Source: Dentipellis sp. KUC8613
Taxonomy: Eukaryota; Basidiomycota; Agaricomycetes; Russulales; Hericiaceae
NCBI GenBank assembly: GCA_002286715.1
Contig: NSJX01000035.1
Location: 62,001 to 126,000 of the forward strand
DNA length: 64,000 nucleotides
Direction: 5' to 3'
Below, piece by piece: positions 1-64,000 of this stretch (position 1 is the first letter of the stretch; every line of letters starts with the position of its first letter). Both the position numbers and the translations under genes were made by a program. A model generated the notes under the pieces. It had not been told where the DNA came from and made no database searches. It saw only the letters and a list, made by a program, of their open reading frames with translations.

Positions 1-402
1 CCTCCGGGTCCCATATTTCTCTGTAAGATCGCGAGTGATCCTGCCGGAAGGTGAGGTTGTAGGTGTGGAAGATAATGTGCCCGCAGACATCGTTGAGTCG
101 CCTGCATACGGGAGCGAGTCGGGCAGCAGTGTACTTTGGGTGAGGACGAGATTCGATGATTGCCAGTATAACATCGGTGGGAAGATCCAGTAGGCCGACC
201 ATTATGGTGACGACTAACGAGAGTCTGAGGGAATTTTACAGGCCTGATGACTATCCTATCCTTGAGCTCTTATATGGGCTGGCGAGGACAATAGATATGG
301 CTGAACAATGGTCGATCTCACGGTACTTTGTGGACAATGCGAGTCAGAAATGGGTGGTGTTGTAGAGTACAGCAGCCATATTGTGGCCGGATGTTGAATA
401 GC

Positions 403-850
403 AGGACCCCTGCATATCCCGACCCAGGTTCCATCCTGATGCGGACGGAAAGGGCCCTAATATTGGCGCTAGGTGGCATCCGGATGCGGACGAAAAGGGC
501 AAAATTTTGGCCGACGTTCCATCCAAACGTGCGGACGTCGCAGCCCTCGGCGAAGGAGGTTCCATCCAGTTTGCAGACGGATTGGGTCTGCGGTCGCCAA
601 ATTCTTGATATTTTTAGGGGATTTACAACCCGTGCACCGGGCCGGCCCACAGCCGAGGGCGCCCGGCATCGCCGACTATGCCCTGGAGGGTGTATGCGTT
701 CGGAGGATCCATCCAGATGTGCGGACGGATTGGTCAAAATCCGGACGTTCCATCCAAATTTCGGCCAATTTCGGCTGAAATCCGTGCGGACGGAAGGCCC
801 AAAATTTCCGATTTTTGGATGGAACCTCTATGCGCATATGCAGGGGTCCT
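403..850. mobile_element. Non-autonomous inverted-repeat element (MITE-like) with 8-bp target duplication
   Basis: The ends 403-436 and 817-850 are imperfect inverted repeats of 34 bases (about 28 matches; the outer 15 and inner 11 bases are perfect). The 8 bases TGAATAGC lie directly outside both ends (395-402 and 851-858), as expected of a target-site duplication. The inside has no credible gene but is full of degenerate copies of a TTCCATCC...TGCGGACGGA unit (near 430, 511, 561, 707, 750, 786). An 8-bp duplication fits hAT-type elements; the family assignment is inference and no transposase is present. Confidence 0.7.
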
Positions 851-858
851 TGAATAGC

Positions 859-1388
859 TCGCCCCCCGATCGGAACTTGCCGTATGTTTGAGACGAGCGC
901 TCGCCACCAGACTTGGACGTCCGTTTTTTGTAATGCGTGCTCATCACTGGTCACCTTCAAAATCTGCCACAATGTCTTCTGACACCTTTTTTGTCTTTCT
1001 AGATCAATTCTTCAGTGACCCGATCGCGATTCGATCCAAGGGAGTCTTAAATATATAGCAGGCCACATTGACGCGTGACGTGTCGTTTCAGAGGTTCCAG
1101 GTGAGTCCACCATGCTGTGTGTGGGTAGCTCAATGACTGGACATGTAGCCCGGAGACTTGAGCGTTACGATCGAGCGGCAAGCTTGTCTTGTACGACCAA
1201 AAAACCCCTTCAAGCCGCCGCGCATGCTCCTCGTGCCCAGCCTCACGCGCTCGTTTTATATACAACGAAGATGAATTTGGCATGTCCGGTCGACGGACTA
1301 AGCGCGTTATAATGTACAATGAAATAAGATCCAGGATGAATTGTAAGTACTGTTACACGTAAATTGTCTTTCCTCTATTTCCCTCCAA
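859..1388. other. Intergenic, nothing recognised
   Basis: No open frame here shows convincing coding character or splice structure. It separates the small inverted-repeat element from the 3' end of the next minus-strand gene. Confidence 0.5.
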
Positions 1389-3286
1389 CTAAAGTGAGTC
1401 ACGAGGTACAGATCCAGCTGAATGATCCCTCGCATCCAAAATATTGACCGCCCAGTGTTCGTTCTCCTCCTGCCGTATATCCGACTTCAGCAGCTCCAGG
1501 CCGACTTGCCAGACCCTCGCGACCGGCCACGGAAAGCCGCCGCCCGTGCGCGCCTCCAGCACGCGCTCGATCCGGGTGCGCAACGACGCACAGATGCCCA
1601 GCCAGAAGAACCCGCGCACCCGGTACTCCGTCATGGTCTCTCCGGGCCCGACACGCACGAGCTCCAGGAGCGTCTGGAACTCGTGGAAGTAGGCGGACCA
1701 GTCGCGCACTGTGTACCCGGTGATCTGCGCGTGCCAGTTGATATAGCGCACCACGTCGAGAACGGTGACGGGGGCGATTTTGGGCGAGGGCGCGCGCCGG
1801 GTATATGGATCGCTGTGCAAGGGCGGGGGAGGGTAGCAGTATCGGTGCGGGGGGCTGGTGTCGCGATCTTCATCCGAAGATGTGCTCGCAGAGCTGACCG
1901 TGCCGCGGCTGGGCGACGAGACCGGGCTTGCGGTCCGTGTCGAACATTGCTCCTCTGCAAATCCTTCAAGGATGGTACGCTTCAGCTTGATCCAGTCGCC
2001 ACGGATGAAGGCCGGCGCCGTCGTGATGCGCTTGATGAGGTCTGCGTCCGACAGCCCGTAGGCGAGGGCGTTGCAGATGTCACGGCTGGTCACGATGCCT
2101 CGGGCCGCACAGTGGCTTTCGAAGTGCTCGAGCTCTTGATGGATGGCAAACAGTGACGCATCGAGCGCCGCCGCTGGCCGATTCGGAGTGTAGGCGATGC
2201 CGGAAGGAGGCTCTTCGTCGACGAGCATTGCATCGTGGTCAAAGTCTAGATCGGCTGTTGGGGTATCTCCTTCGTTTGCTGATGTGGGTATTGGTTCCGT
2301 AGGTGCTATATGAGCAAGCAACTATCAGAACTGCCTTTCGTGTTTTATGTGTATGATTGTGCTCACCATTGTCTCTGTTAACAGACTCAAATGGACTGTT
2401 GAACGGGTCCGCATCGTGGCTACCTGGCCATGCCGAGTCCGTTCCAATGTTGCCCGGCGACGCATAACGACCTGCATCATGCGAAGGAGGGTGCGAGGGT
2501 GGACCCGTCGTGCTGGGCTCGACGCTGGCCGGGGGCAAAGAGCGCGGAACCTCGTCGCGGCTATGCCAGGCACTGACGCCGCCGCTCTCTCCAAGCTCTC
2601 CCTCCTGGGATTTGGTTCGCAATCCGGGACTCCCGACAACGGTGGCGGTTTCCTCTTCCAGTTGACGAGCAGTGGAGGACGGTGAGACGTCTATCTCCGT
2701 TGGACGTGGATGCTGTGCATCACCCGATGGTGCGTCTTGAGCGCCGGCGCCAGGCAGTGGCTGGCGCACGACGCCGGCACCTGAGCGCGTCGATTTGGTG
2801 GACGGTGTTTGACACCCAAGTCTATGCAGTCAGTGACATGTTCTACAAAGCCATAGCACACTGACACTCACCTTGATGCTGCTCTGGGCTCCTAAGGATC
2901 TCCACAATGGCAGAGACGATGTGTTCGAGCTCATCCGGAGGCAATCCCAACGGGTGTGGACCAGCGACGGCATTGGATCCATCACTGCCACTCGGTCTAA
3001 CGAAGACGATGGCAACGCCATGACCAGCTGGATAAGCGGTGTTGATCGCTCCTAGGTCGACGACACCATTGGTCGACGACACGTTGGCAGTACGTATGAC
3101 CGCGTCAGCCTCGCCTGTCCCATTATGGGAGGTCGTGCTTTGAACGATAGCATCCATTGGATGGTCATGGACAATGTCCAAATTGGTATGATCCCTGGTG
3201 GGCACCGAGCGATTCGCGCCGGTGCCCTGCATGCTCTCCCCGATGTGTATAGAGTCTGATTCTGTTTGTGAACTACGAGTTTCCAT
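1389..3286 (-). CDS. Hypothetical protein, low-complexity N-terminus, weak gag-like C-terminal region
   Basis: Three exons, 3286-2872, 2780-2367 and 2305-1389, join in phase to 581 codons plus stop. Introns are 91 and 61 bases; the nearer acceptors at 2822 and 2322 break the frame, so the downstream ones were chosen. A GTACGT...TAG intron may also lie in the 5' UTR just before the ATG (about 3290-3344). The first two exons are Ser/Pro/Asp-rich and look disordered. The C-terminal ~300 residues contain a folded-looking stretch (YFHEFQTLLELVRVGPGET) that vaguely recalls retrotransposon gag capsid regions, but no protease, reverse transcriptase or terminal repeat is nearby, so this stays a hypothetical gene. 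I do not recognise the family. Confidence 0.6.
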
Positions 3287-3344
3287 CTACAAAGACAAGG
3301 CGGGTCAACATCAGAGGCGACAGTGCATGCAGGGAAAGACGTAC

Positions 3345-4320
3345 CAGCGCAGTTTCGTTCGTTGATATTTGCCTCCGTCCGCTTAATTTATACCTCGCAT
3401 CAAAATGTGGCGTGGAAATATGCTTCTATTAATAGCACATTTTGCCTCCGTCTCGACCGCTTTTGTACTGCTTTGGTGCGTCTACACAAGATCTCATCTG
3501 TGGCTCTCCGACCGGTAAACTATCTTAAACCCAAGTCCACAAGGTCCATCATCTGCCGACCACAACAGAGGGCAAAACCTGCTCATTTCGGGCTTATTCA
3601 GGTTCAACGTGGTGCATCGCCTCCGGACCAATGTGGGTATAATTGAACTTTGTTTTGGCAGTTATCAGAAATTGGGCGCTTCGAATAAGTGCTGCATGTC
3701 CCTTGCAATCAAATATATTGTTTTGGCCCCATAGTTACCGCCCGTTATGTTGTATCGCACAATATATGGTTTTTGCTATTTTGATATGTTCAACTTCAAT
3801 TCTGCAAAATTGCCTATATATGGGTTTACAGTTAGTGGCAGAATCTGTTCAATCTGTTCACACCGGACTGGGTCAAATTTGCGGAGAATCACTGCAGTAT
3901 AACATTGTCATTATCTTTGCAAAGCATTGTAATCCCATCCACAAAGTCCCTTCTCGGGGCAGTAGGATCTGGTCGTAAGTTCGTTAAGTTCATAAATCCA
4001 GGAGTTGATTCATCTCCATTTCAAGTTCTCTACACCCGATTCCCTCGTCGCACCCAGCCATCCAGCTCACGCCCCGCCCACTGCCTTATTCCCAACCCTA
4101 GCGCGCATCGGACACGACCAAATCCGTACCACCCCGTAGCCTCGTGGCATGCGCCTCCCAGATGGGTTTGTAAGTTCTCCCACTGGACATCTCCTGCGAA
4201 CGGGAATTTCCATCGCACCTGCACCATCACCCCGAACACCCCAACTTCCTAGCTCCCATGCCCGCCTCACCCTGCCCATTGATGCGCCCGTTCCATACAT
4301 ACCCGCCCCCCAGCGCCTCC
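3345..4320. other. AT-richer intergenic stretch
   Basis: Nearly 1 kb without a supportable gene. Two plus-strand open frames of about 110 codons (from 3323 and 3643) have no recognisable content or splice context. Probable shared upstream and downstream region of the two flanking minus-strand genes. Confidence 0.4.
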
Positions 4321-4329
4321 ACACCCGCT

Positions 4330-6016
4330 TCACCGCCTACGGGAACGCCTTGGAACCGGGCTCGCGCATGCGGACGACCAGCACACGCTCCGAGTCGACA
4401 CGCCGGGCCAGGACAGACCTCGCCGGGCGCGACCGCACGTACTCGAAGTCGCGTCGCTGAGGTACATGGTCCCGGTGCGTTCGTCGGGAGAGCCGTGCAG
4501 GGTGCGTGCCCGTCGCCGCAGACGAGGCTCGGTGCGGCGGCGGTGTGCATGAAGAGCGCGTCGTCGGTGAGGAGCTGATGGTGTAGGCTGATGTGAGAGC
4601 GAGCGCCTCGACTTTCTAGGATTTGCGCTTGGGCTCGGCGGAAGGGACCCGGGCGCTGCAGACGCGGGCAGATTGGGGTTGGCGGGGTGTGTGTTCAGGT
4701 TGGCGGGGGGTGGGGCCTCGTCCTCGGCGGTAAGCATGTCGTCCAAGTCACGAGTAAGTGCCGGGCTGTCCTGCGGGTGTACATCCTGTGCTGGAAGTAT
4801 ACTTCATCTTCTCGTCCAGATGTTCCTGTAGCTGTAGCTAGTTGGATTAATAAACAAGGTGAGTTTCGATATTGTACGAATGCAAATAGATCGACCCACC
4901 ATTAGTACTTACGCTGCGAGTAATTCAGAGAGCCCGGACTGAACATGCAAATGCTACAGTAACCATTCGAGGCGACAGTGGAGGCGATAGAGTCTCTCTC
5001 GACGAGTTCAATGGCGAACGGATCCTTTTCGTCCTCTTCATCATTGCCGTCCGCGTATTGTATTTCATACACGGGCGCATATGCACACGAAAGTACTAGT
5101 CACTTACAGACACACTGTGATCTAGCAGGCTCAGGCCCAATATACTGTATACTGCATACGCACCAATTAACCACAGCGACGCGACAGCTCGACGAGCACA
5201 CATTCGGCGGCGTGGCAGTGAGCATATATTCTAGTATACGTACTTACCAAGGAGTCCAACCAGCGCCCAGTCTAAGTACTGAGCAACTTTTGATACTGTG
5301 GTATAGGGAGCGACTGAATGTGGTATAAGGAGGCACTCCAGCAAGTCGAACTGTCGCAGTGGAAGTGGAAGTGGAATACGAGAGTACATAAAGTGAGGGG
5401 CCCGAACGCGATTGGACAAGGAAGCAGGCCTTCCATAATTGGTACTTCATATGTCAGCGCGCGGATCCGATTGGACGGCTCGAGAGCAGGGCATAATATA
5501 CCTATTGACAAAGTATTGAGCTCGAGGACGTACTTGGCCGTAGTGAGTACGCGTGCGCGCGGCAGAAGAACATCAAACATGTAGGACGAGTTCTCCGCTG
5601 TAATGCATCGCTCCTGGTTGGGTGTTGGATCCGAAGTCGTAACTTACGGGGACTTGGAACGTTGACTGAAGCCGGGCAGACGCGTCGTCGCGGCGAACGG
5701 CGAGCGCATGTACACATCGGCGCCATTCGCCCGACTGCCAGTGTATCAATGTGTCAGTCTGCGACACGCCGGATCTCCAAGTCCAACTGCAACTCCCGAC
5801 GCCGTCGGGGTTCTCGTTAACAACCACCAACGCAACGCACCAACGCCCAAGCAACGCGGCATCGACCGACCGAGGGACATTATGAAGTAAATGTATATTC
5901 ATGCCGCCCACCACACGGTGAACTAAACTACCAAGACGACTACGTATGCCAACGAACACGGATACGCGAGCGGGGTAAAAAGGAACGAGCACGGGAACCG
6001 CGTCTAGTCCGTCCAT
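4330..6016 (-). CDS. Hypothetical multi-exon protein, possible single membrane segment
   Basis: Proposed exons 6016-5648, 5613-5446, 5350-5248, 5095-4913 and 4790-4330 keep one frame throughout (427 codons plus stop). Donors are GTAAGT at three of four introns; the first intron would be only 34 bases, which is short. The N-terminal third is ordinary mixed sequence (e.g. NENPDGVGSCSWTWRSGV); the middle has a hydrophobic run (DWALVGLLVLSCAYAPVY) followed by an acidic stretch (DGNDEEDEKD). The last exon is Pro/Arg-rich and other frames look more protein-like in parts of 4330-4560, so the 3' end may be spliced differently or frameshifted. The start is only 88 bases from the stop of the phosphate carrier; ATG 5902 is an alternative. 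No family recognised. Confidence 0.4.
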
Positions 6017-6103
6017 CCGACATCCTGCCGCCGCGCGCACGGGTCAGCACCAGAGGAGAAAAAGCGAGAGAACGACGCACTATATAAACATTTTACCAAC
6101 CGC

Positions 6104-7234
6104 CTACTTGCCGCCGGTGGTGCCCATGCCCATGGAGGACTTGAAGGTGTCGTAGATCCACCACTGGAAGCCGGTGAGCGTGCCGATCATGAGCACGCGC
6201 GTGCCGAGGCCCTTGGTGGCGAGGTTGACGATGCCGACCTCGCTCGCGATCGCGCCGAGCGACTTGCCGCGGTTGGAGGGTTTGCCGAGCTGCGAGACGA
6301 GCGAGTCCGCCGGGTGCGAGACGATCGCGCAGACGACGCCGGCGAGGTAGCCCGACGCGAAGGTGACGCCGAGCTGCGTACCCTTGCCGTACGTGTCCTT
6401 GGGCTGCGTGAACACGTGCGTGTAGAACAGCGACACGATCTTCTCGAAGAAGAAGAACTTGGCCATGGTGTAGGGGATCTGTGTGCGCGCGCGCGTCACG
6501 TCAGTGTCATAGAATTGTAATCTGAAAGAAAGAAAAGGCAAAACGCACCTGGCGCGACCACAAGGGGACGAGCGAGCCGAAGGGGTAGCGCGTCTCGACC
6601 TTGGTCTTGCTCATCTCGCTGAGCGCAGCGCCGAAGGCGGTGGGGAAGGTGCCCGCGGGGGACGTCTGGATCTTGACCTTGGTCATCTCGAGGGGGCAGA
6701 GGGCGATGTCGGCGAAGACCTCGGCGGAGGCGGAGCCGGCGAGCCAGATGGCGGGCTTGTACTTCTCCGCGGCCTCCTCACCAGCGAGGTTGCTGTAGGT
6801 GTCCTTGAAGACCTCGTAGAGACCGTACTTGAACATGCCCTGGAGAGAGTAGCCGACAAAGGTCGGGCCGAAGCCCTTCCAGATACCGGCCTGCCCCTCC
6901 TCACGGATGATGGTGGAGAGGCCGGAACCAAGGCCCTTGTACTTGGCGGGGTTGACCTGCGCGGACGTCAGGGGGGAGGAAAAAGGTAGATACTGCGATA
7001 CGACAAACCTGCATGTTACATTTTGTGACGTCGAGCGGGGTAATGCCGGCGTGGGTGAAACCACACGCAAGGGCACCGCCGAGCATACACTTAGCGTAGT
7101 AGCTAGCATCGTGGGGCACGGGTCCGAGGTAGCTAGCGAAGAAGGAGAGAGAAGAGGTCAGAGCGAGCGCCTCCCGCGCACTCGAACAGAACGTACCGGG
7201 CGTCCCATTTTCCAGAGGGTGCGAGGTGCGCCAT
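6104..7234 (-). CDS. MIR1: Mitochondrial phosphate carrier (SLC25A3/Mir1 type)
   Basis: Four exons, 7234-7197, 7132-7009, 6956-6549 and 6478-6104, give 314 residues with all phases closed and introns of 52-70 bases. This is a member of the mitochondrial carrier family that imports inorganic phosphate with protons across the inner membrane for ATP synthesis. Three repeats are visible: the first carrier signature [10 protein letters not shown] with preceding [14 protein letters not shown], the second [12 protein letters not shown], and the third [10 protein letters not shown], plus FFFFEKIV and a C-terminal WWIYDTFK typical of the phosphate subfamily. The N-terminus ([20 protein letters not shown]) is short, without a long cleaved presequence. 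Length matches fungal Mir1 proteins. Assignment is secure; a second phosphate carrier paralogue is the only real alternative. Confidence 0.95.
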
Positions 7235-7239
7235 TGGAG

Positions 7240-7817
7240 TCGTAATTAGCAGAGATAAGGAAGATCTAGACGGGTTCTAAGGGCTACACTGGATGGCCTG
7301 TCCAGGAGCGAAGGGAGAGAGAGAGGAGGAGGGGAAGGAGGTGGTGGTGGAGGTGGATGATGCCAGCGGACGGACGACGGCCTTCAAAAAGCACGGACGG
7401 CTGTGTTTTCCCCCGGTTCGCACCGACGCACGCGCCCCCCGGACCACCGTCCCGCGCCCGGCCACAAGTGGGTCCCTCGGCTGCCCGCCCTCGCCTGTCC
7501 CAGCACACCCTCAGCATCACCCACAGAGCGATAAGTAAGTAACACACGTCGTCTGCATGATTTTCATTCGTCGGCGACGGTATCTCCAGGCGGACGTCTC
7601 GGCGCAGCGGCTGGGCACAGGACGCGGTCCGCGGGCAGCTGCCGAGGCACGTGCTACCCGGGTCCTGACCGCGTCGGCGCCTCAGCCGAAATGACAAGCA
7701 CAAGCACAAGCTTTGGCAGCACCCGTCTAGTCATCCAAGTAAAGTATTATATCCTCCTCCTCCCTCCACCATGGACCCAATACCAGTGCGTGCATTTCCC
7801 CGCAGAAACTAACCCCC
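7240..7817. other. Divergent promoter region between MIR1 and RIB3
   Basis: The two genes point away from each other across about 580 bases. It contains GC-rich and GA-rich tracts (7310-7350) but no recognised motif or gene. An ATG at 7771 runs into a stop after 13 codons, so it could be a short upstream open frame of RIB3. Confidence 0.5.
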
Positions 7818-8760
7818 ATGATCCCAAGTCCCAAATTGCAGTCGCCCGACGCCGCCGCGTCGTCGTCGTCCTCGACGTCCCCGCCCGACCTCGACCCGCC
7901 CAAGTTCGCGGCCCGCGGGCTCCCGCGCGCGCGCAGCGCGCCCCCGCGCACGGCGTTCGCCTTCGACGCCCTCCCCGACGCGATCGCCGCGTTCGCGCGC
8001 GGTGAGTTCCTCGTCGTCATGGACGACGAGGCGCGCGAGAACGAGGGCGACCTCATCGTCGCCGCCGAGGGCTGCACCACGCAGCAGATGGCCTGGATGA
8101 TCAAGCACACCAGGTGCGTCTTCCCATCCTCTCTTTCACTCCCTCCGCGTCTGTCTGAGCGCACTGCGTGCTGACCCGCGCACAGCGGATACATCTGCAT
8201 CTCGCTCCCGGGCGAGCGCCTGGAGGAACTCGACATCCCGATGATGGTCCCGCAGAACGAGGAGCGCAACCGCACCGCGTACACCGTCACGGTCGACTAC
8301 AAGCACGGTGCGCCCCGCTCGCGCCGTCTCTCTTACGTGCGTGCCCGCTGACCGACCCCGCGCCCCAGGCACGACGACCGGCATCTCCGCACACGACCGC
8401 GCGCTCACTGCGCGCGCGCTCGCCTCGCCGCTCACCACGCCGCCCGACTTCACGCGCCCGGGGCACATGGTGCCGCTGCGCGCGCGCGCGGGCGGCGTGC
8501 GCTCGCGCCGCGGGCACACCGAGGCCGCCGTCGACCTGTGCCGCGCCGCGGGGCTGCGGCCCGCCGGCCTGCTGTGCGAGATCGTGAACGACGACGAGGA
8601 GGGCAGTATGGCGAGGCGCGACGAGTGTCGCGCGTTTGCGGACCGCTGGGGGATTAGGATGATCAGTGTGGGTATGCTGGAGGAGTGGCGCGTGAAGGTG
8701 GAGGGTAAGGGAGAGGGTGGGGTGGGCGAGGCGGGGGTGTTTAAGGCCGAGGCGGCGTAG
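7818..8760 (+). CDS. RIB3: 3,4-dihydroxy-2-butanone 4-phosphate synthase
   Basis: Exons 7818-8113, 8186-8307 and 8369-8760 join to 269 residues. The enzyme converts ribulose 5-phosphate to formate and the four-carbon unit used by lumazine synthase in riboflavin synthesis. Diagnostic motifs are present: [16 protein letters not shown] at residues 69-84 (metal and substrate ligands), [27 protein letters not shown], and the C-terminal PGHMVPLRA / [11 protein letters not shown] / [15 protein letters not shown] series. There is no GTP cyclohydrolase II domain, so this is the single-function fungal form. It has a roughly 45-residue Ser/Pro-rich N-terminal extension and a low-complexity Gly/Glu tail. 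All phases close with introns of 72 and 61 bases. Confidence 0.95.
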
Positions 8761-9025
8761 GTGTCGGAATGCCCATGGACGCAAGACGGAAGACGCGAGA
8801 CGGAAGACGGAAGACAAAAGATAGAAGGAAGCCGGGATCGGGGTTACTGTAGCATCTACCGGGATTACACTACTAGCTCAAGGTTGTACTGCACTTTACC
8901 GCATGCTCTGAATTCGCATTAGTCGCACCCACTCACCCATCCACATCTCACTCCAAAGCATCGATCGGGTATCAGGGACCTCGCATTAGATATCACCGTT
9001 CTACAAATAAAATACACGCTGCGTC

Positions 9026-12000
9026 TCACAGAGGCGGCAAGGGCCGCCGACACTGCGGACATATGTTCTTGATCTCGAGCCACTGCACGATGATCAGCAA
9101 GCTCCCAAGAACCCTCGAATAACACAAAAAAAAATAGAAAAAATGACACTCACGCGCTCCAGACACTCCGTATGCTACACCAAACCATCAGCATGCCTCC
9201 CACCCCAAACACAATCTGAAAAAAGGACGCACGAAAAGATGCCCGCACGGCGCCAGACTGTACTCCCTGCGCCCCCGCCTTGCCAACAAGCCCTCCCTCT
9301 CCTCATGCGCGTCTCCACCCATCCCCTTGCCCATCCCCTTGCCCTCATCCGCCCCGGGGTGATCCGCAGCCGGCGGCCGAATCGCGTCCATGCAGATGGA
9401 GCAGTCGCCGAGCGATGCGGGCGGCGCGGCTTCTGGGTCGCCTGCGGTGGGGCCGGGCAGCGGCAGTGGCGGGTGGTAGTTGTACGGCGTCGTGGGGGAG
9501 TACTGCGGCGTGCATATTGCATGTGAGTTTTCATTTTTACGAAGAGGAGGGAGCGGGGGAGGTAGACGTACGCGCGAGGGCAGGAAGAAGCCCGTGCCGA
9601 GGCGCGCTTGGAGCGCGAGGATCCCGAGCTGGAGGAAGATGACGAGCGCGAGGGGCAGCATCCATCCTGTGTCGCCGGTGCGCCGATGCACGTCAGTATC
9701 CCTCCGGCTGTTGCTGTTGGAGGTGAGAGAGAGAGGGGAAAGACGCACCGCGCGGCTCGATCTCGAGCACGTTCTTCGGGCACGAGAGGAAATCTGGCAC
9801 GCCGCGCCGCGTCAGCAGAGCGCAGAGATCAAGACAAGGACGGGGATGAAGATAAGGGCGAGAGACGCACACATGGCCACCGCGAGCCGCCCCGCGCTCG
9901 TCCCGACGACGTACTCCGCGCTCAGCCCGCACGCGCGGCCGCGGCGCGCGGCGCGCACGATCTGCGGCGCCCAGAAGGAGGCGTAGAGCGCGGCGAAGAG
10001 CGCGAAGGAGAGAGAGGGCGCGACGACGAGGCGCACGAGGAGGAAGACCGAGAGCACGAAGAGGATCCCTGGGGGGCGTACGTAACGGTATACGAGGTCA
10101 GGTCAGCGTCGGGAACGGAATGTATGGGTGAGAGGGACGTACAGGTGCGCGAGGAGGTATCGTTGCTGAAGAACGCGCGGAAGGCGTCGATGATGGAAGG
10201 GGACGCGGGCGCGGGTGTTGTAGGCGTAGGCGTAGGTGCAGGCGTAGGCGCCGCCGCGGGTGCTGGATTTGGCCCTGCCTCGCCGGCTTCAGTATCTGGC
10301 GCGTCGGGAGTGGGCGCTGGTGAGGGTGCCGCGGGAGCCGCGGGAGGCGCAGGCTGCGGTGGTGGGGGTGCCGGTGCAGGCGGGCGGGGTGCGGACGCGG
10401 CGTCTTCAGGCGCTTGCACCTGCGTAATCAGAAGGGCGAATTGCTATTGGGTCGCATAGCGTCAGTGGAGGGGATTCCACTAAGTAGAAAATAGGAGTGA
10501 ACGCACGACTTCATACGCGAATAGCGTGCAGGCGAGAAAGGCGGGTGCAACGAGAGAAAGCGACGGGCGGCCGTCGGCTAAGATGGCGAATGTGATGTGC
10601 TGCAACCTGCTGTTAGTCCCACAAACGAAAGACAGGGAAATGTACGCACACCGGCGAATGCAATCGAGTCTGCTACGGCTTGCGTGAGGAACGACCAGCG
10701 CGAGATGCGACCCAGCGCCGCAGGCGTGCGGCTGCGCGCCATCTGGCGCGACAAAAGAAGCAGCAGCATCAAGTACACCGCGCCCGCGAACCCGGCGTCT
10801 GTAATCAGCAAATCCAACCTTGTCAGCTTCAGCACGCCCAGCCCCAAGACACCATACGCACAGGTCGTGATCTTGCGGAAAAACTTGCGCGAGCGCAGGC
10901 CCTCCGTGTCGCCGATCTCGACCACGAGCCCGCACTCCGTGCTCACCAGCGCGCCGCGCAGCTCCATGCGCGGCCACGGCACCGTGCTGACGCCCGTCGG
11001 GCGCTGCAGCTCCTGCTCGAGCTCGCGCATGTCCTCTGCGGGGATGTTTGTCGGGTGCAGCTGTGCGTAGACGGCGAAGCGGCAGCGCGTGCGCGGGGGC
11101 GTTTCGTCGAGGATGGAGGATTCTACGGACCCGTCGAAGGTGCCGGATTTCAAGAGGGCTCGGAGCTTCTTCAGGCGCTCTTGCAGCTCGGGGATGAGGC
11201 GGTATGCGGTGTCGTTCGATACTGAGGGTGGGACGAGTGAGGGGAGTAGACGGAGGTCGAGAGTCCTGTGTCAGGTAGGAGCATATTAGGTTGAGTTGGG
11301 TTGGGTCCATAAACGGAACTGACCCTGACGGCGTAGCAAAGCCATAGAGAGAGCCGTTTTTGGGGAAGTGTATTCCTTCAAAGTCAAAGCGAAGCTCCTC
11401 GGCGTCATTGGCATCTGTGAGTTCTATTTTCCCCTACAAGTGGCAGTCAGGACGGGGCATAAGCTTTGGGATGCAGAACATACATGCATCATGGCAAGCT
11501 CAATATTCTCAGGGTCAATTGTCGTCCCGTTCTTTTTCTCCTCTTCGCTCAGCTCGATGGGTCGTTCAGAGAGGCTCATGGAGACCTTCTCGGACGCGGT
11601 CCAGTTCCAACTTCCGAGCTGTTCAGTAACCTCAGTCATGTTCGCATCACGCATAAGTTGCTTCGCGTAAGGACTCCAAGGAGCTTGTACATCGCTCGCA
11701 CTTGAGAGATTGTGTATGTGCGAGTGTCCACGGACGAACCCCGTGATATTCGGGAAGTAGGAGGATGTTGCGGGGTCCAGAATTAATCCTGCGGGTACGA
11801 AGCTGTTCACGAGATATACATCCGCAGGTAGTCTCGTAGGCTGTCATCCAAGTAAGTATACCCTGTAGACAACATTAGCATACCACGCACCATGGTAAAG
11901 TTCAGCCCCTCCCGCTCCGTCACATTCCCGCCCAGCCATGCCGTGTAGTTCCCAAGCTGCCATTCCAACGACTGAATCGCATCCTCATACTGGCTCTTCG

Positions 12001-12172
12001 TCGCGATATCGTCCCCATTGTTATTGTTCGTCATCATAAACAAGATGAAGGTGAGAAAGAGGAACGATGGGATAGAGCTGCGCGGCCGCTCTGGCATCCG
12101 CGTCGGTGCGCCCGCCGTGCCCTCCTCGGCATCGCGCGCTGCGTTCGCAGCGGGATCCGCTGGAGTGCTCAT
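9026..12172 (-). CDS. DSC1: Membrane RING E3 ubiquitin ligase, Dsc1/Tul1 (DSC complex)
   Basis: Twelve exons (12172-11891, 11840-11484, 11433-11324, 11265-10650, 10599-10507, 10419-10143, 10068-9871, 9793-9749, 9666-9572, 9502-9233, 9174-9154, 9082-9026) give 806 residues with every phase closed. N-terminal membrane segment (IPSFLFLTFILFMM), a lumenal region with Asn-X-Thr sites and the family block HFPKNGSLYGFATPSG, then a multi-span region (e.g. LSFALFAALYASFWAPQIV, YFLSCPKNVLEIEPR) and a C-terminal RING split over three exons: DCSICMDAI, APCGHLF, HTECLER, NICPQCRRPLPPL. Known members act in the Golgi/endosome DSC complex for membrane-protein quality control and, in fission yeast, SREBP cleavage. 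A Pro/Ala-rich linker (exon 6) is longer than in yeast. Function in this fungus is inferred from family. Confidence 0.93.
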
Positions 12173-13533
12173 TGAGGTCGTGACCTGGGTATAAGAAAGG
12201 TCAGTAGAGGATGTTTGGTCTCTTACCCGAGATCATCGTCTGTGCAATGTGTGAGGTCGCCGTGCGGTGGTGCACGACGGCCGATGCTTAAGCGCCTGAC
12301 GCCAGTCCCCCGGAAAGGCCACGTGGAGCTGCCGGGGCTCCTTGACTTCAACTTGGGTGGCGCAGACAGGCCCGTCGAGCTTTCTTCTGACCACCATCAT
12401 CGTCTACAAGGCTTACTCTCGCTATGCGCCGCAACATCTTCTCTGTGCTGACGCTTTATTATGGCTGATTGCCTTGTACAGCAGCTCGACAATGACTGCT
12501 GAAGCTGGGTGTCAGCAAAATTTGTGACTTCGCACCCGGCGGCTCCAGAACGGCGTTGGTACCTTCATCAGGTGCGTCTCGCGCAGAAACCACGCAGCTG
12601 CACTACTTGTGTCCATCCGATCGACGCCACGGGTTAGCTAACTGTCTGCACTGCGTTAAACCTGCATTTTCGCCAAAATAGTCTTCGAAGACGCTCGCCT
12701 CATCATCTTACCGCCATGCGCGCCTGCGAAACTCCTACGTTCCCTCTATCGCCACGGTTCGATGCCACACTCACCATTAATACGCGGTCTCAGACGCCCT
12801 ATTACACTGCGCAGATCCACATGTCCTTCACCGGAGTCGTACCTTGTTCCTCTCTGCATGATGGGACCTCCCAGGCCTACGTTTTCGCGTCTCTTTCTCT
12901 GGCCAACGTGACTGTTTCTGCTCTCTGTACACCGAATCCGGTTCTCATGGCCTGTCGCGCATTACTCCGCCCCAGGCTGCCGCTGTCGCCTGTCGTGATC
13001 TCTGCAAACGGCCCGCATGCTCAGACGTAACAAACTCGACGATAATAATAGCTCGACAGCAGTCCGGGGAAACCGCTCTGTCTGCAGTCCAGGCCCTGCG
13101 TCGAGCACGGATGAGTTTTCTATGATGCTGGTTTGTCGCTCGTAGGCTATCTCATGAACATGCGACGTATAACCCTCAGGCATTCCCAATGCACCGAGGT
13201 ATAGTTGCACAACTGCGAAAGATTTACACGCTCGTGTCCGAGTCTAATTCTCATCCGTGACTGGAGGTGAGTCAATGTTGGTCGCTCTCCCTTTCATCTA
13301 CCTCAGAAAGGAAGGGCCCACGTTTATGCAGGGCGTTTCCATGATCCGAGTGCACTTTGTAAACAACCAGAACCTCGGTCAGCGACTGCCGGTGAGTATG
13401 ACCCCGGATTTTCCTCCACCTCAACACCGCTGGGCGACATACGAGGTACTCCTGCATTTCTTCGGGGTGTGCTGATTATACTTTTGTCCCTGAGTAGGGC
13501 CATCTAGGAAAAGACACGGGAGACTCGTCGCGG
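12173..13533. other. 1.4 kb intergenic region, no supported gene
   Basis: A plus-strand open frame from ATG 12716 to 13030 (104 codons) is the only one of note; it has no recognised domain, signal or splice context and I do not call it. The interval separates the divergent DSC1 and secreted-protein genes. Confidence 0.4.
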
Positions 13534-13540
13534 TATAAAT
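13534..13540 (+). promoter_or_regulatory. TATA box of secreted-protein gene 1
   Basis: TATAAAT lies 77 bases upstream of the ATG at 13617, a normal fungal spacing allowing a short 5' leader. Its paralogue has a TATA element at a similar distance. Confidence 0.6.
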
Positions 13541-13616
13541 GGGCTCGTGGTTTGACCTCGTCTCTTCAGCACGCTCAGCTCGTCTGTTCTGAAGCAGCTA
13601 GTCCTCATCGCACACG

Positions 13617-14509
13617 ATGAAGTTCGCTTTCTCCGCCGTCACCGCCGCTGTAGTCGCTTTCAGCCTCGTCGGTACCACTGTCGGTGAAGACGCTATATTC
13701 ACCGCGACCTTTGCTATGTAATGCTCATTCATGTTGGTTATAGCCACGAGCGCGCGTCTCATCGAGAAGTGCGGCTCAGACTCGAAGGTCCTCAACTCCA
13801 CCACTGTCGAGCACAACGGCAAAGAGATCAAGTTCACCACGGCAACGTGCCCCGACATCCAGAAGTCGCTTCATGCCAAGCGGGGCGCTACCAGCCTCAC
13901 CAAGCGTCAAGTCTCCGTCTGTTCTGACGGAGGATGTAAGTGTCCACCGGATAGTATCAATCCATGGATCGTCTGACGAGAACGCCCTACAGGTGAGGTC
14001 GAGTGCGCCGACACTGGCGAGCAGGTCTTCGTCGAAGACTGCCAGACCGTCGCTGACTACCTCGAGGGGCTCTACCGTATGTCTCAAAGCTTCGGCACCT
14101 ATACCACTGCTGCATGTTTGACCTCATCGTTCCTCCCGCAGCCGGAACGTTTATCGTCCAGCCTGGCACCTACTCCTGGATCTCTTCCTACACCTGCGCT
14201 TTCGCGTTCTTGAACGAGGACGTCGTCGAATACAACGTCTGCTACTCGGAATTCGTAGGCGTCTTCACCCACCCACCACCATTGCGGCTTTTGGCTCACT
14301 AGACGCTACGCAGGGTCTCAACGGTATCATCGCTGCTGATGACTGCTTTGCCGACTGGCCCGCGACGACCGCGACTACCGGCGCCCTGTGCGTCACTCCT
14401 GGCTACGAGGGCAACGACTGGGATATTGAGTGATTTTTTTCACGCTCATCTTTCTGATTGGCAGTATACTAATGGGATCCGGTGGTACAGGATCTACAAC
14501 CCTGAATAA
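13617..14509 (+). CDS. Small cysteine-rich secreted protein (paralogue 1)
   Basis: Six exons 13617-13683, 13744-13935, 13993-14076, 14142-14254, 14314-14429 and 14491-14509 join to 196 residues. A clear signal peptide (MKFAFSAVTAAVVAFSLVG) is followed by a pro-like segment ending in the Kex2-type site LTKRQ near residue 82, then a mature part with about ten cysteines (VCSDGGC, ECADT, DCQTV, YTCAF, NVCYSEF, DDCFADW, LCVTPGY) and the ending GNDWDIEIYNPE. The last exon adds only six codons and is supported by the exactly parallel structure of the neighbour at 15353-16247. Probably exported; role unknown. Tandem duplicates like these are common among fungal secreted effectors or developmentally regulated wall proteins, but nothing here shows which. 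Confidence 0.85.
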
Positions 14510-14661
14510 GGCGCTACACTCTTTGAAAGGTATACACAAATATCTCCCTCCCATCTTTGATGCTAGTCATTCTCTGTACGCTATGATACTATCTGGAATT
14601 GAGATGTTTTCTTGCACGGTGCGCGGTCGTTCATAGCGCTGTGAGCTTGCGAGATGACAGC

Positions 14662-14743
14662 GGCCCTGTAGTGTAGTTGGTTATCACACGGGATTCTGAT
14701 ATAGGAACTTCCCGTGACCCAGGTTCGAATCCTGGCAGGGCCT
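14662..14743 (+). tRNA. tRNA-Gln (anticodon CTG) with 9-base intron
   Basis: Acceptor stem GGCCCTG/CAGGGCC with discriminator T, D arm GTGT-AGTTGGTTA-TCAC, anticodon stem CGGGA/TCCCG, variable TGAC, and T arm CCAGG-TTCGAAT-CCTGG. The anticodon loop TTCTGA...T is interrupted after position 37 by the 9 bases TATAGGAAC, the usual intron position. Anticodon CTG reads CAG (Gln); the D arm and discriminator T match fungal tRNA-Gln. A TTCGAAT B-box is present. Confidence 0.9.
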
Positions 14744-14763
14744 CTGGTCTCGGTTCAAAAGGC

Positions 14764-14771
14764 TTTTTTTT
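14764..14771 (+). terminator. RNA polymerase III terminator of tRNA-Gln
   Basis: A run of eight T residues begins 21 bases after the tRNA 3' end. Confidence 0.8.
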
Positions 14772-15284
14772 CTCGTATCCAACAGCTTGGAAGATGGTCA
14801 TCGTACATTTAGTAAGTAGTGAAGATTACCTCAACTTCGTTCGTCTCGGCTGACTCCGCAATATTCCTGAGCCCGCTTGGACTCAACAGAAGTGCGTCTT
14901 TCCAAGCTTTGACTTGTAAAAGGCGACGAACTATTTGCACCTTGTGAGTGACTCCCAACAGATCCTCCTTTCGACGCCTGCTTAACGCCGCCGCCATAGG
15001 ATCTGGTATCTTCGTTTCTGAATGAAAGCATCTTCCTCATGCTGCGTCTCGCTGAGGTGCCTTCAACGTGCCAGCGAGTGACACGACTGTGATGGGACCA
15101 GGGACATAATACACTCCGGCTGCACGGGTTTGTCGATTGGCCAGCTTCTTCAGGGTGCCGTCAAGCACACGGTGGGCCTTTTGATCTCATGGGATCGACT
15201 CACTCACATTCAGATCCTTGGGAGGTCGCTGAAAATTTCGCGCAGGGTCACATAGAAGCGACCTCAGGATCCGCATGAAAAGGG

Positions 15285-15291
15285 TATAAAA
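15285..15291 (+). promoter_or_regulatory. TATA box of secreted-protein gene 2
   Basis: TATAAAA 62 bases before the ATG at 15353, mirroring the layout of the upstream paralogue. Confidence 0.6.
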
Positions 15292-15352
15292 GGCCTATGA
15301 GCTTCACTCGCAGGACCGGCATATTCAGTCATCTGCTCCAAAGGAAGTACAC

Positions 15353-16247
15353 ATGCAGCCCGCTCTTTCCATTGTCACCATCTTCGCCGTTGCCATCGGT
15401 CTTGCGAGCTCTGCGCTCGGTGCGGGTACGCATGCATCTTCGTCGCTCACCTATGTCGCCGCTCATGCATAACCACGCAGCTACGATTTCAAGTCCCGCT
15501 ATCGTCGAGATGTGCGGTTCAGGGAGCGAGATTGTGAACTCAACGATAATCGAGCATGAAGGCAAGGAGATCACGTTCGGCACGGCAACTTGCCCTGATC
15601 TCCAGGCGAAGATCGCGGCCAAACGCGGATCGACCAGCCTCTCAAAACGTCAAGTCAACGTCTGCACTGACAACTCTTGTAACTGTGCTACGTTGCGGTG
15701 ATATAGCGGCGTACTGATCCAGTCGCTTTCAGGCACCGTCCAATGCGCCAGTACTGGTGCACAGCCGTTTATATTCGATTGTCAGTCTGTCGCAAACGCT
15801 CTGGAGGCTCGTTACCGTAAGTACTAGTCACGATCCGTCCTAACTTCAACGTGTTCATGACGCCTATTTGGTCTTGCAGCGCAAGAGTTTCTGGTTCCAC
15901 CTGGACACTACGCTTATGCCTCGGCGTATACCTGCGCTTTCGGTTTCTTCAATCTGGATGTCTCCGAGTACAACGTCTGCTACTCGAACTTCGTACGCGC
16001 ATTTCTCCTCGCTCCTCTCGGACCCGCCTGGTTGATGATATCTGCGCTATGGTAGGGGTTCAATGGTATCATTGCTGCCGACCATTGTTTCCAGAATTAC
16101 CCTTCTACTACGGCGACGCCTGGTGCATATTGCTTGAGCCCTGGATATCAAGGAAACGACTGGGCTATAAAGTAAATCCCTCGCCTAGTCAATATATCTC
16201 GCCTCTTCTCAACGATAGTTCATCTTAGGATCTACAATCCCAACTGA
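15353..16247 (+). CDS. Small cysteine-rich secreted protein (paralogue 2)
   Basis: Six exons 15353-15425, 15481-15678, 15733-15816, 15880-15992, 16056-16171 and 16229-16247 give 200 residues. Exons 3 to 6 are exactly as long as in paralogue 1 (84, 113, 116, 19 bases) with the same phases, proving tandem duplication. Signal peptide MQPALSIVTIFAVAIGLASS, then conserved blocks IVEMCGSGSEIVNST, TCPDLQAKIAAKRG, the Kex2-like site LSKRQ, and NVCTDNSC, YTCAFGFF, EYNVCYSNF, ending GNDWAIKIYNPN. In exon 1 the acceptor at 15480 rather than the later AG at 15492 keeps the frame. The two proteins differ throughout, so the duplication is not recent. Exported; function unknown. Confidence 0.85.
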
Positions 16248-16596
16248 AATCGCGACGCCTAACTCGGTGCCGCGTACTTAACAATCTCAAAATTTGGCGC
16301 AATATTTCTTATTTATATGATCTTGAATCTGCCATTCTGCTGTGCAATCTGGAAAGCATTCGTTGAACCATACCTGTTTGCTACTCACAAGGGTTAGTAT
16401 GCAGGTTCGGTCACTGTTCCGGCACGGTCCCGGATAGCGTAGCATAGATGACATCAGCATGTCAGGCAGAGAGTTAAGCAAATTCAAATTGCTCTTGACA
16501 ACGTCCGCCATGTTGCGCAGGCTCGTCTGCTACTCTCTTCATTTGAAAACGAGCATGTTTGGTTCTATCTGCTGTCAAACTCTCCACACGACCCAA

Positions 16597-17429
16597 CTAG
16601 ATATGCTTTACAGGTTGGTTCTTTGACATTCGCTTGAATTTGGCACGCATGATCGATTGCCAGGCCTGCCCCTCCAAGATATTTAGGATGTCGAGGGCTC
16701 CTTTCACGGCGACACAATCGCCCTTTGTCCTGAATGAGAACGTTGGCATCCCATCCTGGTAGTGCATGACGGGAAAGGCAGTTCGGATCTCGGCAGTGTC
16801 GAGCTTTACGTCGATATCTGTCGCCCGTCTAACCCCCCCACCCCAGGTTCATCACAGTACCCATCTGTGCACATGTCGCTGTATTAGCGGAGTGACCACG
16901 ATGGGACTAATCTCAGCCTGGCAGCCCCACGAACGTGTTAACGCACGCCTCACAGGCTGCGCGTGGATTGTCAACATCGTGTAAAGCTGCCGCCCTACGC
17001 ACTCGTTGTGTGGGGATAAAGAAGCACTTCGGTTCTTCAAACATGCCCAGGTTACCATCATCTACGAAAACCGGTTCCTGGTCGTAGGGCTTCACGCGAC
17101 TCCTTCCAGCAGCTTGACGTCTGAACAGTCATATCCTAATTGCACGTTCCGCTCGCCCATGGTACGTACTGTCTTCGAAGGCTTCCCAGCCAGTCTCTCC
17201 TGGATCTAGTAAGATGACTGATCAACTGAAGCTGTGCGGCTTGACTTCGGGTGTCGAAAAGGGCCTCATGGTGGGCGATCGATTACCTTCGACAACCCAC
17301 CCATTATCCGAGAGCCTCCTTACCGCCATCTGCCTCCAACAGCAGTTCGGGAGCATACCAAGAGTTGCCCAAGTACGTTTTTCGTTGGCATGTTTCCAAT
17401 GAGGTTTTGATCCGCAGCCTGCAGGACAT
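16597..17429 (-). CDS. Hypothetical protein (5 exons), possibly decaying
   Basis: No single open frame covers this stretch, but exons 17429-17324, 17217-17170, 17112-16947, 16878-16856 and 16817-16597 close in phase to 187 residues. Protein-like text runs through all of them: YLGNSWYAPELLLEADG, LLDPGETGWEAFED, KPYDQEPVFVDDGNLGMFEE, TAEIRTAFPVMHYQDGMPT, VKGALDILNILEGQAWQ. The last intron would be 38 bases and holds a G-rich run, and the second acceptor is weak, so a degenerating pseudogene is an alternative. I do not recognise the family. Confidence 0.4.
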
Positions 17430-17840
17430 TGCTTCCTTCTGCAACGTCGGAAATTAGCCTCGTAAAGAAGGCATTGTAAAGATAAAGTTGCTGTCTCCGA
17501 GCCTGCGACGTTATTTAACGTTGAAGCCGTGAGGGTTTGATGTTTGTATTTGAGTCATATAACTGTCGGCTCTCGTTGACATTCAGACTGCGACCCTTTC
17601 GCATGGCTATGTTCCCGATTCTCATGGCTGTCATTGTAAGGGTGCTGTGGGTCGGTTCACGCGCGGTGAAGTCATGTTTCCGCCGGCTTCATATATAGAT
17701 TCCGATCAGTTCGGTGGCGCCTTATGTCCACCTTTCTAAGTTTTGGTCGAGAATTTATAGACCTACCCGATAGTCCATGTCCCCGGCAGATATGGCTGTC
17801 GCAACGCGGGATGCTTATTCAACGACTCAGCGACTTCGGA

Positions 17841-17913
17841 GACTTCAAAGGCTTCAAACTTGAAATTTGAATACCGCGTTTGAGGGATCATGTGATCGTT
17901 TTCTAACAAACGC
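17841..17913 (+). repeat. Direct repeat of the NNF1 upstream region
   Basis: Closely matches 23161-23235, the sequence just upstream of the intact NNF1 gene, in the same orientation. Shared landmarks include ACCGCGTTTGA and GATCATGTGA. It sits next to the inverted NNF1 fragment. Confidence 0.7.
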
Positions 17914-17920
17914 AAAGAGA

Positions 17921-18151
17921 AGAGCTCGTTGCATTGTGTCTGTGTTGCCCGGTTAGCACTGTGTGATGAGAGATAGTCGGCACGCGACGCACCTGTGACT
18001 CTCGACAAAGCGAGACACAGTGCCATAGACTGCCTCTGCGCCTTCTGGTTGTTCATCACACCACAGAGGGAAACATTCAGAGAAGTCTTCATAGCTAGGT
18101 AGCGCATCCGTCACCCGTTCTAACGCGCTCAGATAATCACTACTCACGTCC
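17921..18151 (-). repeat. Inverted, displaced fragment of NNF1 (intron 1, exon 2, intron 2, start of exon 3)
   Basis: About 230 bases are nearly identical, in reverse orientation, to 23383-23617 inside the intact NNF1 gene. The copied part starts exactly at the GGACGTGAGT exon 1/intron 1 border. Because intron 1 happens to be open in this frame it reads through into exon 2, giving a false continuous frame joined to the NmrA-like remnant. Confidence 0.85.
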
Positions 18152-18440
18152 GAAAATGGGCCCGTCATTGTGAGGAGGTACGGCATCCCCAGCTCCCTCA
18201 GCTCCAACTGGAGCGGACGCTTGGTCCTCAATATGCCCGGCGCGTCCGTCGCAACTGTGTCGTCGGCGCGCCGTAATCGGATGGAACAAAGAAGCACACG
18301 CTCGTGGCCTTCGCGGCGCGCGCGAGGAGTGGCTGCACGTACAGCTCAAGGTGCGAGACGGTCGAGAGGAGGACGTCAGTGCCGCTTAGGAAGTAGTCAA
18401 CGGCGGGTGCGAGAGTGAGCTGTGAGGAGCTCAGAGCCAT
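18146..18440 (-). pseudogene. NmrA-like/NAD(P)-binding protein remnant, frameshifted
   Basis: The frame from ATG 18440 reads VDYFLSGTDVLLSTVSHLEL ... SVCFFVPSDYG, then loses frame near 18270 and resumes in another frame as GILRTKRPLQLELRELGMPY-LLTMTGPFSD. FFVPSDYG and the ELGMPYLLTMTGPF block are typical of NmrA-like redox-sensor/dehydrogenase-like proteins. The GxxGxxG nucleotide-binding N-terminus and the C-terminal half are missing; the latter is replaced by the inverted NNF1 fragment. A dead fragment is the simplest reading. Confidence 0.7.
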
Positions 18441-18691
18441 TGTTCAGAGGGTAATGCCGATATTCTGAGGGTGGCCTCCAAAGGACATTCATAGTGGACC
18501 GTTCTGGCCGTCAACAAAAACAATTCAGAAAAGAAGAATGCTCGGCACAGTGTGTGGTCATCAATCGACCAACATGGCATTAGATCGTTCAAAATATATA
18601 GATGCGGCCGCGATCGATATTGGACAATGGGAGATATGCTGAGATGTGGGCGCGGCCACATCTCGGCATGTGCTGCTGATACAATGAGGTT

Positions 18692-18726
18692 AGACAAAGG
18701 GACGTCCACAGGCCACAATGACGAAT
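18692..18726 (+). promoter_or_regulatory. Upstream element conserved in all three FunK1 genes
   Basis: About 35 bases containing GTCCACAGGCCACAATGACG are conserved at 37643-37677 and, inverted, at 44421-44455, each upstream of a FunK1 start codon. A TATATAA follows at about 18741. The wider 5' flank is also similar, so part of this is shared ancestry rather than proven function. Confidence 0.5.
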
Positions 18727-18856
18727 TTCAATTTACCGTGTATATAATACTGCAGCTCATCGCTCACTGTCCCATCGCTCACCCGCTCCCTCACCCCACC
18801 CCTCTACCCCCTCCACTTCGTCCTCATTGACACTCCTCACATCTTGAATACATACG

Positions 18857-21642
18857 ATGGCCCCCAAACCGCGCAAGGGCTCGTCTCGTGCATCTGTCGA
18901 CCACGGACCAGACATTCCGCCTTCAGGCGAACGTTTGATCAAGCCCATTCCCCGCAGGAACGATAGCGCCGCGCACGTAGGGGACGACGAGGTCGGCGAC
19001 ATTGGCAGCAGCTCAGCCATTGCTAGCACGAGTCTGCCGGCGCCTACTCCCTCCGAAGTTCCGGCAGTTACCGAAAATTCAACCTCAGCGGCCGTCACAC
19101 CTGCAGACGCCCCGCCACTCGACCGTGTGGCGCCAACATCTCAACGGTTGAACACCATGGTGTCCGACACGCTCGCCTCCAGCGTCGGGTTCTCTTCCGG
19201 AACCATACTGCTCGACTATGTTAAGGAGAAGTTATGCGAGGATTCGTCCAGCGCCTTTGTTGGTCCAATGAAGGCTAGGGATTTTCTCGAGGCCTTCGTG
19301 CCTCCTCCGCCGACGCCACAAGGTGGGCAGCAGAGGGTGATGCCCGAAGTGTCGTTCAAGCACATGTACGAGGCAACCAACGAAATTCAGATGTATTCTC
19401 CCTATGTGAGTCATTTGTAACGGTCTTTCCATTCTCATTGACGAACATGGAACTCCAGATCAAGATCTGCGAGCAACTCGACGAAGATCACACCATGAAA
19501 TACTACGATACCCATGCCACCAACGACTCTCATACTGCTCCTCCTGGCGCACCCTCTAGGGAGGGTCTGAGTCCGGACATCATGACATTCCACAAGGACA
19601 GGATACCGCAGGACGACGCTCCCACGGATTTCACTGTCGCGGACCGGGCAGACGAGTTCAAATTTAGCATCAGTGTCGACCCTTTCGACGACAAGCCTAA
19701 CAAAAGCAAATATCCGTTTGAGGCTTGCAGCAAAGCGGGGAAGAGCTCTCGGGCCCAGATCACGGCTTACGCCGCGGCCATGCTCGAGCTCCAGTTCCGC
19801 ACATTCGTGTTCTCAGTCCTCGCCATGGGGAAATACGTGCGTCTGATCCGCTGGGATCGGTCTGGAGCTATTGTTACGGAGGCTTTCAACTATCAGGAGG
19901 ACCCGGAGCCTCTTGCGCAATTCCTCTGGCGGTACAACTTTCTTTCTCGTGCTCAGCGTGGCTTCGACGAGTCGGTCAAAGTGATTGAGGCCACGGACGA
20001 CACTCACGACTTGCCCGAGGCTCGGAAAGCGCTGGCGGACTACATGCCCTCGAATTCGGACCTGTATCTGCTCAGGATGATACCCTTGGACATGTCTTCT
20101 CCGCCAACAAATCAGCCCTCGCCCCCTTCGGCTGACACATCCGCTAGCTTGGATAGTCCGGCGGAACCTTCGGCGGAACCTGATATGTCCGTCAAGTACT
20201 ACTATGCACAGAAAACCAGCTTGAGCAATGGCTGGGACTACTATGTGACTGCGCCGACCATGAGCGACCGTGGTCCTTTCGGTCGGACGACGCGCTCGCT
20301 CTACGTCTTCAACAGGATCACGAAGACTGTCCATCATCTGAAGGACACAAACAGGATCATGAGTTCGACGCAATCTGTGGAACACGAAACGATCAACGAG
20401 CTGGGCGAGAAGAAGGTCAGAAACATCGGGACTGTGCACGCGGCATGGGACGTTGCGCCCTGGGGCAAGTGCTACGACACCGTTACCCCAACATTCTGCG
20501 ATGGCGAGAAGATCGATGCTGCATTCGCTTCAGCTGAGGGAAGGTGGTATCTAGCAAAGCGGGTGTATCGCGTGTACAGGCTGATTACGAATGAGCTGGG
20601 GACACCGATCTGGAAGTTCAAGAACTGGGAGCAGGTGATGCGGGTGATGATAGATACCTTTGAAGGTACGTCGGAACGTTCTTTTTAAAGCTTCCCGCAG
20701 ACATTGACTTTGAATCTATCGGTAGCACTCGATGACGCTGAGAAGGCAGGATGGCGCCATCGCGACGTGAGCGCTGGGAACATCATGATCTGCGGTGATC
20801 GCGGGCTACTCATCGACTGGGACGCCAGTCAGAGGTCCAAAGACATGAACAAGCCGAGCGAGACGAGAGTCCCAGAGCTGACTGGGACGTGGCAATTTAT
20901 GTCACTCCGCCGGCTGCGTAAGATTGACGGACGCCATGACGCTGTGGATGACATGGAGTCCGTGTTCTGGGTGCTCCTTTGGCTGGCCTTCAATTATGGC
21001 GTCCACTCGCTGGATCCGGACCAACTCAAAGGTTTCCTGTATAAGATTTTCGATCAGCGCGAAGTCATCAAGGGATGTTCTGTTGGTGGGGATGGGAAGG
21101 ACGCGCTCTTCGAAAAGAAGTACCTCAACGGATACATCCCAAACCCCTTTTCGCCCCCTGGTCTACAGAAAACCCTCGAGAACTTGCATCGTACCTTTCG
21201 GGTTCGGCCTCCGCAGGAGCCTCAAGTCGCAGACATGACCAAAATAAGGGCACAGATGGAGTTGGCGAGGTACCAGAATGATCTCATGATCTACAATTAC
21301 GAGAAGGAAAATCTCAACGACTCCTCTCATCTTCGCACACTGCTGAAGGAGGCTCTCGATAACTATGATTGGCCACCGCATGGCCCGGCCGAGCACATCA
21401 TCCCCGCCGACCACGACAGATCACAAATGACGGCCCACTTGCAGAAGGCCCTTTCCGCTGGAGTTCGACAGCAGAGGGTCGCACAGCGTTCGGCATCGTT
21501 CTCACGTGAGCCTACTTCCGGTAGGGCAGGCAAGGCGAAGATCATACGGACTGATGACACAGGGGACTCGAGAAAGGTGACTCGCTATGCTCCTTTGGAC
21601 GAGAGGGACGAGGACAGGGCCAGGAAAGGGGAAAACGCCTGA
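18857..21642 (+). CDS. FunK1-type protein kinase, copy 1
   Basis: Exons 18857-19405, 19459-20665 and 20726-21642 give 890 residues. This belongs to the basidiomycete-expanded FunK1 (fungal Pkinase) family. The N-terminus is a Ser/Pro/Asp-rich tail, the middle exon carries the N-lobe-like region with conserved LIRWDRSGAIVTEAF and FLWRYNFLSRAQRGFD, and exon 3 has the catalytic loop HRDVSAGNI (D599, N604) followed by LIDWDAS (D616) in place of DFG, then GTWQFMSLRRLR. The residues that coordinate ATP-Mg are thus present in an atypical form. A basic C-terminal tail follows. Family members are plentiful in mushroom genomes and their substrates are unknown. Two relatives lie at 37816-40577 and 41490-44302. 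Confidence 0.92.
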
Positions 21643-23160
21643 GCCTCTCGCGCGGGGGAGGTTCTCTACACGTATCTATCATCCATCTTACATTTATTGA
21701 CACTTACTTGCTGCTTCGTTCATGAGCATCGTAACTGGTCTGTCGCTTTCCTTCTAGTTTTGTTTTGTTTTGTTTTTGTGGAAGATACCCGCTGCGCGGA
21801 AGATACCTGTAGACTAGACACTCTGTAAAATTTACAACATGTGGACTACATTTCCCGAGGGATGATTTGCTCAATTTCTGTGCTCAGGCTTCACATGCAA
21901 CGTGATTGGGCAACGCAGGCAGATAACCACTCCTGCGGCTACCGAGTCACTAAGTGTTCTCGAGCTTTCATCGCATCGTATGTCCATCTTCGTGCTCCCT
22001 CCGCCGGACATCCAATTAAAATATTAACACTAACGACACTATTATTTCTTGTAGTGGCTTCCCCTGCAAGTCTTGTGAAGCCCCTCTCCCGTCAAGAATG
22101 ACACTGGCTAACTTCGACTTCGACTGCATGGAGAAGGTCATCCAGACCGGCGCGCTCTCCTGCCAGCGGCGGGCGCGATCAATCTCGCACTCGTATGCAA
22201 GCGGTTGAGGCTTCCCACCTACAACCCCATTCTGTGAAAGCGCACGACTTCAGCTAGATAAGTATAGCAACAATATATTGCACGTACACGTCTCGCGCGC
22301 CTGCAGAGCAAACTGCGCATCGTGAACTAGGTTCCATTGCACGGCCGATGTAAATCAAAAGCGAGCCGCATTGGCAGGACGTAGATGAGCTGTCGGCGGA
22401 GATCACCTCTGAGTCACTCTGAGTCCTGACAATCACAAATCTCCCGAGTCCCATGTCCCAGGCGCCGTCAATGCCATCTTCAAGAAATCATTCGGCCCGT
22501 CGGTTGCCCTTTCTCCCCGCGTTCTCAGACTAAAACTAGATCGCACATGCCAGGCCGCTCGAGGGTCAGAGCTGAATCATGCATGGTGAATTTCACCTTT
22601 CTGTTCTGAGCATCCTGCGACTTATTGATAAGATGGGGTCGATTTCTTGGTTATGTAGGGATATAACGAAGAAATGTCCAGGTCACTGCCATTCGTATGA
22701 TAACCTCTAGTTGAACTTCAGACTTACCAGTATCGACCTCCAATAGGCCACCAGCTATCTTCCAGTTCATGCACACCTCGGCGTCCAGTATCCGCCTCCG
22801 AGCGATGTATTGAAGAATCCTTGGAACGCCAGATATCGGCCTCGATCTCTATGTAGCAAGGCAAGCAGCCTGATCCCGTCGTAATGCGAGAATGCGAAGG
22901 CCTCATTATTCGAGCGGGTACCGTTGTCGAAGGCAAAGGAACGGGTGTCCTGGGCTGCTGATCATCAAAATAGTGCGGGTCGATTCCCTGGTGGTGAAGT
23001 CATGTTTCCGTTATGTAGGTGGCCATAGGGCGCCACTGGTCTCGTTGGATTCTGTGAGACTATCTGTATTTCGTCTGGAAGAGAAGGAAAGTACTGCATA
23101 GTCCCGAAGCCCGTTGTTGGGGCTTGAGGGACACCTAGTTCGACGATGTAGCGAGTTTGA
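21643..23160. other. Intergenic, with T/G-rich 3' flank of the kinase
   Basis: The kinase 3' flank has a TTTTG tandem run near 21755-21775. Around 22050-22200 there is a short coding-like trace (NFDFDCMEKVIQTGALSC) that cannot be extended in frame. Nothing else is supported. Confidence 0.4.
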
Positions 23161-23235
23161 AGAGTTCAAAGGCTAGAGATTGAAATTTTTGAACACCGCG
23201 TTTGAAGGATCATGTGACCGTTTTCCAACAAACGC
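23161..23235 (+). repeat. NNF1 upstream region, copy of 17841-17913
   Basis: Partner of the direct repeat near the NmrA-like pseudogene; here it occupies the position expected of the NNF1 promoter. Confidence 0.7.
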
Positions 23236-23288
23236 GGCGCGTAATCTTGGCCTTCAATTTGAAGCTTTTCAGCACATTGTGTTGCCAG

Positions 23289-24122
23289 ATGGCCACCAAC
23301 CCGACGGTACAGACAGGAAGTCAACGCTGGACGCACTTCTATTCTGCTCTCCAGCTTGCTATACAACGAGCTGGTCACAAATGGACGTGAGTAGTGATTA
23401 TCTGAGCGCGTTAGAACGGGTGACGGATGCGCTACCTAGCTATGAAGACTTCTCTGAATGTTTCCCTCTGTGGTGTGATGAACAACCAGAAGGCGCAGAG
23501 GCAGTCTATGGCACTGTGTCTCGCTTTGTCGAGAGCCACATCACGGTGCGTCGCGTGCCGACCATCTCTCATCACACAGTGCTAATCGGGCAACACAGAC
23601 ACAATGCAACGAGCTCTTTGCGACTTACGATGTCAAGAATAATGTAGACAAACTTCACGAGGCTGTCACAGAGGCTCGCGCACGAAAGCGACGCGGTGAA
23701 ACGGGGAAAGACGTGTGGAGAGAAGACTTGGACCCAAGGAGTGCGGTTCGCGCAAGGGTGGTACCTGTGTTGGAGGCGGAGCGGGATCGACTGAAGGATC
23801 AGTTGACTAAGGTATGACACTCTACATTCATTCTTACTTGTGTTCACCTAAATAATATGGCCTAGATGCGGAACCAGAATGCGGAGCTTCGGAAGACGGT
23901 GCAGGCCCATGCGAGGGAACGGAAAGAGATGGACGAGAAAACTGCTGAAATTCTGAATTTCATAGACGAAGTTAGACATCCTGTCGTCGCTCACATAGAC
24001 TCTTCTAATTCCTCTTTTCTCTTCAGGTTTACGCAAAATGGAAAGACTTGCCTATGTCCGACATGCGAAATTGGGCTCTGATCAAGGCCGAAGCTCAGAA
24101 TACGATGGCTCCTCCATCATGA
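23289..24122 (+). CDS. NNF1: Kinetochore MIND complex subunit Nnf1
   Basis: Exons 23289-23386, 23440-23545, 23599-23811, 23866-23970 and 24027-24122 give 205 residues, close to yeast Nnf1 (201). The order of features matches the family: an N-terminal helix (WTHFYSALQLAIQRAGHKW), the YEDFSECFP block, then TQCNELFATYDVKNNVDKLH and a coiled coil rich in Glu/Arg (LEAERDRLKDQLTKMRNQNA) to the end. Nnf1 is part of the Mis12/MIND complex linking centromeric chromatin to the Ndc80 complex. All phases close with introns of 53-56 bases. The family call rests on motif layout and size, not on a search. A long open frame that includes intron 1 exists but is read-through. Confidence 0.8.
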
Positions 24123-24368
24123 TATACTCCGTCCGTCTCCATCTACTGGTCCGTGTTCTTGTATTATTGGCATGTATACCCACGCTGTGTATCTCTATTG
24201 TATCAACCTGTGAGCTCGCCGGCGCTAAAGTAGTTGCGCGTGTCACATGACTGACGCGTATCGCCTCAGAGTCTCAGACTCTTGTATGCGCGCTCGCTGC
24301 TCTTACCTCGACTACCCTCTAGCGCGCTCAGAGCTTTTCTCTGACCTGAATTCTCGCTGAACTCGACC

Positions 24369-27300
24369 ATGCCTTCATCTGATATGTCGCAGAATGCTTT
24401 GCCGTTGGCGACGAAGGCATTGTGGGCCCACTTGCTGAGAAAGCCGACGACATTAGAGCGAGATGCAAGCATACCAACACTGGCTTCTAACGTACCCCTC
24501 ACACCCACGGACAGGGCCGCGACATCCACTCGGATTCTCTTACATGACACGCATGCTCGCCTTGAGACCTTCACCGAACGGCTGGAGAAACTCATGCATA
24601 ACGTCGAGGATGAGAAAAGGGAGATGACTAGAGCCAGAGAGGATATGGAAGCGGAGAGGGACAAAATGACGGAAGATGTTGTGCAATTGGGTATGTCTCC
24701 GAAACCTCGCCCAGCTTTGCTCGTATATGCGGCAACGTCCTGTAATGTTGGCGGTCGAGATGGCTCTCAAGGCTTTTATATGCGCATTATTCGAGCTCTA
24801 CTGACGCAATTCTCCTCCGCGGACAGTCAATCGCTGCCAGACTTCTATCCAGAAGTCAGTCGGCGAGCCAGCTCAAGCGAGCGCAATCTCAAGTCTTCGG
24901 TCCGAGCTCACAAACGCTAAAGACAAGCTTGCCAATGTCGAATCTAAACTAGACGCACTGCAAATGGTATGTCTTTGTTTCGCCCGTTGATCGTCTATAT
25001 TCAACACCTTATATGCGCTTGTTGTCAGCAATCGCAAGGTCACGCACAGGCTCTGCAGACCATCATCGATCAGCAGGCTCGTGTGCAGGACCAGCATACG
25101 AGCATGATGGAACATTTGGTGCCTTTACTCCCGCTTTTACAGTCGATACCACTGCATATAGACGTCTCCAAGATTGCCGTTGTCGAAAAGGTACGGGAGA
25201 CCATGAACAGCGTTCACCAAGCCATCGTCGCCATACCGATCAGAGAGGTGGAAACGATCGCAGAGCCGAGGAGGCAAGGGGTTGTTAGTAGTACGCGTCT
25301 TTCACCTATGGGCTGACGTAGAACTGACACAGAATTCAGGCCTGGAGACTACTTCAAGAGTGTCCTCGAGATCCTCTCGAGCGTATGCACCCTTCCCAAA
25401 AACTCCGACTAGACGTTCGCCGAAGAAACGTCGCCTTAGTTCGATCCTTCTACCTCCGTCCGTTCTAGCTGGTTCGGGGGACATACTATTCCCTCGGAGC
25501 CCTCAAAGCTCTGTCGGCCAAGATGAATCTCAAGTTCAACACAATCTGTCCCAGGAGCGTTTCCTCCCCGCCCAGCCTCCCCCTTCCCTTTCTCTAGAAG
25601 AGAACTTACCCAATCCTCACGTCGAGTCCATATGTGCGGCCCTAGAGCGTGACATCATTCGAACCTCAATGCACAGGGCGCAGACGGCCTATCTTCTCGG
25701 GTACTCAGCCTCGAGCCATTCTACGCGTACACCCTCTGGTTCTCGAACTGATTTGCCAACCTCGTCGGCCTCTGTTACTGTGCCGCCTTCTGCTGAGACT
25801 ACTTCGCACGACGTCTCTCAGAATGCAGGCGTTCGTCCCTTGCCGTCTATGTCTCCTAGTGATCTCTCGCGCCCTGCAGTTCAGTCTGCCGCTGCTCCAG
25901 CTCCTTCTGAGTCTGCCACCCGACAGGAAGACAACGTTGACAATGTGACTGGACATCTGGTGTCTTCGGGTCCTAGTCTCATTCAGCCTTCATCTTTACC
26001 CTCTCCAACCTCGTCTGAAGCACAAAAGCCCGGCGGCGCACCAAGTCTACGGGCCCGACGTATGCATGGTGAGGCGGTGAACATGGTACGTTTCCATCAG
26101 GAAAACCCTCTTCTGCAAATTGGTACAAATTGGTACCAATTAGTACATTAGATCGTTTTGCTTACCCCCCGTGTTATTGGCTTCAACTTAGCTTCAAATT
26201 AGTGTCTAAGATGTTCTAATGGGTTGCAAACCAACAACAGTTTCCGAGGCTGCATTACATTAGAAACAGGCTAGCAGTGCTAATTGGTTCAAATATTGCT
26301 CTCACATCGGACAAATTTAGGAACAAAAAATTCCATTTGATGGCACATTAGCGCAAAGCGCACGGTAAACTAAGATATCACTAATTTCGCCTAACGATGA
26401 CCACCCAACAAATCCTGTGTCCTGAGCCGTAATTAGCAGAATGAATGAGATATGTAAACGAATGGCGAGATAAGAACGAGTCATGAACAAAAGAAGGTGG
26501 AGGGGTATCTTGCAGCGCACGGAGCTCCTTATGCAGTGCCGAAGTCAATAACGGCGATCGCGAGCGCAGGCGCGACTGCAGGGGCGTGATGAGCATTGGC
26601 GTTCCTACGCAAATTTGAGATGCTGTGAAACCAAATTTGAGACGATCACTTACTTTACGGACTCATAGAGGTCCCTCATCATGTTACGATAGAAGGGAGA
26701 ACGCGTTGCCTCTAGATGGTCGAGCGTAGCAATGTGGCCTCTGTACACGTCAAGATAGAGATTTGCTGTAAAATCGGACCTCCTGTGGAATCCAAGCCGA
26801 TGATCATGGAGCGAAGCGTATACCTGAGCAACTATGAGATAACAAGATACACAGAATAAGTAATTACTGACCGCTGTGAAGGCAAGTGCAACCACAGCCT
26901 TCGGTAGTTGATCCTGGCGCTCGTTGGTGGCAGGATCAATAAAGAAAGGAAAACTTGCTCGATTTCTCTCAAAGAAATCGTCGGCCATACAGACACGCAT
27001 GAGTGCCACACCGATCATGTGAGAGTAGGGCTTTGTGCGATTGATATTCCCCGTCAACCCATCCTGGGAACACATCAATCAGATTCGAAAACAGCCATGA
27101 TGAGATGCACGCACCTGCCCTGTACGAGGGAAAATGTAATTATAGTCCGCCAGCGCATTGTTGGCTGCTTGGGCCATTACCAGACCCGGTGCACCTAGGT
27201 GATACATAGTGGGCACAAACGTGTCGCTGGTCTTCTTGATGTCGGCTCGAAAAATTCCGACTCGAGCTTTCGGCTGCAAATTTTCCATTTCAGTAACACG

Positions 27301-30300
27301 GCAGGTAGTCAGAGAGGAGGAGAATATATTTACAATTGGCTGCAAGTCTCGCAGATACTGATTGTCGTGAAGCATTCGGTCATGGACTGGTGCTGCTAAG
27401 GGGCGAGACGATGCTGCAAGGAGAAGCGACCGTTGCGCATACAAATTGAGGAGGATTGCATCCGGGAAGGCCTCACCAAACAGTATCTCACTCTTGATGT
27501 GAGGGATAGCATCTTGTAGAACCTGACGCACGACTGCATGCTGGTCTGCGAGACGAATCCGGTGTCCGTGTGCAGGCGCAATCACGTTTGTCCATTCCGG
27601 CCACCTGATAGCTGGGTCGACTGGCATGGTTGCTGCAGAAGACACGCTAGCAATACTAGGCGCAAGAGAGACAGGCGCTGCCAAAGGCATATTGGAACCA
27701 GCAGGAGTGTTGAGTACTGTGGGCGGGTCGAGCGCGTTGATAGTAGGAACGGTGGGTATATCAACGGCGTCAGCCATGACGAGTGCGTCGGGTGCATCAA
27801 GGGTAGCAGGGGCGACAGGTGTGTGAGAAATGAGGGACAGACTGAGCGCATTGGGTACGATAGGGGCAGCAGGCGTACTCGGCACAGTAAGAATGGTGGG
27901 CACGGGGGGTGCAATAGAAATATTGGGTATACTGGGCACGGCGGGAGTCATGGGTGCGTCGAGGGGAGCAAGAACAACCGGGGCGGCGGGAGTGCTGAGA
28001 ACGTTATTGGGAGCAGAACCGCCAGCAGCAGACGTTTCGGCATTTGAGGAACTGAAAGTGTAAGCGTCAACCCACTGCGGTCGCTATGCAGCAAGCATAT
28101 GTCAGTAGGTAAAGAAATGAAGAGACGTTGGACGCACCTCGTTGGCAACAGCCTGCGCAAACTTTGATGGCTGGAGTCGTGCCTCATCGTCCTCGTCAAG
28201 CTCGATTTCATCTTCAACCTGCACATTGGTGTCATCTAGGACATCGTGATCGTCATCCTATACAAGAATGTGAGCGCCGCATTAGAAGACGTCGTAAAAT
28301 CAACAGCGTACCGAATCACCACTAGACGTGGTAACAGGCTGTTTACCCTTGACAAGGGCCGAACTTGCTGACGGGGACACATGGGCTATGGAAGCGGGGG
28401 CGACATTGTCGTTGATGTCCAAACGCGGGACCTTGGGCGTACGAGCTAGAGCGTAGGTGACGAGCGACAGGGAAAGACGGGCAGATGAGTGACACGTCGT
28501 TTCAAAGGGTGCGTGAGAATTTTTTACCGGTTGCCATGTTTGCCTTCTTGCGCGCGGGCTCCGCAACTGCAGAGTCAACGTCCGTGCCTTCAGCGCCACC
28601 CACCACCGGATGTTCTCCAGCAGCAGCGGTACGTTTACGTTTGCCCTGCTTTATACCTAATATCCGCCCTACAACTCGTACGCATAGACGATGCAGAAAG
28701 GCAATTGGCGCACTTGAGTCCGTGTCGCCTGCAAACGGCCTCTTGTCAGTGCAATTCAAAGATCGTACAGTACCTGTTGGTCAACTCACCTTCGTTGTGA
28801 TTAGGAATACAGCCGCTCAATGCTGCCGCCGCCACCGCCGCCGCCTTCGCGGCCTTGTTCTTGGCTCGCGTCAGTGCAGCCTTTTGTCCACGGGTCAGCG
28901 GTTCAGAATTCGGCACCGGAGGAGGTTGCGGTGATATGGTAGCGCCCTTCTTACGCGTCCTTGGAGCCATGCTGATAACGAGTGTATAAAATAGGTCTAA
29001 AGCAGTGAGATAGGAAAGAAATGAGGGGGCTGGGTGGTGCAGGACAAGTGCGAGTGAGTAGCATTATATATCAAGCCTGCCGTGTATGGCCCGACAAACG
29101 TGTTATTCTAGGCTCAGAGGTTGTACAGCAGTCTCGCCTCAACTATTAGCATCAAATTTGAGCTGTTTAGCACGCCTTGGCAATGGTTTGTGGGCGCGCG
29201 CCGCGTGATCTCCACGCGACTTGCAATTTTCTCTCTTCACTTCGACACTATCACCACCTCAGCCTTGTCCTTTACCACCATGCCGCTTGTCCCCTGCCCC
29301 GGCTGCAATGCATCTTTTTCTCCTTCGGGGCTTTCACGCCATCTCGCACAGACAAAAAACACAATTTGTAAGGTTGCCGCTACATACTTGACGCCTCAAG
29401 TTGGTGCTGTGCCCGAATCGGAGCTTATGCCTGGTGTACACAACGGAAACCCTGGCAGTGCCGCGACATCAAGCTCGAGTGCGACATCTACCACTGAGCC
29501 GCAGCCTTTCCATGGTGATTTTTTTGGGATGAATTATTCTGCTGGCGACCTTGGGATGGAGACGGGCGCAGGAGCCTCCACCGCGCCAATGGATGTGGAC
29601 GAGCCTAAAGGTAGTTCATTTTTCGCTCCAGCCTCATTCGATGTTCTGATCCTATCGTAGATGACACACAACCTGATGATGAGGATGACGAAGACATCAT
29701 GCAAGATGCTGAAGATTTTGAGGACATCCGCTCTGCACAGGTGCGGGTCCGAAACTCACGACGGCCTCGTGGCAACCCGACTCAGTCAGCCGTCCCTGAG
29801 TCTCCGATCGCTGCAATGGTGGACACGGTGGACGTATCAGGCCGCCCATTTACGCCGGCAGAACGCACACAAGTGGAGGGTCACCTGTGGGCCCGCCCCG
29901 TCATCGCCAAGTTTCCAGGGGCTGCTGGCGCACCTTTGCCTGGTTATACATCTTCGACACCTGCATACGACGCTAATCGCGTGCATTTTGATCGAGAAAA
30001 TAAGAACATATGGGCCCCTTTCAAATCGAAAATGAGCTGGAACATGGCTTATTGGGCGAAGACCCGGGGGCCATCTTCATCGGCCATCTCAGAATTATTG
30101 GCGATGGATGATGTATGTATTTCGCTCTCTCGCCTTTCCCTATCTAATTATATCCTCATAGCTTCCAGAACGACTTGGCCTCGAATATCATACAGTTGCT
30201 GAACTCAACGAGATCATCCGTGAGCAGCTTCCCAGTCGCCCAAAATTTGAGGCAAAGAACATTAGCGTTGGCGGCGAGACTTATGAAGTCTACTTTCGGG

Positions 30301-32955
30301 ACATTATCCCATGCATTCGCGCGCTCTTTGGGAACCCGGAGTTCGCCAAACACCTCCTTCTTGCTCCAGAACGCCATTATAAAGACGCCAATATGACGGT
30401 CCGTGTCTATACGGAGATGAATACTGGCAAGTGGTGGTGGAGTGCGCAGGTATGCCAGGACTCTTTGCTGCTTCTTGCTTTGTTCATATATCTCTGCAGG
30501 CTGCGCTCGAACAAAAGAAGCCTGGCGCAACTGTTATCCCAATCATTGTCTCATCCGACAAAACACAGCTCACCATGTTCCGTAACAAGAACGCCTACCC
30601 ACTCTACCTCACGATCGGAAACATTCCAAAAGACATCCGCCGGAAGCCTTCGCGCCAGGCCCAGGTTCTCATTGGCTATCTCCCAACGGCAAAACTGGAC
30701 CACATCAAGAACAAGACTGCACGACGTCGCGCGCTCGGCAATTTGTTCCATGCATGCCTTACACGCATATTTGATCCTCTGAGAGTTCACGGCGAGTCAG
30801 GCCTCGCTATGGTCAGCGGAGATGGTGTCTGGCGCCGCTGTCATCCAATCTTCGCAACCTATGTAGGCGACTATCCCGAGCAGATCCTTGTCACTTGCAC
30901 GCTCACTGGTGACAGCCCAAAATGTCCCACTCGTTACGACGAATTAGATGGCGATGATGAATGCGACTTACGTGACCTCGACGACACGCTCGATGCCTTT
31001 GAGCTCGCAGATGGCGATCCAACAATCTTCCATGCAGCATGTCGTATACAGCGTCTCCGACCAATCTTTCATCCGTTCTGGGAACGGCTTCCATACGTCA
31101 ACATCTTCAGGTCCATCACCCCCGACATCCTTCACCAGTTGTACCAGGGTGTGGTCAAGCACGTTGTCAGTTGGGTTTCGGACTCCAAGGCGTTTGGCGC
31201 GGAAGCCATAGATGCTCGCTGTCGCTGTATGCCTCCAAACCATAACGCACGCCTATTTACAAGTGGTATCACTTCTCTATCGCGCGTCTCAGGGACAGAG
31301 CACAAGGACATGTGCCGCATTCTCCTCGGCTTAATAGTCGACCTTCCGCTACCAAACGGGCAAGATCCCTCTCGCATTGTCCGTGCTGTTCGCGGGATCC
31401 TCGATTTCTTGTATCTTGCTCAATATCCAGCTCATACCTCAGAGACTCTTGCAGCTATGGACGCTGCGCTGCAGCGCTTCCATGACAATCGAAAGATCTT
31501 CATCGAGCTCGGCATACGCTCCGATTTCAATATCCCGAAGCTCCACGAACTACGTCATTACCGCCCAAGCATCGAGCTCTTTGGTACAACTGACAATTGC
31601 AACACCGAACAATGGGAGCGGCTGCATATCGATCTCACGAAGAAAGCATGGCGCAACACAAATACAAGAGACGCTTATCCACAAATGACTGCATGGGTAG
31701 AACTCATGGAGCAGATGCATCAACATCAAGCCTTCATCGAATGGCGAAAGGCTGGACACCCTACCGTTACAAACTACCGTCTCACCGACGCTCGATTACA
31801 CATGCATCTCGAAATGACGAAGCATCCTACTCGCCGCTCTGTTTCGCTCGATACCCTGAACGATGAGTACGGTGCTATCGATTTCTCGGATGCACTCGCA
31901 TTGTTCGTCGCCTCGCACAACTTTCCCAACATCGGGCCTGCAGCACGTCAAAATCGCGCAGACAATACTCTTATCCCATCCACTGCTGTCTCTGTATTCC
32001 ACAAAGCGAAGTTCTGGAATCACGATGCTCTGCGTCGCGAGGACGGTCAAGACGAACGCGATGCAGTCCATGCTCGTCCATACCAGCACGATAAACGAGG
32101 GCGCATGGTCCCCGGTCGCTTTGATACGGCTCTTATCAAGGTTGGAGCGGATTCTCGTGAACGTGGTGTCACTGGTGCGTATCATCATTTCCTTTTCATG
32201 TAAGTACACAAAACTCAACGGGGCATGCAGGCTTCCGTGTGGGCCAGGTCCGCGTCATTTTTGAGCTTTCCAAAACAGCCGCCGACGAGCTGTTCAGTGT
32301 TCCAGCTCGTCCACCTCCACCACAGCACCTTGTCTATGTTGAATGGTTCACGCCATTTGCACATCCGGAGGCAGACAGTCTCATGTACCGGGTATCGCGA
32401 TCATATCAGAGCAACGGACGACGAAGCGCGTCTATCGTGCCCTTGCAAGCACTCCAACGCAGCGTGCAGCTGTTCCCTCGCTTCGGGGCTGCTGTACCGG
32501 AGGGTTGGACAAGCTACAACGTTCTTGACAAGTGCGAAACATTTCGTGTCAACCCATTCTTAGATAGACATAGTTACATGACAATCTTCTGATATTCAAA
32601 TGCATGCCGGTGCTTTCTGAAGAACTGCTTGAGTCTAAGTCGAAGAGGAGTGATCTTAGTTGAATTTGTATGGTACGTGCTAACCAGCTAATGGCTCTGC
32701 AAAGACGCGCGGTGTGGTTTCATTGCGACCCTTGAGAAGTTTGTACGGGATTAGACACATTAGAAGTCTTAGATCACCCTTTGCGGTCTTGGTACAAATC
32801 TGCGTCGGGATTAGTCAAGATTTGCAAGTGAGGCTTTTCCTGATGTCCTCTTGGAGTCGGCTCGACGATTCATCATCGAATTTTATCAGGGCGTTAGTCG
32901 GAAGCGATTCATTCCACTCGACGACGAAGACGAAGACGAAGACGAAGACTTCTGA
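24369..32955 (+). CDS. Coiled-coil, nuclear-type hypothetical protein with transposon-bearing last intron
   Basis: Exons 24369-24690, 24827-24966, 25029-25290, 25340-26085 and 32815-32955 give 536 residues; all phases close. Residues ~60-200 form a coiled coil (HARLETFTERLEKLMHNVED; LRSELTNAKDKLANVESKL). A basic, proline-directed segment (PKTPTRRSPKKRRLSS) looks like a nuclear localisation signal with CDK-type sites. The long Ser/Pro middle seems disordered. Exon 4 ends at ATG|GTACGT with phase 0, and the only convincing continuation is 6.7 kb downstream at TTAG|TCAAG, also phase 0, coding SRFASEAFPDVLLESARRF and an acidic end (DDEDEDEDEDF). The Plavaka element fills the gap. Without splicing across it the protein would end at 26151 after 22 extra residues. 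Function not recognised; chromosome or spindle biology is only a guess. Confidence 0.6.
26529..28970 (-). CDS. DUF6532-domain protein encoded within the Plavaka element
   Basis: Eight exons, 28970-28790, 28728-28528, 28445-28312, 28257-28138, 28083-27115, 27063-26872, 26823-26654 and 26622-26529, give 686 residues with closed phases. The N-terminus is basic (MAPRTRKKG...KAALTRAKNKAAK) and suggests nuclear import; the middle is Pro/Ala/Val-rich low complexity. The C-terminal ~300 residues look like the DUF6532 domain common in Agaricomycetes: SEILFGEAFPDAILLNLYAQ, a central KPYSHMIGVALMRVCMADDF, then QLPKAVVALAFTAVYASLHD and a final FYRNMMRDLYE. Molecular function is unknown; many copies sit next to transposases, which fits an accessory role in the element. 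The gene is divergent from the transposase across about 310 bases. Confidence 0.8.
28971..29279. promoter_or_regulatory. Divergent promoter of the two Plavaka genes
   Basis: The 309 bases between the two start codons must contain both promoters. A TATAAAATA-like string occurs at 28984-28992 and a TTATATATC string near 29064. No other motif is recognised. Confidence 0.4.
29280..32592 (+). CDS. Plavaka transposase
   Basis: Exons 29280-29610, 29661-30112, 30162-30449, 30500-32174 and 32231-32592 give 1035 residues with no stop or frameshift. The N-terminus has a zinc-finger-like motif (CPGCNASFSPSGLSRHLAQT). The core shows the hallmark Plavaka block PIIVSSDKTQLTMFRNKNAY-PLYLTIGNIPKDIRRKPS with the first catalytic Asp, VLIGYLP, a second region around MVSGDGVWRRCHPIFATYVGDY, and a downstream helical part (DILHQLYQGVVKHVV, IPKLHELRHY, GTTDNCNTEQWERLHIDLTKKAW). 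These are the RNase H-fold regions of the CMC-type Plavaka group found in fungi. The intact frame suggests recent activity. No TET/JBP gene is attached. Confidence 0.92.
32928..32950 (+). repeat. GAC/GAA trinucleotide-type repeat
   Basis: A short GACGAA repeat encodes the acidic C-terminus of the coiled-coil protein in its last exon. Confidence 0.7.
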
Positions 32956-33240
32956 TTGCGTTTATGATAGAATGTCAAGTAGATTTCTTCCTGTTATGTT
33001 TATCAGCCTGGCCTTTCTGAGCGATCGCGCGAAGTGTTACAAACAAAATAAGTGATGCATTCGTTGGGGAATCGATGATACAGTGCTACAGACAACTGAT
33101 GGTATGACAACACGACCATGCGAAATATCCGTTACAATCCTTGAAGGAGCGTGTGATGGAAAACGTGCGGTCCGTCACCATACTTATCATAAATAACGCG
33201 CGGGGACCTTCGTGGAATTTATGTTTCTGCGCGAAGTTGG

Positions 33241-34761
33241 TTAGGCGAGCGCAGCGAAGCCGACGCGGTTGTTGCCGACGTCGAATGCGGTGTAGACGTT
33301 GGTCAGGAAGACATCGCCAACGATCCAGAAATCTGAGAATAGTGTTAGTATCATCCAGAGATGTATCAAGAATTGGGGTCGACGCACCTTCGCTGATCTG
33401 GGCATTAGATGCGAGACCACCGATGCAGGTTCCAGAGGAAACCTCGCCAACAGTGAACGTAGAGGGGTCGACCTGGAAAGTCTTGCCCGAGAACGTGAGG
33501 CTGATCGGGGTATTGAAGCTGCAAGGAACTGAGAGTAGATCCAGATCAGCTATCTATTTTTCGACAGGCGCACAGCGAAACGTACCGGTGTAGATACCGT
33601 CGCCGTACTGAGGAGCAGACTTCGAGCCAGGGATCTGGCTGTAGATCTGCTTGATGGTGGTCGGGTCGCCGATGATCTGGGTGGTGCCAGTGTCGATAAT
33701 GGCTGCAGTGCTCCTCAGCGCGCTCTTGCCGTTGACGGCAAGACCGCCGAGCTGAACCTGCCAGTACGCCGCCTCAGTCACGGGGACCCAGGTGAAGCTA
33801 CCGGTGTACAGGTCGCTGTTGGTGCCGCCGAGGTACAGCTCGGACCCGCTCTCGGCGAACTTGAACCCGAAGACGGAGTCGGTCACCTGGCCCTGCGCGA
33901 TGAAGCTCTGGAAGGGAGGGTTGGCCTTGTAGTCCGAGAGCGACTCGAAGGCCATGCCCATGAGACCATCAGCGGGGAACTGGTCCGAAGCGAAGCCGGT
34001 GGAGTAGGAGGTGGAAGCACCGAGAGTCTGCTTGGTGGCCTATGTTGTGAAGACAATCAGCGTTTGCAAATCTGAATTCAAGAAATAACACTGACAGTCA
34101 GGCCAGCAATGGACACGGTATCCTGGTATTGCGTGCCGCTGACGGAAGAGCCGTCGCCGTACGTGAGCTTGTACGACTTGCCTAGGCTCTTAGCAGTCGA
34201 GCTCGAGCTGGGCTGGTACTTCGTGTGGCCCTGGCAGTTCGAGGAGCACGAGGGGCCAGGAAGGAAAAGGTCGCTGGAGCCGGTGTCGAAATCGACTGAA
34301 GGCAATGTAAGCCCCACTTTCGATACAATAAAGGCGAAATCGCATACCAGTGTACTTCTTGGCTGGGGTGCCGACGCTGATCGTGCCGTACCAGAGCTGG
34401 GCCTCATCGTCGGTGAGCGGGTCGCTACCAGTCGCACGCTTGGCATGCCTCAGGCCAGACGCCAAGGGATGAACTGAGCCAGTGTTCCTCTCGTAGATCT
34501 CGAAGCCCCTGCGGATTTTCCTGAAAATGATTTGCGCGTGAGTGGTCGGTTCCGAGTCGGCTAGAGTGTAGATACGTACGCAACCGAATGGTCAATGTTG
34601 CTCTGAATGCGCGTAGCATTGACGGTCCCGTCCGCGCGGCGGTACAGTGCGCGCTTGGTGATCGGGACAGCCCGCTCAGCGCGAGGAGCCGTCTCTACAA
34701 GAGGGCTCGCGGCGGCGAGGAAAGGAAGAGCTGCGAGAACGAAGGCGGCGGAGAAGTACAT
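33241..34761 (-). CDS. Secreted pepsin-like aspartic protease (family A1)
   Basis: Six exons, 34761-34580, 34520-34348, 34295-34096, 34039-33586, 33528-33388 and 33332-33241, give 413 residues. A signal peptide (MYFSAAFVLAALPFLAAASP) and a propeptide with dibasic sites (PITKRALYRR; GLRHAKRATG) precede the mature enzyme, which begins near DEAQLWYGTISVGTP. Both catalytic aspartates are present: DTGSSDLFLPG (D122) and AIIDTGTTQIIG (D301). The flap Tyr is in LTYGDGSSVSG, and DFWIVGDVFLTNVYTAFD is the usual C-terminal block. A disulphide pair is likely in CSSNC and another in PCSFN...GTCIGG. Secreted or vacuolar; the lack of a GPI-type tail favours secretion. Expected length for the family. Confidence 0.95.
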
Positions 34762-37033
34762 TTCGGCGAGTGAACGCAGAAGCGACTGGACTGGATGAGC
34801 GGACTCGGATGAGGGCCGTTGACCGGTGCTGAATGTCGACGACGAGCCGTGGATTTTATACGTCGACGGGCGAGACCAGTGCTGCAATGTTATCCCTCTC
34901 GAAATGTAGGTGCATGAGGTAGTGCTCCATGCATCACGAGGTGCGATACCGCTGGTCTCAACTTCATTCAGTAGACATCCATCAGGCCTTCTTCGACGGC
35001 GTGCGATGCTTCTCTTCGTTCTCATGGTACATACCGTGACCCCGCATCGTAAAAGGCAATTTTGGCTAGAAGCCGCCGATTACTTTGCAAGCACGGCCAA
35101 GGCATATGGACCGTAGCGACACCTCTCCCGGGAGAGACCAGTCTACCACATGCTCGACCACATCTATTATGCACAGCTTCGATGCTTCGTCGACGTTGGA
35201 AATCCGGCATTATCTGGATGGCGCGGCGCAGCAGGGGGAGCGTGTGCGGTCAACCACGCGGTCAGGTTTATTGCAAAGCATAGTTTGGACGAGTGTCATA
35301 CCTCTGGCCCTTGTCTCGTATGATCAGTCAGAACAACACACTTTGGTCATAGGGAATGAGTAGAGTAGTGTGAGAGACATCACGGTCGCAGACGTACGAC
35401 TCATGCGAGAGTCGACTTGAACCACTGGTGTGGCTGTGCAAGTGAGCTGGTTACCGACCTTCCGTTAGTAAGCGCCGGTGCCAAATCTCCGTCTTACTCC
35501 TCGGTCATAGCTGGGATTCCTGCAGATCGCGTGCAACCAAGGCTCATCTCTATTTCTATTGAACCACGATGGTCTCCTGCAGGTCTTCGTTTGAAATTCT
35601 GGACACCACATGGTTCTGCGCGCTCGGGTCGGTCGGAGAAATTTGCTCCAGAAAGCAGTGGTAAGAGGAGTTCATGTACTCCGCACGGGACTGGGACTGC
35701 TGTGAGAACGCCAAAAGCATTTTTGAAGGAAGGTAGTAAGGTATTCTGGCACGGTCCCATCGAAGATGAGGCGCCAGTGATCGGTAATGAGGCTGTTGGT
35801 TTAGTTTCAATATTTCAGGATGCGGCAGCTGAAGCCTTTTTGCAGGTGACGAACTGGGACCAAAGCCAGCGGTGTTACCGCGCGCGCCTTTTCTTGCATA
35901 CTGTATTATCACTCACGCAGATAGGCGCAGCGCACATTCTTCAAACGATATGCTGCATCTGCCGTGCCGTCAGAACGCAGTTGCCAGATGACCCCTACCC
36001 ACCCATGCAGGCACGTCAGATAAGCGCACGTACAATCGCATTCTTTCGCGGGGCGGATAGACCACAAACCGCCAGCAGCAACATAATTTCCAGACTGGTA
36101 TGGAACGACCCGGATTCTATCTCCTCTCCCAACTGCGTTGACCTTTGAATGAACGCACGAGAGATTTCATTGATTGCGCCCTGTACGTTGACAATCACTT
36201 CAACCTCTCATGTGTATCTTCATCAGGGAGAAGCCATGTGACCATCGTGCAACACGTTGGTCAGCGTTTCTAAGCCCGATGATGCCCTTGTCTTGCCGGA
36301 CGCCTTTGGCCATCTCCTACCTCTGACTGCGGTTTCTCGATACCCGCCTCCCAAGACGCCCCCAGCTCCCCTCTGTCTCCCTGAACCACCCTCCGCACTC
36401 ATCTTCAACGTCTTTACCTCTCTCTATGGTCGCCGTTGAATTATGAGGGCACTTCCCGAGGTATACCTATGCTCATCATAATTGATGCCATCGTCGCAGC
36501 GAACATCCAGCGGGCGTTCTTTTCAACGTCCGCGCACACGCCAAGGGAGCGAAGGCACCAAGGGTACGTTGTATCTCTTCGTCGGTAACAGAGGATGTGC
36601 TCATATTTCCACTTTTCTCGCCCTCGGTGCCTTGGCGTCATAAATCTCCATGCTTCCATTCGCCGTGATTTGTCGGGATTAAGGGAACGACGCGACGTTG
36701 TACTTGGTTGGATCTCGCAATTGCGTGCGGGGGCATGGCGATGCTGTCAGCAGTCGCTGGTGAGTCCTGCGGTAGTGACAGAATGGAATACGTGCAATGT
36801 TGACATCGCCAATGCAAGGTTTGAAGATTGAATCGAATGTCTAGACCATCCGGAGAAGGAGGATGTACAACACATCAGTTTTCAGGTGGGTGTCTCTCTA
36901 CATGTTTCTGGTCATCCCAAGTGTAAACAATCATAAACTCATTATCCGAATACCATTCGTTCGCTAGGTATTCACTTACCAAACGCACGCATATCCACGC
37001 ATCAGCATCAGCGCCGGTTCCATATCATCGAAG
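34762..37033. other. 2.3 kb region without a supported gene
   Basis: It holds the protease promoter, then mixed sequence. The longest open frame (plus, 35417-36148, 243 codons from a TTG) has no recognisable domain and its antisense is equally open in parts, so it is not called. No repeat or element ends were seen. Confidence 0.4.
34854..34860 (-). promoter_or_regulatory. TATA box of the aspartic protease gene
   Basis: TATAAAA on the minus strand about 93 bases upstream of the ATG. Confidence 0.55.
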
Positions 37034-37435
37034 CTAGGTAGCAAGTACGCACTGGTTGAAAGCTTTCGCGGCGCAGTACCCCGATGCGAAGATGTCAAAA
37101 CCATTCTGCTCGATACTCATGGCCTGTTCGAAGGGGCTCTGCGCTTTGAAGTCGGCGGGTTTGAGAAAATTGCCCTGGGCGACCCACTTGCGCGAGATAT
37201 AGTCGTGCGCCACTCGAAGAGCTCGAAGCCCTCGTCGTCCTGCGGGCGCGTTCACGATGAGTGGTCCATCTAGGAAAGGGATCATGGCATGGTGGGCGAG
37301 GTGCACGATGCAGGACGCCAGGCCGAAGAGCTACTTCGCGAGGCATGCCGCGCCCTTGTGCTCGTATTTGGGAGGCTCGACGATGACGAACTCGTACGGG
37401 ACGTTCTTCTCCTCCGCGACGTGGCATGACAAGGT
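37034..37435 (-). pseudogene. Glutathione S-transferase pseudogene (longer copy)
   Basis: Matches the intact GST at 45494-46398 on the same strand: EEKNVPYEFV, EHKGAA-LAK, then an intron-like gap and DDEGFELFE-like sequence, KWVAQGNFLKPADFKAQSPF and SIEQNGFDIFASGYCA. The Gln codon after LAK (CAG in the intact gene) is TAG here, and the start region is missing. The gene is dead. Confidence 0.85.
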
Positions 37436-37642
37436 GACCAGACGGCCATCAGTGAAAACTAATAGAATTGCAAAGATCAGTCATCGGCACACTGGTAAGA
37501 TGTAGTCGTCGATAGCAACGGACAAGGCATTCGGCTCTTTCTCGATGCAGACATTTCACCACCATCGATTATGGACAATGGGAGAAATGTTGGATTGTGG
37601 ACGCGGCCGCGTCTCGGCGTGTGTTGCTGATGCAAGGAAGTT

Positions 37643-37677
37643 AGACAAAGGCACGTCCACAGGCCACAATGACGAAT
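37643..37677 (+). promoter_or_regulatory. Conserved FunK1 upstream element
   Basis: Same 35-base block as at 18692-18726, here about 140 bases before the ATG of FunK1 copy 2, followed by TATATAA near 37691. Confidence 0.5.
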
Positions 37678-37706
37678 TTCAATTTACCATTTATATAAGC
37701 CCGAAT

Positions 37707-37747
37707 CTCGTCGCTTCTTCGCTTCTTCGCTTCTTCGCTTCTTCGCT
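37707..37747 (+). repeat. Short tandem repeat CGCTTCTT(x5) in the 5' leader
   Basis: Four to five near-perfect copies of a 9-base unit (TCGCTTCTT) lie between the TATA-like element and the ATG of FunK1 copy 2. The other copies have only one or two degenerate units here. Confidence 0.8.
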
Positions 37748-37815
37748 CCCTCACTCTACTCCTCTGTCCTTCAACTTCATCCCCACTGCTCACAACGCAA
37801 GCCAGAATACAAACA

Positions 37816-40577
37816 ATGGCCCCGAAACCGCGCGAGGGCTCGTCGCGTGCATCCGTCGACCGCCGCCCAAAAATTCCACATTCAGACGAACTTTTTATCG
37901 ACCCCATTCCTCGCAGGAACGATAGGTCTGCCCGCGTAGGAGACGACGAGGTCGGCGGCAGCCTGAGCGGCTCAGCTTCACCAAGCACGAGTCAGCCGGC
38001 GCCTAGTACCTCCGAAACGTCGGCAGTATCCGAGGATTCAATCTCAGCGGCACAGACAGAAGATGCCCTCCCGCGCGACAGTGCACAAACACGCTCACAC
38101 TTGAACGCCATGGTGTCTGACGAGCTGAACGCTACCGATGGAGGATATTCTTCCGAACCAATGCCACTAGACTCTGTGAAGGCGAAGATTTGCGGGCAGG
38201 CGTGTGGCGCGTTTGTTGGTCCAATGAAGCCTAGTGAGTTTCTCGAGGCTTTCGTGCCTCCTCCGCTGGCGCTGGAAGACGGACGGCAGAGGACAATTCC
38301 TAGTATTTCGTTCGAGAAGATTTCCAAAGCGACCAATGAATTCGAAATGTGTTCAGAATATGTGAGTATCTTCTGATTTTCTTTTCACTCTTTACTAATG
38401 AATGTGGAATTCCAGATCAAAGTCTGCGAGCAACTTGACGAAGATCATATCATGAGATACTACAATACCCATGCTACACCCGATCCACGCGCTGACCCTA
38501 TGGAAGCTCCTTTGAGGGAGGATACAAGTCCAGGCGTCATGACATTCCACAAGGGTAGCCTTTCAAGAGCCATTTGTACCACAAATTCCTTCTCCATTGC
38601 CGAGAGGGCAGACGAGCTCAGATTTAAGACCAAGGCGGACCCTTTCGACGACGAACCTAACGAAAGCAAATATCCGTTTGAGGCAAGCAGCATACCTGGG
38701 AAAAACACTCGAGCCCAAATCACCGCCTACGCCGCGACCATGCTCGGGCTCCAGTTCCGCACATTCGTGTTCTCAGTGCTCATTGTAGGGTGTCGCGCAC
38801 GTCTGATCCGCTGGGATCGGTCTGGAGCTATCGCTACGGAGGCATTCAACTATCAGAACAACCCGGAGCCGCTTGCGCGATTCCTCTGGCGGTACAACTT
38901 TCTCTCGCGCGCTCAGCGTGGTTTCGACGAATCGGTCAGGCTGATCGAAGCCACAGACGATACTCCCGACCTATCAGAGGCTCGGAAAGCGCTGAAGGAC
39001 TACATGCCCCCGAAATCGGATCTGTATCTGCTCAGGATGATACCCCTGGCCCTGTCCTCTTCGCCACCGAACCAGCCCGTGCCGCGTCCGGATCTCTCGA
39101 CGGCGCGGCCAGATGAGCCAACATCGCTTTCAGACGTACCCGATTTATCTGCGAAGTATTATCACGCGCAGGAATCGAATTCGAGCGACGGATGGGACTA
39201 CTATGTGACTGCACCGCACACGAGTGCCCGCGGTCCTTTCGGCAGGACGACTCGGTCGCTCTACGTCTACGATCGGCTTGCAAAACGGGTGCGCCATCTG
39301 AAGGACACGAATCGACTCGTCAGCGCTATGCATTCTGTGGAACATGAGGTCATCAACGAGCTGGGCGACAAGAAGGTCAGGCATATCAGCACGGTGCACG
39401 CCGCATGGGACGTTGCGCCTGAGGGCAGATGCTACGACACCGTCACCCCGATGTTCTGCGATGACGGGAGGATCGATTCTCGCTGTGCCCCACCCGAGGA
39501 AGGGTGGTGTCAAGCAGCGCGAGTCTATCGTCCCTATAGGCTCATTACGAATGAGCTAGGAACGCCGATATGGAAGTTTCAGAATTGGGAAGAAGTGATG
39601 CGGGTGATGATTGATATATTTGAAGGTGAGTCGGAACGTCCTTTATAACAGCGTCTGCAGAAACTGATTATATCAAAAATTTCGCAGCATTGGACGACGC
39701 TGAGAAGGCCGGATGGCGGCATCGTGATGTGAGCGCCGGGAACATCATGATCTGCAACGGTCACGGGCTGCTCATTGACTGGGACGCCAGTCAAAGGTCT
39801 AAGGACATGAACAAAATGAATCAGGAACGAGTCTCAGAGCTGACTGGGACCTGGCAATTCATGTCGCTACGCCGAGTTCGTGATATTGACGGACGCCATG
39901 ACGCCGTAGATGATCTCGAGTCGGTATTCTGGGTGCTCCTCTGGCTGGCCCTCAATTTCAGCGTCCACTCGCTCCATCCTGACGAAGTCGAAGATTTCCT
40001 ATATAGGATTTTCGACCAGCGCGAAGTCATCAAGGGACGCTCTCGCGGTGGGAATGGGAAGGATGCGCTCTTTGACAAGCGATACCTCAATCAATTCATC
40101 CTAGCCCCATTTTCGCCCCTTGGTCTACAGAGAGCCCTGGAGTACTTGCATCGGACCTTTCGGGTCCGGCCGCCACCGCCTCTCCAAGTCGATGGGTTGG
40201 AAGAGGAAGATGTGGAGATGGAAATGAGCGAGTACCAGACGTCTCTCGCGAGGTACAATCGTGAAAAAGAAAGGCTTAAGGACTCCACGCATCTTCGCAA
40301 GCTGCTGCAGAAGGCTCTTGACAACTATGATTGGCCACCGCATGGTCCTGTTGAGCACATAATCCCCGTCGACCACGACGGATCACAAACGAAGGACGAC
40401 TCACAGAAGGCGGCGCAGCATTCAATGTCCTTCGCGAACGAGCCTGCTTCGAGTTGTAGGGCAGGCAGGGCGAAGATGATGCGGACTGGGGACTCAGGAG
40501 ACCCGAGAAAGGTGACACGCTATGCTACTTTGGACGAGAGGGACGAGGAAAGGAGAAAGACAGGAAAGGGTGCATGA
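37816..40577 (+). CDS. FunK1-type protein kinase, copy 2
   Basis: Exons 37816-38361, 38416-39625 and 39688-40577 give 881 residues with the same three-exon layout and phases as copy 1. Catalytic loop HRDVSAGNI and LIDWDAS are intact, as are LIRWDRSGAIATEAF and GTWQFMSLRRVR. Exon 2 is almost identical to copy 3, while the N-terminal half of exon 1 and the end of exon 3 are much more different (here EYQTSLARYNREKERLKD). This mosaic argues for gene conversion between the arms. Basic tail as in copy 1. Substrate unknown. Confidence 0.92.
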
Positions 40578-41489
40578 GCCCCTTGCGCGGCGTGCGTTAC
40601 ATATTTATCATTCGTCTCAGACATGTGCGGACATTGTATGTGTGTTCGGATGCAGCAGCTCTGTTCACTCCACCTTCGTCATCCATTCCAATCTTATATT
40701 TTGATAATGTCGGAGATACCTGTTGAGCAGCAGGTACCTGTATACCACGTATAGACCCATTCTGTAACATTTACCGAATCGGGACCCGCGAAGTTGCCAC
40801 TGGCAGCAGCTGCAGAATGCATCTTCGAGCTTCTGCAGTTGCGTGCACTGCGGGCTGCTCTTATTGTGACATTCCTCGTTTCAGTGCAGACTCCAACTTG
40901 AATACAGCGAGGACGCAAACCACATCGTACACTGCAAGTCTAAGTCAGTGGCGCCGTTGCACGCCTCAGCCCCCCCCAACTCCGTTCTCATTGCTCTGAT
41001 TTCCACTCACACTTCAGTGACGGTCACTGCGTGCCCCGTCCATTGGCCTCAGATACTGATATCCGCACGAGCAAAGAGGCCTTCTTCCCATTCGCGCGAT
41101 ATGACGGGCCCGGGCTCGCGTTATTGCTGCATCCGAGGCAATCCGTGGCAGCTCAGCAGTCGCAGGAAAAGTTATCTTGCTGCGTCGCTGACCAAAACTC
41201 ATCATCTTGTCGCCAGCATGATGCAGAGCCTGAGCGCAAATATCGAGCAAACCCCAGTATCTCTCAGGCAATCGGCGCCCGTACTTCCCATGGTGTAAAT
41301 GTTACAGGATTAATATACTTAGTCTACAGATATCTTCTGCACAGCGGGTATCGTCTACAGAAACAAAACAAGACTAGAAGGAAGGCGACAGACCAATCAT
41401 GATGCCCATGAACGAAGAGGAGAATAAGTGTCAACAAGTATGAGATAGACGATAGATCACGTGCAGGCTACGTCCCACACGCAAGAGGC
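40578..41489. other. Spacer at the centre of the FunK1 inverted repeat
   Basis: No gene. The right part (about 41290-41400) resembles, inverted, the 3' flank of FunK1 copy 1 (about 21720-21840) with its AACAAAAC/TTTTG run, so copy 3 shares its 3' flank with copy 1 rather than with copy 2. Confidence 0.6.
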
Positions 41490-44302
41490 TCATATGCTTT
41501 CTCCTTTCTTTCTCCTCGCCTCGTCCCTCTCCTCCAAAGTAGCGTAGCGTGTCACTTTTCTCGAGTCTCCCGCGTCCCCAGTCCGCATCATCTTCATCCT
41601 GCCTGCGCGACGACTCGGAGAAGTAGGCTCGTTCGAAAAGGACATCGAATGCTGCGCAGTGCCAATCCTCTGTTGCTGAGCTCCAGAGAACACGGTCTGC
41701 TCAGGCTGCACGTCGGCCGTCATTTGTGCTCCGTCGTGGTCGGCGGGGATACCGTGCTCGACAGGACCGTGCGTTGGCCAAGTATAGTTGTCGAGAATAT
41801 CCTGCAACAGCTTGCGAAGATAATCGGAGTCCTTGAGGTTTTCTTTTTCGTATTCGCAGATCATAAGAGCAATCTGGTACCTCTCCATCTCCATCAGTGC
41901 CCTTTCCTTGCTCATGCATGCAGTTTGAGGATCTGGTGGAGGCTGGGCCCGAAAAGTACCATGCAACCTTTCCAGGACTCTCTGTAGACCGTCCGGTGAA
42001 AAGGGTGTTGGGATGTATCCATTGAGGTACCGCGCGTCGAAGAGCGCATCCTTCCCATTCCCACCGCGAGAGCGTCCCCTGATGACTGTGCGCTGGTCGA
42101 AAATCCTATACAGGAAATCTTCGACTTCGTCAGAATGGAGCGAGTGGACGCTGAAATTGAGGGCCAGCCAGAGGAGCACCCAGAATACCGACTCGAGATC
42201 ATCTATGGCGTCATGGCGTCCGTCAATATCACGAACTCGGCGTAGCGACATGAATTGCCAGGTCCCAGTCAGCTCTGAGACTCGTTCCTGATTCATTTTG
42301 TTCATGTCCTTAGACCTTTGACTGGCGTCCCAGTCAATGAGCAGCCCGTGACCGTTGCAGATCATGATGTTCCCGGCGCTCACATCACGATGCCGCCATC
42401 CAGCCTTCTCAGCGTCATCCAATGCTGCGAAATTTTTGATATAATCAGTTTCTGCAGACGCTGTTATAAAGGACGTTCCGACTCACCTTCAAATATATCA
42501 ATCATCACCCGCATCACTTCTTCCCAATTCTGAAACTTCCATATCGGCGTTCCTAGCTCATTCGTAATGAGCCTATAGGGACGATAGACTCGCGCGGCTT
42601 GACACCACCCTTCCTCGGGTGGGGCACAGCGAGAATCAATCCTCCCGTCATCGCAGAACATCGGCGTGACGGTGTCGTAGCACCTGCCCTCAGGCGCAAC
42701 GTCCCATGCCGCGTGCACCGTGCTGACATGCCTGACCTTCTTCTCGCCCAACTCGTTGATGACCTCATGTTCCACAGAATGCATAGCGCTGACGAGTCGA
42801 CTCGTGTCCTTCAGATGGCGCACCCGTTTTGCAAGCCGATCGTAGACGTAGAGCGACCGAGTCGTCCTGCCGAAAGGACCACGGGCACTCGTGTGCGGTG
42901 CAGTCACATAGTAATCCCATCCGTCGCTCGAATTCGATTCCTGCGCGTGATAGTACTTCGCAGATAAATCGGGTACGTCTGAAAGCGACGTTGGCTCATC
43001 TGGCCGCGCCGTCGAGAGATCCGGACGCGGCACGGGCTGGTTCGGTGGCGAAGAGGACAGGCCCAGAGGTATCATCCTGAGCAGATACAGATCCGATTTC
43101 GGGGGCATGTAGTCCTTCAGCGCTTTCCGAGCCTCTGATAGGTCGGGAGTATCGTCTGTGGCTTCGATCACCCTGACAGATTCGTCGAAACCACGCTGAG
43201 CGCGCGAGAGAAAGTTGTACCGCCAGAGGAATCGCGCAAGCGGCTCCGGGTTGTTCTGATAGTTGAATGCCTCCGTAGCGATAGCTCCAGACCGATCCCA
43301 GCGGATCAGACGTGCGCGACACCCTACAATGAGCACTGAGAACACGAATGTGCGGAACTGGAGCCCGAGCATGGTCGCGGCGTAGGCGGTGATTTGGGCC
43401 CGAGTGTTCTTCCCAGGTATGCTACTTGCCTCAAACGGATATTTGCTTTCGTTAGGTTCGTCGTCGAAAGGGTCCGCCTTGGTCTTAAATCTGAGCTCGT
43501 CTGCCCTCTCGGCAATAGAGAAGGAATTTGTGGTACAAATGGCTCTTGAAAGGCTACCCTTGTGGAATGTCATGACGCCTGGACTTGTATCCTCCCTCAA
43601 AGGAGCTTCCATAGGGTCAGCGCGTGGATCGGGTGTAGCATGGGTATTGTAGTATCTCATGATATGATCTTCGTCAAGTTGCTCGCAGACTTTGATCTGG
43701 AATTCCACATTCATTAGTAAAGAGTGAAAAGAAAATCAGAAGATACTCACATATTCTGAACACATTTCGAATTCATTGGTAGCTTCGGACATCGTCTCGA
43801 GCGAAACACTGGGCATTGTCTTCTGTCGCCCGTCCTCCAGCGCCAGCGGAGGAGGCACGAAAGCCTCGAGAAACTCACTAGGCTTCATTGGACCAACAAA
43901 CGCGCCACGCGCCTGCCCGCAAATCTTCGCCTTCACAGAGTCGAGTGGCATTGGTTCGGAAGAATATCCTCCATCGGTGGCGTTCAGCTCGTCAGACACC
44001 ATGGTGTTCAAGTGTGAGCGTGTTTGTGCTACATTGTCGCGCGGCAGCGCGTCCGAGTCCGCTTCCCCCGTCGCTGGGATTGAGCTGTCGGAAACTGCCG
44101 ACACCTGGCAGGTCCTAGGCGCCAGCAGACTTCCGCTTGGTGAAGCTGAGCAGCTCAGGCTGCCGACCTCGTCATCCCCTACGCGCACAGTGCTATCCCT
44201 CCTGCGAGGAATGGGCTCGATAAAAAGTTCGCTTGAAGGTGGAATTTCTGGGCCGCGGTCGGCAGATGCACGCGACGAGCCCTTGCGCGGTTTCGGGGTC
44301 AT
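41490..44302 (-). CDS. FunK1-type protein kinase, copy 3
   Basis: Exons 44302-43751, 43696-42487 and 42424-41490 give 898 residues. Same layout as the other two copies; HRDVSAGNI and LIDWDAS are intact. It is nearly identical to copy 2 through exon 2 and the first part of exon 3, then switches to a C-terminal sequence (MEMERYQIALMICEYEKENL) and 3' flank closer to copy 1. It lies opposite to copy 2, 3' ends facing each other. Confidence 0.92.
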
Positions 44303-44420
44303 TGTTTGTGTTCTGGCTTGCGCTGTGAGCAGTGGGGATGAAGTTGAAGGATAGACGAGTGGAGTGAGGGAGCGAAGGAGAGAAGGAGCGACGAAATTCG
44401 GGGTTATCCATATAGTAAAT

Positions 44421-44455
44421 ATTCGTCATTGTGGCCTGTGGACATACCTTTGTCT
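44421..44455 (-). promoter_or_regulatory. Conserved FunK1 upstream element
   Basis: Inverted copy of the 35-base block, about 120 bases upstream of the FunK1 copy 3 ATG. Confidence 0.5.
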
Positions 44456-44616
44456 AGCAACCTATGCCGAAATGCAACCGCATCCACATCACGACGCTTC
44501 GAAGCCTCACATTTTCCGCAATCGATGGTGGTAAACCCTCCTGCATCGAGAAGGAGTTGAATCCTCTGTTTGTCGCCATGCTGATAAGTAATCTTGGTCT
44601 TTCGAATAGTCATCCC

Positions 44617-44800
44617 TGGCGGTCATCCGGCCACCTTGTCATGTTGCGTCGTCTTTGAGCCTCCCAAAGGCGAGCACAAGCACGTCGCATGCCTCGCGAA
44701 GTAGCCTTTCAGCCTGGTGTCCTACATCATGCACCTCGCCCCCCATGCCATGATCCCTTTCCTAGATCGACCACTCATCTCGAATGCGCCTGCCATCATG
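44617..44800 (+). pseudogene. Glutathione S-transferase pseudogene fragment (shorter copy)
   Basis: Carries the same region as the pseudogene at 37034-37435, in reverse orientation, with the same TAG after the LAK codons (GCGAAGTAG). The stop was therefore present before the arms duplicated. It has an additional deletion near its start and ends soon after the intron-like gap. Confidence 0.8.
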
Positions 44801-45493
44801 ATGTGAACTACTTACGAGCTGTGGCTATAACGACTGTGCGACATTGGTAGAGTTATCCACGTGACATCTGCGCTTGGACTCCACATGCTGGCAGTATTTC
44901 AATTGGCATCCACGCTGCTACTTGACTCCTAATACATGGATATTTGGAGTCGGAGCCGCCGTGGGGAAATGGGATTGGAGGAAGAGAGAAGAGACGGGGC
45001 CTGCAGCTGGGCATTCTACAGTCCAGGGTACATTTGTACTAGGCGCAGATCTAGAACGACGCACGGCGCACGAAAGGAGGAAGCGGCTTCGATGCCACGT
45101 CAGACGAACGCGTTGGGTTTGTACAGGTTCTAGATCTGTCAGCAGAAGATGCACATACAGTATATAGCACATCCAGATCGGGGTGTACATGTGCGGGTAC
45201 GTTGCGCGCTGCGGAAGGCGGCGGGCGGCAGACGGCAGGCGGGGCGAGGTGAGGAAGATCCAGCTGTGTCTGCTCGCGATGTTTTTTGACACCTCGACAC
45301 ATCGCAGAACGTAAATCCACACTGCACAGGGATAGGCCACGGAGCGCGGCGTCGCTGTTGTAGACCATGCGAAAAACTACACGACTGTCAAGGCTCCAAA
45401 TTGTCAATTTCGATTCGACATTTGCCGTCGTAGACAAGATACAGGATAGGAGATACAGGATACATTTCTGCTTTAGAATTTGTGTCGCTTTCT

Positions 45494-46398
45494 TCACGCG
45501 CTGTCCTTGACCGCCTGCCAGGACGGGCGCGACGAGATCTCGTTCCACCACCTGCAAATCCGGTAAGCTCGCAAATCGAGATGCAGTAACCGGATTAGGG
45601 CTCACCTCGAGACGTTCGGGCGCGGGCTGAACACATCCTGGCCGAGCTGGATGAGCATCGCGCCGTACGGGAGGTGGAACAGGTCCGCGAGGGTGATCTC
45701 CTGGAGAAGCCACAAGCACACGATCCGAGTCAGCACAGGGTAAGGGTAAGCGGAGGACGCGAGGGGGCGAACGCACGTCGCCGGCGAGGTACTTCTGCTT
45801 GCTGAGGATCTTGTCGTACGCGTCGAGCTTCGCCTCGAGCGTCGTGAGCAGCCATGCAGCGCGCTCCTCGTTCGTCGGGATGCCCTTCCGCCTGCACCAC
45901 ACATCACAATCAACATCAGCCTCGGCGAAGTCGGAGTAGGGGGACGCGGGACGTGGGACGTACGGGTTGAAGACCTTCTCGGCGCAGTAGCCCGACGCGA
46001 AGCTGTCAAAGTCGTTCTGCTCGATGCTCGCAGCCTGCTCGAACAGGCTCTGCGCCTTGAGGCCGGTGGGGATGAGCGGGGTGCCCTGCGCGGCCCACTT
46101 GGTCGCGATGTAGCGCGCGATCGCGCGCGACTCGAAGAGCTCGAAGCCCTCGTCGTCCTGGCATGAGAATGAGGGGCCAATCCACAACACAGAGGAGAGG
46201 GCGCAGAGGGTGAGGGGCGGGACGCACGATGTAGGGCACCTGGCCGAAGGGCTGCTTCGCGAGGTACGCGGCGCCCTTGTGCTCGCCGTTGAGCAGGTCG
46301 ACGGACACGAACTCGTACGGGACGTTCTTCTCCTTCGCGACGACCGCGACGCGGCGCGTGCAGGTGGAGATCGGGAAGCCGTGCAGCTTGAGGGTCAT
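45494..46398 (-). CDS. Glutathione S-transferase
   Basis: Exons 46398-46228, 46157-45964, 45891-45777, 45700-45606 and 45551-45494 give 210 residues with closed phases. The thioredoxin-like N-domain is clear: LHGFPISTCTRRVAVVAKEK, QPFGQVPYI with the cis-Pro, and FELFESRAIARYI (the Glu-Ser pair that binds the gamma-glutamyl group). The helical C-domain includes AASIEQNDFDSFASGYCAEK, a lid with KYLAGDEITLADLFHLPYG, and RPNVSRWWNEISSRPSWQAV. It resembles the fungal phi/theta-like class used in detoxification; the Ser/Thr/Cys in STCTRR is the likely catalytic position. Source of the two pseudogene pieces next door. A continuous 379-codon frame over this locus is only intron read-through. Confidence 0.93.
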
Positions 46399-47740
46399 GG
46401 TGGCAGTTAGTAGTAGAGAGATATCAGAGGCTCGTTACGCGGGATCGATGGGGGGCCTCTGGGGCACGGCGGCGGGGGGGCTTTATAGCGGCCGCCTGGA
46501 CCGGTCGTCGGGTTTGGGCATGGGTTTCCAGGGATCGCCATCGCGGACAGGAATAAGGATGCACGGAAATGACACGCTCGCATCGCACGTCTGCGGTTCG
46601 CCGCCATTATTGCATCTGCTGTTGCAGGAACGAGGCCGAGAATTAATCCTATCGTCGCCCATCGTCCTCGAATCACGTCATCCGGCCCTCATCCGTTCAC
46701 ACACGCTCTGCTGCTCCCTGTGATGATTCAGCATGCGCATGGTCCTGCGTAAGCCCGCGCAAGTCATAAGAGCCAGGTTTGTAGGCGGACTACAAAAACG
46801 GTGTAGTTGTTCCTTCGCACGCGGTTGACGTGTGTAAGGGTGTAGCGTGGGCTTCAATCATCTTGGGACGGCGCTGAGAAATCACCCCAAGTGGCGACGT
46901 GTCGGCGCTCAGGATACGGCGCCCGTATTTATTTAATTATAACCCTAGTCTAAGTTTTCGGCTATTCTCAGAACAAATGCGAATGCTTCGGTTTGTTTTC
47001 AGGTCTTGCAAAATCCAATCATCCCCCAACGAGATGCAGCCCATATCGCCCGATGCTGTCGACTCGCCGAGCAGCACGAACCAGCGCTCTGCAATATATT
47101 CGAGCGATCTCTCCGGAGGTATGACACCGCAGCGTGAACGCCTCATCCTCGAAATTTGCTTTCCGCGCTGTTTTTATTCGACAGCGCACAGCCAAGACTG
47201 CCATTTATTGCTGACAATAGCCTGAATGTAAGCGTAGTCAGCAATGTACGGACGTGCCACGGAGAATTTGTCCGTGGCCGACCGTGTTGACTGAAAGCCG
47301 GGCTATGGATTACTTGCTTAGCGGAGCATTAGCCATTAACTCGTACTAATGAAACAGACAGACTTTGTCAGGGAGTATACTTATATGAAGTGTCAATCCG
47401 CGTCGTGCCATTCGTCAACACATACCGCAGACAGAATTATCATGCATCATTTCCGGCTCAAGTATCTGCATTTCTGTGCAGGGTCTAGATCTTGCGACGT
47501 GCTTGAGAGCGACGTCGACCACGGACGAAGACATCAAACGGGACTTGTCCCCCCACTTGGACTCGCCCGCCATGTCAACTTGCCGTGCAGCAACAACATC
47601 GAGTCGATCCTAGACGCCAGACGCCAGGTGCCGTGGAACCCGATACACCCGCTATAGTTCACCGCAGCTCGAGGCTGTACTAGTAACATGGTAGTCAATA
47701 GACGATGGTCGATATGAAGCAACATGCATACTAACCCTAG
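46399..47740. other. Intergenic
   Basis: Begins with the GST promoter, then about 1.3 kb without any supported gene or element. Confidence 0.4.
46481..46487 (-). promoter_or_regulatory. TATA box of the GST gene
   Basis: TATAAAG on the minus strand about 83 bases upstream of the ATG. Confidence 0.55.
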
Positions 47741-47744
47741 GGTG

Positions 47745-47870
47745 ATCCGTGTCCGAGTCGGTCCACCCGACGCCCGGTGTTCTTCATCTGCATGGATCGT
47801 AGGCTCGGAATCGAACCAACGTCCGGTGTTTTCCCAGACTAGCGCTGTCGGCGACCTACAAAGACGACGA
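47745..47870 (-). repeat. tRNA-like (SINE-like) remnant with B-box
   Basis: On the minus strand, a perfect pol III B-box (GGTTCGATTCC, plus 47808-47818) sits in a tRNA-like fold: acceptor-like TGTAGGT/GCCTACG and an anticodon-like stem TCTGG/CCGGA. The loop lacks the universal T33, so this is not a working tRNA. About 30 bases (ACACCGG.CGT region) recur just downstream, and a related tail (GTCGG.GACCTA) appears near 48215. Confidence 0.4.
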
Positions 47871-49061
47871 CGAAGTTGTGCACCGGCCTAGAACGACTAT
47901 CTCCTACTATGGTCTGTGAAGGAGACCAGCACCGACCTTCCTCTGTGAATGATAACTGAATGTCAGAAGCCAGTAGACGTCAGCTCAGAGTCCTAGTCCA
48001 GAAAGCACGCACAGCACGAGTCACGGCGCGCATGACCCTCACCCATACGCATGCACTCGTACCAGTACCACACCGCAAACGCCCATGGCGGACATTCCGC
48101 TCGGCAGCCGCGGCGTGACCGAGGCTGCGGCAGTGCCCGGCATTTTTGGGCTTGGGTAGGCCTGCCAATGAGCTGGGGGGGAGGGGGGGTTGAATATTAA
48201 TATTTTCCATCCTGTCGGTGACCTAGGAAGACGACGGTGGAGCTGTAGACGTACCCGAGGGCACTTCAAGCTCAGGCTATCGATTGGAATTGGAGCACTC
48301 GCCTCAACATATGAACCTGTTTGTCAATGTCGGAGCAGAAGAATGACATCGTCGAGAGACTCGACATAAGAAGAGTCTTTACGTATACCATGCGGCGAGG
48401 AGCAAACACCGAATAAAGGTCTTGATCTTGACAGCCGAAGGAAAATCACTTTCAAGCACAGGTATCCAGTACCCTGGGAACACAGCACGGCGGCGGCGGT
48501 CAGCGAGGTCAATGGATAGGAGGTGACCTGTAAACCAGGTAACATATCAGCCGTGCACAGGTGATCCAAAAACGCACGGGGAATATTCATTACTCACCTC
48601 TGGCAAGGCCCTCGGGGAATGAATCTAAAAGAGACAAGTGCGGAGAAGGTCAAGGAAAACGGCAAACCGCGAGAACGAGCCACAAAATGGAAAAGCGAAC
48701 CGAACCAGAACCAACCACCAGCCACGGTCCCCCCCCCCCTCAGCGCACCAAGCCTGCAAACCAAGCCCGAAAGACCAGAAACGATCGCGAGGAAAGTCGC
48801 CTGGATAATTACAGAGCTAACGTAAAGACATGAAATGGTGCGAGGACAGGACTATGCGAAGAACGAAGGACGAAAACGGAAACAGAAACGGAAACGAAAG
48901 ACGGACGGAATCGAATTGAGGATATAATAACGACACACGCGCACCGTCGCCCAGAAGCCAGAAGCCACTGCGCCGCTGCACCGCGCAAAGTGTAAATTAT
49001 TCAGACACCCCTCACCCACGGCAGATCACCCAGAACCTACTATTACACCCCTCCCCCTTCT
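47871..49061. other. Intergenic
   Basis: No supported gene. Contains a G tract (48175-48190), a C tract (48728-48740) and purine-rich sequence before the 3' end of the Rho GEF gene. Confidence 0.4.
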
Positions 49062-52000
49062 CTATCTCCACGACGGCGCGGGCGTCGCCCTCGGCGAATG
49101 CGGGGGCGACCCGCCCAGCATGCCCTGCTGAAACGACGTCTGCTGCGTCGGCGACGACAGCTTCTCGGGGACATACAGCGGGATCGTCGGAATGAGCTCG
49201 AACACATGCTGCGCGACCGCGCGGCTCGCGCCGCTGCCAGCAGGCGGGTCCGCCGCGCGCATGACGCCGTGCACGCGCGCCTCCTGCGACACGCCGTTCT
49301 GCCACGTGCCCTTGGGCCCGGGCACGATCGCGGGCTGCTTCGCGGCGCCGCGCCCGTCCCAGATGCAGCGCAGGTCGTTCCCCGGGATGATCTGGCAGAG
49401 GCGCCCCGTCTCGACGTGCCGCACCTCGATGAAGCGCGTGTCGAAGAGCAGCACGTACGGCATGTGGCACGCAACGCGCTCCGCGGTGCCCTCCCATTCG
49501 ATGGGCGGCTTGGTGCGGCTCGGGTCGCCGTGACGGTTGACGTAGAGGCCGAATTCTGCGCGGGGAAAGTGTGAGTGCAGGTGCGGTCATGGTGGTATGG
49601 AGATGACGCACCATCGTAGCACAGCAGGAATTCGTTGTCGTTGGAGCGGAACATGCCCATGGGTCGACATGATTCACACCGCTTCGCGAGCTTTTCGTGG
49701 CGGGGGTCATCGCGCTGAGGAATCGTCACACTCTTGAAGCTATAGGCGGTGTCAATATTCAGTTACAGCACGAGATGTTGAAACACGCACTCAGACAAGT
49801 CCATGATCTCGAAACCCTTGGTACAGAGGATCGCGATTCTGGCTTTGAGGAACAGAAGGTCGTAGGACTCAGACGGGAGGAAGAAGTCCTGCACAGACGA
49901 CGTGAGAAGAAAACCATTGGGGAAGTAAAGATTTAAATTATACCCTATACACGCGGAACCACTCTGATCGCTGCTGACGGAAACCGAGACGCGTGCCCAA
50001 GGACATGGGCGCCTTCGTCTTCTCCTGGATCTTGTCGACCACAGGTTCGAGAACGCGGAACACGCTGTCGAGCTGCAAGTATCGTGATGAGGGACAGCCG
50101 CAATAGTCATTCGAAATGAACGTACGCCTTTCTTCTTCATGTAGATGACTAAAGTCCGCTCGCCAAGGGTGCCAACACTGAAGAAGTGTACATCCTTGGT
50201 GCCGTTCAATTTCTGTGGGGTCTGAGTGGTATTTGCACTGTGTGGCGATGAAGGCACGAGCGCCTCGATGTGGTATGCGAACAGCGACTGGAGTTCTCAA
50301 GTAAGTATATGCAACTGCCGATGGTGATGCATCCACGAACCTTGTCCGCCAAGACAAGGAATATACCGAAATCCTCTAGCATGGCGCATTGTGTCACCCA
50401 CTTCAAGTGGAGCACACGACGCATCGCTATTCGCAATCGACGTCAGCTCCAGTGTTCGATGGAAGAGAAAGCGGAACCTACATCTCGAATCATGACGGAA
50501 CCCTATCCAAACACCCTCGGCACATCCCACAGCGACAAGCGCGCGTCCGTCGTTTGTAGCTGGGATCGCATGCATCAGCCACCACCACCTGTACATCCGG
50601 AGGATCAAAGACTCACTGAATGGCACAGAGCAAGTGACTTTGCCTGTGAACGAGTTTTCACTATTCCACGACGTGTTCGTCGGCGCCGCCAGCGACGGCA
50701 TCAAGAACGTATCAGCGCTAAGCGTCTCGACCTCGAACACCTTATTCGACTCCTGCACGACCTTGCGCAGGCCGATCGCCTCCTCGAGTTTGTCCTTCCA
50801 CTCCGAGCGCGCCTGGGCAGACTCGGCGTAGACAGTGTATAGGCCACCGAGGCGGCCGTTGTGGTGAAGGGTGCATGGATAGACGACGCGCGCGTCGGAG
50901 GGCGTGTCGGGAGAGATGGTTGGTACGGAAGATGTGGGAGTGTCGTGCCCGCGTTCACCACCGCGGAGACCCCGGAGGATGCCTGTTCCTCGTTGAGTCG
51001 GGGCGTCGGTGAAGTTGGCGAGTGTGAGGAGGTCGAGTGGGATAGGCTGGATGTCATGTAAGATACAATAGAATCGACAAGACATTTATCCACTCACGCG
51101 ACGATTGACTTGGTATTTAGTGACACCATCCCTCTCTTTGGGCTTCGTCATGACAACTGCGACAAAATTAGCCCACGTCTCCAAACATCTCAGCGGCCAC
51201 TCACGATAATTGTCAAACAGCAGCACAAAAAGTTCACTCCATCCACTCCATTCAAAGCCTGTATCCGGCTGGCGCAGCAGCTTGCCGGCATGAATAAGCG
51301 ACCGGTTCTCCGCGAGCAGGTCCATGTCGACCGCCTCGCCGGGCTTGAAGACCAAGTTCGCGTTGTACCGCCAGAGCTCGACCTTCTGCTCCGCAGACGC
51401 GACTCCGGGCTGCGTCTCCTTGAGCAACGACTTGATCACGTCGATGACCTGCGGGATGCTCTCGATGTCCTCGTGGCCCTCGGGGCTCTCTTCGCGGATA
51501 CCCTTCAGAAGCAGTTCGTATCGGGCGAGACGGGGAATAGGCCGGTTGACGAAATTCTTCATGTCCAGACGGTTGGCATCCGGATGACGCGTGCATTGCT
51601 AGCAGCAGAAGTTCATCAACTGAACAGATGCGTCAATAAAATGTGGGACGTACCTCGACAAACGTCTTGAACGCCGGGTTATTCGCCATCTCATCGACGA
51701 TGCGGTACTCCGCGATCGGGTAGTTCGTCACGTACTCCATGTACGCCTCACGCCAGTTGAGCGCAGCATCGAAGATCGCGGCAGTAACACTGTTGATAAC
51801 GGGGTGCTCGTCACGCTGGATGGCGTGGAGACGGTCGAGCAGCTTGCGATGGTGCGCGTGCAGCTCGCCGAAGTTGTGGAACACGTCGAGGATGAACGAC
51901 GCCAGGCGCTCACGCGGGATAATGGGAGGATCAGCTTCGCGGAGCGGTTGCACGTAGATCTGTGGTGCTGTCAACGACGGCATGATAGCATAGAGCACAA

Positions 52001-55000
52001 GATACGCACGACGTCGATGTTCTCAAGATCCTTGACGTACTGCATTTCACCCTTGATCAACTCGAAGATGATACTGCCAAAGTGTCAGCAAGCATGACTT
52101 CGATACTTAGAAATATACCTACCTCTGCCTCTTCTGCTCCTTCTTAGCGATATCCTTACGCACGTCGTCCGCAACCAAGTTATGCCACTCGTACTTGCCC
52201 GTCGGGCCACGGCACATCGCATGCTGGAACGTCTGCAGGTGGCACACGACCTGCAGGCTCTTGAACGCCTCGACGGCCTCCATCAGGTAATCCGCGTCGG
52301 GGTTGCCCTCCGCCGTCTCCTTCGCGATCGCCTCGAGCGTGAGCTGGTACTTCTGCATGTGCTCCGACGGGCGGTTGAGGAAGACCTTGAGGTCGATCCT
52401 GCGCGCGTCGGGGTGGCGGCTACATTGCTGCGCCAGCGTCAGATTGCTGTTGTGGAAGGGACAACAATAGGCAGCATGTCAGAGCTCACCTCGAGGAACA
52501 ACCGGAATTCGGCATTGTTCTCGCCCTCCTCCTTCAGGCGCTTCTCCGCCGAGGGCAGGTTGCCAACATAGGTGGGGTATACGAGGCGGAACTCGGTCGC
52601 GGCTTCGAGTAGAATGTCGCCGATGCGCTGGATGACGAGCGACTGCTCGCGCTGGCGCACGTTCATAACCTCCAGTAGCCGACGGTTCGACTCCCGTACT
52701 TCGAATAGGTTACCGAAGACGTTGTCGATGAAAACGTCGAGCTCGCCGTGATGGATGACGGGTGGGTCAGCATATCGAAGGGGTTTGATGAAGATCTAGC
52801 AGCTCGAAGTCAGTGAATGTCGCTGAGTATAAAAAAAGAAACTCACCGTCTCTATGAGATCTAAGTCGTGAACGTATTGTGCTTCCTTAGTGATGAGGCG
52901 GTGGATGATCCTATCCGCAGTATTGTGTATTAGTCTACAACGATGAACAGTCGCGGAACGTACGTTTGTCGATTGATCTCGCTCTCCGGGAGCGATTTCA
53001 ACACTTCGGGATCTACAGTCTTCGGCCACTCCTCGGTCTACAGGGTATAACCTCAAAAAGACGTACTTCAGGAATTGATCACGTGACTTACCAGAGACAC
53101 CGCCGGCTCCTGTGGTGGCGGCTCAACAACAGGTGCCTCCTTCTGGATAACGAAGTCAGCGTCACGAGAAAATCTAGCAAAGTGATACTTACTCTGGGTC
53201 GGCGCGGGCAGGCATAGGCATAGCATGGCGTTCCATCCACACAGCTCGGCGAGTAACACTTGGTAAGCACGGTAATAACGCTCGTCGGGAGCTCCTCGCG
53301 CTCGGGTACCGCATCCGCGCCCCCCTCCTGGTCATCAAGGAACATATACACATCCTCAACGCCGTCCTGGAGGATGCGCCCACCCCACTCGACCTCGTAA
53401 AAGAACAGCTGCGACTGCAGGCTGCGTGCGACCTGCAGCGCGATCGCACGATCGTTCGTCGCGACGCCCTGGTTGATCAGCAGCTCGCGCCGGATTTGCG
53501 ACTGCAGCGTCGACTGCGCGCGCCATACACCCATACCGACACCGACACCCACAGCATCATCACCAGGAGCACGATCAGCGTATCACCAGCCGCACAGCGT
53601 GAGCCACACGCACCACGATGTCTTTCCCCGTGAACGCGCGGGGGTACGGGATGCTGCCCTTGACGTGCGTGCCGCGCGGGACCTTGTCGCGCAGCCACAC
53701 GGCGATGTTGCTCAGCAGCGCAAAGTTGACGAATGCGTCGAGGCCCTCGTCCGACTCGTAGTCGTCGTCGTACAGCTCGTCGTCGTACAGGTCGTCGCCG
53801 TACGCGCTGTCCTGGAGCGCCTCCTGGCCCTTGATCGACAGCATCGTGCGCTCCATCTCCTCCGCGAGCCGCGAGCGGCTGCCCGCGCCGCCGGGCGTGT
53901 TCATGTTCGACGTGTCCGAGATCGCGATGGACGGCTCGCGCATGTACGCGCTCCTGTCCGAGCGGCGCGACTTGGACCCGATCGAGTCCCCGCGGCGCAC
54001 GGACCCGCCCGGGACGGTGTCGCTGTACGTCGTCGGCACGGAGGACGTCGTCGCCTGCGTCGACGCGGTGAAGTTGCGCTCGAGCGCGCTCACCTGCGAC
54101 GTGCTCGCCGTCGACGCCGCGCTCGCGGAGCGGCCCACGCCCGCGCTCACGCCCGACATCGCGCTGCTCGTGCTGCCCGACATCGGGCGCGCGAGGACGT
54201 GCGTGCCCGGCGCGAGGATGTCCTCCGAGGACGTGCGCCCGCGCGCGTCGAGCGACATGCCCGGCGCGAGGCGCGGGTGCACCGCGGGCGTCGTGTACGG
54301 CGATGTGTTCTGCGACGACCCGCCGTCGAGCGTGAAGTACGAGCTGCCCGTCGTGCCCGTCGTGTGGGTGCTCGACGACGTCGGCGCGCCCGAATAGGCG
54401 TCGATGATGGACGAGGGCGTGGATGAGCCCTCGTGCGGCCCGTCCGTGCTGTTGTACCCGGGGATGCGCGGGGCGAGCGCGCCTGCCGGGCGCACCGACG
54501 GCTGGCGGCGCCATTGGCTTGGCTGTCCGGGCGGCGCGCCGTTGGGGGCGTTGCGCCCGCTCGAGGTAGCACCCCACTGCGATGAATCACCTGTCGCAGT
54601 CGGCGCCGGCGCCGGCGCTGGCTCGGGGACTGGCATGGCATATTGCATCGAGTTGGCCTGGCGCGTGTGTCCGGGCTGGGTCGGCGGTGATGGGGTCCCG
54701 GATGCGCTCCCCGGCCGAAGCGTTGCGGGGAGGCGATTCGGTGGGCGAGGGTCGGAGGGCAGACCGCGATGCGTGTGGGTACCGTTCGCACCAGAGGTGT
54801 AGGAACGGGCGCTAGGGTATGGTCAGTTGGTGTTCCTGCCGAGGGTTGGTGACGTACGGATCTGAGGCAGGCGATTTTGATGAGGGGGCCGAGTCGGGGA
54901 TGTAGGGGCGTGGCTCAGGGAAACTGGGAGAGGGAGAGGCGGATGCACCTGGGAGGCGGGGCAAAGGGCGCGGTCCTTTGCCTTGAGTGGGAGATTGAGG

Positions 55001-55568
55001 GTACATGGGGTTGGGTAACCGTCGGGAGCTCTCCCAAGGACTAGGGCTTGGAGGCGCTTGTGCTGGAAGATTACATGAATCAGCGACCATAAATAGGTGC
55101 TAGTCATCAAGCAGGATGCAGTCCAGCAGCGCCATGGCACCGAGTTAGATGGTTGCGTAGTGGATAGTCATGGACAATGGAACTCGAGGTGCATTCTGCC
55201 ATTGAAGGAGGGTACCATGCAAGCAACGCAGCAGCATCCTCCCACAGAGTGACACCCAAAGCTTCCCAGTCCACCAAATCGCCCGCTATACGTCACCACG
55301 GATGGCTAGGGCGCTGCACGTAGTGGAAAGATGAATGATGCGTGCGAGACTGACCTGAGGGGTAGGGCACAGAGCGGCCTGACTTGGACGAGGGAGATAC
55401 GCTATCATCAGGCGAGTAACGCGAGCTCTGATCTCTCTCCTGACGGCTGGATAGTGGCTTTGCAGGACTGGGGTCTGGGGTGGGAGACTCTTCAGCGAAG
55501 CCAGCGAGGACTTGATTATACAGCTCCTGCAGATCCGCGTCGCCAGGTGGGTGCGTAGCGGTTGACAT
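49062..55568 (-). CDS. Rho1-type guanine nucleotide exchange factor with DEP, two DH modules, PH and CNH
   Basis: Twenty-one exons (55568-55355, 55062-54858, 54811-53614, 53513-53193, 53142-53092, 53037-52964, 52910-52847, 52795-52490, 52427-52123, 52073-52010, 51959-51654, 51598-51205, 51156-51098, 51046-50617, 50559-50482, 50426-50341, 50287-50126, 50072-49944, 49888-49791, 49739-49612, 49555-49062) give 1721 residues, every phase closed. Order: disordered Ser/Pro N-terminus; DEP (about 495-610); DH-1 (about 688-905, EEWPKTVDPE...LITKEAQYVHDLD); DH-2 (about 913-1110, FELIKGEMQYVKDLE, RPIPRLARYELLLKGI); PH (about 1170-1330); CNH to the end (CAEGVWIGFR, LHLKWVTQCAMLEDFGIFLV, CHMPYVLLFDTRFIEVR). 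The Rom2/Rgf family activates Rho1 for cell-wall integrity. The extra DH is unusual: exons 64 and 306 bases long occur twice in the same order. Confidence 0.9.
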
Positions 55569-55987
55569 GATGGGCTCGCTGGCGCCTCAAAGGGCGTGCT
55601 AGTACGCAGGCGAGAAGATTGAAGGAGGAGGAGGAGAGGTAGAGGGATGGAGGAGGAGTTGATTGAGATGTAGGTTCGCGGTCGATAGCGGGCAGACTGC
55701 CGCGGCTGCACTGAGCGCTATAGCGGCACAACCTGACCCCGGCCACCGCTCTCTGCACCGCTCGTCCGACCGTCCGACCGTTGACAAAATCCACTTATCT
55801 GGTTTATTTATCCCATTCAAGCCCTGCTTACATGGTACTCCATGTCGCTGCACAATTACTCGCAGCTCTGTAAAAGGTTGATTTCTGCTAGAACAGGACC
55901 GTACAGAGGCAATGGGAGTATAATGAGGCGAGTGCGGGGTTCCCGGGCTACTGCTCGAATTCCGCAATTATTAAAATGAAATCGCTA

Positions 55988-56026
55988 CAGTGCGTTGCAT
56001 AAGAAACTGCAGTCGACGCGTCGAGA
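55988..56026 (+). repeat. Left terminal inverted repeat of the Tc1-like element
   Basis: Begins CAGTGCGTTGCATAAGAAAC and is identical in reverse complement to 59884-59922. Confidence 0.95.
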
Positions 56027-56583
56027 TTGTTGTTTGTTCTAGCCAAAGCGTGACAATTTGAATCTCCGACACTGCAGCGGGGAGCACCCACTGTCGCTTA
56101 CCAGCGTCCGTGGCTTCAAACTGTACTTATGCACGCTCCATCGTGTCAGCGATTCCAGGGACTCTGCGTGCTGAAGAAGCGAAAGCCGTCCTCGCCGATA
56201 GACTCGGTCTTTGTTTCAGGTATCACTTCTGCCCTTGGACCTTCGTTGGGAGGTCGGCCATACCGGCTCGCATAAAGACGGCGATGGACAGATTCGTCGT
56301 CGTAGCCGACTCAATGTTGCCAACTGACAAAGGATTTCTAGGCCTTTTAGTTCCAGCAATATACAACCATTCAATGATGTTGATCGATTGGTGAGCCTCA
56401 GCCGACGGACACTGCGGACAATCGAAGATTTTTGCTTGGCGCTTTTCTGGGGTGCACGGGAGACTCGGCGAACAGGGTGCACGGGCAACTGGTGGGTGTA
56501 GCGCATGGGGTATAAAGAGGGCAAGCACTGACCACTGCTCTTCAGCTTTGCGAGCAGAGCAGATTCACTCCACCTTCTTCGAT

Positions 56584-58634
56584 ATGACGGGCATCACCAT
56601 CCGCATTCCTGGTCGCTCCGCAGCTGCATCCGGCACGAGCACGACTGATGTTCAACCAGTTTCGAATCGTGAGCAGGCCGCGAAGTCTGTGGATCGAGGG
56701 ACTCCCAATGTTCGTGCAGGCAAAGAGAACATTGCCCCGCTTCCATCCGATGTCTGGCTCCAAAACCCTGCTTGGATTGGTAGGGATTCTACCGTTACTC
56801 TAACCCCCGTCTTTTCTGAATTGTTTTTTTTGCAGACGGTGCTGTGAACCCACCGCAGTTCTATATGTCGCAGGCCCAAATGGTCGACGCATTACAAGCG
56901 GCCGCCAACGCTGGGATCCCGATCCCTCCGGGGCCTGGTGCTGCGATGCTCGCAGCTGCTCGGGCAGGAGATGCGCCTGTGTCTGCTGCAACCGCGAGGC
57001 CGGCCAATCGCCCGAGCGAACAGGTTTGCGACACAGTCAACACTTCGGCGGGTATTGCGCAGAAATCAGGTACGTATACGAGCCGCTCTGGAATATGTAC
57101 TCTCATTGCAAGTTTTTGCCGACAGCTGCAGAGCCCACTAACAAGGCGTTAGACCCTTCGCTCTCGGCGGGTAATAGCGGTAAGAGTTATCACTTTACAT
57201 ACCGCTGCAGCAATTGATAGCATTTGTCTCAGTGCTCGGCGATGCTGGGTATCTTGTGTATGTTACACACACACTGTCAGTGCTCGACAACACTCCTGCA
57301 GTCCGCGGTTCGAAGTCCGCACCCAAGAAGGTTAAGACCCCAACGACGAAGTTCGAGTACATTGACGTGCAGAACATTTCGCGCGTCAAATTTTTCCAAG
57401 CATGCCTGAGGGTCCATGATTTGGCCGATCACTTCAGTGCTGGTGTCCATTCTGGGCCAGCCTTCAAGTTATGGTGGACAGGGTCGAAGTACGTGCCTAC
57501 ACATCTCAATATTAATTCACAGATCTGACGATATAATGTAGTGGTGGTAAGGCAGGGGCTCTGACAATTGAGACCGATCGCGACTTTGCGCTCGCACAGA
57601 GCGCTCTGCTTCAGAAAAATAAGAAAACAGTGGCTGTATCGGTTGAGTTTGATACCGACCAGATGAACGGGTTTCGCATCCGTCGGCAGGTGAATATTGA
57701 TATGTATTTCGCATGGCCTCCTGGTATTCTGACGACATATTGACAGGGCCTTCTTCCCAGTCCTACGCAGGATCCCACAGACGAGCTCGCCTTTGGAACC
57801 AAGGTAAGTTTAATCTCATGTATCTACTATATCTGTTTTATATGACCCGCATGATAGGTACCCAACGTCGATGCGTTTAGCGACCAGTCGCAGATCCACG
57901 GCGCCATCATTCTCGAGCTCAAAGCCAAATGGCCATGCCAACAGCATCTCGGAGAGCACGGCGAGGATGGATTCTGCTACGTTACCGCAAATGCAGAACA
58001 CATCCGGTTGAATGCCCGGAAGTTGAAGTTCTGGGCTGCCGCCATTGTACGTGTCTCTTTCTTCGACAAAAATATGACAAATTTAAACATCTTTCAGGCT
58101 GCGCATGAAGCTACAAAGAATGAGCCGCCCAACACGGTTGAATTTGACGGCTTCCGTGATGGCCGTCTATCAATGGCACGGCCACGTGGTCGTTCCGGCC
58201 CTCATCCAGCTAGCTCATCCAGCCAGTCCAGCCCTGGCGTTGACACCTCGCAGCTGCTCATGGCTGCCATCCTGTCGAACATGAACAACAAGCGCTCACG
58301 GTCACGGTCGCCGGAAGAAATGCGGACACCATCGACATCACGCGCATTTGCAGTCCCTCTTTCTCCACCTCCCGCCGCAGGCACCGAGCTTCATACATGC
58401 CTCACGGACTTCCTGGAGGCTAAAGGAATTGATTTTAGGGGGTTTGAGAATGCCCTCTTGCTCCTGGATTTTACACCTGATGTCATCCCCTTCGTCTCCA
58501 TCAGTCGCCTCTGCGAAGTGACCAATAGCGTTGAAGGCCGCGCAATCAAGTTCCAAGCGTTCTGCAAAGCATGGTCTTCACGTCAGGAAGAGAAACACTC
58601 TTATCTTGCTACGAAGAGGTCTCGTTTCACTTGA
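56584..58634 (+). CDS. Passenger protein of the Tc1-like element, function unknown
   Basis: Exons 56584-56779, 56836-57069, 57126-57179, 57281-57488, 57542-57689, 57747-57803, 57858-58046 and 58098-58634 give 540 residues with all phases closed and no stop. The N-terminus is low complexity. A folded middle part (FEYIDVQNISRVKFFQACL; FKLWWTGSNGGKAGALTIET; KKTVAVSVEFDTDQMNG) may be a beta-grasp or PB1-like fold (inference). Then IILELKAKWPCQQH, a basic linker (KRSRSRSPEEMR) and a C-terminal helical block LHTCLTDFLEAKGIDFRGFE ... ISRLCEVTNSVEG resembling a SAM-like domain. It has no transposase, nuclease or helicase motif I recognise. It ends 108 bases from the convergent transposase stop. Eight introns-worth of maintained splicing implies selection or youth. 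Confidence 0.8.
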
Positions 58635-58741
58635 CGTACTACATATTGACTTCTCTACCTACCTATTCACACTTAATTACCTATTTGCACACTCATTTTC
58701 CCATTTCACTTCACCCGACATTCGCTCCGATACAAATTTAT

Positions 58742-59811
58742 CTAGCCATACGTATAACCACAGTTTAATACCCAACCTTCTGCACTTTCGTGAGTGATAG
58801 CTGCCGCCGCACGTTCAATGAGCCATGGCCGTACTTCAGGTCGGATCGCCGCCGCCTCATGACGGCGAAGCCACGCCTTTATAGAATGGAAAGCTTGCTC
58901 AATTGGATTGAAGTCAGGAGAGTAAGGTGGGAGGTATATCAGCTTTGCACCTGGAGATTTGTGAGCGAAGGTTATCACGAGAAGACAAAAGTCATACCGC
59001 ATTCATCTTCAACAATCTGTCGAACAGCTTCATCATGATGAATCGCACAATTGTCAAGTACAATGACACTGCGCGGTCCTGGATATGGTCCAAGTTGAGG
59101 AGCCTACATCACAGACAAACATTAGCTCCTGAGCAAAGAGCACAACATGAGCCATACAAGTTCTTCGCGGATGAACTGGATGAACTTGTCCTTCGTCACG
59201 GCACCTTCGAAGATGTCAAGTGCGACGATGCCATCACAAGAGAGGGCCGGAAGTACAGAATAGCGCTGACCACGGATGAACGTTGCGCGACGAACGCATG
59301 CCCGTCCGAGCGCGGCCCACCCATCGTCTCGTTGGTTTGTCTTGTCATCTACGCTGGATTCATCCAGCCAGATGAAATATTCGGCCGGGATATCGCCATA
59401 CTCTGCTTGCCATGTTGCACGCAACAGCTCATTACGCTCAAGAGCAGTTTTTGCGACTTGCTTTCGAGTGAGCGCCATCTGCCGAACTGCACGAGATAGC
59501 GTGGCAATCGAGACGTCAATATGCCGGTTCTCGGAGAGTTGAAGCTGTAGCTCATCTAGATATAGGCATGGGTTGGCTGATATGAGGGCAGAGAGGTAGT
59601 TCAAGTCGCCACTGTCGAGTAACCGTGGACGTCGGCGAGGGCGAGAAAACGGATTCTGGACATCGCCATAGTCGCGGTGCAGTTGTAGCACCTTGTATAC
59701 GGTCCGTTCTGAGCACCGCGCCAAAGCCGCGATCTGCGATGCTGACATGGCGTATTCCTCGTGCCAGTAAACGATGAGGCGTCGTTGTTCGACGGTGGTG
59801 TGAGGAGCCAT
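58742..59811 (-). CDS. Tc1/mariner-family transposase (DD35E)
   Basis: Exons 59811-59158, 59103-58998 and 58950-58742 give 322 residues. N-terminal paired helix-turn-helix DNA-binding part (MSASQIAALARCSERTVYKV, then RPRLLDSGDLNYLSALISAN). The DDE catalytic residues are visible: D150 in YFIWLDESSVDD, D235 in SVIVLDNCAIHHDE and E271 in YLPPYSPDFNPIEQAFHSIK, the last two 35 residues apart. The frame is intact with two introns of 54 and 47 bases, so the enzyme could be functional. Sits inside matching inverted repeats and TA duplications. Confidence 0.93.
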
Positions 59812-59883
59812 ACTCGTTCAGACTGCTGTCACGCTGTGACTGATACAGGCTTGATGTGACTATTTGGCTACTACAAACAAGAT

Positions 59884-59922
59884 TCTCGACGCGTCGACTG
59901 CAGTTTCTTATGCAACGCACTG
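59884..59922 (-). repeat. Right terminal inverted repeat of the Tc1-like element
   Basis: Mirror of 55988-56026; TA duplication follows at 59923-59924. Confidence 0.95.
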
Positions 59923-60002
59923 TAATCTAGGCCTACTTGCAAGGTAACCGAGCTCGATAAGTAACTTCGCTCCTTCGTCTTGGACATCCTCCTCCACAAA
60001 GT

Positions 60003-61592
60003 ATGTCCTTGTCTCCAAACGGAGCGAGCGACAGCAACGATGCGTGCGTTGCTTCCTCCTCTACGAAACGCGCATCTTCGGTCCACGACGTCAACGCAGC
60101 CAAACCGCCCTTCGGCTCGAGGCCAGTCCGCTTTCTCCTCGCGCACCGCACCCCCGAGCCAACCGAGCACCTTCATCGCGCACAGATTTCTGACGGAAGA
60201 AGACGACGTGTGGAGTCAGAATGCCTGGGACCATGTACCTGCGCCGGATGACCAGGCGGACACCATCGCGCGCGCGCTCGAGCGGCAGAGGCTCGCCCCC
60301 GTCCCGGACGAGGAAAAGCCGAAATATAACGAGAAACCCGCGAAGCATTGGTGTGTATACCGTATCTCCGCGCTTGTCGCGCGATCCGTCTCATGCTGTG
60401 TACCCAGGGACAATTTCTACAAGATGAACGCGAGTAATTTCTTCAAGAACCGAAAATGGTACGCGTCTTTCTGTTTTTGTACCGCGTGATTTCACGTCCT
60501 AACCGCCTACGAAGGCTGCACGTCGAGTTCCCGGATCTCGTCGCTGCTCTCCAACCCTCGGTACGTGTTCTCCTCACGTTGCGAGACTGCCTGACCTATC
60601 TCGTCTCCAAGGTAGGCAGGACCTCGCACTGTAGTTGAGATCGGATGTGGTAGGTCACATCCCCCAAATGACACTTTCATGTTTTGAATGTTCGTCAGGT
60701 GCCGGAAACTCTGTATTCCCTCTGCTCTCGGAAAACCAGAATCCGGGCCTCAATCTGCATGCGTACGACTACTCCTCGCATGCGGTCAAACTCGTCCAGC
60801 ACAACCCGCTCTACGAACAGCCGCCGTGCGGCACGATCACCGCCTCCGTCTGGGACCTGACGTCCGCCTCTCTGCCCGCCGACCTGGCACCAGGCAGCGC
60901 CGACATCGTCGTGCTCGTCTTCGTCCTCAGCGCACTCCACCCGTCAGAATGGCAGCGCGCCGTCGCGAACATCCACACCGTGCGTCCCAGCTCGTTCGCC
61001 CGCCGCCCATTTTCCTGACGTTCGACCAGATCCTCAAACCGGGCGGCCTTGTCCTGATGCGTGATTATGGGCGGCACGACCTCACGCAGCTCCGCTTCCG
61101 CAGCAACAGGCTCCTCGACGAGAATCTCTACATCCGGGGCGACAAGACTCGCGTATATTTCTTCGACGCCGGTACACCTCGCACTTCTCTCTCCTTCCTA
61201 TTACCGTCTAATTTCTATGTCCAGACGACCTCGCGCGTCTCTTCACCGGCGCCGCCGCGCCTCAAAACACCGTCACAACCACGACGACCGAAACCGAAGA
61301 GGCCGACGCAGAGCCAGCGGGCACGACCGACGCACTCCCACCCTCGACCCTGCACTCCCCCCTGAGCCCCCCGACACCGCCTCCACCCCCACCTCCAGCG
61401 CAATCGGCTGACCCGCCCGCGCCATCCGCGTCCGCGCCTTTCCCCGACGCGGCCGGTGAACGCCCAACGGCGCTGCAGCACCCGCTGTTCGAGATCGTGC
61501 AGCTCGGCGTGGACCGCAGGCTGCTCGTGAACCGCAAGCGGCAGCTCAAGATGTACAGGGTGTGGATGCAGGGGCAGTTTAGGAAGCTGTGA
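60003..61592 (+). CDS. TRM140: tRNA 3-methylcytidine-32 methyltransferase (Trm140/METTL2 type)
   Basis: Exons 60003-60121, 60186-60350, 60408-60458, 60515-60560, 60616-60649, 60699-60979, 61030-61171 and 61225-61592 give 401 residues. The family block [20 protein letters not shown] requires a GC-AG first intron (donor AG|GCCAGT at 60122), since the GT alternative breaks the frame. Then [20 protein letters not shown], the SAM motif [67 protein letters not shown] and [20 protein letters not shown]. The C-terminus has a Pro/Thr-rich insert before [19 protein letters not shown]. The enzyme methylates C32 of threonine/serine tRNAs. No actin-binding N-terminus as in budding yeast Abp140. Confidence 0.93.
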
Positions 61593-61793
61593 TCCTGATC
61601 AATGTTGTACTTACTTACTGTTACTTACGTCGTGCGCGCTGACGTTGGCGTAGAGCCGAAGTGTATCTTTAGCGATGTACATTGTACACCATGTCAATGG
61701 GAACGTTGACGTTGACGTTGAGGTCCCAGATTGTGAGCCATCAAGACCAAAAATGCAAAAACGCATTACGCAGCCAGCTATTTAGCTACATAT

Positions 61794-62518
61794 CTACTCG
61801 CCCCGCTGCGTCCTCTCGAGCACGGCGGCCCACAACTCGTCTCCAGGATCGCACTTCCTGAGATTATCATAGTCATACCACGTGATGACGCTCGTCGAGT
61901 CCGCGACGACGGTGTTCTGCGCGTACGACCACGCCTTGGCGTGCAGCAGGAACTGCGTGCGGTACAGCGGCGGGCTGGCAGGATTGATGGGCGCCTGGGC
62001 CTCCTCGGCCGTGTGCGGCCACGGCGACGCCTTGTGCGCGATGAGGAGCTGCATGTGAGCCTGCATGAGCAGAGCCGCCGCGTGGGGAGGAGGAAGAGGG
62101 GGGAAACGCACGGTGTCAGGATAGCGCACGGGCCTGCGGAACTTGACGTCGATGGACTTGAGGATGAACGAGATGCCCCTCGCGCTGAGCATCAGACTCG
62201 CGCGCTCGGGCCCGATGCTCTTCCCCACCGCCGTGATCCACTTCATCCTCCCAGACTCAAAGAAGCGCACTACCACCCACCACCCGCCGTCAGCTCACAA
62301 GTCCCCTCTGGAAAACAGACAGAACCCGCGCACGCACCGTATCGCACATTATTGACATGCCTACCGCACGCGGTCAGCACGACTCTCCCCGCAAGCAGCA
62401 GCAGGACTCACTGAAACGCGTCATGGTCGCCCCATACGATCGGCTGCTCCCAGAAGCTCGCCGTGTCGTACCCCTTCGCGGCGAGCTTCGCCTTCGCCTC
62501 GCGCGCGACCGCCTGCAT
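61794..62518 (-). CDS. Hotdog-fold acyl-CoA thioesterase-like protein
   Basis: Exons 62518-62412, 62360-62338, 62269-62112 and 62060-61794 give 184 residues. The hotdog signature WGDHDAFQHVNNVRYVRFFE is split over three exons, followed by GISFILKSIDVKFRRPVRYP and a C-terminal strand region with SVITWYDYDNLRK. This is the 4HBT_2/YbgC-like type common in fungi, probably mitochondrial or cytosolic; substrate unknown. The start is uncertain: the frame is open back to a TAG at about 62645 with no earlier ATG, yet LQAAFRDPSSPF just upstream looks coding, so a small upstream exon may be missing. A TATA box lies at 62721. Confidence 0.8.
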
Positions 62519-63844
62519 CGCGTCTGCCTCCGCCGCGAACGCATCGTCCTCAGGCGCGTCGGGCGAGGCGGGCCCTACGGCGCCCGGGGGGAGGTGGAAT
62601 GGCGATGAGGGGTCGCGGAAGGCTGCTTGCAGCTCCTATTGTGGTGACATCGGCCGTGCGTGAGACGCATGGATATGGGCATGTTGCGCAGTGGCTGCGT
62701 GAAACATGGCAGGGGCGCACCTTTATAGATGAGAGTGAACGGAGATGCGGATGCGGGGAAAGCACCGCCCGTGCTCGGACTCTCGATCCCGTCGCCAATG
62801 CACGCTTGAGCGACTGCATCGTTACTCGAGTTCTAGATGATTACTTGATACTTCACCGATCTAGTCTGCGGACTCCTAGATTAGTATGAGGATATAGTGA
62901 AGTAGGCCGAGAGGTAGTAACCTATGGTATGCGGCTTGAGGCCGGGATGAGCATGGTACTTCGTCAACGCCCGGTCGGGAGTCGGGTATTGCTGAGCCTG
63001 CCCGAGCCTGCTTACTTTACACGTGCAGGACGCGCTTGTGGCGGCGCCGCGCGACAGTATTCTTCCTCCTCCTCCGCTGCTGTCTGTCAATTTCTCAAGA
63101 TGAATTTGGTGGCACGGCACGCTCTCGTGCGGACCCTCAGATGAAGCTACGATTTTTTGGGACACGTTGTAACACTCAAGACAGACTTTTGACGTCTTGC
63201 CAGCAATCGCGGTCCGATGAATTGCAGGCCATGCGCCATCCTCTCTGTCCTGCAATGTGCATCTCTAGGGCCTCAAGGCCTCGCGAAGCGTAATGGGTCG
63301 GATGGACGATGTGTCCACGCTCTCTACATATGTTCTGCGGGTACCGGTTCTTTCGATTGACCGCGATCTCGGTATATCCCTATTTGACGCCTGCTGACGG
63401 GGAATTGCAGGTCACTTTGTCAGACTGCGCAGCCGGGTCATGGGGTGCTCGATTCTAACAGTCGTGAGTATCGCAGCCCGCCGGCAATCTTTTGGACCTT
63501 CTCCCGCTGTATTCTTTTGGCATTCTTGTCAGCAAACGCTCCCAAAAGTGTAGTATCCACCGCGCATCCGCGCACCGAACTCGGCGTCGCCCGAGGTGGT
63601 ATGTAGTGTTCGCCGACGCTGCTTCTGTCGCACCTCAGACTTCACCATGACGCATGCTACTGAAAACTGGAACATACTACGAGCGAGGACTTGTAATTCC
63701 CGATACCGCAGTGCCACCGTACACTCTTGGCCATTGAGTCGCCTCCAAGGGCGTAGTACAGTTGGGCGCGCCCGACGACGTCTTGTCAGCCCTCGCTGAC
63801 CTAGACTGCACGCTCTCATACCCAGGACCTAAGTCGACGAAAGG
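62519..63844. other. Intergenic
   Basis: Contains the thioesterase promoter side and about 1.1 kb with no supported gene. A minus-strand frame of 124 codons (63255-62881, TTG start) has a CxxC-like VCLECYNV but no family match and is not called. Confidence 0.4.
62721..62727 (-). promoter_or_regulatory. TATA box upstream of the thioesterase gene
   Basis: TATAAAG on the minus strand, about 200 bases before the first usable ATG, which hints at a longer leader or a missed first exon. Confidence 0.45.
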
Positions 63845-63852
63845 TATAAATA
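63845..63852 (+). promoter_or_regulatory. TATA box of the last gene
   Basis: TATAAATA about 112 bases before the ATG at 63964. Confidence 0.55.
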
Positions 63853-63963
63853 TGGACGACAGCGTTTGGGGAGAGCATCATCTCGGTCACTGTCTCGTCT
63901 TCCTCACTGTTCCCAATACCTAATACCCCGCACTCATCTCCACAACTCTATCAGCCTAATAAC

Positions 63964-64000
63964 ATGACGCCCTTCAAGAGCTTCGCCATCGCAGGAATCG
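63964..64000 (+). CDS. Start of a probable secreted-protein gene, cut by the window end
   Basis: Twelve codons (MTPFKSFAIAGI) after a TATA box and a pyrimidine-rich leader look like the beginning of a signal peptide. Too little is visible to name it. Confidence 0.45.
   Translation, partial: MTPFKSFAIAGI

What the first reader, a model, noticed from the sequence alone, without database searches (positions are those of the whole stretch)
55988..59922. Tc1/mariner element enclosing a second, intact, unrelated gene
Within one pair of perfect 39-base inverted repeats and TA duplications lie a DD35E transposase (minus) and a 540-residue, eight-exon protein (plus) that is not a transposase. Typical Tc1 elements are 1.3-2.4 kb with one gene. 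Both frames are intact, so the unit may transpose as a two-gene element and the passenger could be an accessory factor, a silencing antagonist or captured cargo. The SAM-like C-terminus and RS-rich linker suggest protein or RNA contacts (inference).
Basis: partly seen in the sequence, partly recalled or inferred. Interest (0 to 1): 0.88.

Follow-up and report, generated by a model that had tools for sequence, protein, structure and literature searches.

The report
Two-gene Tc1/mariner transposon in a mushroom
A mushroom genome carries a small jumping element that holds, besides the usual enzyme for jumping, a second gene of unknown function, and the same kind of pairing appears in two other, only distantly related elements of that genome, so the second gene looks like a lasting working part and not a stray passenger.

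Summary
A 3,935-bp element with perfect 39-nt inverted repeats and TA duplications carries an intact Tc1-like transposase (minus, 3 exons, 322 aa, DD35E) and an open eight-exon second gene (plus).

It is probably not a one-off capture. The same genome holds two more TIR-bounded elements (3.3 and 4.1 kb) with 35-37% identical transposases and the same layout: second gene at the left, convergent transposase at the right. All three second genes have a phase-0 intron directly after a W-A-x-x-I motif. Relation of the C1 gene to the window's is significant; that of the C117 gene is likely but weaker. Five protein searches found no copy outside the three elements, at limited sensitivity.

Best reading: a lineage of two-gene Tc1/mariner elements whose second gene belongs to the transposon. 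Its role, probably an oligomerising partner of transposition, is inferred.

The parts
55986..56026 (+). left TA target-site duplication plus 39-nt terminal inverted repeat (similarity goes on, 90% over 70 nt, to 56055)
59884..59924 (-). right 39-nt terminal inverted repeat plus TA (similarity over 70 nt from 59855)
56584..58634 (+). second gene, 556 aa, exons 56584-56779, 56836-57069, 57126-57179, 57233-57488, 57542-57689, 57747-57803, 57858-58046, 58098-58634
   Evidence: translation equals NCBI protein P0001 exactly
57858..58046 (+). exon 7: most of the conserved core (K-W-x-C ... C-Y ... W-A-x-x-I), followed by a phase-0 intron found at the same motif in the C117 and C1 elements
58098..58634 (+). 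exon 8: rest of the core, RS-rich linker, conserved C-terminal part (SAM-like by pattern only)
58742..59811 (-). Tc1-like transposase, 322 aa, DD35E, exons 59811-59158, 59103-58998, 58950-58742

Best explanation
This is a cut-and-paste Tc1/mariner transposon with two genes of its own. The transposase (minus) recognises the 39-nt repeats and moves the element between TA sites (inferred from its family). The convergent second gene (plus) belongs to the transposon lineage and is not recent cargo: two other, only distantly related elements of the same genome carry a related gene at the same place and in the same orientation. The second protein most likely works as an oligomerising partner of transposition: the conserved core would contact DNA or transposase, and a SAM-like C-terminus, perhaps with a ubiquitin/PB1-like N-terminal part, would multimerise the complex and help to pair the two ends. 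In all three elements the transposase starts 113-151 nt from its own end and reads inward; the second gene starts about 170 nt (two elements) or 598 nt (window) from the other end. The repeats could therefore serve both genes. Shown: architecture, coding capacity, recurrence in three elements. Inferred: mobility as a unit, protein contacts, role.
For: Perfect TIRs and TA around both genes, both open. Two more TIR-bounded elements with the same layout: C117, 85-nt repeats 98% and C1, 78-nt repeats 94%, ORFs, ends starting TA-CAG in all three. Transposases only 35-37% identical. Second genes related: window family against C1, E 3.9e-6; the core profile of 15 members ranks the C1 exon first (E 4.9e-6) and the C117 exon second among the ORFs of 12 loci, and 0 of 2,000 shuffles of either protein reached its score. 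Phase-0 intron after W-A-x-x-I in 3 of 3 second genes. No copy outside these elements in five protein searches of the genome. The second-gene family is conserved over its length in 19 clusters, 18 of them named Agaricomycete fungi. SAM signal in the C1 homologue, E 0.0016.
Against: One full copy of each element only: joint movement is not shown. The full-length comparison of the window family with the C117 protein found nothing (probability 0.03%), and C117 against C1 gave only E 0.063; the C117 core exon scores E 0.83 in its search set, and it lacks the Cys/His pattern of the other two. The C1 transposase has an in-frame stop. The short TIR-sharing elements carry neither gene intact. Named species with the nearest transposases are not those with second genes. 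Pfam sees no SAM in the window protein. The passenger tree partly follows the host orders, as a fast-evolving host gene would too. Each genome search with one second-gene type missed the other two types, so diverged free-standing copies could be missed.
Confidence: 0.6

Rival explanations
1. The second gene belongs to the transposon but acts on the host or on expression (silencing antagonist, regulator, target-site tether) and is not part of the DNA reaction.
For: Same evidence for an integral gene as above; RS-rich linker and no catalytic domain. Distantly related single-gene relatives of other clades manage without a second gene (C128 element).
Against: None direct; no fold or assay was available.
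Confidence: 0.22
2. Captured host cargo: a fast-evolving Agaricomycete gene family was picked up by these elements, perhaps more than once.
For: The tree of the second gene groups Russulales (94/86) and four Boletales rows (99/100); in other species its genomic context is unknown.
Against: No free-standing copy found in this genome. Three diverged elements with gene order and orientation the same, and a shared intron after W-A-x-x-I.
Confidence: 0.12
3. Two unrelated things side by side: a smaller transposon next to or nested in another element, with the outer repeats not defining one unit.
For: The element is single-copy here, so joint movement is not shown directly.
Against: No inner repeat pair around the transposase; the same arrangement in three elements that together are about 11.4 kb of a 34.1-Mb genome (sizes; my arithmetic).
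Confidence: 0.03

Closest known systems
Tc1/mariner (IS630-Tc1-mariner) transposons of fungi
   Same: TA duplication, inverted repeats, DDE_3 transposase with helix-turn-helix, short non-autonomous relatives
   Different: Described as 1.3-2.4 kb with a single ORF (PMC4188875, passage); here 3.3-4.1 kb with a second gene
Tec and TBE elements of ciliates
   Same: Tc1/mariner-type DD34E transposase in an element with further ORFs, one of them on the opposite strand (PMC7325037, passage)
   Different: About 700-bp repeats and three ORFs, in Tec including a site-specific recombinase; here 39-85-nt repeats, two genes, no recombinase domain found in the second protein by Pfam
MarorTcMar-18 / MarorTcMar-21 of Marasmius oreades
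   Same: Mariner-type family of 3,972 bp with a freshly mobile 1,120-bp derivative (PMC9674265, passages); sizes close to 3.9 kb and about 1.0 kb here
   Different: Its gene content was not seen by me; resemblance of sizes only
Two-gene DNA transposons of other superfamilies (PIF/Harbinger with a Myb-like protein, MuDR, En/Spm; recalled)
   Same: Transposase plus a second, non-transposase protein in one element; a model for how a partner could work
   Different: Other transposase superfamilies; Pfam shows DDE_3 in the transposase and no Myb/SANT in the second protein

Membership tests
Tc1/mariner superfamily | TA target-site duplication and terminal inverted repeats | tested here: met
   TA + 39 nt identical at both ends
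Tc1/mariner superfamily | D,D,D/E transposase of the DDE_3 type with helix-turn-helix | tested here: met
   DDE_3 E 7.7e-32, HTH_23 over cut-off; 35 residues between second D and E
Tc1/mariner superfamily | 1.3-2.4 kb with one ORF (usual, not strictly defining) | tested here: not met
   3,935 bp with two genes; usual size from PMC4188875 passage
Tec/TBE | very long repeats, three ORFs | tested here: not met
   39-nt perfect, 70-nt extended repeats and two genes; definition from PMC7325037 passage
PIF/Harbinger (definition recalled) | DDE_4-type transposase with a Myb/SANT partner | tested here: not met
   DDE_3 in the transposase; no Myb/SANT match in the second protein or in its 18 relatives
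SAM-domain proteins (second protein, C-terminus) | match to a SAM profile | tested here: inconclusive
   None in the window protein; SAM_EPH E 0.0016, 18.5 bits against a cut-off of 27, in the C1 homologue; UniRef name of P0012; no structure available
Captured host gene | free-standing homologue in the host genome | tested here: not met
   None in five protein searches of the own genome; limited sensitivity
Two-gene Tc1/mariner lineage proposed here | related second gene in the same layout in other elements of the genome | tested here: met
   C117 and C1 elements; relation of the C117 gene weaker
Two-gene Tc1/mariner lineage proposed here | second gene linked to the transposase in other species | not testable with these tools
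   No fungal DNA but this genome reachable; viral contigs gave no relative of the second gene; viral and prokaryote collections gave only 27-40% transposase relatives

The most novel reading that the evidence does not exclude
Mushroom genomes hold an old lineage of Tc1/mariner transposons that depend on a dedicated partner protein encoded in the same element; many unnamed hypothetical proteins of Agaricomycetes, including the larger family to which the C117 second gene seems to belong (recalled), are then transposon genes and not host genes.
Probability: 0.45. Interest if true: 0.8.

Novelty: new variant of a known kind. Interest (0 to 1): 0.63.

Why it matters
Tc1/mariner transposases are the textbook case of a self-sufficient single-gene system. 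A lineage that keeps a second gene would show that a partner can become part of even this system, and would give a simple pair of proteins on which to test what a partner adds. It would also reclassify a family of orphan proteins across mushroom genomes as mobile-element genes. Gene catalogues that leave out transposases (a habit of JGI catalogues as I recall it; consistent with the window's own transposase being absent from the list) keep these second genes as unexplained proteins.

Tried and rejected
Recent capture of a host gene was dropped as the main reading after the C117 and C1 elements were found. Derivation of the short elements from the two-gene element by simple deletion is not supported: six of them share only up to 86 nt at the left end and 71 at the right with it, and resemble each other inside. 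Linkage in other species by matching contig lengths between protein lists: by eye, none of the 25 contig lengths equals one in the 120 rows shown (of 164); uninformative, because the window's own transposase is missing there too. Relatives of the second gene in viral contigs: none. PDB by sequence: 0 matches for two profiles. Pfam for the C117 and C1 second proteins: nothing over cut-off. Papers: the searches (and 19 for the strain name) listed none whose title or abstract start tells of a second gene in basidiomycete Tc1/mariner elements; passages were seen in PMC7325037, PMC4905642, PMC9674265 and PMC4188875, the rest as listings. The library lacks most subscription journals, and Repbase was not searchable.

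Full report
What is there. The element spans 55988-59922. Its ends are identical over TA + 39 nt and 90% alike over 70 nt. The transposase on minus has three exons, 322 residues, no internal stop, a DDE_3 domain (E 7.7e-32) and HTH_23 just over its cut-off. With introns removed, 35 residues lie between the second D and the E. The second gene on plus has eight exons; with intron 3 at 57180-57232 its product equals, letter for letter, the 556-residue protein P0001 annotated in Dentipellis sp. KUC8613.

Copies in the genome. The whole two-gene element is present once. Its ends recur in seven shorter elements with both ends recognisable: four of 1,012-1,033 bp, one of 1,479 bp, one whose ends lie 1,861 bp apart, and a 699-bp relic. 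The first six share only the ends with the window element and resemble each other inside; the 699-bp relic keeps a decayed piece of a related transposase. A further 721-bp relic on C11 has ends like those of the 699-bp one and weak transposase-profile hits. The ends have thus been used repeatedly, but the short elements are not simple deletions of the present element.

Two further two-gene elements. The window transposase finds an open relative on contig C117 (36% identity) and one on C1 (35%, one in-frame stop). Around the first lie 85-nt inverted repeats (98%) that bound 3.3 kb, around the second 78-nt repeats (94%) that bound 4.1 kb. All three elements start TA-CAG. In both, a multi-exon gene on plus fills the left part and the transposase on minus the right part. 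The C117 transposase was joined only in part (three exons, 34 residues between the second D and the E). A fourth candidate on C137 has 58-nt repeats of another sequence and transposase pieces with stops, but 2,940 bases of it read N, so it cannot be scored. C114 has a transposase fragment with no clear repeats. Of the elements of this clade found here that can be read end to end and keep most of a transposase, three of three carry a second gene.

Are the three second genes related? Window family against C1: E 3.9e-6, probability 73%. A core profile of 15 of the 19 family members, run over the ORFs of 12 loci, puts the C1 exon first (E 4.9e-6) and the C117 exon second (7.0 bits, E 0.83 in that set; the third has 5.0 bits). 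Of 2,000 shuffles of each protein none reached the observed 29.5 bits (C1) or 13.2 bits (C117); 781 and 731 of them gave any score. All three genes have a phase-0 intron directly after W-A-x-x-I. Against this, the full-length comparison with the C117 protein found nothing (probability 0.03%), C117 against C1 gave only E 0.063 over 57 columns, the Cys/His pattern of the core is missing in C117, and the splice models of C117 and C1 were chosen to keep the frames open. I hold the C1 relation as shown and the C117 relation as likely. The transposases of the window and C117 have their first two introns at matching places, by eye, in the same phases (0 and 1).

Controls. Five protein queries of the genome (window second gene, a Mycena relative, the recalled fragment, the C117 and the C1 second genes) gave no copy outside the three elements. 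Each query type found only its own element, so diverged free copies could be missed. The DDE_3 family search gave 14 places, five of them in the three elements. Of the nine others six were fetched and none has a core match above chance; three weak ones were not examined. One of the six is an intronless 314-residue transposase closely bounded by 29-nt repeats about 0.99 kb apart: a single-gene element of another clade in the same genome.

Spread. The second gene has 19 clusters at E <= 1e-3, a lower bound because only the 7,994 candidates sharing most words were scored; 18 are named Agaricomycete fungi, one is an unnamed metagenome protein. Six more pieces came with a C-terminal profile. Dentipellis is 47% identical to Hericium and 36-50% to the 18 relatives in all; the tree groups the three Russulales (94/86) and four Boletales rows (99/100), while Hygrophoropsis, also Boletales, falls elsewhere. 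That fits a transposon lineage inherited mostly within orders, or a fast host gene. Among the named rows the nearest transposases (to 68%) come from other species than the second genes. This says little, because the window's own transposase is missing from that list too.

Mechanism. Shown: the architecture and its recurrence. Inferred: the transposase works as in its family; the second protein oligomerises through a SAM-like end (best support SAM_EPH E 0.0016 for the C1 homologue, below the curated cut-off; UniRef name of P0012) and contacts DNA or transposase through the conserved core. A PB1- or ubiquitin-like fold of the N-terminal conserved part is a guess by pattern. I put about 0.85 on a true two-gene transposon and about 0.5 on a part of the second protein in the transposition reaction; the combined statement gets 0.6.

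Known kinds. Tc1/mariner elements are described as 1.3-2.4 kb with one ORF (PMC4188875, passage). Tec/TBE of ciliates are the known exception with three ORFs (PMC7325037, passage). In Marasmius oreades a 3,972-bp Mariner family has a freshly mobile 1,120-bp derivative (PMC9674265, passages); whether it has a second gene is unknown to me. Nine literature searches listed nothing that tells of a second gene in such elements of mushrooms.

Noticed in passing
L024, L025, L026, L027, L028, L029 (G000 contigs C134, C117, C96, C45, C89, C91): A family of about 1.0-1.9-kb short elements shares the ends of the window element but has an unrelated interior of its own, 65-95% alike between copies.
   Followed up: partly
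L036 2010-5338 (G000 C117) and L037 850-4964 (G000 C1): Two further two-gene Tc1-like elements, each found once as a whole; short copies of the C1 element's ends lie on C150.
   Followed up: yes
L064 2757-3744 (G000 C128): An intronless 314-residue DDE_3 transposase closely bounded by 29-nt inverted repeats, a compact single-gene element of another clade.
   Followed up: partly
L038 3303-7578 (G000 C137): Perfect 58-nt inverted repeats around transposase pieces and a run of 2,940 N; a possible fourth two-gene element that cannot be read.
   Followed up: partly
window 38083-44029: Two arms of 2,095 nt, 97% complementary, 1,757 nt apart, with further inverted pairs on both sides: a large recent inverted duplication.
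   Followed up: no
window 17920-23618: Long inverted repeats (158 nt at 99% and 74 nt at 97%) about 5.2 kb apart around ORFs that look by eye like a fungal protein-kinase gene.
   Followed up: partly
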